Assembly: GCA_025057375.1 (NCBI GenBank)
Contig: JANWWO010000005.1
Location: forward strand, 1 to 64,000
Direction of reading: 5' to 3'
Length of the DNA: 64,000 nt
Source: Candidatus Absconditabacterales bacterium
Lineage (GTDB): Bacteria; Patescibacteriota; Gracilibacteria; Absconditabacterales; Absconditicoccaceae
Positions 1-64,000 of this stretch are shown here, in pieces; position 1 is the stretch's first letter; every line of letters starts with the position of its first letter. The notes below the pieces were generated by a model. The model was not told where the DNA came from and did not search any database. It saw only the letters and a program-made list of their open reading frames with translations. Made by a program: the position numbers and the translations under genes.

Positions 1-2
1 GG

Positions 3-803
3 TTTATTAATTACGATTTTTTTAATGCGAGAGAGACAGGATTATTACTCGTAGGATTTTTTGGGATGGGTATCATAGGGTTATTGGATGATGTGTTTAA
101 TATTCTCAAACTGACCAAAGTTAGATGACTTGCTGCATGGCCCAAACTTATTATGATGTTTGCATTTGCATGATGGATTGCCTATTGGTTTGTGCGAAAA
201 CTTAATGTATTTACGATTAATATGCGACCTCTGGGTGGTGAGTTTGTGCTTCCTCGTATGGTTGCCTGGGTATGTTATTTTTTGTTTATCCTTTTTGTGA
301 CCAACGCTATCAATATTACTGATGGTCTTGATGGACTCGCAGGATGATTGTTGGTTCAGATTTTTTCTGTTGTGTGATTGATAGCTTTTTTGGATTCCAA
401 ATTTTTGACGTCATGATTGGTTGTTATTGTTTTGGCATCGATTACGGGCTTTTTGTGGCATAATATTCATCCAGCAAAAATTTTTATGGGAGATAGTGGC
501 TCATTTTCTCTTGGATGACTCTTGGCGGTAAGTGTGTTGTTGTTAAATATCGAGATTGGGGTTTTTATTCCTTTTGTCATTATGTTTGGGTTATTTACTC
601 TTGATGCCTGATCATCATTGCTCCAAATTCTCCGAAAAAAATGGAAAAAAGAAAAATTGTTTCCTATCGCTCCTATTCATCATTATTTAGAATATATCGG
701 CATGCATGAAACGACAATTGTGATGAAACGATGGCTTCTCCAAGCATGACTCAACGTCATCGGACTTATGCTCCTTTTGTTCCAGTTGCAAGTGATTGGC
801 TAG
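3..803 (+). CDS. mraY: MraY, phospho-MurNAc-pentapeptide transferase (5' end cut by window)
   Basis: This integral membrane enzyme transfers phospho-MurNAc-pentapeptide from UDP to undecaprenyl phosphate, making lipid I. The frame is open from base 3, so the N-terminus lies outside the window; 266 residues remain. The family motifs are visible: LLDDV near base 81, [14 protein letters not shown] near 303-345 and [15 protein letters not shown] near 460-500, with hydrophobic segments between them. The cytoplasmic [10 protein letters not shown] motif lies near 672-700. The last Gly of the second motif and several others are TGA. It ends in TAG. RlmH follows on the same strand about 50 bases later. 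Confidence 0.95.
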
Positions 804-854
804 TTGTTGTGTCTGATAGCCTCTGTGTTTAGGATCAAAGACGTTTTTATTTCT

Positions 855-1307
855 ATGCTGTGTATGATTCATATCCATTACTTTGATACACGTGAAAAAG
901 AGTATGCTCCTCTCATTGCTGAATATACCAAACGTTTGAGGTCAGTAACGCTTTTTTCTCATCAGTCAGGGAAAGGAACAATTGACCAGATTCGTCACCA
1001 TGATAGCAATCATTATGCTGCTGTGATCAAAAAAAAATACCAGACTGACTGGTATCGTGTGCTCCTTGATGAGCGTGGCAAAGACTGTGATTCGCTATGA
1101 TTTGCTGCTATGCTATCTTCTCAGATCAATTGTGTTTTTTTTCTGGGTGGAACCTATGGGCTCGATTCTTCTCTGCTTGCTCCATTGATAGAATATCGCC
1201 TTCGTTTTGGAGCGATGACAATGCATCATATTTTGATCAAACTTGTTTTGCTTGAGCAGATTTGGAGAGCAGACTGTATCAATCATGGAAGAGAGTATCA
1301 TCGGTAA
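855..1307 (+). CDS. rlmH: RlmH, 23S rRNA pseudouridine-1915 N3-methyltransferase
   Basis: This is a SPOUT-class methyltransferase that modifies pseudouridine 1915 of 23S rRNA using S-adenosylmethionine. It has about 150 residues, the usual family length. Visible motifs are LLDERGKDCDSLGF, then FFLGGTYGLDSS (the SAM-binding knot), MTMHHILIKLVLLEQIWRA and a C-terminal INHGREYHR, which is the classic YH ending. The Gly after DSL is TGA. The ATG at 855 is chosen; 864 is equally possible. A weak AGGA lies about 20 bases upstream. It converges on the VanW-like gene with a 5-base gap. Confidence 0.93.
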
Positions 1308-1312
1308 GGATG

Positions 1313-2419
1313 TTATGGTCATCGTCTGATGCTACGGAAGGTTGAGGGAAAGGCTTCGGTGTGGATGATTTCTTGTGATTGATTAATGACTTTTTTTTCG
1401 ACTAGTGAGGTTAGTCTTCCGGTTTGTTTTTTTGTGATCCAGACATTGTTTTGGGTATGGTCTGAGGGGAGAGTGATTGTCACGAGATAGGTCTCGTCAT
1501 CTCTTTCTATCGTTTTGAGAAGGATAGGATGGGGTCAAGTATTTTCGATAATGAGTCTTTTGCTATTTTCATAAATTGCTGCATCATCGCCATGGATATA
1601 AGGGCCATAATAGTATGCCCATCGTTTGCTATGATTATGTCTTTCGGTGATCATTAGATGTGGGTGCATCAATGCATTCCTAAATAGATGTGTTGAAATG
1701 CCACAAGCACCACCATTAAACATATAATCAGGGCCGTCATAGCTACAATATCAGGGGAGATAGGCAATGTGACTATTGATATTAAAGGGCCTGCCTGGCA
1801 GTAACCTCACGCCATCAAGCGCTCTAAATCCGATGAGATAGTTTGTCAATCCACAGGCTCCAATACCAGCGAGTGGTTTATGAACGGCAGTATAGTACAG
1901 GCTTTTGATAAAAATGTAGTCGAGTGCACGTGTGGGGAGCCTAATAGATGCATTGGCACGATGTAAGGCAACGAGAATAAAATGGTCTGAGGGACGATGA
2001 TGAGAAAAAAGATCACTGACTGACGATCGGTCCCCGCTTAGGATAGGTGAGGATGGACGAACTGCGTATCATGTTGTGACGAGATCATATACATCCGTAA
2101 AGTCGCTGATATATGACCGGAGATTGGTAATTTTTTGTTCCCATTGTGAGTTATCACGAGGGATACGATCGGGATGGACAAGGCATCAGGGGCTGACAGT
2201 AAGAGAGGAGGGAGTGTCGTGTCAAGAGTGGATGGTACAAGGAAGCGTGTTGATATCTCGTTGTTTTCCATCGAGTCAGGAGAGTGCTGGATGTGTGGCT
2301 GCATATGCTTTAAGCTCCAAAAAAAATGTATGATCCAGGTCGAGTCCATGCGTCATCCACGGAATCAATCATCGTATACTGAGCATTATGTATCATCGTA
2401 TCATGGGTGTTATCATCAT
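1313..2419 (-). CDS. VanW-like protein, possible N-terminal frameshift
   Basis: The C-terminal half resembles the VanW domain found in envelope proteins of Gram-positive and CPR bacteria: GGACGISTHLFRNALM, then ITERHNHSKRW, YYYGPYIHGDDAAIYE and LIIENT. VanW proteins accompany peptidoglycan or glycopeptide-resistance functions, but no biochemical role is established. The upstream part (about 200 residues) is unfamiliar. In the chosen frame it opens at 2419 just after a TAG. A second frame starting at 2432 is also protein-like and runs into a TAA directly after an eight-T run (sense strand) near 2322, where the chosen frame could take over. A one-base indel there would join them. No signal peptide is seen. 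It lies downstream of dut. Confidence 0.75.
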
Positions 2420-2567
2420 ACCCTAAAAACATGTCTCTTGTGGCAGAGACTATTGAATCTAAGTATACTGATTCTATGCGCTAGTGCAATTTCTCCATGA
2501 TATGAGATCTTTTTGTATTGACATCATCACAAGGATGTGATATGTGATGGTATTTGGATGATAAGAT

Positions 2568-3011
2568 TTATGTTCCTGTACTTCCAAATCATCCTGTTCA
2601 TCTTTCGCTGCTTGCAAGGGTATCTTGAATGAGGATAGTAGTTTCCTGCAGAGGAACAAGCATAAATTGGCCAATTTTGTCACCAATTTCATAGAGGACA
2701 GGTTCTCGGTCTGCTCATGCATGCATAGGTTTATGAACACGAAAACGCATTTTCCGTTCACCGCGATAACCTGCGTCGATGACACCAACATGGTTTGCAA
2801 GGATCAAATCGGTTTTTGAAAGTGATGAACGTGGGTAGATGAGAGCACATCGTCCATGAGGAATCTCAGTAGCAAATCACAATCCATACTCAATATAGGT
2901 GTCAGTGATGGTTTTGCTATGAGCAAAGACATCAAAACATGCATCACTGGGGTGCGCTTTAGTGGGAAGTATGGTAGAGGGAGAAAGTGGGAGGAGGGGT
3001 AAAGTAATCAT
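2568..3011 (-). CDS. dut: dUTPase (dUTP diphosphatase)
   Basis: This trimeric dUTPase hydrolyses dUTP to dUMP and pyrophosphate, keeping uracil out of DNA and supplying dTMP synthesis. The 147 residues show the five family motifs in order: SDACFDVFA, PRSSLSKTDL, GVIDAGYRGE, DKIGQFMLVPL and the glycine-rich RGTGGFGSTG at the C-terminus. In that last motif the first and third Gly are TGA. Length is normal and the stop is TAA. The VanW-like gene follows on the same strand after about 150 bases. Confidence 0.96.
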
Positions 3012-3045
3012 TTGCGATGAGAAAAAAATAAAATTATAGCTTGTC

Positions 3046-3834
3046 CTAGTTTTTTAGACGAGCGAGGAACCAATCACCAAAAACTTTTACTGCATATCGA
3101 ACTTTTTTTGCATTTTTGTGTGGGTTGATGACAAGTCTTCGGATTCGTTCTGCTTTGAGACGTTGGATGATGAGAGGTGCTCTTTTTTCTTTGCCTCCCA
3201 TACTTGAATGGTCAAATATTCCTCCTTGCAAACAGACACAGAACCCTCTCTCGTGACACTTTTGACGTTCAGTGTATCGTCGTTCTTCTTGGATAGGACG
3301 TGAGATTGTAGATCTTCCGACGATGAGTATTTTTTTGTGTTGTGTGTATGCGTGAGCAGCGTGATCATAGGCGTCTCGATCAAAAGGACGATAGCCATCT
3401 TGGACATAGATGACATGATAGCCTTGTTTTTCCAAAAAATCTTGTGTGCGTTTGATTTGTTCGAGTGTTGATCCATATAGGACAAGACTGCATGTTTGAT
3501 ATTTCTTTGTTGCCTGATTGAGTAGACGGGGAAGGAGATCGGTGCCGTTACAGTTGGGATATCGCTGTGGCTGTGATTTTTTGGTAATCACGCTATCAAG
3601 CCAGAGAATTGTCTGCAGTCCAATCCCATCGACAGCGACATAGTCAAGCGATTCTAGGGCAGTCCAATATAGTGATTGGGGATGTGTTAGAAGATGTCTG
3701 CTACTGATATTAGCTCCATATAAATATCCTACACTTACCGATCAATGGGTATCTCGTTTGGTGAGGATGTTTGCAATAAGGTCTTCAGGTGTGAGAGGGG
3801 AGAGAAGACCGCGCAGACGATCACAAGGATTCAT
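3046..3834 (-). CDS. WecG/TagA/CpsF family glycosyltransferase
   Basis: The 262-residue protein fits the WecG/TagA/CpsF family, which transfers N-acetylmannosamine or related sugars onto undecaprenyl-linked acceptors during teichoic acid, enterobacterial common antigen or capsule synthesis. Visible features are VAVDGIGLQTILWL near residue 80, a Rossmann-like block LVLYGSTLEQIKR followed by YVQDGY, and a later CVCLQGGIFDHSSMGGKEKRAP segment matching the family's second conserved block. It has only one UGA-Gly, near residue 36. It starts at 3834 just after ruvA ends (26-base gap) and is probably cotranscribed with it. The acceptor and sugar cannot be told from sequence. Confidence 0.85.
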
Positions 3835-3860
3835 CGTATCCAAAAAAATAAAATATGATA

Positions 3861-4418
3861 TTATTTCAATTGATGGATACACCACACAAAGCAAGCATGG
3901 AGGGTTTCATCAGTGAGGGGATTGGGATAGGAGTCGAGAATGTGTGTCACACGATGTTTATCGTACCCAAGAGAAACAAGTTGTGTTACGATTTTCTTAA
4001 TTAAAGGATTTTTTTGGTGCGTCACTTTGTTTAGTACGATGGTATGGGTAAGTTCAACAAGAATTTTTGTTGCGAGTTTAGGACCAACACCAGGAATTGC
4101 TTGGAGTTTTTTTGGATCTTTTGTTTCGCATGCTTCACGTACGAGATCGTTCATTCCTCATGCAAGTGTCAAGGCAATTTTGGGTCCTACGCCAGAAATT
4201 TTGAGATAAGTGGTAAACAGGTGCCATTGATCATAGGTATCGAATGCATAATAGTTGATTGATTTGGTGCGTTCATCAAGGACAGGATAAAGAAAAAATG
4301 AACTGTGTGATCATGAAGGCTTGCTTCCTTGATAGTGAGCGAGTACTCCATGAAACTCATTGGCAATAAGGATCAAGGGATGGAAACGTGTCAAAGTTCC
4401 TGTTATATGATGAAGCAT
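3861..4418 (-). CDS. ruvA: RuvA, Holliday junction DNA-binding subunit
   Basis: RuvA binds four-way junctions as a tetramer and loads the RuvB motor for branch migration. Two helix-hairpin-helix motifs are clear: KISGVGPKIALTLAGG and AIPGVGPKLATKIL. An N-terminal OB-fold (MLHHITGTLTRF...) precedes them, and a C-terminal helical domain (LVSLGYDKHRVTHIL) follows. The length of 185 residues is close to normal. UGA supplies the first Gly after LA in the first hairpin. The gene lies just upstream of the glycosyltransferase on the same strand. Confidence 0.95.
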
Positions 4419-4466
4419 ACGCACAACAAAAAAAATTAAAAAAAAGAATGTCTGACTATGATGAGT

Positions 4467-5087
4467 TTATGGTCTGGCATTTTTTTTCCACCACCATAGT
4501 CGCATCCCACACGCAATCAGAACAAAGGGAATGACGAGGAATCGTTTGTATGTTTCCATTAAGGAAAAAATTTTTGCATAATGCTGTCCCAATACAAACC
4601 CTCACCAAATGAGGAGAAATGACCACAGAAATCATCATCCAAGCGTAACAAGGGTATAGAGCAAAAAATTGAGACGGACTGTGCCTGCAGGAAAAGAAAC
4701 AACACTTCTAATGATGGGAACCAGACGTCCAAAAAACATAAACCATAACCCATAACGTTCAAAAAGATCAAATCATGATGTTAAGACAGAAGGGGCAATA
4801 CCTAGCCATTTCCCATGACGATTGACAAAGGCTGTGATAGTATCTCTGTTGCCTCGATAGCCCAAAAAATAAAATGGTAATGTTCCTAAGTATGCTCCTA
4901 TTGTTGCCCAAAAAATACTTCGCCCAAACGAAAGAGATCCTTTGCTTGCAACAAATCATACAAAGGGAAGAATCAGTTCGCTAGGAATGGGAGGGAAAAC
5001 ATTTTCGATAATCATTGACAGAAAGACGCCAAGATATCATCGTTGCTCGATGAGGTCAAAGAGACTGGCAATAAAGGATTCAATCAT
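4467..5087 (-). CDS. DedA family membrane protein
   Basis: This 206-residue multi-pass protein belongs to the DedA/VTT superfamily, whose members include lipid-carrier flippases (for example of undecaprenyl phosphate) in other bacteria. The signature runs from FPPIPSELILPF near residue 30 to YGLWFMFFGRLVPIIRSVVS near 130, followed by FPAG. Many membrane glycines are TGA, including a GGG run written GGA-TGA-TGA. It could recycle the carrier used by MraY and the nearby glycosyltransferase; that role is inferred. Confidence 0.88.
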
Positions 5088-5166
5088 AGATATGTGGAGA
5101 ATAAAAGAATGAAAGTAGAGTGGTGATGAGTTGAATGTGTTAATTTGCCAGACGTGTGTATTGCGT

Positions 5167-5439
5167 CTATTTTATCATGTGCAATGATCGTTGTTGAGAT
5201 ATGATAGTCAAAATATTATTGGGCTCTGTGATTATTCCAACAAAGGTGTTTTTTGCTTGCTTGTCTTTTCGGGAGAATCAAGGAATGTGTGTTTTGCAAT
5301 ATATGTTTCTGCTAAAACAGATATTGATTTCTCTCTCATTTGCAAGAGGAAGAGATACGCGTGTCACCGTAATTAGTATTTTTTGCTTGCAATACAAAAA
5401 ATTATCACTACCATCACATATATACGCACTAGACATCAT
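5167..5439 (-). CDS. small hypothetical protein
   Basis: I do not recognise this 90-residue frame. It opens with ATG-ATG at 5439, contains one in-frame TGA (in HIPGFSRKD) and ends in TAG, leaving about 80 bases before the dedA start. Composition is protein-like, with a closing stretch NTFVGIITEPNNILTII. Against it, the promoter proposed for the divergent peroxiredoxin lies inside it, and a plus-strand frame from 5201 to 5536 also stays open but reads poorly. Confidence 0.35.
5387..5414 (+). promoter_or_regulatory. promoter for the peroxiredoxin gene
   Basis: TTGCAA (5387-5392), a 16-base spacer and TACCAT (5409-5414). It sits about 60 bases before the ATG at 5473 and matches the pattern repeated through the window. 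Confidence 0.5.
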
Positions 5440-5472
5440 GATGGTTAGTCGTTTTTATTTTTCATCATTCTT

Positions 5473-6033
5473 ATGTCTTACTGCCAATGTCATGATCATT
5501 GTCATCCTATTCATGAGGGACATACTGAAGGACTAGTTATCCCTCTGAGAGTAGGAGAACGCCTCGATGATATCCCTCTTGTCGTCTACAATCCAAAAAC
5601 ATGACAACAAGAAGAACTGATGCTTCACTCTTGTATTGCACGTCAGACCATTGTTGTTTTTTATGAAGCTGATTTTGCTGATCATTGTGCACAGGATCTC
5701 GAACAGCTAGCAGCAAAAGCTCATGAGCGAGAAAATCAGCAAACTGATCTCATTGTTGTATCAACTGATAGTGTTTTTAGTCACAAAAAACGATGCGAAA
5801 CTGAGCCTCGTCTCACGTCGTTTCGTATGATGATGGTTGCTGACAAAACAGCAGAATTGAGTCGTATGCTTGGACTGTATGATGTACATACATGAAATTG
5901 TCTGTCTGCAGTTGCACTTATTGATCAGCATCATCATATAATGAGTTTGGATATCCTTCCTGCAGGTGTATCGCTCTCTGCTGACGAGATCTTGAGAAGA
6001 CTGACTCAACTGAGAACACGTTCGTCTTCTTAG
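5473..6033 (+). CDS. peroxiredoxin-like (AhpC/TSA) protein
   Basis: This thioredoxin-fold protein should reduce peroxides through a cysteine. The FYEADFADHCAQDLEQLA block aligns with the peroxidatic region of AhpC/BCP peroxiredoxins (FY.ADFT..C..E), with Cys as the peroxidatic residue. There are 186 residues. The N-terminus, MSYCQCHDHCHPIHEG, is rich in Cys and His and could bind a metal; it precedes the redoxin domain, which starts near VGERLDDIPL. No resolving Cys in a VCP motif is evident. The HD hydrolase follows 25 bases downstream and is probably cotranscribed. Confidence 0.78.
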
Positions 6034-6058
6034 GGGGGATTTTTTTATTATTTATGAT

Positions 6059-6868
6059 ATGTTTATGTTTTCTATTACCCATGCAACGCACGAATTCCAA
6101 GAGCATTATACTCATGTCTGGCAGCAATACGGCTGACAATCTCATCATGTTGATGCATTTTTAACGCACAAATTGAGGCATACCTATGGTGTATTGGATG
6201 CGACATTGCGTGTAGTTGCCTGAGAGCCAGATATTGTCGCAGAGGGGAGGGCGTTTGCAAGAGAGGCAGAAATTGTTGCCTTGTGGCATGATATTGGGAG
6301 ATTGTATCAAGTTCGTGGTGATCGTATTCTTGGCAACAAAGAGTATGAACATGGCAATGAAGCATATGCGATGCTCAAAAACAAATATCCTGACCGTCTT
6401 CCTCTCTTGCTTGCTATTAAGATTCACAATAAGTTTTCTTATGATGCATTGTTTCAGGAAGATGATTATCAATGACTTGACGAAATCTCTCAAAAAAAAG
6501 CTCTTCTTTTGACTAAAATCATTAGAGATGCAGACAAGATTCAAAATTTGACGTATGATGTGTTTGATCATTTTGAATCATTGATTGCTTTTGATGTTCA
6601 TATTTACAAGGCGAATTCTTCATTTATGTCTAGTGAGATCAGTGACCGTGTGATTGAATCATTTCATCGTGGTGAACAAGTTTTGCATCGTGATATCCGT
6701 ACGGCTGCAGATGCTGTTCTTGCTCAGTATTCTTGGTGTTTTGATATCAATTTTTCGTCATCACGTCGTATTTTGTCATCGCTTGGATTGCATCAGGCTG
6801 TTTGTAGTGCCTTGCAAAGGCTAGGTGTGAAGGAAGAACTCGTTCATAAGATTCCTCTCTTGGTGTAA
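6059..6868 (+). CDS. HD-domain phosphohydrolase
   Basis: This 269-residue protein carries an HD-type metal-dependent phosphohydrolase domain. The metal ligands are visible as an early His (HHVDAFLTHKLRHTYG), the HD pair in IVALWHDIGRLYQ and a later Asp in IIRDADKIQNLTYD. Such enzymes cleave nucleotides or cyclic nucleotides, but the substrate cannot be read from sequence. UGA encodes three glycines. It may start at 6059 or 6065. It follows the peroxiredoxin closely and ends in TAA. Confidence 0.85.
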
Positions 6869-6931
6869 TAGAGGAGCTAAAGTGTTTTTGTGCCGTATGA
6901 TCAAGAAAAGGGAGTGTGTTGTTGATAGGAT

Positions 6932-6954
6932 GACTATTATAGTCGGTTTTTTTT
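6932..6954 (+). terminator. weak intrinsic terminator after the HD gene
   Basis: GACTA-TTA-TAGTC (6932-6944) is followed two bases later by eight T. The five-pair stem is short, but it lies about 65 bases after the HD gene stop. Confidence 0.4.
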
Positions 6955-7035
6955 CACAGCACTACCGTAGTGTATGTATTATTGGCTTTTTGTAAATGTG
7001 CTTTTACTCCTTTTTCTTTATTTTATTGTTTTTTT

Positions 7036-7884
7036 ATGGTTGTGTTTACCCTTTTTTGACGGCCTATTTATCGATATGGTCTCGCATATGCGATTTCATT
7101 GATGATCGTGATGATATGGCTCTGGCGACTATGAACTAAAGCGCGTGTTCTTATTCAGTATCCACAGCTTACAACAATATTGCGTGATCATACAGATTCT
7201 CTCGTGACGTGGCTTGTGATAGGAATGCTGATCGGATGACGTATGGGACATATTATTTTTTATTCGTGATCGTATTATCGAGACCATCCGTCTCAGATTT
7301 TTGCTGTCTGGGAAGGGGGGATGTCGTATTTTTGAGGGATTATTGGTGTGGTGATTGCTTTTTTGCTCTATGCATGGAAACAAGGACGATCTTCATCGCT
7401 TTTTGGGATGGTAGTAGATAGTGTGTGTGCTATTGTTCCTATCGGAAGCTTGATTGGACGTCGAGGAAATTTTGCAAATCAAGAATTGGTTGGAAGACCA
7501 TGGGTTGATGTTTTTGGTTCTTACTCGCTTGATAGTGCTCTTCAGTATTGATTTGCATGGGTGTATCCACTCGTTGATACGATTCCAAGGATCAATACTC
7601 ATTTGATAGCGAGTATGACTGAGTGAGTAGTGCTTTTGGTTCTTTGTCAGTATCTCTGGCGATCGCAATGGTATCAAGGGAATCCACGTCCATGGCAGAC
7701 GACACGTCGATATTTGGTATCCTATATGATTATTCGCTTCTGTCTTGAATATCTTAGACAGGATTCTTTTGATGAGCGTTGATTGTGGGGGGTGAGTATT
7801 ACGCAGTGGATTATTATTGTTGGTCTTTGTGTGATTAGTATTCGATATTGATATCACAAAAAAACCTCGCATGCGAGGTGATAG
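7036..7884 (+). CDS. lgt: Lgt, prolipoprotein diacylglyceryl transferase
   Basis: Lgt transfers diacylglycerol from phosphatidylglycerol to the lipobox cysteine, the first step of lipoprotein maturation. The family signature GRRGNFANQELVGRP (usually GRIGNFINGELYGRP) lies near bases 7456-7500. The conserved HPSQIFAVWEGGMSYFGG region precedes it. There are 282 residues with several membrane segments, and many glycines are TGA. A T-rich tract directly precedes the ATG at 7036. Its substrates probably include the lipoproteins encoded at 7885-8754, 16182-16889 and 40946-41407. The last codons overlap the terminator of the opposing gene. Confidence 0.94.
7857..7879 (-). terminator. intrinsic terminator of the 7885-8754 lipoprotein gene
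   Basis: Read on the minus strand, the perfect palindrome ACCTCGCATGCGAGGT is followed by a T run, directly after the lipoprotein stop. It lies inside the last codons of lgt. Confidence 0.85.
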
Positions 7885-8754
7885 TTATTCAAGGGTTACA
7901 ATCTCATTAGTCACAAGATTCCATCTCATAAAGGAAGAAAACGTATGTTCTGACTGAGGTGACGGTCATTGATCTGCATTGCCTCGGTAGACTCGGTGAT
8001 CACGGATGATGAACGGATGGTATGTTCATATTGCTCATGAAAAACGAGTTGATCAACGTAATTCCCTTTTTTGTGTGTCATAGATGAGGATCTCTGTTTG
8101 TCATCATTGGTGATGTGTCCACAAGAGATGCGTCCCATCAGTATGTAGTGAGTTGATGTGTGTCGGATAGATCATGTGCTGAGACTCTGGTGTTCGGTGC
8201 ATAAGTGTAGAATAAAGCGCATTCCCTTCCGTAGTAAGTTGGGTACACACGATACTTGTGTCCAAAAGGATAAAAAGTGGGATACATCAGGGTTCGCTTA
8301 TATGTAGTGCTCCTGTGTCAGTTGCACGTGCTATGAGTGTCGCGGTACGTGTTCCCAGCCCATCTTTTAGCCTAATCCAGGCACTGGACTCAGTTGTGTG
8401 AAGAAGCGAATATCCTATCATTTGTGTTCCCAGCAGGAGGGGAGATTGGAAGGTGAGGAGTCATTCATGGTCCGTTCATAATTGGGTATTGGTACGTATG
8501 ATGCTTTCATCTGTTAAGGTCCATTGCCATATGCCATGTGTTTTGGTACGAATTGGTTGGAGGGGAATCAAAAATCTTGTTTCTCCGATACGTTGGTCGT
8601 TGATGAGTTGTTGTACGACCTCATTGTCAAGAGGAAGTAGTGTTTGATCTCCTGAGAGTGATATTGGTACTGAAACCGGTTGTGGTTGTGCTGATGGAGT
8701 GCGACATCCAGAGAGAACTAAAAGGCAACACAAAAGCAAAATACGGAGAGACAT
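7885..8754 (-). CDS. lipoprotein of unknown function
   Basis: The 289-residue precursor begins MSLRILLLCCLLVLSGCRTP, a signal peptide with a clean lipobox (LSGC), so Cys17 should be lipidated and the protein exported. The mature part has repeated short strand-like blocks (TATLIARATDTGALHISEPG, GNALYSTLM, TEILIYDTQKRELRG) that suggest a beta-rich, possibly propeller-like fold, but I do not recognise a family. It converges on lgt with no gap: the two stop codons abut at 7884/7885. Confidence 0.85.
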
Positions 8755-8898
8755 AACGAGTGATACAAAAGCTAAAAGATCAATAAAGATGGTATGATTG
8801 GTATAGATGTGAGTTATGGAATAGTGGGACAAGAGTAGTGTTTACAGAATGTGTGTGTTTACTAGCAGAGAGATTATCATAATCATGATAATATATGT

Positions 8899-9243
8899 CT
8901 AATCACAGGAGACATCTTCATACCATTCGAGAATTTTGCCATGGGCAACAAAGACAATATCCAAACGGCTTATTTCATCACTTTCATATGTTCGATTATA
9001 CGTATCTATTGTTTTGCGGAGAGTGGCAAGTTTTTTTGGTGTAATATAGTCGTGGATGTCGTCTCTGGAACTGACATCCTTGACTTCTATAAAAACACGA
9101 TATCAGTCTTTTCCCATAATGAGATCGATTTCTCCACCAGGAATGGTAAAATTTTTTTCACGCAGTGTATATCCCTTGTATTCATATGCTTCTTGGACAA
9201 GTGATTCACTTGCATAGCCACGTTTTTTATGAGAAATTTGCAT
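8899..9243 (-). CDS. YraN/UPF0102 endonuclease-like protein
   Basis: The 114-residue protein fits the YraN (UPF0102) family, which has a restriction-endonuclease-like fold; its role is poorly known. The signature is present: RGYASESLVQEAYEYKGYTL, then GGEIDLIM (the catalytic-type Glu and Asp) and VFIEVKDV (the E-x-K part). One Gly is TGA. It is a single gene between the lipoprotein and the divergent anchored protein. Confidence 0.9.
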
Positions 9244-9393
9244 TTGGATCAATGATCAATATAATAAAATGGATTGTAGAAATATATTGTATACATGTTT
9301 TATGATTCCTATACGGAGGTTTGTGTCTATTAGGTAGATAGACCCACTACTAATTATTGGAGAGGAGGGTGTTTTATTTTGGTGTGAGACACG

Positions 9394-10176
9394 ATGATTA
9401 GAAAAATTCCTCAAAGACTTTCCTCTATGGTTATTGGTCTTGTATCTTGCGTGGTGATCGGTGTGATTATTGGTATAGTGAGGCGGTATGAATTTTCACC
9501 ATGATCGTATCGATTTGATTCAGTATCGAGAGAGACAAATGTAAATGATTCAGCACAGTTGATGGAATTTGTATGATGGGAGTATAGAACATCATCGGGT
9601 GATACGTACCTTTTTGATCGTGATTTCACTCTTCGTATTATATCTACTACTCCATTTTTTGATACGCAGACATGATGGACGTATGGTTTGATCAAAGCAC
9701 AGGTGCGTGGTATTGGGACACATCGTTTGGTGAGTGATCTTCATAGTATTGAGAATACTGCTACTATTTCTTTTTCTTCTACGCAGCTATTGTATTTGAC
9801 AGATCAAGCGGATCGTTTTGTCTCAGAGAGGACTGATTATTTTTTTCATCATCTTGCGTGAATTCTTGTGTATGTTCCTCTTCGTGTAGCTATGCACGAA
9901 ATCCAAACACAATCGTTTTCTCAGCATAACTGTTATGGGTCGTGGGAGGCAACAGCATATGGTCAGCAAGTTTTCACAATGACACTTTGTGATCAACCGA
10001 GGAGAGTATCCCAAAGAGCGAAAACAGATCATAGTATTTTGATAGGTGATATGATTATGTATATTCGTGCGACTGACACCTTTTATCCAGTCAATCAGAT
10101 TACTCTTTTCTCCGAACAAGAATTTTTATCGTTTATCCCTCCTGAGGAGGAAAAAAATGGAGTGGATAGTGAATAG
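9394..10176 (+). CDS. membrane-anchored protein of unknown function
   Basis: I do not recognise this 260-residue protein. It has one N-terminal hydrophobic segment (MVIGLVSCVVIGVIIGIV) after a basic start, so it is probably anchored with the rest outside. The extracytoplasmic part contains FTLRIISTTPFFDT and a pair of cysteines. UGA-Gly occurs at several sites. Its 3' end overlaps the acetolactate synthase-like gene on the other strand by 44 bases. Confidence 0.8.
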
Positions 10177-11767
10177 GCACAATAAGGACTGACAGTCATG
10201 GTGTTACAAGCGCATAGGTAAGTTTTTTTCCAAAATCATCAGTATCAGAGACGACATCTGCATATGTTGCACCAAAACTCTGCGCGAGCATGACAAAATC
10301 GGGATTTTTTAGTTCCATACCCCAATCATCAAAATCTTGCCCTACTTGTTTTCGTTGGATCATCCCATAGGAGTTATTATTGAGAATGATGATCGTCATC
10401 GTGAGTCCAAGTTTATCAATAGTTGCGAGATCTCCCAAGTTCATTAGCAATCATCCATCACCAACGACGGCAATCACTTTTTTGTCAGGATTGAGTATTT
10501 TTGCCATCATAGCAGAAGCATATCAGGCTCCCATTGTGGCGAGTGCATTATCGAGTAGAAGGGTATTGGGATGATAGGTAGGATAGTTTCTTGCAAACCA
10601 TATCTTATAGAGGCCATTGTCAAGGGCAACGATATCATCATCTGCGAGATTGCTACGAATGGTGTGTATGATCTCAGGAAGCGAGATGCTTCATGACTGA
10701 GATAAGCTTGCTTCATAGGTATGTTTTTTTTCTCGCTGCTGAGCACTGAGGGTGTATATTGTATCAAGATCCCGGTTATTGGTATTGATCTGAGCTTCAC
10801 ATAACTGCCAGAAGGTATTGCCAATATCACCAATGACCTGCATTGTTGGTTCATACAACAAATCTATCACTGCTGGTGTAAAGTTTATATGAATGACGTG
10901 TGTTTTTCATGATTCAATAAGATTGGTTGGTTTTTCGATAATATCATGTCCGACAGCGATAATGCAATCAGCAGTTGCAATAACAGGATGAAGTCGATCA
11001 TTGCTTGTCAACCCAGCCGTTCCAATATATTGAGGGAGACGTTCATCAATGACTCCTTTCCCCATTTGGGAGGTGAAAAAAGGGATATTGTATTGTGTCA
11101 CGAATTGAGTCAGATATTTTGTTACTCTTTTTCTGTTTGCTCATGCTCATACGAGAAGAAGGGGACGACGAGCAGACGTGAGTGTGTTGATGAGAAGGTC
11201 GCGTTGTTTGTTATCCATTTGTGGTCTTCTTGTTTTTGCAGGTTTGGTTGCTATCCATCCGTCCATGTCGACATCTTCTCCTGCAATGTCTTCGGGTAAT
11301 TCTAGGTGAACTGCTCATGGTCTTTCTTGGATTGCTGCTTCATAGGCATTGGCAAAAATACTTGGTATTCTTCTTCCGTCGACAATGCTGATGGCATATT
11401 TCGTAATCGGTTTCATCATTGCAACTGTGTCAATAATCTGGAAAGCTCCTTGTTTTGATTTTTTTATTGGTTTTTGGCCGGTAATGACGATGACTGGCAG
11501 TCAGCCAAGTTGTGCATATGCAACACCGGTGACCATATTGGTTGCTCAGGGTCCCAGCGTAGCAAGCGCAACACCTGGCTCACCTGTTAGTCTTCCATGG
11601 GTTGCTGCCATAAAAACAGCTGTCTGTTCATTTCTGACGACAATCATCTCGATCCCATAATCTTTGAGCGATTGGACAAAATCGAGATTTTCTTCACCAG
11701 GAACGGCAAAAACGCGAGTAATACCATAGGCTTTCATACACTGAACGAGAATATCAGATGTTTTCAT
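10133..11767 (-). CDS. acetolactate synthase-like ThDP enzyme
   Basis: This is a 544-residue thiamine diphosphate enzyme of the acetolactate synthase/pyruvate oxidase superfamily. Visible parts are FAVPGEENLDFVQSL with the catalytic Glu in VVRNEQTAVFMA (pyrimidine domain), AVHLELPEDIAGE (middle domain) and VVGDGGLLMNLGDLATI ending in NNNSYGM (ThDP-Mg site). The best-fitting reaction is joining two pyruvates to acetolactate, but relatives act on other 2-oxo acids. No regulatory subunit is adjacent, which fits a catabolic type. It starts with MKTSD at 11767, 45 bases after the aldehyde dehydrogenase stop, so the two are probably an operon. Confidence 0.87.
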
Positions 11768-11812
11768 GATCAAAAGGGAAAAATAAAAGACCGACATTGA
11801 TTGGTTGTATTG

Positions 11813-13180
11813 CTAGGGGAAAAGGATGACTTTTTTATTGGTAAATGCTCTGAGTCACTCCGGGCCATTTTCTTTTCCATATCATGATTTTTTTACTCAT
11901 CCGAAGGGAAGACTCGCCTTTGATCACGCAGGTTGATTGATAAAGATCATTCCTCCTTCCAAACGACGAGCGACGGCTTTACACTGATCGATATCATCAC
12001 CATAGACGACGGCAGACAGTCAGTAGGGACTTGTATTTGCAAGATGGATAGCATCTTCGATATCATGTGCTTTGATAACACTTGCGACAGGACCAAAGAT
12101 TTCTTCTTCAAATGCTACCATTCCTGGCTTGATATCCGCAAGGAGGGTGGGTGCATATAGATTTTTTGCTTCATCAAGAATACGTCATCAGGTAAGGCAA
12201 CGAGCTCCTTGCTCACAGGTTTTCAGCACTTGTTTATGAACAGTATGAAGGATTTCTGTTGTTGCTAGTGGTCAGAGATTTGTTGTAAGATCAAAAGGAT
12301 CGCCTACCTTTTGCTGTGCAAGGAGGATGGACATTTTTTCACAAAAGCTCTCGTAGAGCGGTGCAGGGACAATAAATCTTTTTGAGGAGTTGCATTTTTG
12401 TCAGCCATTGGCAAGACGGCAGGATACAGCTGCTGCAACGACTGCATCAAGATTATGTGTATCAAGAACAATAAATGCATCATTCCCACCAAGTTCAAGG
12501 ACAGATGGTTTGAGATATTTGCCTGCCATTGCTCAGATAATACTGCCGACTGTTTCTCCCCCCGTCACATTGACTCAGGCAACACATGGATGAGCGATGA
12601 TCAGTTCTGATTGAGATCAAGAAATGAAGAGATTTGTGTAGACACCATGAGGGAATCATGCATCATCAAAGAGTTTTTGGATAGCGAGGGCACAGCGTGG
12701 GACATTGGAGGCATGTTTATATATCTGGGTATTGCCTGCGAGGATATTTGGTATTGCTGCTCTCAAGAGTTGGTTGTAGGGAAAGTTTCGTGGAGCGATG
12801 CCATAAATAACACCCAATGGATCATACTGATATTCACCGACCAATCAATCAGTAGTAGAAAATGGCTGTGGTTTGAGAATATTCTCTGCATTATCAGCAA
12901 ATCGTCTGATGAGGGCTACTGTACTGTGAAGTCATTTTTTTGAAACAGAAAAAATCATTCCCATTTCCTGTGTTTGATTGGTGGCATGCATATCAATGTC
13001 ACGTTCAAGGAGATCAGCAAGACGATGTGTCAGTGTTTTTTTTGTTTCTCGTGATGTGTTTTTCCGTGTATTGAATGCTATTGCAGCTTCTTCAATAGCA
13101 TGGTATATGTCTACATCGCCCAGGGGTTCAAAATCTGCATAGATTTCTTTTGTATACGGGTTTTGGGAACGAAGAGGCAT
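11813..13180 (-). CDS. NAD(P)-dependent aldehyde dehydrogenase
   Basis: This aldehyde dehydrogenase has 455 residues and is nearest to succinate-semialdehyde-type enzymes. It oxidises an aldehyde to an acid with NAD(P). Visible features: [33 protein letters not shown] (cofactor loop), [12 protein letters not shown] with the catalytic Glu, [13 protein letters not shown] with the catalytic Cys, EEEIFGPVA, and [19 protein letters not shown] at the C-terminus. UGA-Gly is dense, for instance in NGQKC and FGG. It lies directly upstream of the acetolactate synthase-like gene. The substrate is not determined. Confidence 0.93.
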
Positions 13181-13222
13181 GAGAGGTAAAGGAGATAAAA
13201 GACGATCATAGAAGGAAGACGA

Positions 13223-13615
13223 TTATTCTGTTATCTGTCATGTTGTAGGCGATTGATTTCCTGTCATTGATGTGCTTGCTCCTGTTGCTATTGGAGAAGG
13301 TGTGATCTGCGTTTCTTGCGGTTGGACAGGGAGAGGTTGTGATGGTTGTTGAGATGTGTGGATTGCTTCTTTGATGACTGCTAATTCGTTCATAAGGTCG
13401 TTACGAAGCGTATCGATGTGTGAGGTGATAACTCATGACAGTGTTATAGTATCTGATGTGATGTCGATACGTGGTTGTGCTGATTGGATATGAGGAAAAA
13501 TATTGACCAAAATGTCAAGGTTGGTGTCAAAAAATCTCAAAAATCATCGTCCCATAATGAGAAGAAAAATCCAAAAAATGCTTGTCCAAAAAAATACTTT
13601 GAGTGAGACCATCAT
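13223..13615 (-). CDS. small membrane-anchored protein
   Basis: The 130-residue protein has one N-terminal membrane segment (VFFWTSIFWIFLLIMG), then a segment with ITSDTITLSG and a Pro/Gln/Thr-rich tail. No family is recognised. It precedes the aldehyde dehydrogenase by 42 bases on the same strand. The start region has the TTTTTTACTTTTTTG tract typical of this genome. Confidence 0.65.
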
Positions 13616-13722
13616 GTACTGTACAAAAAAGTAAAAAACAAGGAGTATATCCTTTAGGAGGACTGTAGTGATTATCCTGGAAAATGCAAGGCAAAAGCAT
13701 TCAAAGCATCAACAAAAAGCAC

Positions 13723-13750
13723 TTGCATTTTGGCTCATGATATGTATATC
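13723..13750 (+). promoter_or_regulatory. promoter for ftsK
   Basis: TTGCAT (13723-13728), a 16-base spacer and TATATC (13745-13750). It lies about 65 bases before the ftsK ATG. A second box, TTGGCT with TATAAT at 13810-13815, overlaps the ATG itself. Confidence 0.55.
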
Positions 13751-13813
13751 TTATCAAGTAGCGATTGGCGATATAATAATTGGTGATTGGCTTTTTGTTT
13801 TTCTCATGATATA

Positions 13814-16060
13814 ATGCCTAGAAGAAAAAAAAGACGTGTGTCTGTATCTTGATTCTTTGATACGCTGACGATTACGAAACAATGAATAGGTGGTACCATG
13901 ATTGCTGTCAGCTTTTTGTATTTCTTTCTTCTTTTTATGACATCGGATGCTCCGATGATGCAGTTTTTTCATTCGATGGCACATACTGCATTTGGAAAAT
14001 TGGGGACAATTCCTTTTTTTGCTCTTTTGTGATTATTAGGTATTGTGTTTCTTGTACGTCAGGATCTTTCATCCGTTTTGACCAAAGCAAGTTTTTTGCT
14101 TTTTGTTTTTTTGTCTGCGATTTTTAATTTTGCTATCATTGATGCCAATGTCTTGACGCAGTGAAGTCAGACGGCTTTTGTCGCAAATGGGTGATATTTG
14201 TCGTGGCCTTTGTTGTGGCTGCTCGAACAGATGTTTGGGACAGAGAATGCTTGGGCAATAAAGACTTTTTTGATCATTTTATTCGTTTTGACAGTTGTGT
14301 ATATTGGCTGGAAGATGCAAATTCCTTTACCCTCACTGCCGCGTATTGAGCTTGAGACAGGTGTAATCAAGCAGTCGCCCAAGGCGCCATCTTTTAAGGC
14401 TGATGAGTCAATCACGTTAAGTCCTACAAAAATTCTTAATGTTGCGTCACGTCTGACGCAAGCAGCTGAATGACAAAGAGAAAAAAAGATGAATTGACGT
14501 CCTGCTATGTTGTGATCAGCTTGATGAACTTGACTGCTTGCAAAAATTCGTGGTGAGGTCATCAAAAAAGTCGTAGACCAAAAACTCTATGACCACCGTC
14601 AAAAATCTATTCCTTTCCCTTCAGATAAACCAAGTTTTCCTTTGGATATTATGGATCAGAGAAAGGGAGAAAAACCTCATCCTGACGAATCTATGCTGCT
14701 TGATCACGCACAAGCAATCACAACTAAGCTTGAAGAATTTGGTGTGTCTGTCAGTGTGGATGGCTTTGATATTGGTCCTTCTATTGTGCAAATGAGAATT
14801 AGACCTGATCCATGAGTCAAGGTTGCGACCATCGAATCACTCAAAAATGACATTGCTCTTTCTCTTAAGTCAGGAGCAATGAGAATTATAGCGCCCATTC
14901 CAGATACAGATTGTGTAGGTATCCAAATACCCAATCCCAAAGGTCATATTGTTCATCTTAGTGATGTGTTGGGTTCTGCAGAATTTCGTCATGCAATGCA
15001 AAAATCTCAAACAAATCTTGCGTTGGGCGTAGGTATTGATGGTTCTATGATTATCAAACCTTTGGAAAAAATGCCTCATCTTCTTGTTGCATGAGCAACA
15101 TGACAAGGAAAATCTGTCTGAATCAATGATTTTATTATGTCATTGATTTTTCAAAATTCTCCTGCAGAACTCAAGTTTTTGATGATTGATCCCAAACAAG
15201 TGGAAATGGAGTTTTATAGCGGGATTCCATATTTGCTCGCACCCATTGTCACGGTTCCTGATAAAGCACTCAAACTCTTACAATGGTCGGTCGATGAAAT
15301 GGAATCAAGATACAATAAACTCAAACATGATAAAGTCAAAAATTTCGATGAATACAATGAAAAACATCCTGATAATAAATTGTATCGTATCGTGATTGTG
15401 ATTGATGAGCTTGCTGATTTGATGATGACATGATCCAAAAAGGAGGTTGAAGGATGTATCACTCGTATTGCTCAAAAGGCCCGTGCAGTTGGGATGCATC
15501 TTATTATTGCAACACAAAGACCGTCCGTCAATGTTTTGACTGGACTGATTAAAGCAAATATTCCTACAAGAATAGCATTTGGTGTAGTGTCACAAATTGA
15601 TTCAAGGACAATTTTGGGCTTTAAGGGTGCCGAGGATTTGGTAGGGAAAGGAGATATGCTCTATAGTGATCCAAATACAAAAGATCCACTGAGAATTCAG
15701 GCACCGTTTATTTCAACACCAGAGACTGAAAGAATTATTGGGTATCTGATGCATAAGTATATGGATGGGTTGACGCCAGATGATATTTATCATCCAGAGA
15801 TTATCAGAATTCTTGAATGACAGACGAAAGCTATTAGTAGTGGATCGTCTGGGATAGGATGAGGAGGGTCTTGAGATGATGAAGCATTAATTGAGCAGGC
15901 GATTGACATCATTAGAGAGACAGGGAAGGCTTCGACAACTATGCTCCAACGCAAACTTAATATTGGTTTTGCACGTGCAGGAAGATTGATGGATGAGCTT
16001 GAAGAGAGGGGGGTGGTAGGACCACAAGATGGAGCAAAACCAAGGGATATTTATCTCTAG
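13814..16060 (+). CDS. ftsK: FtsK/SpoIIIE DNA translocase
   Basis: FtsK pumps chromosomal DNA through the division septum. The 748 residues comprise an N-terminal domain of several membrane segments (about residues 20-185), a linker, and the motor. The Walker A sequence AGATGQGKSVG lies at about 15089-15121, with three of its glycines written TGA. Walker B is [13 protein letters not shown]. Later conserved parts are [16 protein letters not shown] and PTRIAFGV. The C-terminal winged-helix gamma domain is present ([30 protein letters not shown], interrupted here only by my abbreviation of its first residue). Confidence 0.95.
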
Positions 16061-16118
16061 GATTGAGAGGAATAATGAGGGGAATGACGATACCATCTCT
16101 TGTTATTAAATCAATAAA

Positions 16119-16151
16119 ATAAAAAATCACTGACATGAATGGTGTCAGTGA
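16119..16151 (-). terminator. intrinsic terminator of the YceI-lipoprotein gene
   Basis: The inverted repeat TCACTGACA / TGTCAGTGA (16127-16151) has a seven-base loop and, on the minus strand, is followed by six T. It lies 31 bases past the stop at 16182. Confidence 0.85.
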
Positions 16152-16181
16152 CGGATTTTGTTGTGGTTGTTTGTTGTGAGA

Positions 16182-16889
16182 TTATTCAAAAGAGACAGAA
16201 ACAGTAAACGAAATCGTATTGGAAATAGCATTGTCTCCCAAATCATTGAAGAAACTTGGTGATCCATATCTGATATTCCACAATGTTCTATCAATATCAA
16301 ATGTTGTTTGAGCTGCTGTCATATCTTCGTTAAATTGTGCAGTAAATTCTACAGGATTGGTAATTCCTTTGATTGTGAGGTCTGCAGTTATGAGGAATTC
16401 GCGAGGATTGGCTGTTGGTAAAGCATTTGTAAATGTCAATGTAGCAGTTGGGTGATTGACGACATCAAAAAAGTCCTCATTTTTCAGGTGATCCATCAAT
16501 TTTTTATTATTGTTGTTTTCTTTCAGTTCTGTCATATTGACGACAAAGACTCATGCTGTTGGAACACCGTCAGTGAGGGTGATTGTTCCTTCAGTAAAGG
16601 GAACTGTTCCTTCATAGCCACCCACGACTTTGGTTCATTTCCATCCAAGGACTGATTGTTCAAGGATCAATGATCTCGTGATTTCTCCGCTAAGATCAGT
16701 TAGAGTTTCTGATCCTGTGATTGTTTTAGGAGTTTCTGGTTGCATAACATTCTGTGTCTCAGATTCTGTGGTCGCCATGTTTTGTTGGTCTTGTGTGCTT
16801 GTCTGTTGTGGTGCTTGTTGTGTCCTAAGACATCCACTCAATGTTACTACCAAGACTATGAGTACACCAAAAGGGAAGAGTGTTTTCAT
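16182..16889 (-). CDS. YceI-domain lipoprotein
   Basis: The 235-residue precursor has a signal peptide with lipobox TLSGC (residues 16-20), a Gln/Thr-rich linker and a YceI domain. YceI proteins are lipocalin-like beta-barrels that bind isoprenoid lipids. Family features are DFFDVVNHPTATLTF, TADLTIKGITNPVEF and the ending ISNTISFTVSVSFE. In CPR bacteria YceI proteins are common but their ligand is unknown. It has its own promoter and terminator, so it is monocistronic. Confidence 0.9.
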
Positions 16890-16935
16890 GAGTGCAAAAA
16901 AAGTAAAAATCAGCTACGTCATGTAACGTGTTGGC

Positions 16936-16963
16936 AGATTAGTCTTTTTTTTCAAAAATGCAA
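16936..16963 (-). promoter_or_regulatory. promoter for the YceI-lipoprotein gene
   Basis: On the minus strand: TTGCAT (16963-16958), a 16-base spacer and TAATCT (16941-16936), about 47 bases before the ATG at 16889. Confidence 0.55.
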
Positions 16964-16979
16964 GACAAAAAATGAGAGT

Positions 16980-18557
16980 TTATATCAAGACTCTTTGGAT
17001 TTCATCAAGAGATGTTAGTCATTGGAGCATTTTTTCGAGTCAGTCATGAAGCATGGGGCGGTATCACGGTGTTTTTTTTGCAAGATGATGGATGGTTTCA
17101 TCTGTGCTTCCAGTAACAAGAGCGTTTTTGATATCTTGCCCAATATGGAGTACTTCGTGAATAGCGATCCTTCCCTTAAAACCTAATCATTGACAGTGCG
17201 GACATCATCAGGCAGTCGGGACTGTACAGGATGCAGGGTATGTCCATGATCATCAGAGTATTTCTTCTCGTTGACGAAGTATTCATTGCTCGCTATCGTT
17301 TGGGGGACGACGTGTTTGACAGTGAATACAGAGTCTTCTCACAAGTCTCTGGGCAACAATCATTGTCAATGCAGGAGCAAGAAGATAGGGTTTGACATCA
17401 AGACTCAGCATCCTTGCAATAGCATCAAGTGCTGAGTTGGTATGGAGAGTTGTAAAGCACAAATGTCATGTCAATGCTGCCGTGACAACTGTTTGCGCCG
17501 TCTCTGGTGTTCTTGTTTCTCCTAAGAGAATTACATCAGGATCTTGTCTCATACATGCTTTGAGTCATGTTTCGTAGTCATAGCCTTTTGCATAATTGAT
17601 TTGGGATTGTTGGATGCCAGGAATTTGGTATTCGATAGGATCTTCGAGAGTGATGATTTTGCTTTGTCATGTATTTTTGTGACTAAGGATAGAATAGAGT
17701 GTGGTTGTTTTTCCTGATCAGGTGGGTCAGGTAATAAGGATTAGTCAGTTGGTACGTGCAATATTATTACGAAAGACAGTCATTGCATCGCTCCACATAC
17801 CCAATTGATCCAAAGTCATAATACCTTGTGAACTATCCAAAAATCTCAAGACAGTGTTATCAGACTTAATCCCAGGCATAAAATTTGCTCTGACATCGAT
17901 TCCTGTTAGGATTCAGTTTTTGTTTTTTGCTTGGATTGTAAATCTTCCGTCCTGGGGAAGATGATCAATATTCATTTTTGTTCCTGCGATAAATTTGAGT
18001 TTTTTGCCATAGGGAAAATAGACGTCATGAGGAATGTGGAGAATAGAATGGAGAACACCATCAATTCTCAGACGGAGCAGGATACCATCATCATGTGACT
18101 GGAAATGAATGTCAGATGCTCACGCTTGATACCCAAGTCTGACGATTTCCATAATCCAATCATTCGTGTTCCACTCCTCTCTTTTTTCGTATAGTTCTTT
18201 GATGGTGGCGATTGCTGTTTGTCACTGGGCGTTGAGTTGGGCTTGACGTTCACGAAGTTTCGCTTGCTGTTGTTGCTGGAGAATATCATATCGTCTCAAA
18301 CAGAGAACAAATCATTCCTGACTGGTATAAAAGTATTGAACTGTGTATCAGGATGCAGATTGGGTTGCAGTAAATGAGGCGACTTTGATTGGGAATTCAT
18401 TGGTTGTGATAGCGTAGAGTTTTCTGCCATCCCTTGAAAAGACACAAATGCCAAAATCTTCAGCTTGTTGTCTCGTCATTATCGACAGTACATTGGGATC
18501 GGCGACGATTTGTTCTACATCATGAGGATCCAGAATTGTTTTGTGAGGGAGTGTCAT
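16980..18557 (-). CDS. PilB/GspE-type secretion ATPase
   Basis: This is a cytoplasmic hexameric ATPase that drives assembly of type IV pili or a type II secretion pseudopilus. The 525 residues show an N-terminal domain, then the core: Walker A ITGPTGSGKTTTLYS near 17700-17735 (three glycines TGA), the Asp box LEDPIEYQIPG, Walker B QDPDVILLGETR and the His box TTLHTNSALDAIARM. A zinc site follows, with cysteines in RLCIHCQT and CPHC. Together with the pilin-like protein at 35970-36395 it suggests surface pili. Pili versus secretion cannot be separated here. Confidence 0.93.
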
Positions 18558-18717
18558 GAAGAAGAAAAAATGAATAATAAGCAATCCATAATGGAAGGGG
18601 GGGGGGAGATTTTGTCCGCCTGTGTGTATACTATATCTTATATGAATATAGACATTCTTGTCCCAAAAGCAAATAAAAATACGGTCATGATGATTTTTTA
18701 TGATGCCTTCGTTCATT

Positions 18718-20514
18718 TTATTGACTCCAGCAGATACCTCCTAGATTTCCACATTGCATCTGACATGCTTTTCCAAGTAAGTTGAGTGTTGATGTTGGAT
18801 TCTGGAGATCTCCTTTGACAGTGGTGATGTACCTGATCTGTTGCGTCATACTTGCGATAAGTTGCATGGTAGGTCTGACATCAGCGTACATTGTTTGACG
18901 TGCCATCGCGACATGCTCATTTTGAGTTTGAAATAATGCTGAGCGAAGATCATTTTCAAGTTCCTGTTGAGACATAACCATAGTAAAATTGATATCATAG
19001 CTTTGGTTTTGGAGTTCTTGAAGGATTTTTCTTTCCTCTTTGCTATTGCTGACACGGACAAATTTTTCGTTGGTGGTATTGAATGTGTCAAGCTCAGTTC
19101 AGGCGTTCATTCTTCTCTCTGTACGTTCGTTTTCTGTCTGTGATGCTTTTTTTTCTTGATCCAAAAATCACCAGATGCTTTTGTCAACGCGAGCTTGATT
19201 GATATAGATTCCGTATTGGGACTGGAGTAGTGTACGTTCTCTGTCGAGGAAACGTTCCATCATTGCTCTGTCTTCTGGTTTGGATTCTACTTCCCATGAT
19301 TTGAGATTGCATTCACGCATTACTTCTTTTTCAGAAATGTGGGTATGAGATTGGGGAGATGAATTTGCAGATCCTTTGGTCCGATATGGTTTTTTGATTC
19401 ATGGTCAGATTCTATGGAACGTATAGACAATCCCTCCATCACCCCCAGCCTTGATCCAGATTTCTCTCCCTGTTTGTGGATCAACACTGCGTTGACATTG
19501 CAATTGTATTGTATTTTTTTTGTATCTTTGTGCTTTGAGTGCGTATTGCAGTGCAATCACAGACTCCCTAATTTCAGTAATAGCAATTTTCCCTGCCTGT
19601 CCAATTTCAGCTGTTGCTCCTTTCATCGCTTGTCCAAATTGTGAAAATGAGCTCGTGCACATTCCAATTTGACGAGAACAGGAATATTCGTCACGAAGAC
19701 GTACTGCATTGGCACGATTGATACCAAATTGAAGTCAGCCAGCACGCAGTTCTTTGATTTCATCGCTTGTCAATTCAACTATAATCCCAAGACTGATAAA
19801 TCTCTTAAATGCTGCATTTGTTTTTCGTAAGGCTTTGACGACATCCGCATAGGTTGTCTTTTCCATCACCACCATTGTCCCCTCAATGAGAAATCAGTCA
19901 TCTCATCCATACTTTGCTTCCAAAGCAAGGAGACGCGTACGTTGACGTGGATCTAGTTGGAGACGAAGATTCCCTTCTCTGGCTATTTCAAGATAGAGTA
20001 TTTGGAGTTTATCATCAAGGTCTAATAATTGTGCTCGATCTCTTCTGATACTTTTTGGTTTGAAAAGAACTGACCGACCAAGTCCAGGGTTTGAGAGTGT
20101 GAAGGTACGAGCGATAAAGGTCACGGCGTCCATAAATTGTTTGGTCTTACGTGTTGCATCAGCAAGCGAACGTGACGTGCGTGTAAAGATGCCAGGGACT
20201 CTTCTAGCTTGTCTATTGAGTCCTCTGATCCAATCCAATTGACTCTTGAGATCTTGTTGACGTTGTTTACTCACTTCTGCAGACGATCCAAGTAGTGAGG
20301 CAAGAAACATTTCTTGAGGAGACATTTGATCATTTGTAATGATACTGACGACTTCATTGACAAAGCGGATATAACTTGCTAGCATGGGTGGTGTTGCACT
20401 ACAGGCGGTGCACGAGCGATGTTCAAGAGATGGTTGTTGTGACGCAAAAACACTAGGTCACATCAACCCAGCTATAAAAACACCAAGTATTATCCATATC
20501 ACACAACGTTTCAT
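18718..20514 (-). CDS. large secreted protein of unknown function
   Basis: I do not recognise this 598-residue protein. It has a signal peptide (MKRCVIWIILGVFIAGLMG, cleavage near VFA-SQQ) followed by a CTACSA segment, so it is exported. The rest is mainly charged and helical, with QRQQDLKSQLDWIRGLNRQA, long Glu/Gln-rich segments and scattered cysteines, including CQMQCGNLGGICW at the C-terminus. It could be a coiled-coil surface or pilus-associated protein. It lies directly upstream of the PilB-like gene on the same strand, separated by 160 bases that include a nine-G run. Confidence 0.75.
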
Positions 20515-20543
20515 GCAAAAAAACAAACAAAACTCTTTTTCTA

Positions 20544-20572
20544 AGTATAGTCATGATGATCGATGTTTGCAA
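20544..20572 (-). promoter_or_regulatory. promoter for the 18718-20514 gene
   Basis: Minus strand: TTGCAA (20572-20567), a 17-base spacer and TATACT (20549-20544), 30 bases before the ATG at 20514. Confidence 0.6.
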
Positions 20573-20763
20573 ATTTTTTGAGGCGTTGTAGGATATAAAA
20601 AATAGTAAGCATAGTGTTTTTGTGTTGATGTTTTTTGTAACATACTGCTTCTGCTAGGCAAGTTTATACATAGTTTATGGCGACAATTTTTTGTTTTTGT
20701 TTCGAAATATGTAATGAATACAATAATAAAGTCTTTTTAATGATCATCAACCATCTTTTTGCT

Positions 20764-20783
20764 ATAGTATACAGATATACTAT
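20764..20783 (+). promoter_or_regulatory. perfect 8-bp inverted repeat, possible operator
   Basis: ATAGTATA-CAGA-TATACTAT, an exact palindrome with a four-base gap. It lies 18 bases before the ATG of a small gene and carries -10-like sequence, so a dimeric repressor could block the promoter. No candidate regulator is adjacent except the small protein itself. Confidence 0.45.
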
Positions 20784-20801
20784 GGCAAATCGTTTCGTTT
20801 T

Positions 20802-21032
20802 ATGGATAATCAATTAACTGCATATTCTACAAAGATTTTGTTGAATGCAGAGCATAATATATCAACTATCAATCTGATGGGGATGATACGTAACACATGA
20901 GAAGTAATTATGTCCTTTCTTGGGAAGTGTTCTCAAGAAGTTGCTGACTATGTGATGACAATTGACGACCCTTCGACACAACGAAAATTGCTCATCCTTC
21001 ACGTCGTTCCAAATATGCAGGTGAGTGTGTAA
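20802..21032 (+). CDS. small hypothetical protein
   Basis: The 76-residue protein begins MDNQLTAYSTKILLNAEHN and has one TGA-Gly (MIRNTGEVIMSFLGK). No family is recognised. It is acidic to neutral with helical stretches. The palindrome at 20764-20783 precedes it. After its TAA a second frame continues for about 25 residues (from a GECVKRY segment), so a one-base indel could have shortened it. Confidence 0.5.
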
Positions 21033-21149
21033 AAAGGTATAATTTGTTTTGTGATAAGTTGGCAAAAATATGACGCCATGATATACTACAACATCTTCAA
21101 AGTACATAACCACTCTCTCCACTCGTCAGTGGGAATTTGTGGAAAAAAT

Positions 21150-22550
21150 CTAGCGATACAGTGCTAGAGTTTTTGCTCTCTGGACTGCATGAGACAGCAT
21201 GGGTGGAGGATATCACGATCACGTCAGGTCGTAGATTTCTGGATTAGCAAGCTGTTTGGGCGAATAGGCTGCAAGCTCAGGGATATATTTTTTGATATAT
21301 GCTGCCATTGGATCAAACTTGGTAAGTTGGATATTGGGGTTGAAGATTCTGACAGGTTTGGGATCTGCTCAGACGGAGGCAGACCACTGTCGATTGCCCA
21401 TATTGATTGCTTTGTCATGATCAAGCAAATAACGTGCCCAGATTGCTTCGCCCACACGTCGATCACCGTGCATATGCTTACAAAAAAATGACGCAACCAC
21501 CATTCTGACCCTATTGTGCATCCAGTTTTCCTGACGTAGCTGTCTCATTCCCGCATCAACGAGAGGGAATCCTGTCATTCCGTGTTCCCAACGCTCGATC
21601 CACTCCGCAGGACAATCCCATACGATGTGGCGTCTTTTTTCTTGAAACGCTTCTGTCATTGTATTGGGGAAATGGAAGGCAATATGATGCCAAAATTCAC
21701 GCCAGGCGAGTTCATTGAGGAGCGTCGTACACGAGGTGCGGGTTGTGTCGTCTGGATGATTACGAGCTATGTGGACAATATGATTGTAGACCATTCTTGG
21801 TGATACAATCCCAAATCTCAGATAGGGACTCAAACGTGTCGATCCATCACGTGCAGGGTAGTTTCTTGTCTCTTCATAGATCCCAAACGCAAACTGATCA
21901 AAACGCTGACGCCATCCATCCGCTGATCGATGAGGATGCGACGTCAGGGGCCAGTCAGCCAAGATTTTTTCCCATTCGTTGATGCTTGGTCAGGAGGGGA
22001 GTATATGGGGCGTTGTGCACAAAAAAAGTCAATTCTGCATTTGACGAGTCGAACGTGTGGTGAGTGCGTCGGGATGGTGGGTTCATGCAAGCGTTTTGAG
22101 CCATAGTTTGTTGAAGGGAGAAAAAATCTTTCTGACTGGTATCTCGTCTGGATTGACCATCAGGTAGTCTTGTGTGATTGTGACGGCAATGCCGTTGCGT
22201 GTTGCCCGATCTTTGAGTTGGATATCTCTTCCAAGCGATCCGGGACCATAGCTTTGGTTTCGAAACAGGTGATCACAGGGGTATTGAGTGAGGAAACGGA
22301 TTACACATGCAACCGGGTCGCCATACATGACACTGAGGGTTCCTCCACGTTGTTTGATATCTTGTTCTAGGTTTTTTACAGCATCGAGAACAAAGGCAAT
22401 CCTGGGATCATGGGTTGGACCACGAGCAAGAATCGTTGTATCGAGGATAAACAGGTAGCTCAGTATCTGACATTGTTTGAGCGCATACGATAGAGCAGTA
22501 TTGTCCTGTAGTCTGAGGTCTTGACGAAAAATCATCAATCCACGAGTCAT
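21150..22550 (-). CDS. phr: DNA photolyase (cryptochrome/photolyase family)
   Basis: This FAD enzyme repairs cyclobutane pyrimidine dimers with light. The 466 residues match class I photolyases: N-terminal antenna-binding domain (MTRGLMIFRQDLRLQDNTAL), then RLSPYLRFGIVSPR, ELAWREFWHHI, DAGMRQLRQENWMHNRVRM and the FAD-site region NMGNRQWSASVGADPKPVRI, with FNP after it. The start MTRGLM at 22550 fits the family; an upstream extension to 22613 is open but unlikely. It ends in TAG. The lineage of the antenna cofactor cannot be read. Confidence 0.94.
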
Positions 22551-22697
22551 CTGGCTAGTATGAAAGAAATAAAAAAATACAGTATTTTGTAGTGGTTTTG
22601 TATGGTTTTGCAAGGGAGTTTGGTGAGTATGTGATAATGCACTTGACTTTGAAAAAAAAAAGATTATTAACTAGTTGCAACTAAATTGTATACAACT

Positions 22698-23300
22698 ATG
22701 TTAAAAATCAAATTTTTCCGTTTGTTATTTATGGCATTCCTGGTTGTCTTGTTGCTTGTTTCCGTCAAGGTATTCTCTCAAGGGGTTATAAGCCCTAGAT
22801 CGGTTGAGAGCTATCAAACTGGTATGTTACCGCATCGCAAAAAACTTATTGTTAAAACCATCAATTATTTTCTTGACAAGAAGGTGAAGACAGTCTCGTA
22901 CAACACCAAGGAGAAGTTAAAGCAACTCTTTCTGGTAATAAGCAATCAAACTGCTCAAAAGCTAACCATTCGCTATTCTCTGGCGGATGTGTACAATAGG
23001 ATCGGATTTGACGGGGTGCTTATTTTGCACCCTAAGCAGGTTCTTGTTTTTAGGGACTTGCTTGCTTTGCCAAATTCCGGGTATGATATCCACTTTTTGG
23101 CGGGGAAACAGATACTGGATAATGCTTATCTAGTTTCTCAGCAAGAAAAACCAGCGACTTATACGAAACCCAAAAAGACCGTTATGGTACTCACCTCAGA
23201 CTTTGATCGTAATGGGCGAATCGTATATTACTACGTCGAGCAAGAGGTCGACGATGTGCCACCTCGAAAAAAAAAGAAAAAAAGCACACCTACCAATTAA
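22698..23300 (+). CDS. exported or anchored hypothetical protein lacking UGA codons
   Basis: The 200-residue protein starts MLKIKFFRLLFMAFLVVLLL, an uncleaved signal or membrane anchor, and ends in a Lys-rich tail (PPRKKKKKSTPTN). No domain is recognised. All seven glycines are written GGN, five of them GGG, while neighbours mostly use GGA and TGA. This points to recent transfer or unusual selection. It is flanked by its own terminator and stands alone on its strand. Confidence 0.75.
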   Translation: MLKIKFFRLLFMAFLVVLLLVSVKVFSQGVISPRSVESYQTGMLPHRKKLIVKTINYFLDKKVKTVSYNTKEKLKQLFLVISNQTAQKLTIRYSLADVYNRIGFDGVLILHPKQVLVFRDLLALPNSGYDIHFLAGKQILDNAYLVSQQEKPATYTKPKKTVMVLTSDFDRNGRIVYYYVEQEVDDVPPRKKKKKSTPTN

Positions 23301-23320
23301 TTGTGTAGGTGTTGCTCTTA

Positions 23321-23358
23321 CTCCATAGAGGTATTACTATCCTATGGAGTTTTTTTTT
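23321..23358 (+). terminator. intrinsic terminator
   Basis: CTCCATAG (23321-23328) pairs with CTATGGAG (23342-23349) and is followed by nine T. A smaller hairpin, ACCTAC/GTAGGT, spans the stop codon at 23288-23310. Confidence 0.9.
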
Positions 23359-23438
23359 GTGTTTGTGTAAGGATAGATGATGTGATGATGAGTATATGAT
23401 TATGGTTGTGATAATGAGGAGTCTGTTTGCCCCAAAAT

Positions 23439-23467
23439 TTGCATTTTGTTTCAGTCTCCCGTATACT
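23439..23467 (+). promoter_or_regulatory. promoter for the 23501-24514 gene
   Basis: TTGCAT (23439-23444), a 17-base spacer and TATACT (23462-23467), 34 bases before the ATG. Confidence 0.65.
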
Positions 23468-23500
23468 TAGCCAAGTGGTTTTGTTTTCTGTCTTTATCAT

Positions 23501-24514
23501 ATGGTTCCCCATCTGCCTTCTCTTCTTGCCTTTTCTGCCTTATTCTTCTTTGGTCCTGTCGTCAAAAAAAAACTTTCTGACTATGAAAGTATGTTGACGA
23601 GCGAGGAAATGGAGTTTGTCCTCTCGTATTGCCGATTGGGGACGCTGCTCCTAGGATGTTGATTGTGAGGATTTGTCCTGTCCGTTCTGTTGCCTGCATG
23701 ATCATCGGCATTTATGCTTGTATCGATTGTCCTCCCAGGACTTATGATTGCGATTATGGGACGAGCGGGATATCGTATTTTGCAAGGACAGCAATGGACA
23801 TGGTTTGGAGGATGGAGGTTGCCTGTGGGAGTCACGAGTATACCAACCCAAGGAGATCCTCTGAGAATTATCACTGACTTTTTGCCTGGATGGTCAGTGT
23901 GGCAACGATACGTTCATTGATACTGGAAAACCAACTATCGATGGACCAAAGAAGCGATGCTGCTCCGAACAGTGTGGGCTGTCCAGCATCTTGCAATCGG
24001 ATCATCACTATTGTCAGGTTTCGTTTTTTTTCTGATTCTTGCAAGAGTAGCAACACTCCGTGCTAATCTTGATTTTGTGCCTCAGCAGTGGAAGCAAGCG
24101 ATCAATATGGTGGTGAGAACCTCTGTTTTTGATGTTTTTTTGTATGTAAGTCGTTGGATACAGGGACGTATTATGCGTTTTTTGCATCATTCATCGCTGG
24201 GAAGAGAGGATAACGTTGTTGTGTGTGCAGATGAACCCAGACCGAGGGGATGGTGGCTTCCTCATGTGATCATGATTGTATGCTGTCTCTGGTGATTGGG
24301 TCTGCATTGGATGCTCGTGTCTTTATCCCTGTGGGGAGTAGCAACACATGCGACGACTATTGCCTGGCTGCTTGTGCTTATCCATCCATGTGCTGTTCTC
24401 AAGGCAGGCTTGTGGTTTCCTCTCTTTCACCAGTGAGTAGAGCGATGATGGTCAGTGATTCAAAAAATTATATCTTTAAGAAAAAAAAATATTGACCATG
24501 ACGAGAGAGTCTAG
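23501..24514 (+). CDS. multi-pass membrane protein, unknown
   Basis: This 337-residue protein has several hydrophobic segments near residues 5-20, 45-85, 165-190 and 270-320, separated by short charged loops. No family motif is recognised. Glycines near the membrane are often TGA. The C-terminal 30 residues after the last segment read through two TGAs and end in TAG. A similar membrane protein follows after 43 bases, suggesting an operon. Confidence 0.72.
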
Positions 24515-24557
24515 TATATGTATGAATGAGTGCTGTTTTTAATTCGTTTTCGTATTG

Positions 24558-25505
24558 ATGATACTCAGATGTTTGTTGGTGGGTTGTATAATGCTTGCGA
24601 GTGTGTGAGCGATCTATGCTCAAGGAACAGCTCCTACCAACTATGATCGTTCTATCCAAAATTCTATTAAGGGTATTGAGCGTGTGGTAGGGAATGATTT
24701 GGTAGATCAGCGTTGAGAAGATGCTGTTAATACCTTGATTTTCCGTGTAATCAATGCAATTGTTATCCCTTTGGTGATTTTTATGTGAATTTTTTTGGCA
24801 TTGATTGGGTTTTATAGACTTTTTGTTAGCAATAACCCTGATGATATCCAAACAGGTTTTAATTATATCATTTGGTGAATTGTAGGTATTGTAGTAATGG
24901 TGTCGGCAAGGTATATTGGCTTTGTGATTTGGAATGATATTTTTGATGCAGGGACAAATACAAGGCTCAATGGTGTTGAAATAGCTGATCAGATTTATAG
25001 CCAAGTTTTGTATCCTTTTCTCAAGCTTGGTATTTATCTGGTTATTGGTGTCTTGTTTTTGGTTGTAATTGTCAAAAGTTATAAATTTGTGACTAATGAT
25101 GAAGATACGAATACACAAACAACGATCAACGCTATTATCGGAAATATTCTTGGAATTCTTTTGATTTTGGGGTCCAAAGAAATTGTCGAAGCTGTGTATG
25201 GAAGAAGAGATGCCATTAAGACACAATTTGCGAATGTTAGTGAGATTTGATGAGCATTGCTTGCGTGAAGAGCCAATATACCCATATACTTTCAATTTAT
25301 TAATTGGTTGATAGGATTGATTGTCGTAGCAATTTTGGTGTTTCTCTTGATCCAATGATTCAAACTTCTTTTCAATCCTGAAAGTGATGAAAGTATTGAT
25401 GAGACCAAAAAGTATCTCTTGTATGCGACATTGGGTGTATTTGTGATTGGGGCATGTTATGTAATTGTTAATGCGCTTATCGTTTCCGGTACGAAACCTT
25501 TGTAG
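24558..25505 (+). CDS. exported multi-pass membrane protein, pilin- or secretion-like
   Basis: The 315-residue protein has a signal peptide (MILRCLLVGCIMLASVGAIY, then AQG) and about six membrane segments in pairs, with LFVSNNPDDIQTGFNYIIWG and FVTNDEDTNTQTTINAIIGN between them. The repeated pattern of a short charged loop followed by two helices resembles the TrbC/VirB2-like pilin region at 35970-36395, but the match is by topology, not motif. It lies between another membrane protein and the GH26 gene on the same strand. Confidence 0.65.
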
Positions 25506-25580
25506 ATCAACGAAACATCTTGTAATGATAAAAAAAATTGGTATATCGATGATGCCAGTTTTTTTATTTTTTTTGTCTTA

Positions 25581-26840
25581 ATGTGCTTGGTGATATTGGT
25601 GATGTTGATCCTATGTATGGGTACGATTTCTGCTCAATGATTTGTTCTTGGAATCAAGTCACATGATAATACCTGGGACAATATTCACCGTCTCCATACC
25701 TATTATCTGACCGGAGAAACTCTCCCTTTGTATAGCTTTTTTTTTGATACGTGGGATGATGTGAGTGAAGCAACGATCCAGCAAGCAATGGATTGACTCC
25801 CACAAGGGACGGTGTTTCATATTTCGTTGACGCCACGTACGCATACGGCACGTCAGATTATGGCATGATCATTTGATGCTCAGTATCTTCGTTTTTTTCG
25901 TTGGGTAAAAGAAAGACCGACTTTGCATGTGATGTTTAGGACGATGCATGAGATGAATGGATGACGATACCCCTGGGGTTCAGATCCACACTCTTTTCGT
26001 CGTGCATGGCATCGTATGAGATTGCTTGCTCAGCATGTCTGACTGACTTCGTCTCAGATCCAATTTGTTTTTTCCTTCAATCACCGAGATGCTCCCACGA
26101 ATGATGAGACACCCTCAAAAGCATCGCCATTGTTTTTTTGTGATCTCTTGACCAAACAAAGAACGGGATGTTTTACCTTTGAGGATTATTATCCAGGATC
26201 GACGTTGGTTGATATTGTTGGGTTATCATTTTATAATCGAGGTAAGGCAGCCTATGATAGACAATGGTTGAGTGCACAACAGATTCTCACCAATCCTCGT
26301 TGGAACACACTTACAAGGGCTCTATCGTTTGGCAAACCTCTTATTTTTGATGAGGTAGGAACGAGTGCGGTGTGGTATCGTTCTTCATTTAATGCTCAGC
26401 TCTCAAGACATGTTTTTCTCACTGAGTATAAAAGAAAAAATGAACGACTGTATGATCGAGCGCGTCGAACATCCCAACAATCTGGTGTTTTGGGTGCAAT
26501 TTATTTTAATGCTGATTTTACCCAAGGATTATCAACTGCTATTTCAGGAGAAGCTGATCGAGCTGTTATCAACGTTGATACTGGTAAAAGATATCATGCA
26601 TTTGATGATATTCTCACCCGAACAAATAACGCAGATGATCGTGAACGTTTGGCAAGACTATTTGGTAAACATGCGATTTTTTTGCAGGGGAAGTGGTGGA
26701 TAGTAACGAGACAAGAATTTGGGATGTTGGCAGCACTACAGAAAAAAATGACTGACAGACAGTCATGGTGATGACTGTATCGTGACGATCTTCCTCCTTT
26801 GATCAAGCGTTTTTTGCTGGAGCATCATGTTCTGAAATAA
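25581..26840 (+). CDS. secreted GH26 glycoside hydrolase (beta-mannanase-like)
   Basis: The 419-residue precursor starts with a hydrophobic signal (MCLVILVMLILCMGTISA) followed by Q-G. The TIM-barrel enzyme carries the GH26 acid/base motif RTMHEMNGGRYPWG and a nucleophile segment LIFDEVGTSA, matching the two catalytic glutamates of family 26. Characterised members cut beta-1,4-mannan or related glycans. In a host-dependent CPR bacterium it could attack host or environmental polysaccharide; that is inference. Both Gly of the NGG motif region include TGA. No carbohydrate-binding module is seen. Confidence 0.85.
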
Positions 26841-26877
26841 ATGACAGACGTCACGTTTTGTCAGTCTAATGATGTTT

Positions 26878-27633
26878 TTATCCCAATATATCTCCGATTT
26901 TCATCGACCAAGGAGCTGGAGTAATGCGACTGACAACTGATAATGCTTTGTTGATGCGTCAAGGAATAATCAGTCTTTTCCCTTCCATCAGTCATGTTCG
27001 TCCTGCGGTGATGACTTCGTCACAGTCCATTGCTATCTTGAATATCAATGAGTCTTTGAGTCCTGCTCTTTCTGCAAAAGCCGTTTTGGTTGGACCAGGG
27101 CAGAGGCAGGATACAGTGATTCCAAACTTTTTGCAATGATAATGGAGTGAATTGGAGAGTGAAATGACAAAACTTTTGGTAGCAGCGTAGACATCCATAC
27201 TGGGGAGTGGTTGGAATCATGCGATAGAGGCAACGGTCAGAATTCTTCCTGATTTTTTTGTTTTCATGATGGATGCTGTATGATGAACAAGCCTTGTCAA
27301 TGCTATCATATTGACATTCATGAGTGCTTCGATATCTTTTCGAGCATGATCAAGCATACAGCCGTTGAGCCCAAATTCTGCATTGGCGATAAGAAGAGAA
27401 ATATCATGGGTAGTGATGAGATCGCACAATGTGCTGCATCATTCAGTAGTCGAGAGGTCTGCACTGATGATAGTAAATGTTTGGTGTGGAAATTGTGTCG
27501 AAAGATCGGCTTTGAGTCATTCAAGTGTCTCTGTTTGTCTTCCTGTGAGGATAAGGTTATATCATTGACTAGCAGCATGATGAGCAAATGCAAGTCCAAG
27601 ACCGCTTGATGCTCCTGTAATAAGACATGTCAT
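26878..27633 (-). CDS. short-chain dehydrogenase/reductase (SDR)
   Basis: The classical SDR fold is clear in 251 residues: TGASSGLGLAFA (cofactor loop), SLLIANAEFG (NAG-type motif, here with NAE), the catalytic Ser in ILTVASIAG, and the YAATK catalytic pair (Y-x3-K), with CPGPTKTAF after it. It oxidises or reduces an alcohol or carbonyl with NAD(P). The substrate cannot be inferred. UGA-Gly is present, for instance in SIAGF. Divergent from the polyprenyl synthase gene. Confidence 0.88.
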
Positions 27634-27861
27634 AGAAGTGGATCAAAAATAAAAGTATATATATTATATTGATTTTTTTTTATTAGTCAAAAAAAACGAA
27701 TATAGAGATGAAGAAGATATATCGTGGATGATCCTACAGTGGGATCGACCGATGATAACGTAGTGTTGTTGTTTTCGCACTATGCTTATTTATTCTTGTT
27801 TTTTTGAAAAAAATCACTACCACCGTTCTTGTGGTGTGTGTTTTTATTTTTTTTTGGGCTG

Positions 27862-28914
27862 ATGCTATCTCTTCTCGCGTTCAAAGAGGTTTTTGATGAG
27901 CGTTTTGGACGTGTGCTTACAGATTATACTGAACGTGTGAGCCATCGTGCATGATGATATCTCAAAGTTATGAGTTATCTTGACCATGCTAATCATATTG
28001 CATTGTGAGGTGGGAAACGTTTAAGACCCTATTTAGCGTATTGTGCTCATTATGCGTATGGAGGGAATCAAGCACTGAGTATTGATGTCGGTATTGGATT
28101 GGAAATGATTCATGCTTTGGCATTGATGCTTGATGATATTGCAGATGGTGCATCAACGAGACATCATCATCAAACTCTCCATACCAAACTCTTGGATCAG
28201 GGCATAGCAAAAGAACAGGCATATATACAAACAGCACTTGTATCAGATTTTTATTATCATCGAGTGTTTTCTCATTTGATGACGATATGTGAGATGTATC
28301 CATCGTTTCCCCTTGCTTATGTACAGCGTGAATTTCATACATTGCTAGATGAGGTTTTGCTTGGAGAAATGATTGATATCGATATGCAGTGACGTTTGGA
28401 CGCAACGATCGATCATATTCGTCTCAAAGATCATCTTAAAACTTCATCATATACTTGTATTAGACCGTTATTGATTGGAGCCTTAGCAGCAAAGCCACAG
28501 ATAAGTCAGAAGGATCGTGATCATATGTATGCATTGTGATGTGCTCTTGGAGCTGCCTATCAAATCGCTGATGACCTCGGTGATCTGACCTGATTGCATA
28601 AAGATAAACCCGTATGGTCTGATATTCAAGAATGACAACAAAATATGATTACTGTCAAAGTCCTAGAGTTGTGATCCTCAAGACTTCAATCAATGCGATC
28701 AAGACTATTGGGTCAGAAAGATGTGGTCCATCACGAATACAGAAAACTTTATGAACAACTTAAGGAAGAACACATTCTCCATGCTGTCTATGAGGAAGGA
28801 ATCACGTATCTTGATGATGTGGAGATGCATCTGCATCAGCTCGATCGACCAGATGCTGTGCGTGCTCGTATGATGGAGTTGGTTGGATTAATAAAGAAAA
28901 GAATGCACATTTAG
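27862..28914 (+). CDS. polyprenyl diphosphate synthase (trans-isoprenyl type)
   Basis: This enzyme chains isopentenyl diphosphate units onto an allylic primer. Its 350 residues carry the substrate-binding GGGKRLRPYL, the first aspartate-rich motif DDIAD (LMLDDIADGASTR) and the second DDLGD (YQIADDLGDLTG). The residues before the first motif (GLEMIHALALM) are those that set chain length, but the product cannot be assigned. Two of the three Gly in GGGKRLRP include TGA. It converges on the DUF456 gene with a one-base gap. Confidence 0.9.
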
Positions 28915-28915
28915 T

Positions 28916-29401
28916 TTACCGTCGTTGCAGTATCCATTGCCATCGGTCGTTGGCATATCGAAGGATAGAAACAAATTTTACTCCAATTGTTAGGAGAAAT
29001 CAGATGCTTGCTCCGATGCTCGCTTGTAGAGCATTTTTTCGTTTTTGCGTATACAGTAACTCTCCGAGAAATGATCAGAGGATTGGTCCGAGGAGGATTC
29101 CTATTGGTCCTAAAAACATACCGCCAAAGGAACCAAGTATTCATCCCCACTGACTTCGTGAACTTCATCACCATTGTTTGGTTGTGATGATAGGTGCAAG
29201 AGCATCTGCAATGAGGGTAATGATCAAGAGTCATGATCGTCGGATATATTGTTTGAGGTCTGGTGGGTAATCAGATAATTCGAGTAGATATAACGAGATA
29301 TAAGCGATCAAGACACCAGGAACAACCGGCACAAATGCACCGACACATCCTATGATCAATGCTATTGCTATGATGATTGCGATGATGATTTCTCCTTCCA
29401 T
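28916..29401 (-). CDS. DUF456 family membrane protein
   Basis: The 161-residue protein has an N-terminal hydrophobic pair (IIIAIIIAIALIIGCVGAFV) and the glycine-rich GGMFLGPIGILLGPILGSFL, typical of DUF456. The function of this family is unknown; it sits in the membrane. Several of the glycines in that stretch are TGA. Its start is preceded by TTTAGTTTTTTTTG. Confidence 0.85.
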
Positions 29402-29443
29402 GATGAGTACAAAAAAAACTAAACAATCTATATCTACTTAATC

Positions 29444-29471
29444 TTGCAATTGCCCTACAAATAGCTATGAT
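29444..29471 (+). promoter_or_regulatory. promoter for the 29516-30130 gene
   Basis: TTGCAA (29444-29449), a 16-base spacer and TATGAT (29466-29471), 45 bases before the ATG. Confidence 0.55.
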
Positions 29472-29515
29472 GATGTTTGGATAGTGTGAGTGTTGTTTTT
29501 ATTTTTTGATTATGA

Positions 29516-30130
29516 ATGCAAGGAGATCTGTTGTTATTTGGATGACTTGGTATTGCCTTGGTTTTGGGGACGATGTCCGCTTTGTTGGGGCCTGATAAAC
29601 TTCTCAAACTGGTACTTGGGAATATTGTTTTTATGTTTTTTATTCTTGTCCTCAACGCAACAGCATCATTTATTTATGATTCTTTAGATGATTATCAAGC
29701 AACATTGCCGGTAGACCAGCGTGATAAGGGAACCACGATCCAAGCAGTCGTCTCCTCTATTCCTCTTACATTGGGATTGGTGTTGTATTCATTGTTTTTG
29801 TTTTTGATGTTTACCAAGGTTGGGCAGTTTATCACCTTGCCACGTGATGGGTTGCTATATCCTGTTAGTCATATTGTCCTTATCCCGCTCACGATTATCT
29901 GATTTGTGTTGGTGTTGGTCACAATTGTGATGGGGGTCGATGCTCTCATATATCCTGCTATGAAACAAACCGCAAGTGTCTTGGGAGGGACAGGCTTGAC
30001 TCGACTATTGCGTTGGTTTCCCCTTGTGTTGTTAGGACATACTATAGCAGTGGTTACATTGACGTATCATTGTGTGAGGAAGTGAGGTGGAGGAGCGTCA
30101 TATGATGATGTATTTGAGAATGAAGGCTAG
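29516..30130 (+). CDS. multi-pass membrane protein, unknown
   Basis: The 204-residue protein has four or more hydrophobic segments (residues 5-20, 30-55, 85-110, 125-160 and 180-195) and no motif I recognise. Loops are short (SLDDYQATLPVDQRDKG). It lies between DUF456 and a PAP2 phosphatase and overlaps the PAP2 gene by four bases at its 3' end. Confidence 0.7.
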
Positions 30131-30807
30131 GATGTTTTTTTTACAATCAGTGTCTGTCCTGTCTTATATAAGCGCGTCCATAGAGAATGAAGGAGAGGAT
30201 AGAGATGATGACTGAGCCATGGATGAAGAAAAAAGATGAGAACTGACCCACATAATGCTGCGATGAATCATCAGACAATGTCTGTTGGTCGATGGAGATG
30301 AATTGCAATTCTACTGACACTCGTGAGAAGCCCACCACCAAACCGTAGCCATCATCGTCTTATCATTGGTATATTCTGTGTTTGATACGCTAGCAAAAGA
30401 CAACTTATCCCAAATGCAAAGCTTACTGTTGCGTGATCTGAGGGGAACGATGTTGAAGGTAGATAATCATGAAGAATACTTTCTGTCATATTGCGGTCAG
30501 TATGAGTCCAGATTGGCCTTTGTTTCGTTGCAAACAATTGCGTGATGATGGTGATCATCATTGAACATAGGACGGAGAAGAAGATCGTCAGTGCTTGGTT
30601 TTTTTTATTGTCTGATGATACTGTCCAGTTTGTCCATCCATCCCAGAGATACCATCGTACCAAAAAAATCGGATAGCCAAACACGACGATATCTGCCGTG
30701 ATGCCAAGAGTGCTTGCGATGATGGGATGTGTATCAGGCAAGGAGGAGAGCAAAGCAGCTAGGGAGCGTCATCGATCTGGCTCGGTATCGAATCGGGACA
30801 TGGGCAT
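30127..30807 (-). CDS. PAP2-family phosphatase
   Basis: The 226-residue membrane protein carries the three PAP2 catalytic motifs: ATKQRPIW (KxxxxxxRP), STSFPSDHATVSF (PSGH, here PSDH) and SVSRIAIHLHRPTDIVGG (SRxxxxxHxxxD). Such enzymes remove phosphate from lipid diphosphates, for example undecaprenyl diphosphate, at the membrane. A role in recycling the cell wall lipid carrier fits the MraY and glycosyltransferase genes. Start 30807 or 30801. Confidence 0.88.
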
Positions 30808-30926
30808 TAGTCTATAAAAAATAAAGACGTAATAGATGTATGATGATATTTTTGCGCAGACAAGATAAGCGACTAGGGAGCGGAAACCGGTGTGTTCTGA
30901 GGGTGGTGTAGATACTCTTGATACAA

Positions 30927-31307
30927 TTAGAGATAGTGCTTGTTTGAGGATGAGTCGAGGATCATTTCTAGTTGAGTCCTAAAAGCTTGTATGACGGGGA
31001 GGTCGTTGTTAGATATTTTTTCGTTCGGAATTGCACTAATGACAAGCGTAAGAAGTGTGGCAATTTCTTCTTGATTATTTGTATCAAGTTGATCTTGTAT
31101 TTTATCTATCAATCTTTTTTCTGTGTCTCTATTTAGATTGAGGACGTATACTAATATTTGACAAACTGCTTTGAGCAGAGCCACCTGCTGGCTTAATTTT
31201 TGATACTGCTCCGGATTGTCATGATATGCTCTAAAAAAGACTTCTCGCATTTTTGAATATGCCATTACACAAAGAAAAAGTAAAAAATATTTTTTATGCT
31301 TGATCAT
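30927..31307 (-). CDS. small hypothetical protein
   Basis: The 126-residue protein is unfamiliar. It begins MIKHKKYFLLFLCVMAYSKM and is helical and charged, with LNRDTEKRLIDKIQDQLDTN. It contains no glycine, so it also contains no TGA codon. Its start overlaps the end of rsmA by 14 bases, consistent with coupled translation; a start at 31265 is an alternative. Confidence 0.6.
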   Translation of the reverse strand: MIKHKKYFLLFLCVMAYSKMREVFFRAYHDNPEQYQKLSQQVALLKAVCQILVYVLNLNRDTEKRLIDKIQDQLDTNNQEEIATLLTLVISAIPNEKISNNDLPVIQAFRTQLEMILDSSSNKHYL

Positions 31308-32142
31308 GATTATGTCTGTGTTGAGAACATGTGTTGTCGATTATGTATGCAATAGTTTGTATGTCATTCCAGGATAGTTCTTCAATTCTCTTCTCTACTA
31401 TCCTAGGATCCCATGATGACCGATCAAGTCACGCCTTTCTTGCATTGGCGCGGATTGTTTTGCGTTTTGCATGACTCAGTTTGGTAATAAGATCATAGAT
31501 TATTGGTGTCACTCGTTTTTGTTGTTGGTTGGGCGGAAGCGGTGTCATCGTAATGACGCTTGATTGGACTTTGGGTGGGGGAGTAAATGCCAAGGGCGGA
31601 ACATGGAGCGTTTTGGTAATATGCATTATTGCTGTTAGTTTTCGCCATAAAAATGACTTTTTTTTTGCATTCGTGACGATTTTTTCCGTGACATCATCTT
31701 GGATCAAAAAGATGCATCAGGCAACAGTAGGTAATGCATATTTGATTAAAAGGGGAGAGGTAATATAATAGGGGAGATTACCTATGATGAGTGTTTTTGT
31801 TCGATCAATGTCTCGTTGGTTTTGGAGTTTGTCCATATCGAGGTCAAGAGCGTTGTGATGAAGAAGAACTTTTTTCATTGATGGAATGATTGTTTCAATG
31901 GTGCTAGTGTGATGATCCCAGTGGTGTGTCTTGGTTAGATGGGTAATCATGTTTTGATCCAGTTCACAGGCACAAAAACGTGGCGTAATATCGTGGATCA
32001 GATCAGTCAATGATCATTTTCCTGGTCAAATTTCTATCAGAGTAGAAATATTCTGACTGACACAGAATATATGGATATGATTAGCAATTGCAAGACGAAT
32101 TGTGGTATCTGTCAAGAGATGTTGTCAAAGATACGCTGGCAT
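31294..32142 (-). CDS. rsmA: RsmA/KsgA, 16S rRNA dimethyladenosine transferase
   Basis: RsmA dimethylates two adenines near the 3' end of 16S rRNA using S-adenosylmethionine. The 282 residues show LGQHLLTDTTI, IEIGPGKGSLTDLI (SAM loop), CELDQN, IIGNLPYYITSPLL (motif NLPY) and FTPPPKVQSSVI. The C-terminal helical domain continues through a TGA to TAA at 31294. UGA encodes both Gly in LGQH and GPGKG positions. It starts at 32142, 55 bases after ligA ends. Confidence 0.94.
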
Positions 32143-32196
32143 AGAAATAGTTGGACTAAAACGATGATTATGGCTATCGAGTGATGTGCTAAGTTG

Positions 32197-34401
32197 TTAT
32201 CAAAAGAGTCAGCCATCATTGGTGGGCTCTGTATCAGACGTTCGTTCCCCTCGGTCGGGAATCACGGTGTGGACTGTTGTGCTATCTAGAATTATTGTTC
32301 CTTGGGTGTGTGCTTGTGTTATTTTGGATCATGGATTGTCGCCACAGAGGAGATAGGTTGTAGTTTTTTTGAGTGTTTCATCAATGACAAATCCACGTCA
32401 AGATAGCCATGATGCTAGCTGTGATCTAGGAAGAGGGAAAGTTCCTGTGATACAGATACTGCCACGATTGGTCTTTGTTTGGGGTGGGGTAGTGTATGCC
32501 CAGTGGCAGCCAAGGAGGGTCAATTCATCGATCCAGTGATGATGTTTGTGTGCTCGCTGGGGAATTTCTTTCATAGCAACATCACCCAAACCATACAAAT
32601 TGTGAATCTTATCAGTATTGTCAAGTCGTGTAAACACATCATGTCGTGTCGTGATTCCTTCGGTATGCATTGCGTGCGCAACAGTTTGTGCCATCGTTTT
32701 GCCTAATCAGGGGATGCCCATTGCATGGAGCCGTCTCCAGAGTGGTTGTGATGTTTTTGTGGCATGACTTGCTGCAACAAGCTGGTCGACTTTTTTATCT
32801 CCAAATCATTGGATACGACGGAGGAGGTGTGCATACTCATTGATACGAAAAAAATCCCACTGACGTTGGCATCGTCCTTGCTTGATTACGACATCAATAA
32901 TATGTTCTCATCGTCACTGACAATCAAGGCAGTCTTTTGACACAGCATGACGAATACGATAGGGGAGCGTCCCTGTGCATTCATCATTGGGACAACGCAC
33001 AAAGGGTCAGTCGATACGCACAAGTATCCCACAAAAAGTACAATGCGAAGGTGGGACAATAGACTGTTCTGTCCCATTTCTGCGTTCGGGAATAGGTCAG
33101 AGGATATACGGAATGACTTCGCCACTTCTTTGGACCCAGACAGCATCACCAAGACGGATATCTTTGGATTTGATTTGCTCTCGGTTATGGAGACTTGCTT
33201 GTTTGATGGTAACACCGCTTAGCTCGAGAGGTTCAATTGTTGCGACTGGTGTCAAAACGCCTGTACGTCCCATTGACCATGTCACTTCTCTGATACGTGA
33301 TGATGCTTGCGTAGCAGGGAATTTGTAGGCAATTGCTCGTTTAGGATGATGAGAAGTGTTGCCTAGGTTTTGACGAAAGTACATTGATGCTATCTTGATC
33401 ACCAATCCATCACAATCGAAAGGGAGTCAGTCAATGATTTTTTTTGTTTTAGGATCAAGGCAGCGAGCAATACACTCGTGAGGACTGAGTGTGCCACAGG
33501 TTCGCTGGGTGATTATCGGTAGTCACAATCATGCACAGTGAGCAAAAACATCATCTGATGATTGACATTGATCGATCAATCAACTTCCCCCATCATCCAG
33601 AATATCATAGACTACACAATCAAGGTTTCTTTTTGCAACTTCAGCTGAGTCAAGAAGTTTGATGCTTCAGGCACACGCATTTCTTGCATTAGCAAAGGGA
33701 GGTTCTCCGCGACTAAGTCTTTCGTTGTTGAGCTGTTCAAAACGGTGCTTGGGCATTACAATCTCGCCACGAAAAACACCCGAGAGTGGTTTGGTGAGTG
33801 TGTGAGGGAGTCTTGTGATTGTTTTTGCATTGTTTGTGATATCATCCCCTTCTTCGCCATTTCCTCTGGTGATGACAGCATCCAAGATACCATTACGATA
33901 AACAATCGAAACAGCCAGTCCATCACATTTGGGTTCAATACTATAGCGTATATCGAGCTTTGTAGGTGTTTGTGTGTCAGATAATGCGTGGGTTGGTATC
34001 TTTTTTTCAGCAAGATGTTTGCTGATTAGTTTATCTGTTCTTACAAAAAAAGCTTTGAGATCGTTGGCATTGTAGGTATTGTCCAAAGAGCGGAGTGGGA
34101 TAGGATGACGTTTGGTGACAAATCAGTCATTTTTTGTATAATGATCAAGAAGTTTTTGTGTAGGACTGTTTGGGTGGACAAGATGAGGGAATGTTCTTTC
34201 ACATTGAACCAAATAGGCGAATAAACGATCGTATTCCCAATCAGCAATCAGAGGATTGTTATTTGTGTAATAGGCATGATTATGATAGGCGATGGTATCA
34301 ATCAATTGTTGTATGGTCATTTGTGGATCAGGAAGCAGGACTGGGTCAGGATAGTGTTGCATGAGATGATATCGTTCTTCTCGTTCGACAGGCGTATACA
34401 T
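32197..34401 (-). CDS. ligA: LigA, NAD-dependent DNA ligase
   Basis: This ligase seals nicks with NAD as cofactor during replication and repair. The 734 residues are longer than the usual 650-700. Domains in order: Ia (YHNHAYYTNNNPLIADWEYD), adenylation with the Lys nucleophile in IEPKCDGLAVS, OB fold, a four-Cys zinc finger (CTFCG and CPNDEC), helix-hairpin-helix repeats (YGLGDVAMKEIP) and a C-terminal BRCT domain (SICITGTFPLPRSQLASWLS). UGA is frequent. It is followed by rsmA. Its own promoter lies 28-55 bases upstream. Confidence 0.95.
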
Positions 34402-34428
34402 GAGAAATAAAAGAATAAAGCCATTGTC

Positions 34429-34456
34429 ACTATAGTGATTTCGTTTCTGATTGCAA
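34429..34456 (-). promoter_or_regulatory. promoter for ligA
   Basis: Minus strand: TTGCAA (34456-34451), a 16-base spacer and TATAGT (34434-34429), 28 bases before the ATG at 34401. Confidence 0.65.
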
Positions 34457-34482
34457 CAAAAAACCATCACAGTGTGATGGTT
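34457..34482 (-). terminator. intrinsic terminator of the FAS1-SLH gene
   Basis: ACCATCACA-G-TGTGATGGT followed on the minus strand by six T. It lies immediately before the ligA promoter and about 30 bases past the FAS1-SLH stop at 34515. Confidence 0.85.
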
Positions 34483-34514
34483 TGCTTTGTATCATATGGG
34501 TGGGCAATCGTTCT

Positions 34515-35876
34515 TTATTTCATACGATCTATTCTTTTTGTTTTGACTACAAATGAACCATTTTCGTATACAAGTTCTTGTGTGGCATCAACATTGGCTG
34601 CTTGTTTTGCTGCAAGATAGACAGATGCTGCCTCAATAAGTTTTGCAATATCTCATCTCGTGATTGCTTTATCAAGATTTATCATTGTATCGGCAGCGAT
34701 TCCTTGTGTCAATCATGCATATTTTGCCGTCATGTAATATGCTTGTGCCCAGTGTGATCCTCCTTCTTCTGGTTCCATCCCACTGATCATTCTGACGAGA
34801 ACAGTAAGTGCTTGAGCATTGGTAATAGATTCTGTAGGCATAAAACGTCCATTTGATCCTCTGAACAGTCACAATGCACATGCTTCAGTTACGATACCTG
34901 TAAGATCAGCGTGTGCGTGATTGAGATCAGTAAATTGGCATACTGTAGGAGTAGGTGGAACAGTGTCAGAAATCATTGCTTTGTATGCTCTTGCGAACAT
35001 TGCTGCAACTTCATCTCTTCTGATATTGTTATTTGCCATAAATGTTTCTACGGTAGAAAATTTTGTGATACCTTTTGAGGCAATAAATGATACTGCTTGT
35101 TGCATATCACGGAGAAGTATTCCTCATGACAATCTTGTCCCACTGATGACTGGTGCTCATGTCTGTGTTGTTCCAGTTATAGTTGTCTCCAGAGGATTGA
35201 TTCATTCTGTGAAAAAAGTATCTCCTGTTATAATGATTCCTGTCATGGTTGCTGTTCCTGATCAGTTAGTTGTTCCCATTCAGATTGTTCCTGTTTCTGG
35301 TCTGATCGATCCGGTCTCGGTCTGTATTATTGTCCCTGTTTGGATAGATCCTGTTTGTGTCAATGATGCAAGCACGCTTGTTGGGATAAGGACAGAATCA
35401 ATTGTATGAATGACACCATTTGATGTATCGATATCTGCGTGAAGGACACGAGTAGTTGTATTAAGACGAACATCGTTTCCTGAGAGTGTGATTGTCAATG
35501 ATGTTCCTTGGAGTGTTTCTGCTACATCGCCATTTTTGAGAGATGATGACAGAATCTGTCCTTGGATAATATGGTAAAGAAGAATTTGGATCAATGCTCA
35601 TGATCATGCATCGCTTGTCAAGAATGCAATTGTCTGTGGATCAAGTTTTTCGAATGCACTGTTGACAGGAACAAATACAGTAAGTTCTCATGTTCCGTTG
35701 AGTGTTTGAGCCAATCATGCACGGTTGATGAGTGAAACAACTGTCGAAAAATCAGTATTTCCTGAAGCGAGAGAAAGGATTGTAGCTCCTGTTGCTGTTT
35801 GTGTACTTGTTACTGCTTGTGCAAATGATACAGCTGTCATAGCTGTGATCAGACAGAGAGATAAAAATTTGGTCAT
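34515..35876 (-). CDS. secreted FAS1-SLH surface protein
   Basis: The 453-residue precursor starts with a signal peptide (MTKFLSLCLITAMTAVSFAQ). A fasciclin domain follows (FVPVNSAFEKLDP, VLHADIDTSNGVIHTIDSVL), then a Thr/Gly-rich linker with IQTGTIIQTETG-type repeats, and SLH-type repeats at the C-terminus (ITKFSTVETFMANNNIRRDEVAAMF, shortened here; SITNAQALTVLVRMISG and AITRGDIAKLIEAASVY). SLH domains anchor proteins to cell-wall polymers and FAS1 mediates adhesion. It is likely an S-layer-associated adhesin. Confidence 0.88.
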
Positions 35877-35892
35877 AATTTTTTTGTAAAAT

Positions 35893-35920
35893 AAAAAGCC
35901 TACACTGGAAAGTAGTAGGC
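35893..35920 (-). terminator. intrinsic terminator of the pilin-like gene
   Basis: GCCTAC (35898-35903) pairs with GTAGGC (35915-35920) across an 11-base loop, and on the minus strand T5 follows. It lies 50 bases past the stop at 35970. Confidence 0.75.
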
Positions 35921-35969
35921 GTTACTATACAAATTTTTCTCTTATTTGCAAGAAGAAATTCGACAGTTT

Positions 35970-36395
35970 TTAGCTTGCGATCAGGTTGAAAACATAGAAG
36001 ATGAAGGTGACGAGGAACCAGGCGATACCTATAAATGCGATACCAATAGCAGCATTTTTCAATGTTCCCAATCATTTTTGGTATGCGTCGCCATCATCTC
36101 CTGCTGTCACAATTTGGAATCATCCCCAAAGGAGAAAGATCAATGCAACAAGTCAAAGGAATCAGAGAACATAGTTGATGAAGTTTTTGACAACCTGAAT
36201 CACACCATCACCTTTATCAGTGTCTGTGCCTCATGCGACAGATACTCATCCATGAACAGCGGTATTGTTTGAGATGTTTGACCATTGAGTCTGGATCGTG
36301 CTTTGTGCATAGGTAGGTGTTGCGAGTCAGAAGAGTGACACTGCTCATATAAAAAGAGTCATAAAAGAAAAACTATAAGATATGAACAAACGCAT
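35970..36395 (-). CDS. TrbC/VirB2-like pilin precursor
   Basis: The 141-residue protein has a signal region and two hydrophobic helices near residues 70-90 and 110-138. The loop FQIVTAGDDGDAYQKGLGTL between them and the following AAIGIAFIGIAWFLV match the TrbC/VirB2 pilin pattern known from CPR type IV secretion clusters. It may be a pilin or an envelope protein. About half its glycines are TGA. It has its own promoter and terminator and is followed by the FAS1-SLH gene. Confidence 0.75.
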
Positions 36396-36472
36396 GGATA
36401 CAAAACATAAGAAAGTAAAGATACCTACCATGGGAACATCAGTTTTTTTTCTGTGTTCTTGATATTGAAATA

Positions 36473-36500
36473 ATTATAGTGGAAAAAAAATATTATGCAA
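36473..36500 (-). promoter_or_regulatory. promoter for the pilin-like gene
   Basis: Minus strand: TTGCAT (36500-36495), a 16-base spacer and TATAAT (36478-36473), 78 bases before the ATG at 36395. Confidence 0.65.
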
Positions 36501-36518
36501 ATTTTTGAGGACTTTTTC

Positions 36519-36546
36519 TTGTTTTTTGTTCAGAAAAAAATATAAT
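36519..36546 (+). promoter_or_regulatory. promoter for the penicillin-binding protein gene
   Basis: TTGTTT (36519-36524), a 16-base spacer and TATAAT (36541-36546). It is back-to-back with the pilin promoter and precedes the PBP start by about 97 bases. Confidence 0.65.
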
Positions 36547-36642
36547 CGACTATATTAAAGGTCTTTCCTATGTTTTGTTTTTTTATGAAGCAGCTATATG
36601 CTGGTATAACTGCACATTTTTATCTTTTGGAGGTCTATTTGT

Positions 36643-39093
36643 ATGAAATTTTTATCATTATCTCATTTTTTTTCTCAGCGATATCGTCAAAAAAAAAAAA
36701 TGATGAGAGAGGTTTTGGTGTCATTATATACACAGTATCCATTACTAAAAAAAATTACTCATCAAAGAGAAGGAGGTGTCTTAGTCTTTGTGTTTGTTAT
36801 TTTTTTTATTCTTTTTTTGAGATTGTTTGTCATTCAAGTGATTCAATCATCATCATTTGATGCTCAACTCGTTGCTCAACATACGAGAGTCCAAACTATT
36901 TTGCCATCTAGATGACATATTTTTGTCACAGATAGATGAGGCAATACCTTGCAATTGACCGAAAATATCAAAACATATACACTCTATATTGATCCTGAAT
37001 TTGTACGAAATAAACCTAAGGTAGTATCATTACTTGTCCCTTTGGTGTATAGTCATTTGTGTGTTGTGACATGATTAATAAGAGTGACAGATATTCAATG
37101 TCTCCAAAATCTTGCTTTATTTACAAAAAAAAACTATCTCCCCGTGAGGCCACAAATTTTTTATTATGGGTCATGATATGTTAGTGAGAATTTTTTGACC
37201 TTTGATGCAAATGCATTTGATGCTGAGACACAGCGTATTATCCAAGAGATGACACAAGATCGTATCATGGACGAAATAGAAAAAAGATTGAATGAACTGA
37301 TTGTGCAATGAGATAGACCATTGAACTATCTTGGGTTTTTTACGAGTGATCTTTTTTTACAAGCATTGCAAGAGGCTGATCTGCCGTGAATTATCATTCA
37401 AAATACAAATTATGTTTTTTTGGAACCCAAGCGTCTGACTGCGAGAACCAAAACGCAGTTGGCAAGAATTTTGCTGACATTTTGATTTCGTTCACATCAT
37501 GATCGTTTAGCCTCACTTTTTGAGGTTCAACGCAATAGATATGTCCAAATTGTCACCAACCTTAATCCTGCTATCGCAGAACAGGCTCAAAAACTCAAAG
37601 CTCAATACTTTACTGAACGCTCCCCTGATAGATTGAGAATTCCCCTATTGCATGGACTCGGCATGGATAGCTCGACACGTAGATATTACCGTTATGAAGA
37701 TTTTATGGCTCATACTTTGTGATATGTCAATAGTGAAGGACAGGGGCAATATGGGATTGAGGAGTATTTTGATTCCCAGTTGGCGGGAAGAAGATGACGT
37801 ATTGCGTGACGTTCATCAGTGTGGATGGGAACAGTAGGGGCTCATGATTTTTCGATTGATAGAGGACAAGATGGAAGTGATGTATATTTAACCATCGATC
37901 CAACGATCCAAAGAGAAGTCGAACGTATTGCGTCCGAAAATTTCCCACGTTTCAATCCCGATAGTATTTCTGTTTTGGTCTATGATCCCTATAAATGACA
38001 CGTCAAAGCATCTGTTAATTATCCAAGTTTCAACCCTAATCGTGTCAGTCAGGCATTTACCTTGAGACCATTGGGTGTAGACGATCGTCATCTTCTCGAA
38101 AATGAAACATTTATCGATGTCCCTGTCTTTGCTCGTATCAATGAGCAACTCATCAATGTGACCAGATTGCCCGAAAGATTTACTGCGCTTGTTCCCAAAT
38201 TTATTTACCAAAATATCTTTGGTCCTACCGTATTGGTTGATAAAAATATCGCCTTCCCTTATGATCCAGGAAGTATTTTCAAAACTATTACGTATGCAAT
38301 TGGCTTGGATTTGGGAGAGTTTAGAGAAAGAGAGGTATATGAAGATCCAGAAGGCTTTGTCATGATTGATCAATTTAAAATTGCTAATGCATCGTCAAAG
38401 TGTAAAGGTACACATTCATTTTTGTATGCGTTACAGCATTCGTGTAATGTCTGAATGGTGAGGATTATCCAAAGAATTACAAGATTTACCTTTTATCATT
38501 ATCTCCAAGCTTTATGATTTGGGTCGATTACATGAATTGAGCTTGCAGGTGAGGCTCCTGGTTTTGTAGAGTCTCCTACAACCGTAGCAACAGCAAGGTT
38601 CCTCAATAATAGTTTTGGATTGTGATTGTTGGTGACACCATTACAAATGGCTGCTGCCTATGGAACTTTTCTCAACTCATGAGTGTATATGAAACCTACT
38701 ATTATTGACAAAATATGTTCTCAGGACTGATGTATTGTCAATCATCCCAAAGCAGTCAGACAGGTTTTTTCTCCTCAGACTGCTCGTGATACGATGCAAG
38801 CATTATTTGATGTAATTCATACCGAAGGGAATTTTGAGACCTTGGCTGTTCCTGGGCTGTCTCTTGGATGAAAAAGTGGAACTTCATCGGTTGTGTATAG
38901 GGGGAAATATATGCGTGGTGAAGGATGGACCAATGGATCGTATATTTGATATGTCTCTAAGAACAATCCTCGTTATGTTATTGTTGTCCAGGTACGTCGC
39001 CCTCGTTCGTCTCAACGATGATGAGAAACGGCTGGTCCTATTTTCAAAGAAGTAGCAACGTTTTTGGCAAATTATGAATTTATCGAAAGTTAG
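36643..39093 (+). CDS. penicillin-binding protein, class B D,D-transpeptidase (FtsI/PBP2 type)
   Basis: This enzyme cross-links peptidoglycan stem peptides outside the membrane. The 816 residues comprise one N-terminal membrane segment (FVFVIFFILFLRLFVIQVI), a dimerisation region ending GQGQYGIEEYFDSQLAGRRG, and the transpeptidase domain. The catalytic triad of motifs is visible: PGSIFKTIT (SxxK), QHSCNVG (SxN) and GGKSGTS (KSG, the KTG box). UGA supplies a Gly in the last box. TTGGAGG seven to fourteen bases before the ATG is one of the few clear ribosome-binding sites in the window. Whether it serves division or elongation is not decidable here. Confidence 0.93.
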
Positions 39094-39263
39094 TAATATA
39101 GGGGTCGAGGCACGGTAGATGAGTGTGTCTTTTGTGTCACATGTTTCTTGATACCTGTCAAATCATATTGTATTCCAACAATAGCTATGGCTCCAAAAAC
39201 CATGTCAGATAGCTATGCCGGTGGAGGATTGATGATGGACCGATGTTTTTTGTTATCTCTAGA

Positions 39264-40775
39264 TTACACAAATGCTTTGAGATATGGTTTTTTTTGGAGG
39301 AGTGGGTCTAGGCTTTTTTCTAAATGCTCACTATTTCACGATTTGGGATAGACGTATACTATGGGATCCAACAGTCAGGTAGGTCTGATGATTTGTTCGA
39401 CAATTCATTGGGACATTCCTGTTTCGTATGGTGCTGGTGTTGCTGATACAAAAAGTGTTTTTGCTCAACTTTTTGCGATATTGGCATTATTGGTGTCTGG
39501 ATCAATTGGATCTCCACGCTGGGTATCTGCCTGGGAGTCAATTGTATGGAGCATGCGATCATCACTATGCGTGGATTTGTACGGATAGGGTCGTTTGAGG
39601 ATATGCTGGAGCTCATGAAAAACGAGTGGTCTGTGATCAATGGCCGATGGGAGACGAAAGCCATGATTGATAAGATTGATTTTTCTTGCCCTGTCGCCGG
39701 CAGCCATACTATCGAGCTGGGGAATAGTCATATGTGATTCGTCGATGATGCACAGCATATCATCTGGGAAATAATCAAAAATGGTATTGGGTGTTTGACC
39801 AGGTCTTCTGCCATCAAAATAGGGAGAGTAATTTTCGATACCATTGGTAAATCATGTTTCTGCGATCATGCGAAGATCATAGGTTGTTTTTTTTCTAAGT
39901 CTTTGTTCTTCGATGATTTTGCCTTGTTTGAGGAGTTCTGCACAACGTGCTTCCATTTCGTTGGTAATCATTGTAATAATCGTCTGGAGATTTCATGCAT
40001 CTTGGAGATACTGTGTTGCTGGTCGGAGGAGGATTTTTTTACTTGTGCCAATGAGGGCAAACGTGAGTGAGTTTCTTATTTCAATATATTCGAGTTCGTC
40101 ATCATTGAAATAGAGTTTGTATACAACGGTATCGGTTGTTGCATAAATTTCAACAACATCACCACTGACAGCAAACATTCATGGTTCGATTTTGTTATTG
40201 ACGGGTTGATATTGCATTTTGATCAATTGTGCTTTGAGATCACGCAGATCATAACGCTTTCCTACTTCTACACTGAGAGACATATCTTGAAAAAACTCTT
40301 TGTGTCCTAACCCATACAATGCAGAGACTGATGCAACTACAATAACATCTGGGCGCGTCAGTAAGGATGCTAGCGTTGCCAATCTATACATCTGAATTTC
40401 TTGGTTGATTGTTGCTTCTTTTTCGATATAGAGATCTTGGGATGGGAGATACGACTCTGGTTGGTAATAATCAAAATAGGAAATAAAGTAATGAACAGCG
40501 TTGTTGGGAAAATAATGCTTGAATTCGGTGGCAAGTTGGGCTGCGAGTGTTTTGTTATGAGAAAGAACAAGGGTTGGTTTTTGGATATGGTTGATGATGT
40601 TTGCCATGGTAAACGTTTTCCCCGTTCCTGTTGCACCCATCAACGTCACCAAATGATTTCCTTGTTCAAAATGCGTGACGATTTCTCTTATTGCTTGGGG
40701 TTGATCTCCAGCAGGTTGGTAAGATGCAGTCAATTCAAAGCATTTGGTATGATCATAGTGAACTTGAGATGGCAT
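39264..40775 (-). CDS. uvrB: UvrB, excision nuclease subunit B, lacking the C-terminal helicase half
   Basis: UvrB is the damage-verifying helicase of nucleotide excision repair. The N-terminal part is well conserved: [15 protein letters not shown] (Walker A), [25 protein letters not shown] (beta-hairpin region), [11 protein letters not shown] (motif II) and [23 protein letters not shown]. The chain then ends at residue 503, after about 25 more residues, where families of 650-690 continue with the second RecA-like domain and the UvrC-binding tail. The 170 bases to the next gene do not encode the missing part in any frame. It is therefore truncated, functional status unknown. Confidence 0.9.
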
Positions 40776-40805
40776 GGGGATAAAAAATCTAAAGCAGTTA
40801 CTTCT

Positions 40806-40833
40806 ACTGTAGTGATTTTTTTTTGATTTGCTA
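40806..40833 (-). promoter_or_regulatory. possible promoter for uvrB
   Basis: Minus strand: TAGCAA (40833-40828), a 16-base spacer and TACAGT (40811-40806), 31 bases before the ATG at 40775. It matches the pattern less well than the others. Confidence 0.4.
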
Positions 40834-40945
40834 GAGAATATGAAAAAAAGCAGCAATACTATTTTGTATCGTTAGGTTATGAGGTATGTATACGAGCAAT
40901 GTTGTCTTGGTATAGATATGTTGATCGCATATTTGCATTGCGGTT

Positions 40946-41407
40946 TTATTGAATTTTTTTCATATTGTTTTGGATTTCTAGTGGGAGAGGGGGAAGATTG
41001 GGAGGAATGGTGGGAGAAAAATAGAATGAGTTTGATGCATATGGTCCGCGTACTGTAATGAGATAGAGGGGATTACGTGGATTGCTCATATAACAATATA
41101 TTCTTTCATTGTACGCAAATGTTCATGCCCTTGTTCATTCGACTGCGTGTAGTTCATACACGGAGGTTGATCAGTTTGGTCATGTAAGAGGATTGTCATT
41201 GTTTGATAATGGGATGACTGTATATTGGTTTCGAGTATACATATTTATTGCGATGAAATTTTTTGTCTTTTCGACTGTGCGTGCATTTACCATGCCATCT
41301 AGTGTTTCGTTTTGGCATCCTCAGGAGAGGAGTGTAAAGAGCATGTATGATAATAAGGCGAATTTCTTTATCTTCTTCGTACAAAAGGTTTTTAGTTTAT
41401 TGAGCAT
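40946..41407 (-). CDS. small lipoprotein, unknown
   Basis: The 153-residue precursor has a basic N-terminus, a hydrophobic segment and a lipobox LLSGGC near residue 30, where the first Gly is TGA. The mature protein is Asn/Pro-rich (NPRNPLYLITVRGPYASNSF and a Pro-rich IPPNLPPLPLE). No family is recognised. Five of its glycines are TGA, so it is invisible under the standard code. Confidence 0.7.
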
Positions 41408-41813
41408 GAGATTGTAGGTATGAAAAAATAAAAAGAGAGATAGAAACTTGGGTGTATGGGTCCTCAGAAAAAATATATGCCTATCATATCACAATTTATG
41501 TGAGAGAGATGTAATTGTGTAGTAAGTTTATGCTGTTGGTGTATTAATAAAAAGTTATTCGATAGACAAGATAGCGTATAGATAGTTGTTTTATATACGG
41601 TTGTATCTGTGTTGACAGTGTTGCTCATGCGAAGTCTGATGTTTGTGATGTGCTTGTAGGATCATTATCCTATTATTTTTCCTATGGTTGTGAGACTATA
41701 GCTCAGTATTGCTATTCATAGTATTAGATAACAAAAAAATGATCACCTCTGTGGAGAGGTGATGTATATTGAAGAATTTTTATAAAAAAGTCAATATTTT
41801 TTTATAATTTTTT
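41408..41813. other. intergenic stretch without a recognisable gene
   Basis: About 400 bases of AT-rich sequence between the lipoprotein start and the prfA stop. No frame on either strand reads as a protein. The only structures seen are the prfA terminator at 41733-41763 and a small TAGGAT/ATCCTA repeat near 41658. It probably holds the lipoprotein promoter. Confidence 0.5.
41733..41763 (-). terminator. intrinsic terminator of prfA
   Basis: ATCACCTCT (41742-41750) and AGAGGTGAT (41755-41763) form a nine-pair stem with loop GTGG, followed on the minus strand by seven T. It lies about 50 bases after the prfA stop. Confidence 0.88.
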
Positions 41814-42887
41814 TTACTGTATGTCTGTCGAAGACAGTGCTTTGAGTTGTGCTTCTCTGATACAGGTATTGATAATATCGTCTAAATTCCCCAACATCAC
41901 AAAAGGAATATTGGATCGAGACATTTTGATACGATGATCAGTGATTCTATCCTGAGGATAATTATAGGTACGAATTTTTTCTGATCTGTCGCCACTTCCG
42001 ATTTGTCCTCCTCTAATATCTCTTGATTCAGCTATCCTTTTATCATGTTCGATTTGATACAGTCTTGATTTGAGGACAGACAAAGCTTTTTCTTTGTTTT
42101 TGAGTTGTGATTTACTATCTCCTATGTTGACAATGAGTCATGATGGTTTGTGATGGATTCTGACTCATGTTTGATTTTTGTTTGCATTTTGTCATCATGC
42201 AGATGATGCAGCATAGGTATCAATAATAATATCGTCTGGATTGATATCGATCGACACATCATCAACTTCTGGCATAATCGCGACGGTGATGGTTGATGTA
42301 TGAATTCTTCCTTGTGATTCGGTAGCAGGTATTCTTTGGACTCTATGGACGCCACTTTCCCATTTCAGTTTGGCATAGACGCCTTGTCCGGATATTTTGA
42401 GCATGACAAATTTTACTCATCACAGATCGTTGAGCTGTTCGTCGATAACTTCCACAGTTCGTCCTTGATTTTTTGCATAGATGGTATAGGCTTTGAGGAG
42501 TTCTGATGCAAAAAGTCCTGCCTCGTCTCCTCACGCAGCTGGTCTTATCTCCAAAAAAATATTTCTTTCATCGTTTTCATCTTTGGGGAGAAGTGCAATT
42601 GTGAGCTCTTGTTCACAACGGGCAAGACGCTGCTTAGCGTCAGTCAATTGTTCTTTTGCCATTTGTATCAACTCAGGATCTGTTTCATGTCTGAGAATTT
42701 CTTCAGCTTCAGCGATTTCATGGACACATTGTTCATAAGCACAGGCAAGTGTATAGATAGGATCGAGCGTTGCCATCTCCTTCCCCAATTTGATCATGAG
42801 ATCGAGATTAGATGCGATATCATCAGAACTGAGTTTGGTAGAGAGTTCACGATGTTTGCGTTTGATATCTGCAATTTTATCGAGCAT
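41814..42887 (-). CDS. prfA: RF1, peptide chain release factor 1
   Basis: RF1 reads UAA and UAG in the ribosome and triggers peptide release. The 357 residues include the codon-reading PAT tripeptide in [15 protein letters not shown], typical of RF1 rather than RF2 (which has SPF), and the catalytic SAGGQNANKN. In this GGQ both glycines are TGA (42192-42197). Many others are TGA too. The release factor that would read UGA, RF2, would be harmful in this cell and none is in the window. It has its own terminator. Confidence 0.96.
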
Positions 42888-42991
42888 TGGAGATAAAAAA
42901 GATAAAACATCTGATAGGGATTGAATGATATGTATCTATATCCTTTTTTGGGAGAAAATCAAGACAGAATAGAGATTGGTGCTTGTACAAT

Positions 42992-43020
42992 TTGCTTTTT
43001 GTGTCCGGTGTCTGTATACT
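42992..43020 (+). promoter_or_regulatory. promoter for the MscS gene
   Basis: TTGCTT (42992-42997), a 17-base spacer and TATACT (43015-43020), 44 bases before the ATG. Confidence 0.65.
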
Positions 43021-43063
43021 TATGTCTGAAGGATAATGGTGTTTATTTTTTTCTCTCTCATTG

Positions 43064-43927
43064 ATGAGCTTTTTGCCTGCATGGCTTGTGACACTATGCT
43101 TTTCTCTCGCTGTTATTTGGGTGGTAGCTTTTTTTCTTATTGCTCTCTTTCATTTTTTGCTCCAAAAAAAACTTGATCCAACGTATGAATCTATCGATGC
43201 AGCCCCCCAATCCTACAAAGTCGTTGCTTTATATCAGCTGATTGTTCGTGTGCTGATTCTGTTTTTTGCATGGGTCTTGACCTTTGATGCGATGGGTATT
43301 GACATCTCAGTATTAGTTGTTTGATTGTCATTCGGGTTTACGTTTGCGCTCCAAAATACGATGCAAACAATTATTGCAGCACTCTTGCTCTCCACCAATA
43401 AACAGATTCGTTTGGGAGAGTGTGTGATGATTAATCGAAAAAAACCAATCACTGGTGTTATCATAGGGATATGAATTAGATATAGTACTATCAGATGCGA
43501 TGACAATACTCGTCTTTTTATTCCCAATCATATTCTGATCAAACAAATGATCACCAGATGGATGACCAACGAGATAGTGAAATATGAATGTACACGATTT
43601 TGTGATCATGCGTATCCATCCCATGAGATTATCAATCATGTTCGTCTTGCATTGGCTCGTGTTGAATGGAACAAGAGACCAGATTACACAACGGTTTTTG
43701 TCGATTCTTCATGTGATGGTGTTGTGTGGTATCGTGCGTGGGTGTGGTGAGAGCCTATATCTGACCGAGACAATCCTGATATTGACGAAAAAAAACCTGA
43801 ATATCAAGCGGAGATGTTTGACATCGTGTATCGTGTTTTCCAATCGCAAGGACGAGTGATAAGAAGACAGTATCGTGTGATTGATTATGTCGATCGTTCT
43901 TCTTTGCAGGTTACTCTTTCTTCCTAG
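43064..43927 (+). CDS. MscS-family mechanosensitive ion channel
   Basis: The 287-residue protein has membrane segments near residues 8-30, 55-80 and 88-110, and the MscS core GLSFGFTFALQNTMQTIIAA followed by LLLSTNKQIRLGECVMI. The cytoplasmic beta domain shows GVIIGIGIRYSTIRCDDNTR and LFIPNHILI. It releases solutes during hypo-osmotic shock. Length is typical for small MscS proteins. A terminator follows the stop, and the dnaB promoter begins 100 bases later. Confidence 0.88.
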
Positions 43928-43975
43928 CTTTATGGATTAGAAAAATTGATGATACATAGAGAAAAATATGACTGA

Positions 43976-43998
43976 CCAGCACCATGTGGTGGTTTTTT
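43976..43998 (+). terminator. intrinsic terminator of the MscS gene
   Basis: CACC-ATGT-GGTG within an imperfect longer hairpin, followed by six T, about 50 bases after the stop. Confidence 0.65.
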
Positions 43999-44027
43999 GT
44001 TATTGATGTGAGTAGTATTTTTTGGCC

Positions 44028-44055
44028 TTGCAAGTGTCAAAAAAATCATTACACA
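44028..44055 (+). promoter_or_regulatory. promoter for dnaB
   Basis: TTGCAA (44028-44033), a 16-base spacer and TACACA (44050-44055), 48 bases before the ATG. Confidence 0.55.
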
Positions 44056-44102
44056 CAGACGACATTGCTTGTTGTCTTTCTGTTTTATTTTTTTCGTTTT
44101 GT

Positions 44103-45473
44103 ATGGTTGATACGCTCGCATCACTTCAGGTGCCTCCTCACAATATCGAGGCAGAAAAAAATGTCTTGGCTGGCATTTTTGTCGATCCAGAACTGTTGCA
44201 TGTCTATGATGGGCTTGCACTCAATCCGTCTGATTTTTATGATCAAGCACATCAACATATCTATACTGCGATCAAAACACTTGTTGCTGCTCATAAACCA
44301 ATTGATGTCTTGACAGTGACTGACCAAATGACCAAAGACAAAACTCTTGATCAGGTAGGGGGTGAGGATTATATCTATACGCTTCCTTCCTATTTGGTCA
44401 ATATTAGTGCCTGTGGCGACTATGCTCAAATCGTTAAAGAAAAATCTATTTTGAGGCAAATTCTCAAAACGTGCACCAAAATTGCTGCAGATGTTTTTGA
44501 CCAAAAAGATACCAGGGAAATTATTGATACGATCGAAAAAAGAATTTTTGATTTGACGCAGTTGAATATGCGTACGGGGCTTGTTCATATCAAAGATGTT
44601 CTCGACAAGAGAATTGAGGATTATATGGAGTTGGTTGACAATCCAAATTTGCTGGAAGCAAGAAAAACGTTGTCCCAATATCATAAACTTGATGATATGT
44701 TGAGTGGATTCAAAGCCTGAGAATTGATTATTTTGGCAGCTCGTCCTGCGATGGGGAAAACTTCATTTGCAGTCAATCTGCTCATCAATGCTGCCATTTC
44801 CCAACGCAAGTCAGTCGCGCTCTTTTCTCTCGAAATGACGGCAGAATCACTTGCCGATAGAGTCTTGTCTACCATGTCGACCATCCCTATGCACAAAATT
44901 ACTAAGGCCCAGCTTGATAATGATGATTATGCAAAAATGGGAGAAGCAATGCAGATCCTTGGTGATGTAAATATTTATGTTGATGATAGTGGTTCATTGA
45001 CTATTCCTGAGCTAAAAAGTAAACTGAGAAGATTGAAGATCGAGAAATGAGCATTGGATCTCGTGGTGATTGATTATCTGCAGTTGATGTCTGGCGTAGG
45101 GATGAAATTTGAAGGCAATAGGGTCCAAGAAATTTCCCAAATCTCTCGTGGGCTCAAAGAACTTAGCAAAGAACTCGCAGTTCCCATTATTGCACTTTCT
45201 CAACTATCGCGTAATGTAGAGTCTCGTATTGACAAAAAACCTCAATTATCAGATTTGAGAGAGTCTGGTGCAATTGAGCAAGATGCGGATGTTGTGTTGA
45301 TGATTCATAGAGAAGACTATTATGATCCTGATACAGATAAGAAAGGTGTGACTGATATTTTGATCAGAAAAAATAGAAACTGACCGACAGGTGAAGTTGC
45401 ATTGATGTTCAAGTCACAGACGATGAAGTTTGAAGAGTATGACGGACCTACAGGTAATTCCTTTGGATTTTAA
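44103..45473 (+). CDS. dnaB: DnaB, replicative DNA helicase
   Basis: DnaB is the hexameric helicase that unwinds DNA ahead of the replisome. The 456 residues include the N-terminal primase-binding domain ([17 protein letters not shown]) and the RecA-like motor with Walker [29 protein letters not shown], Walker [12 protein letters not shown] and [12 protein letters not shown], then [21 protein letters not shown]. No intein is present. UGA encodes only a few glycines (FKAGE, KIEKGA, RNGPTG). It works with DnaG, encoded at 51867-53480. Confidence 0.95.
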
Positions 45474-45581
45474 TATGAGGACAGTATGTGTGTTGTTGAT
45501 GTAATACATGAGGAGGGTTGATGTTTTGGCACCGTATCCTATGAGTATTACTATGACTTTTTGTCTCTGTCTTCGGTATTT

Positions 45582-46625
45582 TTAGGTTATGTTTCTGGGT
45601 TGTCGGTGGATATTTCGTCCTTGTGTTGCGATGGCTGATTCCCAAACGATGGCATCCATAAATGGTCTAATATTATGTCCTCTGATGACAATATGATAGA
45701 GATACTGTCATCTGATTTTGTGTTTTGCAGGTGGTGTTTGAAAAATCATAAGTGATGATTGCAGTTTTGCTTGCCAGTATCGTAAGTGTTTCGTGATGGT
45801 GTCTACTTTCTTTTTGAGGTGGAGTGGATCATGATGGTGTAGTGAGATGAGACATTCTTCTCCAAAGGGAGGAAGTCACAACATTTTTGCGTTGGTATTA
45901 CAGTACTCTGTAAACTCGTCTGGCTTGCGACGTAGAAGCATGAGAAGGAGGGGGTTGTGAGGATTGATAGTTTGGATAATAATATGGTTGGGTCCACGAA
46001 GACAGTGGTTGTATAACGACCATCGTCCATGACTGATATGAGCATGATCACCGAGACGAAAAAAGAGATCTGCATCGAGAATGCAGGATGCTTTGAGTGG
46101 GCAGGGAGGTGGTGCAAAGCCAAGCGATGTTGCACAAAAGATAACGGGATGTTGTTCCCATTTGTGACGAAGGTGCATAATTTTTGATCGAGAATTTGTT
46201 GTTTTGGCATTGAGGATAAGCGGATGATATCCTTGTATACTGAGGTGTTCATACAGATGATTAAGCCCATATCAGACAAAGGTCAGTGTGTCTTTTTTTT
46301 TACACGATTCGCATTGATCACTGAGAGGGTAGTGTGTGTGGCAGATGCTACAGAGTGCAACGAATATATCCTGATGTTGTTTTTCATAATGGAGGACATT
46401 GTCGCAATGGTGACACGTTGGCATTGCACCACATGCATTACAGAGGCGGACATTGTGATATGATTGTTTGGATCAGATAAGAAGGAGATGATGATTGGGT
46501 GCATAGGAGTCGATTGTGGCTTGGGTGAGGGCAGAGAGAGTGTTTTTACTTGATTCTTTTTTCATATCGACGACATAGAGTGTCTTCCCCTGTCACCATT
46601 CTCGTTTTTCGTATTGAATCGTCAT
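45582..46625 (-). CDS. PriA-like protein lacking the N-terminal DNA-binding and first helicase domains
   Basis: The 347 residues match the second half of primosomal protein N'. The zinc-binding region is intact (RLCNACGAMPTCHHCDNVL, CSICHTHYPLSDQCESCKKK, then GYGLNHLYEHL), and the C-terminal helicase domain is recognisable (ASCILDADLFFRLGD, HIIIQTINPHNPLLLML, LPPFGEE). Absent are the N-terminal DNA-binding region, Walker A and DEAH motifs. Motif VI, normally AGRAGR, is also changed (LYNHCLRG). It starts with ATG at 46625 after a TTTTAGTTTTTTTG tract. It should not act as a helicase alone. Confidence 0.82.
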
Positions 46626-46650
46626 AGAACCAACAAAAAAACTAAAAGAG

Positions 46651-46776
46651 ATGAAGAAAAGACGATTGATCGTTCTTGCTTTTTTTGTATTTTTTCTTAT
46701 ACTCATTGTATTGTATATTTGTTATATGCATGTCGCTATTAGAACACTTCTTCTGCAAAGGAGACGTTGTAGGTAA
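46651..46776 (+). CDS. possible small membrane protein
   Basis: A 41-residue frame (MKKRRLIVLAFFVFFLILIV...) with a single membrane segment between basic ends, ending RRRCR. It lies 56 bases before the next membrane protein. It is short and may be chance. Confidence 0.35.
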   Translation: MKKRRLIVLAFFVFFLILIVLYICYMHVAIRTLLLQRRRCR

Positions 46777-46832
46777 GAGACACACGATCTTCACTCATCA
46801 AGTCTATAGCTTTATTTTCCTTCCTTATTTTT

Positions 46833-47801
46833 ATGAAACAGCTGCTTAGAGAGAGTGTCAGTTTTTTGTTCAATTATCCTGTGTTGGTAAGACTGACCTT
46901 TTTTTTGGGCTGAATTATGAGTCTGTATAGTATTTTTTCTGTTCTTATCAAGATCAATAATGTTGCCCATTTCAAATATGAACTGACAGAAGGAACATTT
47001 GTGTACGTGAATATGGTCATTGATTTTTTTCTTTCTCAAGGGTTAGCAAGTGTTCTATTTATCATCCTGATAATTGCGTTTGTATGATATGTGATTTTGT
47101 ATCCACTCAGTGTTGGTTTTGGTATCTTATACTTAGATACAGGAAAACTGACAATGAGTAAATGATTTGATACCTACTTCCCTGTGGTGGTTATGTCTTC
47201 GGTGCTTTCGTTTTTGACATTTTGATCATGGCATATTCAATTGGTGCTTTGGTTGTATATTATGGATGTATTGTTTGATCCATTTGTCTTAGTGATTGTA
47301 GGAATTGTCTTTGTTGTTGTTGTTTTTTCTAGTATTTTCTTACCTTTTTCGCTCTATTTTTTGTTATTGGAACATGATGGATGATGATTGGAAAACGAAG
47401 CATGGAACGCGATGCAAAAAAGTGCTCGTTTGGTTCTTGATAATTTTGGGACGACGATTGCCTATTCTCTCTTCCAGATGGTTTTGCAGATGAGATATGT
47501 GCTCAATATTCTCTTGGTTGTGTGATTGCCCATATCACTTGTGTATTTGTCTGTCGAATATCAGCTTGTATCGTTTGAATTTGCGATGTGGTTTGCTGTG
47601 TGACTTGCGTCAGTGATTTTACTCTTTGTGATGTATGTTGATGCTGTATTAGATGCCCTGTTTATGACGTATCGATACAAATTATTCATCATATTTACTT
47701 GACGTCTTCCTGCACGAGATGTTATTCCATGGCAATTAACCAAACAAATGAGAAACCAAGAGGTACAAACTGTCGAATCGGATACTTCCCCATCAGATTA
47801 G
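46833..47801 (+). CDS. multi-pass membrane protein, unknown
   Basis: The 322-residue protein has about six hydrophobic segments and a paired, repeated layout, with polar loops such as SKGFDTYFPVVVMSS and LENEAWNAMQKSARLVLDN. The latter resembles DUF975/glycerophosphoryl-type membrane proteins only loosely. No motif is certain. Its tail is Asp/Ser-rich. Its 3' end overlaps the opposing gene by 66 bases. Confidence 0.7.
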
Positions 47802-48341
47802 GTCGACCCCCCCCAATCTCATGAGCCAGGCTCATCCTAATCGTAACAACAAACGAATGATATGACTTTGTGCTCGATAGTTTCGTAATCGCTGACACCA
47901 TTTTTTTTTACGTCGAACAATCAGTCCTAATCCTATACTTGATCAGGGATACCAAGGCGCCCATACGCAGATACTGGTTAGTAGGGCCCATATTCACCAA
48001 GATGATACAAGCATCCCAATTCGTGTGTCACGAATAGCTACGCCTCATTCCCATATCCGTACTAATCATCCCAAAAAATGCATACAGAGGATGAGGAAGA
48101 GAGAAAAGAGGATACATATGCTACTATACCATATCATCGAACTAATACGATCTCTGAGCGTATGGAGTCAGCCTAGGAGGGGAAGTCGGAGAGGGAGTGG
48201 GAGAGAAAAAAAGAGGACTGATATGAGTCATGTCAATCGCCAAGTTCGCATTGAGGAGAGAGGAGTGAGACGAATTCCTATATATTTCAATGCAGTATAG
48301 CTTCCTCCTGTCACAACCAGCCAACTGATCAGATCGATCAT
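47736..48341 (-). CDS. small membrane protein, unknown
   Basis: The 201-residue protein contains four hydrophobic segments (MIDLISWLVVTGG, LISVLFFSLPLPL, ICILFSLFLILCM and WALLTSICVWAP) and an Arg-rich region (RRKKKWCQRLRNYR). No family is recognised. Several in-frame TGAs, including one in its last part, are needed for it to be open. It overlaps the convergent gene by 66 bases, which is unusual but the frame is clear. Confidence 0.6.
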
Positions 48342-48418
48342 TATACAATAAGTGATAAACTAGTTGTTAGCTTAAGGAATTTTTTTTGTACTGCAAGAGG
48401 AAGTAGGAGAGTTTGTAT

Positions 48419-49513
48419 TTAGTTTGCGTAGGCAATACGTGTATTAAACCACTCTTCAAGAATGTCTCGTCTGATTTTTTCGAGAACATCGCGTGTCTGA
48501 TTGGTCATGGTGCCCAATCTTGGATGAGCTGGATGATGAATTTGATGAGCAAGCTGGAATTGACGAAGGGCACGTGCTAGGTGGTCGGTCATTGTTTGTG
48601 TTTTGGGACCTGTATCATATCCGAGGAGTGTCAAACGATGGTGGAGGAGTTGAATATCAGTGAGTGGTTGAGGATGTTCAAGTGATGAGAGGATGGCAGA
48701 AACTGTCGTGAAGGTGTGATAATCAGAGGGGAAGAGATTATGAGCTTTCATCAAAGAGGCAAGTTTGTTTCTTGTTTGTGGTCCATAAATTCAGCAGTGT
48801 TTGTGATCTTTGGTGATGAGACGATGTGTGACTTGGAAAGAACAGACGACTGCTGTAAGATTAGCATCAAATTTTGTAGATGTTTGATTATTTGTGGGAT
48901 ATCAGAGGCGAGCAAGTTGGGTGCGCAATTCTTTTACCCATAGACTATCCATTCCTTCATACAATGTGATCAAAAATAATGTCCTGAGGACAAAATGTTT
49001 AGGAACGCGGAGGTTGTCAATCGAAAAGCCTCGTGATGTTTTATTTCCATCTCACAATGTTTTTTGTGTTCATGGAGGGCATTGTCGTCACTGGATTCTT
49101 TGGACACCAAAGGAAAGTGCTTTGATCAATCATACATCACCATGTCCAAACCATAGATCTAGTCTGTCTGCATCCCATCAACGATTTCCTGAGGAGACAA
49201 TTGCTCACCCTCTATCTTGAACTGATCACCATCACCATCCTGGGAGATAGATTTCTGTTCCAAAGCGATATGTCTGGGGAGCTGCAATCATGCCATCAAA
49301 AACAGGTTGCCCTGATGCTCCATGCGTTCCTTGGCCATTAAGGATTTTGTCTTTTTCGAGTGATCCTTTGACATACAGTTTTTGTCAGGGAAGGGGTGAA
49401 TAGTAGGCAGTGACAATAAATGGTTTGTTGATACAACCTTGTGCTTCCAGTGATGCTGATGCATGGACTGATGCTCCAAAAAAACTTATGAGTATGATAA
49501 AAAAAACAACCAT
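48419..49513 (-). CDS. secreted 3D-domain protein
   Basis: The 364-residue precursor has a signal segment (MVVFFIILISFFGASVHASA). A 3D domain follows: FIVTAYYSPLPGQ, GTHGASGQPVFDGMIAA, YLPGWGWGSVQDRGGAIV and ADRLDLWFG with its three conserved Asp. In other bacteria 3D domains occur in cell-wall lytic transglycosylases (MltA-like) and resuscitation factors. The C-terminal half has two peptidoglycan-binding-like repeats (LARALRQFQLAHQ). It is likely a wall-associated enzyme. Confidence 0.82.
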
Positions 49514-49548
49514 TTATGCGGATGAAAGATAAAACAGACCGATTTGTC

Positions 49549-49576
49549 TTGCATTTTGTTCCTTTCTGAGTATAGT
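49549..49576 (+). promoter_or_regulatory. promoter for the 49623-49799 gene
   Basis: TTGCAT (49549-49554), a 16-base spacer and TATAGT (49571-49576), 47 bases before the ATG. Confidence 0.6.
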
Positions 49577-49622
49577 GATCATTGGTGTATAATCCATTTT
49601 TTTTTGTATTTCTTCCCACATA

Positions 49623-49799
49623 ATGCTTGACAAAAAATTATTGGAATGGATAATCAATATTATTCTGGGTCTAAATACCGATGATCTTGGACCTTCTCAG
49701 CCCGAAAAAAAACCTCCTGCATTGTGATTTTGGGCGAGAGGTATGGCTGAGTTGCGTCGTTTTTTTGGGTGAAAAAAAGATAGTGACCCAATGACGTAG
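49623..49799 (+). CDS. small hypothetical protein
   Basis: The 58-residue protein begins MLDKKLLEWIINIILGLNTD and ends in KKDSDPMT. It contains two TGA-Gly, and a promoter precedes it. No family is recognised. RNase P RNA begins 58 bases after it. Confidence 0.55.
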
Positions 49800-49857
49800 A
49801 GATGTTTTGTATGGTTTTGCTCTTGTATTTTGTGGGAGAATATGTATCGTAAGTATA

Positions 49858-50200
49858 CTCCTCATGGAGGAGCTATCGCTCATAGTACTTAACCTATGGG
49901 AGGAAAGTCCTCACACCACAAACAGCATACCATCTCACGGATGGTGGAACTCTCTTCATAGAGCAAATGAAAGTGCCACAGAGACGATACACAGAAAAAC
50001 AGAGGTTTTTCTCAAAGGTGAAAAGGCGAAGGTGTGCGATTGTGTGCTTCTTCGTACGTCATGGTTCTGATGGAGCCATGCGGGGTAAACCATATGCGGT
50101 GCAAGCAAGCCGATAACCAAGCGGATTGTGCAACAATCAGGCAAGCCTGGTGTAGATAAATGATAGCCTAAACAGAATGAGGCTTACCCTCTATGGGGAG
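49858..50200 (+). ncRNA. rnpB: RNase P RNA
   Basis: The catalytic RNA of RNase P, which trims tRNA 5' ends. The conserved P4 region is clear: GAGGAAAGTCC near 49901, then GAAAGTGCCACAGAGACG, and the 3' P4 partner ATAAATGATAGCC...ACAGAATGAGGCTTA. The 5' segment CTCCTCATGGAGG (49858-49870) pairs with CCTCTATGGGGAG (50188-50200) as helix P1 with two wobble pairs, and a T run follows. A TTGCTC-N18-TATGTA box lies just upstream. Ends are set from P1. Confidence 0.9.
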
Positions 50201-50244
50201 TTTTTTTATTTGAATTTTTTTTGCCATAATGCATCATATATGCT

Positions 50245-50562
50245 TTAGATTAGACATCAATGGCATCAGTTGGAGCAGCAGATTCATGCTGACCATGCAA
50301 CACTAGTGTATGTATCGGTCGTGCTTGAAAGATGCATCAATTGATCAGTCAGAGAAAGCATGCTTACTTCATCTAAAAAACGATATGTTTTGACTTGGAG
50401 AATGTGATCTTTGATACGCGCTCTAATGATGTCATGTGGATTTCCTCATGCTTGCGTTATAAGGTGAGAACTTGTATGCAAAGAGATGATGAAGACAAAA
50501 TATCGGTAGTTTGGTGGTCATATTCGTCGTAATATGGAATATGCAATAAAAAAAAATATCAC
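50245..50562 (-). CDS. doubtful hypothetical protein
   Basis: A 105-residue frame that stays open through several TGAs (GGNPHDIIRARIKDHILQVK and MHLSSTTDTYTSVAW are protein-like). The only usual start is GTG at 50562, inside the preceding gene's terminator hairpin. No family is recognised. Confidence 0.3.
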
Positions 50563-50581
50563 TGACAGAAAGATCAGTGAT
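50547..50581 (-). terminator. intrinsic terminator of the 50587-50967 gene
   Basis: ATCACTGA (50558-50565) pairs with TCAGTGAT (50574-50581) across an eight-base loop, followed on the minus strand by a T-rich run. It starts six bases after the stop. Confidence 0.85.
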
Positions 50582-50586
50582 GATGA

Positions 50587-50967
50587 TTATTTTGCTTGGT
50601 TTGATGAGTTTTTGTGGGAAATAATATCTTGGTTATCAAAATCCCATCCATTTCTCATCCATTTTTTGATATATCAAAGGATGAGAAGTAGTCCTACGAT
50701 GATAAAGCTCAGCCCATAAATAAAGGGCAGAAGAATATACATCCCATATGTAAGAACAGGCACTCATACCAAGATATCTCGATTTTTGAGACATCGTTTG
50801 ATGACTTTGTGTGATGTTTTTGTGATGGCTTTAGTTTTTCAGGCGGCAGTGTGTGAGATTTTTTTCCATTTATCTTCAAAGGGTTTGGTATGAGATTCTA
50901 TTTTTTTGGTAAGCTCAGATGCTTTTGCATGGAGTTCATCAGAGAGAGAATGATCGTGTGCTGACAT
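50587..50967 (-). CDS. small membrane protein, unknown
   Basis: The 126-residue protein begins with an acidic and Lys-rich helical region (MSAHDHSLSDELHAKASELT), then KRCLKNRDILVGVPVLTYGM and a hydrophobic pair (YILLPFIYGLSFIIVGLLLI). A C-terminal cytoplasmic tail follows. No family is recognised. Confidence 0.65.
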
Positions 50968-51021
50968 TGGTGAGAAGACAAAATAAAAAAAACAATTTTT
51001 GTGTTCAAAGAAAACGTAGAA

Positions 51022-51049
51022 ATTATAGTGTTTTCTCTTGCGATTGCAA
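51022..51049 (-). promoter_or_regulatory. promoter for the 50587-50967 gene
   Basis: Minus strand: TTGCAA (51049-51044), a 16-base spacer and TATAAT (51027-51022), 55 bases before the ATG. Confidence 0.65.
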
Positions 51050-51203
51050 GGGGAAATGTGCAAAAAATACGCAAAACATCAAGATGATATTGAGAAGTGG
51101 TGAGAACCTTATAACAACATGATAGTTCGGTTGTTTGTTTGATATATTGAGTTCGTTTTTAACACTTTTATTAGGTTGTAAAATGTATCCTTCTCGGTAA
51201 TCT

Positions 51204-51607
51204 CTATGGTGTTTCTGGCCGTTTTCCCAATTTATTAAGTTGCTCTATCACGACGCTTTCTGTGTTGTTGCTATGAAAAAAGTTGTCATAAATTGTGGGT
51301 ATAAGAAGATCACTCTTGTAATTGATTACTGTTATACTATCTGTTGGAGTACATATTTTTGTCAACGACTCATTGTTGTTGATCACAACTGTTAGAATAT
51401 TACATCCTGTGGATTGGTTTCGAGAATACTCTTTGCTCCAACATCGTTTATCCACTTGAAGCTACAAAAAATACAGTTAACTGTTTCGACTGATTCATTG
51501 ATAAGATGAATTTTGGCAACCTTGTCTTTTTTTGACATTTTGTCTTGTGATAGGTTGTGTGTTGTTGTCTTGTGTTCATAAGAAATTAATGTTGTGATTA
51601 TTATCAT
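51204..51607 (-). pseudogene. frameshifted hypothetical gene
   Basis: Two overlapping minus-strand frames together make one plausible protein. The first opens with ATG at 51607 (or MSKKDKVAKIHLINESVETV at 51538) and stops with TAA at 51392. The second, in the next frame, continues STGCNILTVVINNNESLTKI and ends in TAG at 51204. A single-base shift near 51400 would join them. All glycines are GGA and there are no TGAs, which also sets it apart from its neighbours. No family is recognised. Confidence 0.5.
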
Positions 51608-51667
51608 AGCCTAAATGCATATCACAAACATGAATTTGTGTGAAATTGTTTTCATTTATTTTACAAA

Positions 51668-51682
51668 ATGTACGTTGTACAT
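51668..51682 (+). repeat. inverted repeat in the dnaG upstream region
   Basis: ATGTAC-GTT-GTACAT, a perfect six-base repeat with a three-base gap. It could be an operator for dnaG or for the opposing frameshifted gene. Confidence 0.35.
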
Positions 51683-51866
51683 CATTTTGAACAAAAATGT
51701 GATGCATTAATACAACCACGATTATTCTCTGATAAAATTTAGATGAAAATCAAGACAACATTATACTTTTGTGTTTTTTTTGTTTCCTTCTTTATGGTTT
51801 GCTCTTGCAGTTGGTACAAAATTTGCTATAGTTTTTATAGTTTTTTTATCTGTTTGCCCTATATTG

Positions 51867-53480
51867 ATGACAATCTCTGATGATATCGTTGCCAAACTTG
51901 ATATTGTCGAGCTCGTCTCACGTTATGTATCTCTTAAAAAAGCAGGCACCAACTATATTTGACTTTGTCCTTTTCACAACGAAAAGACACCCTCATTTAG
52001 TGTCTCTCCTCGTAAGCAAATTTTTAAGTGTTTTGGGTGTGGGGCAGGGGGGAATGCAATCAAATTTTACGCTGATATTGAGCGTCTGGATTATGGGGAA
52101 GCAGTGAGACATTTTGTCACTGTGCTTGGGTTGGAGACACAGCAGTCATCGTTTCGTGGTTTGCTATCATCAGAACAGTATGTACACATGACGGAGCAAC
52201 GTCATTCTCTTTCTGCTATGTATCAACAGGTTATTGAGTGGTCAATGATCCAACTTCAGCGTCATCCTCATGCATACACGTATGCTACCCAGACGAGACA
52301 GTTGTCAGATCAGATTCTTCTCTCTTTCCAATTGGGCTATAGTCCTCGTGATCCACAGATATTTCTTTCGTTTGTGAAAGAAAAAGGACGGTCTCATGAC
52401 GATTTGGTAGTTGCTGGTTTACTCAAACCTGAGTCATGACAGGTGATGTTTCGTGACAGACTGATGATTCCTATCTTTGATGCAATGGGCAAACCGATTG
52501 GCTTTGGGGCGAGAGTGATCAATCCTGATGATCAACCTAAGTATCTCAATACACCAGAATCTCCTCTCTATCACAAATCAAGTGTTCTTTTCAACTATCA
52601 TCGCGCCAAGAAGACAAAGTATGGTATTATCGTTGTCGAGGGATATATGGATGTGATTGCGATTGCGAGGATGTGATATGATAATGCAGTGGCAACGTGT
52701 GGGACAGCGTTGACTGCTGACCATGCGCGCTTATTGACCAAGCTTTCCGTGCCAATTTTTTTTCTGTTTGATAATGATAATGCTTGATATCAGGCCTTTG
52801 TGAGAGCTTTGGAGGTGGTTTTAGCTGTAGATTGTTATCCAAAACGCCTTACTTTGCCTGATGGCTATAAGGATGTTGATGATTTTGTCAATGCGAGGCC
52901 AGATGCAAGACAGGAGTGGGATGTACTGTGTGCGCAGGCTCCTGATGCATTGACATGGTTTATTGGGACGTATGATAGTTCGTGGGATCCCCAAAAAAAA
53001 CAAGACCGGAAACAGCAGTTTTTTTCGTTGCTTGCAGTTATTCCTTCAATGTCCATGATGCACGAGTATTTGACTCTCTTTGCGATGCGTCAAGGGATGT
53101 CCGTATCATTGATTCAGGCAGATTTTCTTGCTTTTGGGAAAAAAAAGAAACGGAGCTGACAGCAGTCACGTGATGTTCTTGTTCATCAGGATATTCCAGC
53201 AATATTGGTCAGTGCCAGTTTTTTTGCGCAAGGACGAAATGAACAATTGGCAGCAATACTTCGTCACTGTACTGATGTCCTGATGCTTGATGTCGATGAT
53301 ACAAGGCGTGATCAACGAGAATTGTGGTGGGGTGTTCAAATTTCTGATCCTCAGACACAGCAGTCGCGTTTTATATCCCATTATATTATGCTTTTTCAGC
53401 AATATTTGCGTACGTTGACCGACGCTTCAATTCGCAAAGCGGCAAGTGTTGCATTGATTCCGTTGTTGCAGTGGAAATAG
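51867..53480 (+). CDS. dnaG: DnaG, DNA primase
   Basis: Primase lays RNA primers for the replication fork. The 537 residues contain the CHC2 zinc domain (CPFHNEKTPSF and FKCFGCGAGGNAIKF), a linker and the TOPRIM core (IIVVEGYMDVIAI for the Glu, FLFDNDNAGYQAF for the DxD). The last part interacts with DnaB. UGA-Gly includes the one in LFDNDNAG. Slightly shorter than typical primases. The start at MTISDDIV (51867) fits the family, although the frame is open further upstream. Confidence 0.95.
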
Positions 53481-53528
53481 TTTTCATGTAAGAAGTCAAG
53501 AAAAAAGAGTAACAATTAGAAGAAGATG

Positions 53529-53556
53529 TTGCAAAAGCATATAGGGCGATTATACT
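53529..53556 (+). promoter_or_regulatory. promoter for the giant surface protein gene
   Basis: TTGCAA (53529-53534), a 16-base spacer and TATACT (53551-53556), 23 bases before the ATG. Confidence 0.65.
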
Positions 53557-53578
53557 TAAATAGAGTGTTTTTTATTTT

Positions 53579-56500
53579 ATGTGTAGTATGCCTTTGTTGT
53601 TTTTTGTGTATCTAGTATGTATCTTTTGGGGAATGATATCTTTTGCTCAGGATTTGTCATCGGTGCTTGATGATATTATGACGCCAGTGTTGAGCGGACA
53701 GGATGGTCAGCATGAGGACTTTGTAGAGACATGGATGAGTCAGGAAGGAATATGATCATGAACTGAGGTGTGATCATGAGACTTGGTTGATCCAGAGTCT
53801 ATTGTCTTTCCTTCGCAGTATGCCTATACTGTTCGTGGTCCACAGACGATTACGTTTACCTGATCAGAAGGTATAGTGACACTTGTTTTTGATACATTTT
53901 CCTGAGCATTGGGGATAAGCCTTGTCGAATCAAGACGTTTGGTGAATGGGATCCCGTATCAAGCCATCAGTGTTGAGACGACAGGGGATGCGATTTTTAC
54001 CTATCGTCTTTTCCTGCCCAATAAACGATGAACGACTGCACGTGTTTTGTGGAGAAATGCAAGCAATCCAGTATGGACAGTGATGCCTTCCACCGTGCAA
54101 GGATCACGTATTATGGTTCAGGCAGATCATTTTACAACATTTGTTGTTACGAGTCCCACAGCTCCTGTCCCGACTGGAACATGATGTATTCTGTTGGGTG
54201 CAGCGGCGGATGATTTGTGTTTTACCTCACTCCAAGCAGCAATCAATCAAGCAACAGGAGATGGTGCGGTGGTTCGTGTGTTTTGATGAACCTATGTATG
54301 AGATGTTGTGATCTCGTGAAGAAATAGTGCCTCGCTAGAAATTCGCTGAATGGAACCTGGTGTTCGTATACTGGGAAACATGACTGCAACAGATGATTTT
54401 ATTACCATTCGTGATATTGAGCAGATTGCTGGTGATGTTATTTTGTCTGGTGCGTCAGCTACTGTTCGTTTGGTTGGTCGTGTAGATTGATCACTATGGT
54501 CGCAATGATTAAACCATCGTGTCGAAGATATTGGTGTGATTGATGGTATTGTTCGTCTGGAAGGTGAAGGACATCAGTATCGTCGTCTTGGAACGGTGCG
54601 TGGTCATGAGACTGTTGTTTTTTCTGATGGTTTGAACATGTCGTGATCTGTTTTGGTACGTTCGCTCAATTCTATTCTTGATTGAATTATTTTGGATCCA
54701 CTCACTTCCTGATCAGTTGCAATTTTTGCGTGATGAGCTCATAATTTGACTGTCTCAAATATCCAGATCCCGTGAAGATACAATATCGGAATACGTAATC
54801 GAGAAAGTTCAGCATCAAGATGGGAAAACATCATGATTGACTGAGTTGATGTGGGGTATGAACTTCGTAGTCAGCTTGCGGACGTGAATGGGCTGTCTCT
54901 TATTCAAACGACTATCCAGAATTCTGCTTTTGCTTTTATTCAAATTGATCCTGTTTTTGAGCTCAATGGCGTCTTGATAGATCGTAGTATTATTCGCCAG
55001 AATCAGACATGATTTGTGTTTGGTTCTATAAATACTGTTCAGTTTCGTCGTAGTGAATTAATTGATCATCGTTTTGCTAGTATAGTCAATACCTCTATGA
55101 ATGAGATTGATGCTGATTATGTTTATCGGGGAACGTCGTGAGGAAGACTAGACTTTCCCGTCTCAAACGGAACGATAGGTTTGGTCAGAGCAGATATTTT
55201 TCCTGCACTGCGTGATAGTTCTCCCAATGGTGGAACCGTAGGATATGGCCCGGAAAATAATTGGGGTATTCCTAGCTTTGTCCAGACAGATGTGGATCGT
55301 TATTTCCGCTTTATCCAATGAGCAACGATCTATGATTATGTTAGACATGATCGTCCTTTTGCATTTTCGTGACGTTTTCTAGAAGATCAAATGCCTAATG
55401 TCTGTACATTTTCCCTTGCATGAGTTCCCAGTATGGATATTCGTCCTGCTCAGGCAGACTGGTGTATTTTTACGGGCATATCCTTTGTTGCTAGACCCAA
55501 TGGATGATTTGATCTTACATTCCGCGTGCGTGATAGTCATGGATGGGAAAGTAGCTTTAATCGTCGTTTGATCATGGATAGAACCCCTCCTCACATGGTC
55601 AATGATACACTGAGATTTTGGGATACTCGTCTCTCGACATGGAGAAATAGTGTGTCGCATGCAGGATTGCAATGGACCAACGCTTATCCACAAGTCTGGC
55701 AACGTGATGCCAATTTTGCAAATCTTACGACGACATCGCCGTTGTTGCGTTGTCAGACCTGGCTTGAGATGCCGTGATGATTGGTCAGAGAGCAATGATG
55801 ATTGACGTGACTGACGATTGGTCGTTGTGTTGTCTCGTATACAGGGCTCGTTGATGGGGAGTATCGCTTTTGGTCAACAGGAACTGATTGGGTAGGATGG
55901 GTTGGTGAGACATTTGACGTTCGTACGTTTTCTGTTGATACGCAAATGCCTATGATTACGTTGAGCTCTCTTGCTACAGGAACAGCAAGTCATCCGCTTT
56001 TTGCTCCTTCTGTGCGTGTCACTGTCAGTGATAATGTTCGTGTAGATTCTGTTCGTGGGCGTTGGGTTGCTCCGGGAACAAATTGTGCGGCATTGAGTGA
56101 TACTGAGTATCAATTTTCTCTTATGTCCTGAACATTTGGGACAAGTTCTGGTGTAGTGACACTGACAGAACAGGCACGTGATGGACAATGGTTGTGTATT
56201 CAAGCAAGGGATTTGGTATGGAATGTTGCCTATGCTACTGTGGGTCCATTTCGTATTGATCGTCTTACGCCTACATGAACGATTTCTTCGCAGTTGACAG
56301 CACGTAATTGTCCTTCATGTATTCTCCTTACAGGAACGATTGCTGATAATTTTCCTGTTGGCTTGATTGATTGGGTTTCTGTGCGTCTTTATGGAAGTGG
56401 TGGTGATCGAATATTTTCATGAATTGTCTTGCCAAGCGGTGAATGGGAAGTTAGAGTTCCTGTTATGGTTCCTCAGGGGATCTATGCAGTCCGTGTGACT

Positions 56501-58372
56501 GCCTATGATAGAGCAGGGAACATATGAGTATGGCAATCACCTAATGGTTTGATTGTCGATCCTTCAGTGATTGTGTTATTGACTGCTCCCTCTGATGGCA
56601 TGATGACAAGTGGTGCTGGGATATCTTTGGAAGCAATATGTGTATCTTCAGCTGCACAAGAAGCGTGAGTGTGATGTACACGTGCTGAATTTATTATAAC
56701 TAATACACGTACCAATCAGCAAGAAACGCATCTTCTTACTTATCCTACACCATGAACTGATCGTTTTGTACTGATGTGGACGTGATCAGATGATCAATGG
56801 ACTATTCGTGTTCGTGGGACTGATGCGGTGGGGAATGAAAGCCTATCACCTCAGATGCACACATTTGTCATCGATACACAAGCTCCTGTGATTACTGCCA
56901 GTGGCTTGCTTACTGATCCTCGTCCAACTCAGCTAGTGACGTGGGATATTCGTGATAGATTTGTTGATGATGTAGGTTTTTTTCTTGTTAGTGGGGCAAT
57001 GACTCCTTGTCCATCATTTTTTACAGGATGGCTAGGACGTGGAGGGAGTGGTGATCAGATGACGTGATCGTTTGTATTTGATCAGGCTGCGAGTGATGCA
57101 CACGTTGTTTGTCTCTATGCGCGTGATCGTGTCGGGAATATTCGTGTGACACGTCTGTCGCAACCATTGGTGATCGATCGTGTCTGACCACGTCTTTCTT
57201 TAATTCCCGATACCAACGCTTTTTGCCGTCAGTGACATTTTCTTTTCTCTTTATATCTTGCTGACCAAACACCTCCGCTTGTGTATAGCCTAGATTTTGG
57301 TTCATGATGGACTACGTATTCATGAGTTGTCACTTGGACAGGACAGGCGTGATGAATAAGTATCCAAGCCAGGGACTTGTGGGGGAATATTTCCCAGCTT
57401 GATGAGGTGATCAAAGAACCAGATTGTCGTGTTCCTATCGTTCAGTGATGATGAGGATGATGATGAGGAGGAACGATTGTTGTGTATCAGGATCGTTGAT
57501 CTATCTGAGGCTGATGGGGATCAATTACATCATCCCAAAGAATCAGGGAAACAGTATCTGTGTATGATTGGCGTATGGCACAGTGTTTGCGTATCAACCC
57601 TTTATTCCAGCGTATTAGATTTGTTGATCTGCCTCAAGGGATGCAAGATCCAGCATATGATCTTTTGTCATTGTGTACAGTTTGGTGAGTGGGGAATGAT
57701 GGCACGATGACACGTGTCCGTTTTGGGTCTGAGGAGAGGATTTCGAGAGCAGAAGTGCTCAAAATTCTTGTAAATGTTGCTCGCCACCTTCGTCAAGAAT
57801 CAGTATTGGTTGATGGGCCATCATCGCGTCCTTTTGACTATAATGATACGCTCCAAAATGATTGGTATGGTGTTTACCTTGAACAAGCATTGGCGCGATG
57901 ATGGATGCACAATTGGGTAAAAGAACATCCAAATGGCACATTTAGTCTTGAGCTGTACCGTATGGCGCGTGTCGATGATATTCGTCGTATGATGACTGAT
58001 GTTGCAAGAACAGTTGGTGTTTTCCCGCCTGCTCATATCTTGGCATGATTTCCTTCGACCTATGAAATGACAAGAGGTGAATTTGCATTTTATGTGATCA
58101 ATGCCTTTTGACTTGAGGGAGACTATTTCCTTGGTTCTGATCAAAGTAATAATCGTCGTCTGCTCGAATTGATTGCTCAAAAAGTAGATCCTTTGATCAA
58201 TCCTCGTGATCAAGAACGTGTTTTGAGGGCAGTATATCGTTGGTTACAAACAATGGATCAACGTACTGTGCGTGCTTACAATCTCGATATCAGAAGTATG
58301 ATCAAAGTTTTGGATACGGTGATGCTGGATATGTGATTTGATCGTCGTCAGGCTATGATGAGAATGAGATAA
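53579..58372 (+). CDS. giant secreted surface protein with SLH-like C-terminus
   Basis: The 1597-residue precursor has an N-terminal signal (MPLLFFVYLVCIFWGMISFA-QD). The middle first resembles a right-handed beta-helix (CFTSLQAAINQATGDG, ILDGIILDPLTSGSVAIF, HNLTVSNIQIPGRYNIG), then several Ig-like/cadherin-like repeats with the recurring DRAGN/IDRLTPTGTI-type blocks (FRIDRLTPTGT, VIDTQAPVITAS, VIDRVGPRLS). A tract of nine Gly (57446-57472, six TGA) leads to a C-terminal part with SLH-like EERISRAEVLKILVNVARHL and MTRGEFAFYVINAFGLEG. It should be anchored to the wall and face outward, likely in adhesion. Confidence 0.9.
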
Positions 58373-58400
58373 ATGATATAAAAGATTTTTGTCTTGAGTG

Positions 58401-58429
58401 GACGGGAGACTATGCTCTCGTCTTTTTTT
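58401..58429 (+). terminator. intrinsic terminator of the giant surface protein gene
   Basis: GACGGGAG (58401-58408) pairs with CTCTCGTC (58415-58422) around a six-base loop, followed by seven T. Confidence 0.9.
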
Positions 58430-58433
58430 CTTC

Positions 58434-58461
58434 TTGCAATTATAAGAAAAAATCATATACA
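58434..58461 (+). promoter_or_regulatory. promoter for pnp
   Basis: TTGCAA (58434-58439), a 16-base spacer and TATACA (58456-58461), 30 bases before the ATG at 58491. Confidence 0.6.
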
Positions 58462-58490
58462 CAAACTATCCTTTAGTTCTCTCTTCGTGT

Positions 58491-60614
58491 ATGATTACTT
58501 CTCATTCTTTTTCTCTTACAACGCACACCATCCACCGATGAAATCACATATTGTCCTTTGAAACAGGGAAATTGGCCCCCCAGGCAGATGCAAGTGTTGT
58601 TGTGCGTTTGTGAGATAATGTTCTCTTGGTGACTGTGTGTATCGAAAAAACCCCCAATCCTGACAAAGATTTTTTGCCTTTGACAGTTGATTGGAGAGAT
58701 AGTTATGGATCAGCGTGAAAAATTGGCTGATGACCCTACCGTAAAAGAGAAAGTAGACCAAGTGACAATGCAATTTTGTATTCAAGAATGGTCGATAGGG
58801 CAATTAGGCCTCTTTTCCCAAAATATTGTGTCAACGATATTGTCCTTACGATTACCCCTTTGGTGATTGATAGAGAGCAGGATCTGGGAGTACTGAGCAT
58901 TATCGGTGCTTCAACTGCCGTCATGATGACTGGTATTCCTTTTGATGGGCCAGTTGGAGCTGTCAGGCTTGGTCACAATGATGAATGATTTGTGCTCAAT
59001 CCATCTCGTGAGCAGATAACTAAAAGCCAGCTTAATCTGTTGACGGCAGGCCCCCGTGGTGTTATCAATATGATTGAATGTGATGCACCTCAAGCTCCTG
59101 ATGATCTCGTCCTCCAGGCGTTTGCTTTATCTCAAAAACAGATTGATGCGGTTATTGACGCTCAAGCTGTTTTTTTGTCTCAGTGTACCAAACCTTCTTT
59201 TCATCTCACTTTTTCTAAGCCACATCCTGACTTGCTCGCTCTCGTGTATCGTTGGGCTGATGAGAATGAGGTCAGTCACCATTTTTTTTCTGCTCATAAC
59301 AAAACATCATTTAATACAATTTATTCCTCTCTCTTGACCCAGCTTGAACGTTTTGTCGATACAATGCACCCAGATCATCCTGGGCGTGCTCTGCTTGGAT
59401 CTGTTTGGTTTACCTATGTAAGAGATATGGTGAGAATGAGAACATTGACGCAATGAATCAGGGCTGATGGAAGAGACAAGACCATGATTAGACCATTGTT
59501 TGCAGATGTATGATTGTTTGATCGTTTGCATGGATCGTGATTGTTTCGAAGATGAGATACGCAGGTTATGACTACGTTGACATTGTGATGACCAACCGAT
59601 GTTCAGCTTATCGACACAATGGAATATGATGAAGTAGAACAACGTTATATCCATCATTACAATTTTCCATGATTTAGTGTCAACGAAGCAAAACCTACAA
59701 GATGAGCATGAAGAAGGGAGATTGGTCATGGTGCATTGGCAGAAAAAGCACTCGAACATGTGCTGCCTCCGCTGACACAATTCCCTTATACGATGAGATT
59801 GGTCTCAGAATGTCTGTCGTCATGATGATCTACTTCGATGGCGTCTGTATGTGCCTCGACGCTCGCTTTGCTTGATGGGGGAGTACCAATCCAAGCTCCT
59901 GTTGCAGGAATTGCTATGGGATTGTTTACTCAAACAGCATCAACGTGAAGTATAGAAAAATATGTTATTCTGACGGATTTGTCAGGAACAGAGGATTTTG
60001 TGTGAGATATGGATTTCAAGGTTGCTGGGACACGTACATGAATTACGGCGATCCAGCTTGATACCAAAATTCGTGGATTGAGCTATGAGATGATTGCTGA
60101 AACTATTCTCGCAGCCCGTGAGGCAAGAATTGCTATCCTTGATTTTATGGGGAAAATTATCAATCAACCTAGGGCTACTGTTTCTCCTTTTGCACCCAAA
60201 ATCCATTCCTTCCTTATTAACCCTGCAAAGATTCGTGACGTGATCGGCAAATGAGGAGAGATGATTGATAAAATTATTGAACAGGCATGATGAGTCAAAA
60301 TCGACTTCAAAGACGATGGTACCGTCATTATTTGTGATAGGGATGCGGAAAAGATTGCAAAAGCAGAGGCATTGATTAGAGATATTGCTGATGATTTGCC
60401 TCTCAACACACCATTGCAAGCAACAGTCACCAAGGTAGAATCCTATGGCGTCTTTGTATCTCTCCCAAAAAATAAATCATGACTTTTACATATCAAAGCG
60501 ATGAATCTACCTCCCAATACCAATGTCGCAACACAGTGGAAGATCGGCGATTCGATTGCGGTGCTTGTGACAGGGATCGATGATCAAGGAAGACCGATAT
60601 TGATCAAAGCATAG
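58491..60614 (+). CDS. pnp: PNPase, polyribonucleotide nucleotidyltransferase
   Basis: PNPase degrades RNA from the 3' end by phosphorolysis. The 707 residues comprise two RNase PH cores ([13 protein letters not shown] in the first; [12 protein letters not shown] and [20 protein letters not shown] with [10 protein letters not shown] in the second), a KH domain ([16 protein letters not shown]) and an S1 domain ([15 protein letters not shown]). UGA encodes Gly in the KH GKGG and the catalytic SSGGS. It ends in TAG. Confidence 0.96.
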
Positions 60615-61584
60615 TAGTATGATGTAGTCTATTCTTAAGTGTCTGTCGTTGGTTTTTTTTTCTAGAAAGATATGAGGACACAGTAAGGAGAGATGGGTGT
60701 GTCTCTATCTAGCTAATTGTTGTTCTTATGATTATGAGCGTGATGGCGTGCATTGAACATTAGATATTTGTCGTTGAACCTATTACACTGTGGTGCCACT
60801 TTCCCTGGAGTCGTTTATGATTCCTTTTATTGCGTACACCAATATGCTTATGAAGGATGGCATGAATATATGTTGTCTCCTCTGTAAAAAGGAAGGCAAC
60901 CTGTTTTACTATTTCTGTCATTGTTTGCTTGTTTGTGGGTAGGTGATGTTCTGTACAACGATCATCTCCACTGTTATTTTGTGTCCAAATAACGCAGGAA
61001 CTGCTCGGTCCTCTCCTGTATCTCAATAATATAGCCGTCTATGAAACATATTCAACCATATTCTATGATATCTACTGTTCTCACATAGGCTACGGTTGCT
61101 GCTCGTTTGCGTACGTAGACGGTCATGGCAGGATATTGACTTCCTCCATGAGTGTTTGGTGCTGCTGTGTGATCTGTGGAGTTGATAATCAACTGTTGTT
61201 ACCCTTTGTACTATGTATGCAGTGTGGCTGACACCATCATTATGATGCTTTCGTATTCGTTTCGTCCTATCTCTTCTCCTTTTTCCCAACCCAAAAAATT
61301 CAGCATCATGATAGTGCTACTGTATTAAACAACAAGAATTGCTACCACTGTCTGTGCTCGTCAAAAACCGCTTTTTGGGGAGAGAGAGGCGTATGATATT
61401 CTCTTGACTTTTATTTTATACTGACAGGAGTATTGACGACGTGGGCTACAAGATACTTGCATCAGAGTTATCATATTCTTGAGTTTAGTGTTTTGCTGTG
61501 GAGCATACAGACCAACATATATACATAATTCGTGTTTGGAAATTATACATCTACTGCTGTGTAATGAATGCTCCTATGGAAACC
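60615..61584. other. gene-poor stretch with degraded coding remnants on the minus strand
   Basis: About 970 bases without an intact gene. On the minus strand, one frame starting at 61310 (MMLNFLGWEKGEEIG) runs through a TAG and a TAA and then continues about 70 protein-like residues (HTAAPNTHGGSQYPAMTVYV, ending LRYLDTK). A second frame at 60760-60960 (TEIVKQVAFLFTEETTYIHA) follows. This looks like a decayed gene with stops and shifts; the family is not recognised. No RNA gene or repeat was seen. Confidence 0.4.
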
Positions 61585-62283
61585 CTAGCTTAACATCATC
61601 ACGATTTGTTGGAGAATGGAGAGATTTTGTTTGTAATTGACTCTCATCGGACCTACGATGGCAATGATGGCATCGTAGTCATTGAGTGTTACCTTTGCAT
61701 ACAGACAGGATAAAATTGTATCATTATTCGTTATGAAGGTATAGTAGACTTGTTTCTTTTTGATAACTTTGGAGGACAAAAATCAGATAATTTCTCTAGT
61801 TTCGATAAAGTCTACAATGCGACGTGTCGTTTCAAAATCTCCTGTCAATCATGCATCCTTGAGGATGTTGGTGATTCAGAGATAATAGTATTCATCATTT
61901 CTCAAAAAACCAACACTGACGCCATCTACGATTTTTGCTAGATAATTGACGAGCTGTTGCATTCCACCACGTGCAAGATTGAGATCAATATCAAGAGGGG
62001 GAGATGTCAGTAAGTCATTATTTTGGATAACCGTATCTAGATAGACGGTCATTCATGTCACAGTAGGAATTCTCCCTGAGGAATTGTAGGGCTGATACAC
62101 ATATCCTCCTTTTTCAAGGGCATTGAGGTATTTTCTCAGTGTTGATGGTGCATAGCCCATATCATCAAGTTTGTGGAGATATTTTGATCAGATGGGTTCT
62201 CCTTTATTGATATAGGTATCAATAACAGTAGCCAAAATGTCTAATAATTTTTTGTCATGAGATGGAGTAATATCATTATTCAT
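61585..62283 (-). CDS. hrcA: HrcA-like heat-shock repressor, short form
   Basis: HrcA represses chaperone operons by binding CIRCE sites. The 232 residues show a winged-helix N-terminus (KKLLDILATVIDTYINKGEP, YLHKLDDMGYAPSTLRKYL), the family SGRIPT motif (YNSSGRIPTVTGMT), VGFLRNDEYYYLGITNILKD and the C-terminal AIVGPMRVNY. It is about 100 residues shorter than typical HrcA (near 340); part of the central GAF-like region is missing. No CIRCE repeat was found near it. It probably still senses chaperone load, but that is inferred. Confidence 0.85.
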
Positions 62284-62350
62284 TGGTGGCATACATAAAA
62301 ACTAAAAAATCGTCATTATGGTCAGAAATTTTTTTGTTTATGAGTTTATT

Positions 62351-63199
62351 TTATAGGCGTGGTGTGAGAATTAATGTTTGGTCAAGACTTCCTATATCAA
62401 ATTGGATAAAGTTATCAATACTTGTATTCATATAGCGTGAATGTTCATTGATAAAATGACGGAAGAGTGTGATTTGGTCTGGAATATTTTTCGATAATGA
62501 GATAAAGAGTTGAGTTCCATTCGGACGTTCAAGCATCAAACGATCAGATCCAATCAAATATACTAAACGAGTAAATTGGATGTTTGATTCAATAATATCA
62601 CGATATGCATTGATGAGTTGGTTAGAACTATGAGCAAAAAAGAATCAAGATAGGTTGTCGAGGGGTCAGACATAGCTGGGGATTGAGAGCACTGGTTTAT
62701 CAGATCAATGGGTTGATCATGAAAAAATAGGTCGCCATGTATTGTTTGCTGCAAGTGCAAATTTTGCTCATCTATGATGCAGGACGATTGCTGGTTGTTC
62801 AAAGGCAAGCTCGACCAAGACTCTTCATGGTTGTGGTTTTGACAATTTGATTCCTTGTACAAAAGGGAAACGCTCACGAATTGTGGCCAATAGTGACTCT
62901 TGGTTGATGATCGTGAGGTAGTAATTTTTTTGGAGGAGTGTGTTTTGGATCAATTCGTAAAGATAGATATCATTATACTCTTCTCTATTGTTTTGGCTAA
63001 ATGATACGCTTATTATCGTATGTTCTCGACTGAAAAAATTGACATACAGGGTTCGTGCAATAATAACACTACACAAAAGCAACATCAAAAAACCTACAAG
63101 AATTTTTTGGTGCTTTTGGAGGAGTGAAACAATAATTTTTCTTTTTTTGGATCTTTTTTTGGTGCGGAGAGACTGCGGACGAACAATAACAGTCACCAT
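62351..63199 (-). CDS. FtsQ-like division protein
   Basis: The 282-residue protein has a basic cytoplasmic N-terminus (SLRTKKRSKKRKIIVS), one membrane segment (ILVGFLMLLLCSVIIARTLY) and an extracellular part with POTRA-like features (LYELIQNTLLQKNYYLTIIN, RERFPFVQGIKLSKPQPGRV, LVELAFEQPAIVL), as in FtsQ/DivIB. FtsQ links division proteins at the septum. Assignment is by topology and the EQPAIVLHHRG-type motif. It lies upstream of hrcA on the same strand. Confidence 0.72.
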
Positions 63200-63235
63200 A
63201 CTCTCAAGAAAAAAACTAAAATTACTAGGAGCTAG

Positions 63236-63721
63236 TTAGAGAAATGTTGGAAGCATGACGAGTGACCATGTAAGAATGCTACCAATAATAATTCATCCGA
63301 TGACTTCAATTGGTGTGTGCCCAAGTCTCTCGGGGAATTTGGACGCAGAGCTCACTAAATACTGTTTGATAGTTTCGTATTGAGGAGAATCGTGATTGAG
63401 ATAGTGATCAACCAGTGTATTGAGTATTTTTGCATGATTACCTGCTTGATATCTGACATTCATTGCATCATACCACCAGAGAATACAAAAGACTGCAACT
63501 ACCAAAAAAAGTAACGAAAATCCTTGTTCTCGTCGCACAAGAAAGAGTATGGAAGAGGAGACAGCACTATGTCAGGATGGGAACCCTCCTGACGTAACAA
63601 GAAACTGAGAAATTTTGATAGGATGGTGACAAATGATATCGATGATGAGCTTGATGGACTGTGTCGCAAGCCACACAATCACAGGAATGAGAAGGATGTG
63701 GGCTTGGAGACTAGTATGCAT
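63236..63721 (-). CDS. divergent PAP2 (DUF212) family membrane protein
   Basis: The 161-residue protein has the DUF212 signature SGGFPSGHSAVSSS near residue 50 (Gly before HS is TGA) and hydrophobic segments around it, with RLGHTPIEVIGG near the C-terminus. The family is related to PAP2 phosphatases but its substrate is unknown. Start MHTSLQAHIL at 63721, 26 bases after the greA stop. Confidence 0.88.
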
Positions 63722-63746
63722 AGCTGCATGAGAGAATAAAAATTGA

Positions 63747-64000
63747 TTATTTAACTGAGACGATTTGTATTTGCTTTTTGCTGCCATCAAGCTTGATTGT
63801 CACAACATCGCCTTGTTTGTGTCCTTCGATCGCTGCACCAATAGGTGATTCAAAAGAAATTTTTTGTGGTTCAGAAAAAATGTCAACTTCTCATGATCAT
63901 ACAATTTTGCAGTGAAATATTTTCCCATCATCCATTTCAAGAACAACTTCTGATTGATATCTAACGATTGTATCAGCGGAAATATCTTCTTTTTCGACAA
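63747..64000 (-). CDS. greA: GreA/GreB transcript cleavage factor (N-terminal part outside the window)
   Basis: Gre factors rescue paused RNA polymerase by stimulating RNA cleavage. The 83 C-terminal residues visible match the GreA C-terminal domain: KIFHCKIVGSGEVDIFSEPQ, ISFESPIGAAIEGHKQGDVV and TIKLDGSKKQIQIVSVK. Two glycines in VGSGE are TGA. It ends in TAA at 63747. Confidence 0.9.

Follow-up and report, generated by a model that had tools for sequence, protein, structure and literature searches.

The C-terminal half of a split priA in Absconditabacteria: a probable subunit of an ATP-free PriA made from two genes

The window analyzed here, a 64,000-nucleotide stretch of contig JANWWO010000005.1, carries on its reverse strand an open reading frame related to part of PriA (Table 1). 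Read under genetic code 25, the frame is open, with five in-frame TGA codons. The TIGR00595 (priA) model matched the encoded protein, PriA-C, over model positions 167 to 479 of 509 (E = 7e-25), with a score of 87.5 bits, below the curated cutoff of 230.35. Solved PriA chains in the PDB matched residues 17 to 274 (E = 4e-10), equivalent to E. coli residues ~390 to 653, and because the matched region runs from E. coli residue 390 onward, the gene begins where helicase lobe 1 ends and lobe 2 starts. The start codon at position 46625 aligns with a conserved family start (MNYE in relatives, MTIQYE here) and is preceded by a U-rich stretch, consistent with a preliminary description of this DNA, made from the sequence, which had proposed a true start with a U-rich leader.

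Table 1. Features of the split priA and uvrB genes and of dnaB in the window and on contig C1 of the same genome
Feature	Position	Strand	Description and basis
priA C-half (PriA-C)	Window, 45582-46625	-	347 aa, code 25; helicase lobe 2, zinc domain, and C-terminal domain
Zinc (cysteine-rich) region	Window, 46302-46442	-	Residues 62-108; eight cysteines as four CxxC pairs
Stretch with ruined motif V and motif VI deletion	Window, 46008-46151	-	About residues 159-206; alignment with whole PriAs
PriA C-terminal domain	Window, 45648-45869	-	Residues 253-326; Pfam PF18074, E = 2e-4, below gathering score; aligned
U-rich leader 5' of PriA-C start codon	Window, 46626-46659	-	Sequence
dnaB, replicative helicase	Window, 44022-45473	+	Translation; tail-to-tail neighbor of priA-C and its presumed client
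UvrB N-half	Window, 39264-40856	-	Helicase motifs intact
UvrB C-half	Contig C1, ~4480-5278	+	Helicase motifs intact
PriA-N (N-half of PriA)	Contig C1, 7772-8533	-	253 aa; family-specific N-half profile, E = 6.5e-21

All eight zinc-binding cysteines reported earlier as intact were found (C62, C65, C71, C74, C92, C95, C105, and C108), and all are invariant in the family alignment. The C-terminal domain is also present, as had been claimed, being weakly recognized by Pfam and supported by alignment, and the Walker A and DEAH motifs are indeed absent from the open reading frame. The preliminary description saw a protein cut down to its zinc domain and C-terminal part; both parts are there, but helicase lobe 2 is present as well. 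Motif VI (QVAGRAGR), described as altered, proved to be deleted in every aligned family member, the window protein included, and motif V is ruined too, reading ATSLGFAP in the window protein versus GTQMIAKG in whole PriAs, with GTSLLTTP-like sequences across the aligned family. An AlphaFold model computed from the single window sequence was too poor for use (pLDDT of 40). Judged by its sequence, the window open reading frame is a real C-terminal half of PriA that looks functional, and the proposed loss of helicase activity is supported.

A TIGR00595 search of the 1.13-Mb genome to which the window belongs found no whole PriA, the remaining matches being RecG and half of UvrB, so the possibility raised earlier of a full-length priA elsewhere in this genome falls away. 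The separate N-terminal half that the preliminary description recommended looking for was found on contig C1. Separate N-half genes encoding the 3'BD, lobe 1, Walker A, and DEEH or DEYH were present in four genomes from three other families of the class. When a general profile built from N-halves was searched against the window's family, it recovered a separate gene of ~245 aa, the match covering the part of lobe 1 that follows Walker A. In the window's own genome this general profile returned only RecG, because the resident PriA-N is too diverged, and the gene was recovered with a family-specific profile of 20 aligned N-halves. A profile built without the window genome's PriA-N still aligned with it over model positions 7 to 217, and the gene is not near a contig end.

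Several comparisons identify the family N-halves as PriA. Profile-profile alignment of the family-specific and general profiles gave a probability of 99.5% (E = 4e-23, 215 columns), with the PriA alignment starting at column 30 of the family profile. NCBIfam recognized family N-halves weakly, almost always as PriA (best E = 2e-12), a PDB PriA sequence matched at E = 8e-8, and Pfam gave no recognition. An AlphaFold model from 28 N-halves reached a pLDDT of 90.7 and a pTM of 0.88, and its nine best PDB matches were all PriA, with moderate TM scores of 0.5 to 0.6 over nearly the whole length. In the alignment of 20 N-halves, Walker A is missing, DEEH has mostly given way to DPHK, and NQQDPRY forms a conserved block where whole PriAs carry a similar one ending in PRY. 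Sequence searches with PF17764 (3'BD) gave nothing above cutoff in these N-halves, and in the alignment the 3'BD-like region and lobe 1 lie too close together for a winged helix to fit between them. PriA-N thus comprises a probable 3'-binding-domain region and a lobe 1 that has lost Walker A by deletion and carries other residues in place of DEEH. The earlier view of a PriA reduced to half its length is not supported, as the N-half survives in this genome as a degenerate gene of its own and the fission runs through the family.

Named loci identify the family as Candidatus Absconditabacteria (SR1), which are tiny, probably host-dependent bacteria. Among 36 genomes of this family, spanning ~22 genera, PriA-C was found in about 34, PriA-N in about 33, and both in about 32; the genomes without both halves are assemblies that are 65 to 90% complete, and none of the 36 contained a full-length PriA. 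The single-contig genomes G005, G009, and G026 (the closed CP006913, RAAC1_SR1_1) all encode both halves and no full PriA. Across the family, priA is split at the border of helicase lobes 1 and 2. Because the truncation of PriA-C is family-wide, a misassembly at 46625, which had been offered as a possible refutation, does not explain it. An assembly or annotation artifact can be dismissed almost with certainty: the window's genome is a 21-contig assembly, but the identical architecture recurs in the three single-contig genomes and in dozens of independent assemblies, and neither PriA gene lies at a contig end.

Within the family, PriA-N and PriA-C have diverged furthest in the window's genome, where PriA-C is the fastest evolving (end branch of 2.9 versus a median of 0.54 in the gene tree) and so could be drifting. 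The UvrB halves of this genome score as in relatives, which suggests an acceleration specific to PriA. Such divergence, together with the lost ATP-site motifs, would fit two pseudogenes, remnants of a PriA on its way out of a reduced genome. We consider this very unlikely, since the frames are open, the eight zinc cysteines and the conserved start are kept, and both halves persist across the ~22 genera. Between close relatives, dN/dS was 0.04 to 0.13 for PriA-C and 0.075 to 0.225 for PriA-N, and this range of 0.04 to 0.23 indicates purifying selection on both genes.

The ATP site of SF2 helicases is built from motifs I and II, which lie in the N-half, and motifs V and VI, which lie in the C-half. 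Across a sample of 193 genomes of the class, PriA is whole in most families, and it is split in the window's family (f1) and in four others (f3, f9, f14, and f21). One genome each of f3 and f9 has a split PriA with intact motifs. PriA is split in nearly all sampled f14 genomes, and in those that were read, the PriA-N motifs are intact and motif VI is partly kept. The split PriA of f21 has lost all four ATP-site motifs, the same state as in f1. The residues that replace DEEH in the PriA-N of f21 differ from those in f1 (for example, EDSLH or EDAF). Together, these related families show a series from PriA that is whole and apparently active, through split and active looking, to split and apparently dead. 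A third alternative, that the split pair keeps ATPase activity through other residues or that PriA-C pairs with lobe 1 of another helicase, would have a candidate partner in the intact RecG of the window's genome; with Walker A, DEEH, and motifs V and VI all gone in f1, we give it hardly any weight.

In the gene tree, f14 groups with f21, f1 forms one clade, and f3 and f9 are nested among whole PriAs. Approximately unbiased (AU) tests rejected neither a tree uniting every split form (P = 0.28) nor one uniting the two dead families (P = 0.19), so these tests are compatible with one or more than one fission and ATPase loss. Another genome, G046, is TGA recoded and has 27 in-frame TGA codons in priA, yet its PriA is whole; PriA fission does not simply follow the change of code. 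No relatives of PriA-C were found in viral contigs.

Motif loss is concerted across the two genes: the ATP-site motifs are gone from both in f1 and f21, and in f3, f9, and f14 each gene retains all or most of its share. This is the best evidence that PriA-N and PriA-C still belong to one machine. The genes are not in one operon, and they lie 6 kb apart in G005, ~450 kb apart in G026, and on separate contigs in the window's genome. Such distances would also fit halves that have parted company, with PriA-C acting as a stand-alone zinc protein that binds single-stranded DNA (ssDNA) or SSB, PriA-N as a stand-alone fork binder, and no joint complex. This explanation is unlikely, although more probable than decay. 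Against it stand the joint presence of both halves in almost every near-complete family genome, the finding that families missing one side of the shared ATP site are also missing the other, and the simultaneous acceleration of both halves in the window's genome.

Fission of a second helicase gene was also resolved. UvrB, likewise described earlier as cut to half, has its other half elsewhere in the same genome, and it is split at the border of lobes 1 and 2 family-wide, with the N part extending to about model position 440 and the C part starting at about 428. UvrB is whole in almost all other genomes of the class. Both proteins are split at the lobe border in this family; the helicase motifs are intact in UvrB, whereas they are lost in PriA. 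The parallel fission of UvrB and PriA suggests that these organisms tolerate or favor SF2 helicases made from two genes.

In our preferred reading, to which we assign a probability of roughly 70%, the window gene encodes the C-terminal subunit of a two-gene, ATP-free PriA whose halves dock and reload DnaB without unwinding. In E. coli PriA, leading-strand and parental DNA are touched by the 3'BD and lobe 1, whereas lagging-strand ssDNA passes through a pore framed by the cysteine-rich region, lobe 2, and the C-terminal domain (CTD); the cysteine-rich region is also where PriB docks, and lobe 2 and the CTD receive DnaT (PMC10175261; PMC13377028). By these contacts, the split separates a half that reads the fork from a half that forms the ssDNA pore. 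By analogy, PriA-N would read the fork and PriA-C would form the pore for lagging-strand ssDNA and serve as the platform for helicase reloading. The two would dock via the old lobe 1-lobe 2 interface, and the complex would bring DnaB to abandoned forks with no unwinding of DNA. Loading of DnaB through the zinc domain, as the preliminary description suggested, is plausible. In E. coli, restart by PriA-PriB can do without ATPase activity (PMC10175261), and the PriA of Deinococcus radiodurans is a natural pseudohelicase that has no ATPase activity and binds fork DNA and DnaB (PMC4504706). As both halves lack the parts needed for ATP use yet remain under selection, replication restart in Absconditabacteria probably works without a helicase motor.

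How DnaB is loaded in these genomes bears directly on this mechanism. The dnaB gene lies beside priA-C in the window; a neighbor test found that this neighborhood is not conserved among relatives, and the proximity therefore carries no weight as evidence. DnaC- and DnaI-type loaders (IstB/DnaC-type AAA+ proteins) were not detectable in the window's genome, where the only PF01695 match is DnaA; a check for such loaders had been recommended earlier. DciA (PF05258) was not detectable there either, and it was absent from the 36 family genomes save for one sub-threshold match. In 23 other genomes of the class, DciA was detected in all 19 that have a whole PriA and in none of the 4 whose PriA is split, a pattern we treat as a lead and not as proof because DciA is short, several matches are weak, and the genomes are related. 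We tentatively raise the possibility that, where PriA is split, a two-subunit ATP-free PriA replaced DciA as the general DnaB loader, for restart and possibly at the origin, and that fission allowed DciA loss and motor decay, possibly more than once (in f1 and f21). The paired loss of detectable DciA connects restart with helicase loading in a way that can be tested directly.

The split PriA amounts to an experiment by nature on the purpose of PriA. Across the family, selection has preserved the zinc domain and the parts predicted to recognize forks and to form the ssDNA pore, while the ATP site and the covalent link between the lobes were discarded. This supports a long-standing genetic argument, that E. 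coli PriA can restart forks even when its helicase is dead, and provides a minimal system for asking how DnaB arrives without a known loader. Searches of the open literature found nothing relevant on PriA in Absconditabacteria or CPR or on PriA as a split protein. As far as that literature shows, a split, ATP-site-dead PriA pair is unreported; it represents a variant of the known PriA pseudohelicase and not a new kind of system.

Compared with known systems, DciA (PMC9825169) is a widespread DnaB operator or loader that would share with split PriA the delivery of DnaB without an AAA+ loader; it is a short protein unrelated to PriA and was not detected in split-PriA genomes. E. coli PriA (PDB 8FAK and 6DCR; PMC10175261) has homologous lobe 1 and lobe 2-zinc-CTD parts and, probably, a homologous 3'BD. 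It differs in being a single 732-aa active helicase with a winged helix and with PriB, DnaT, and DnaC as partners. The D. radiodurans pseudohelicase (PMC4504706) has in common with the Absconditabacteria pair the loss of ATPase and helicase activity, predicted from sequence for the pair, while binding of fork DNA and DnaB is documented for the D. radiodurans protein. That PriA is one full-length polypeptide with motifs I and II substituted, whereas in Absconditabacteria there are two genes, Walker A and motif VI are deleted, and the winged helix is gone.
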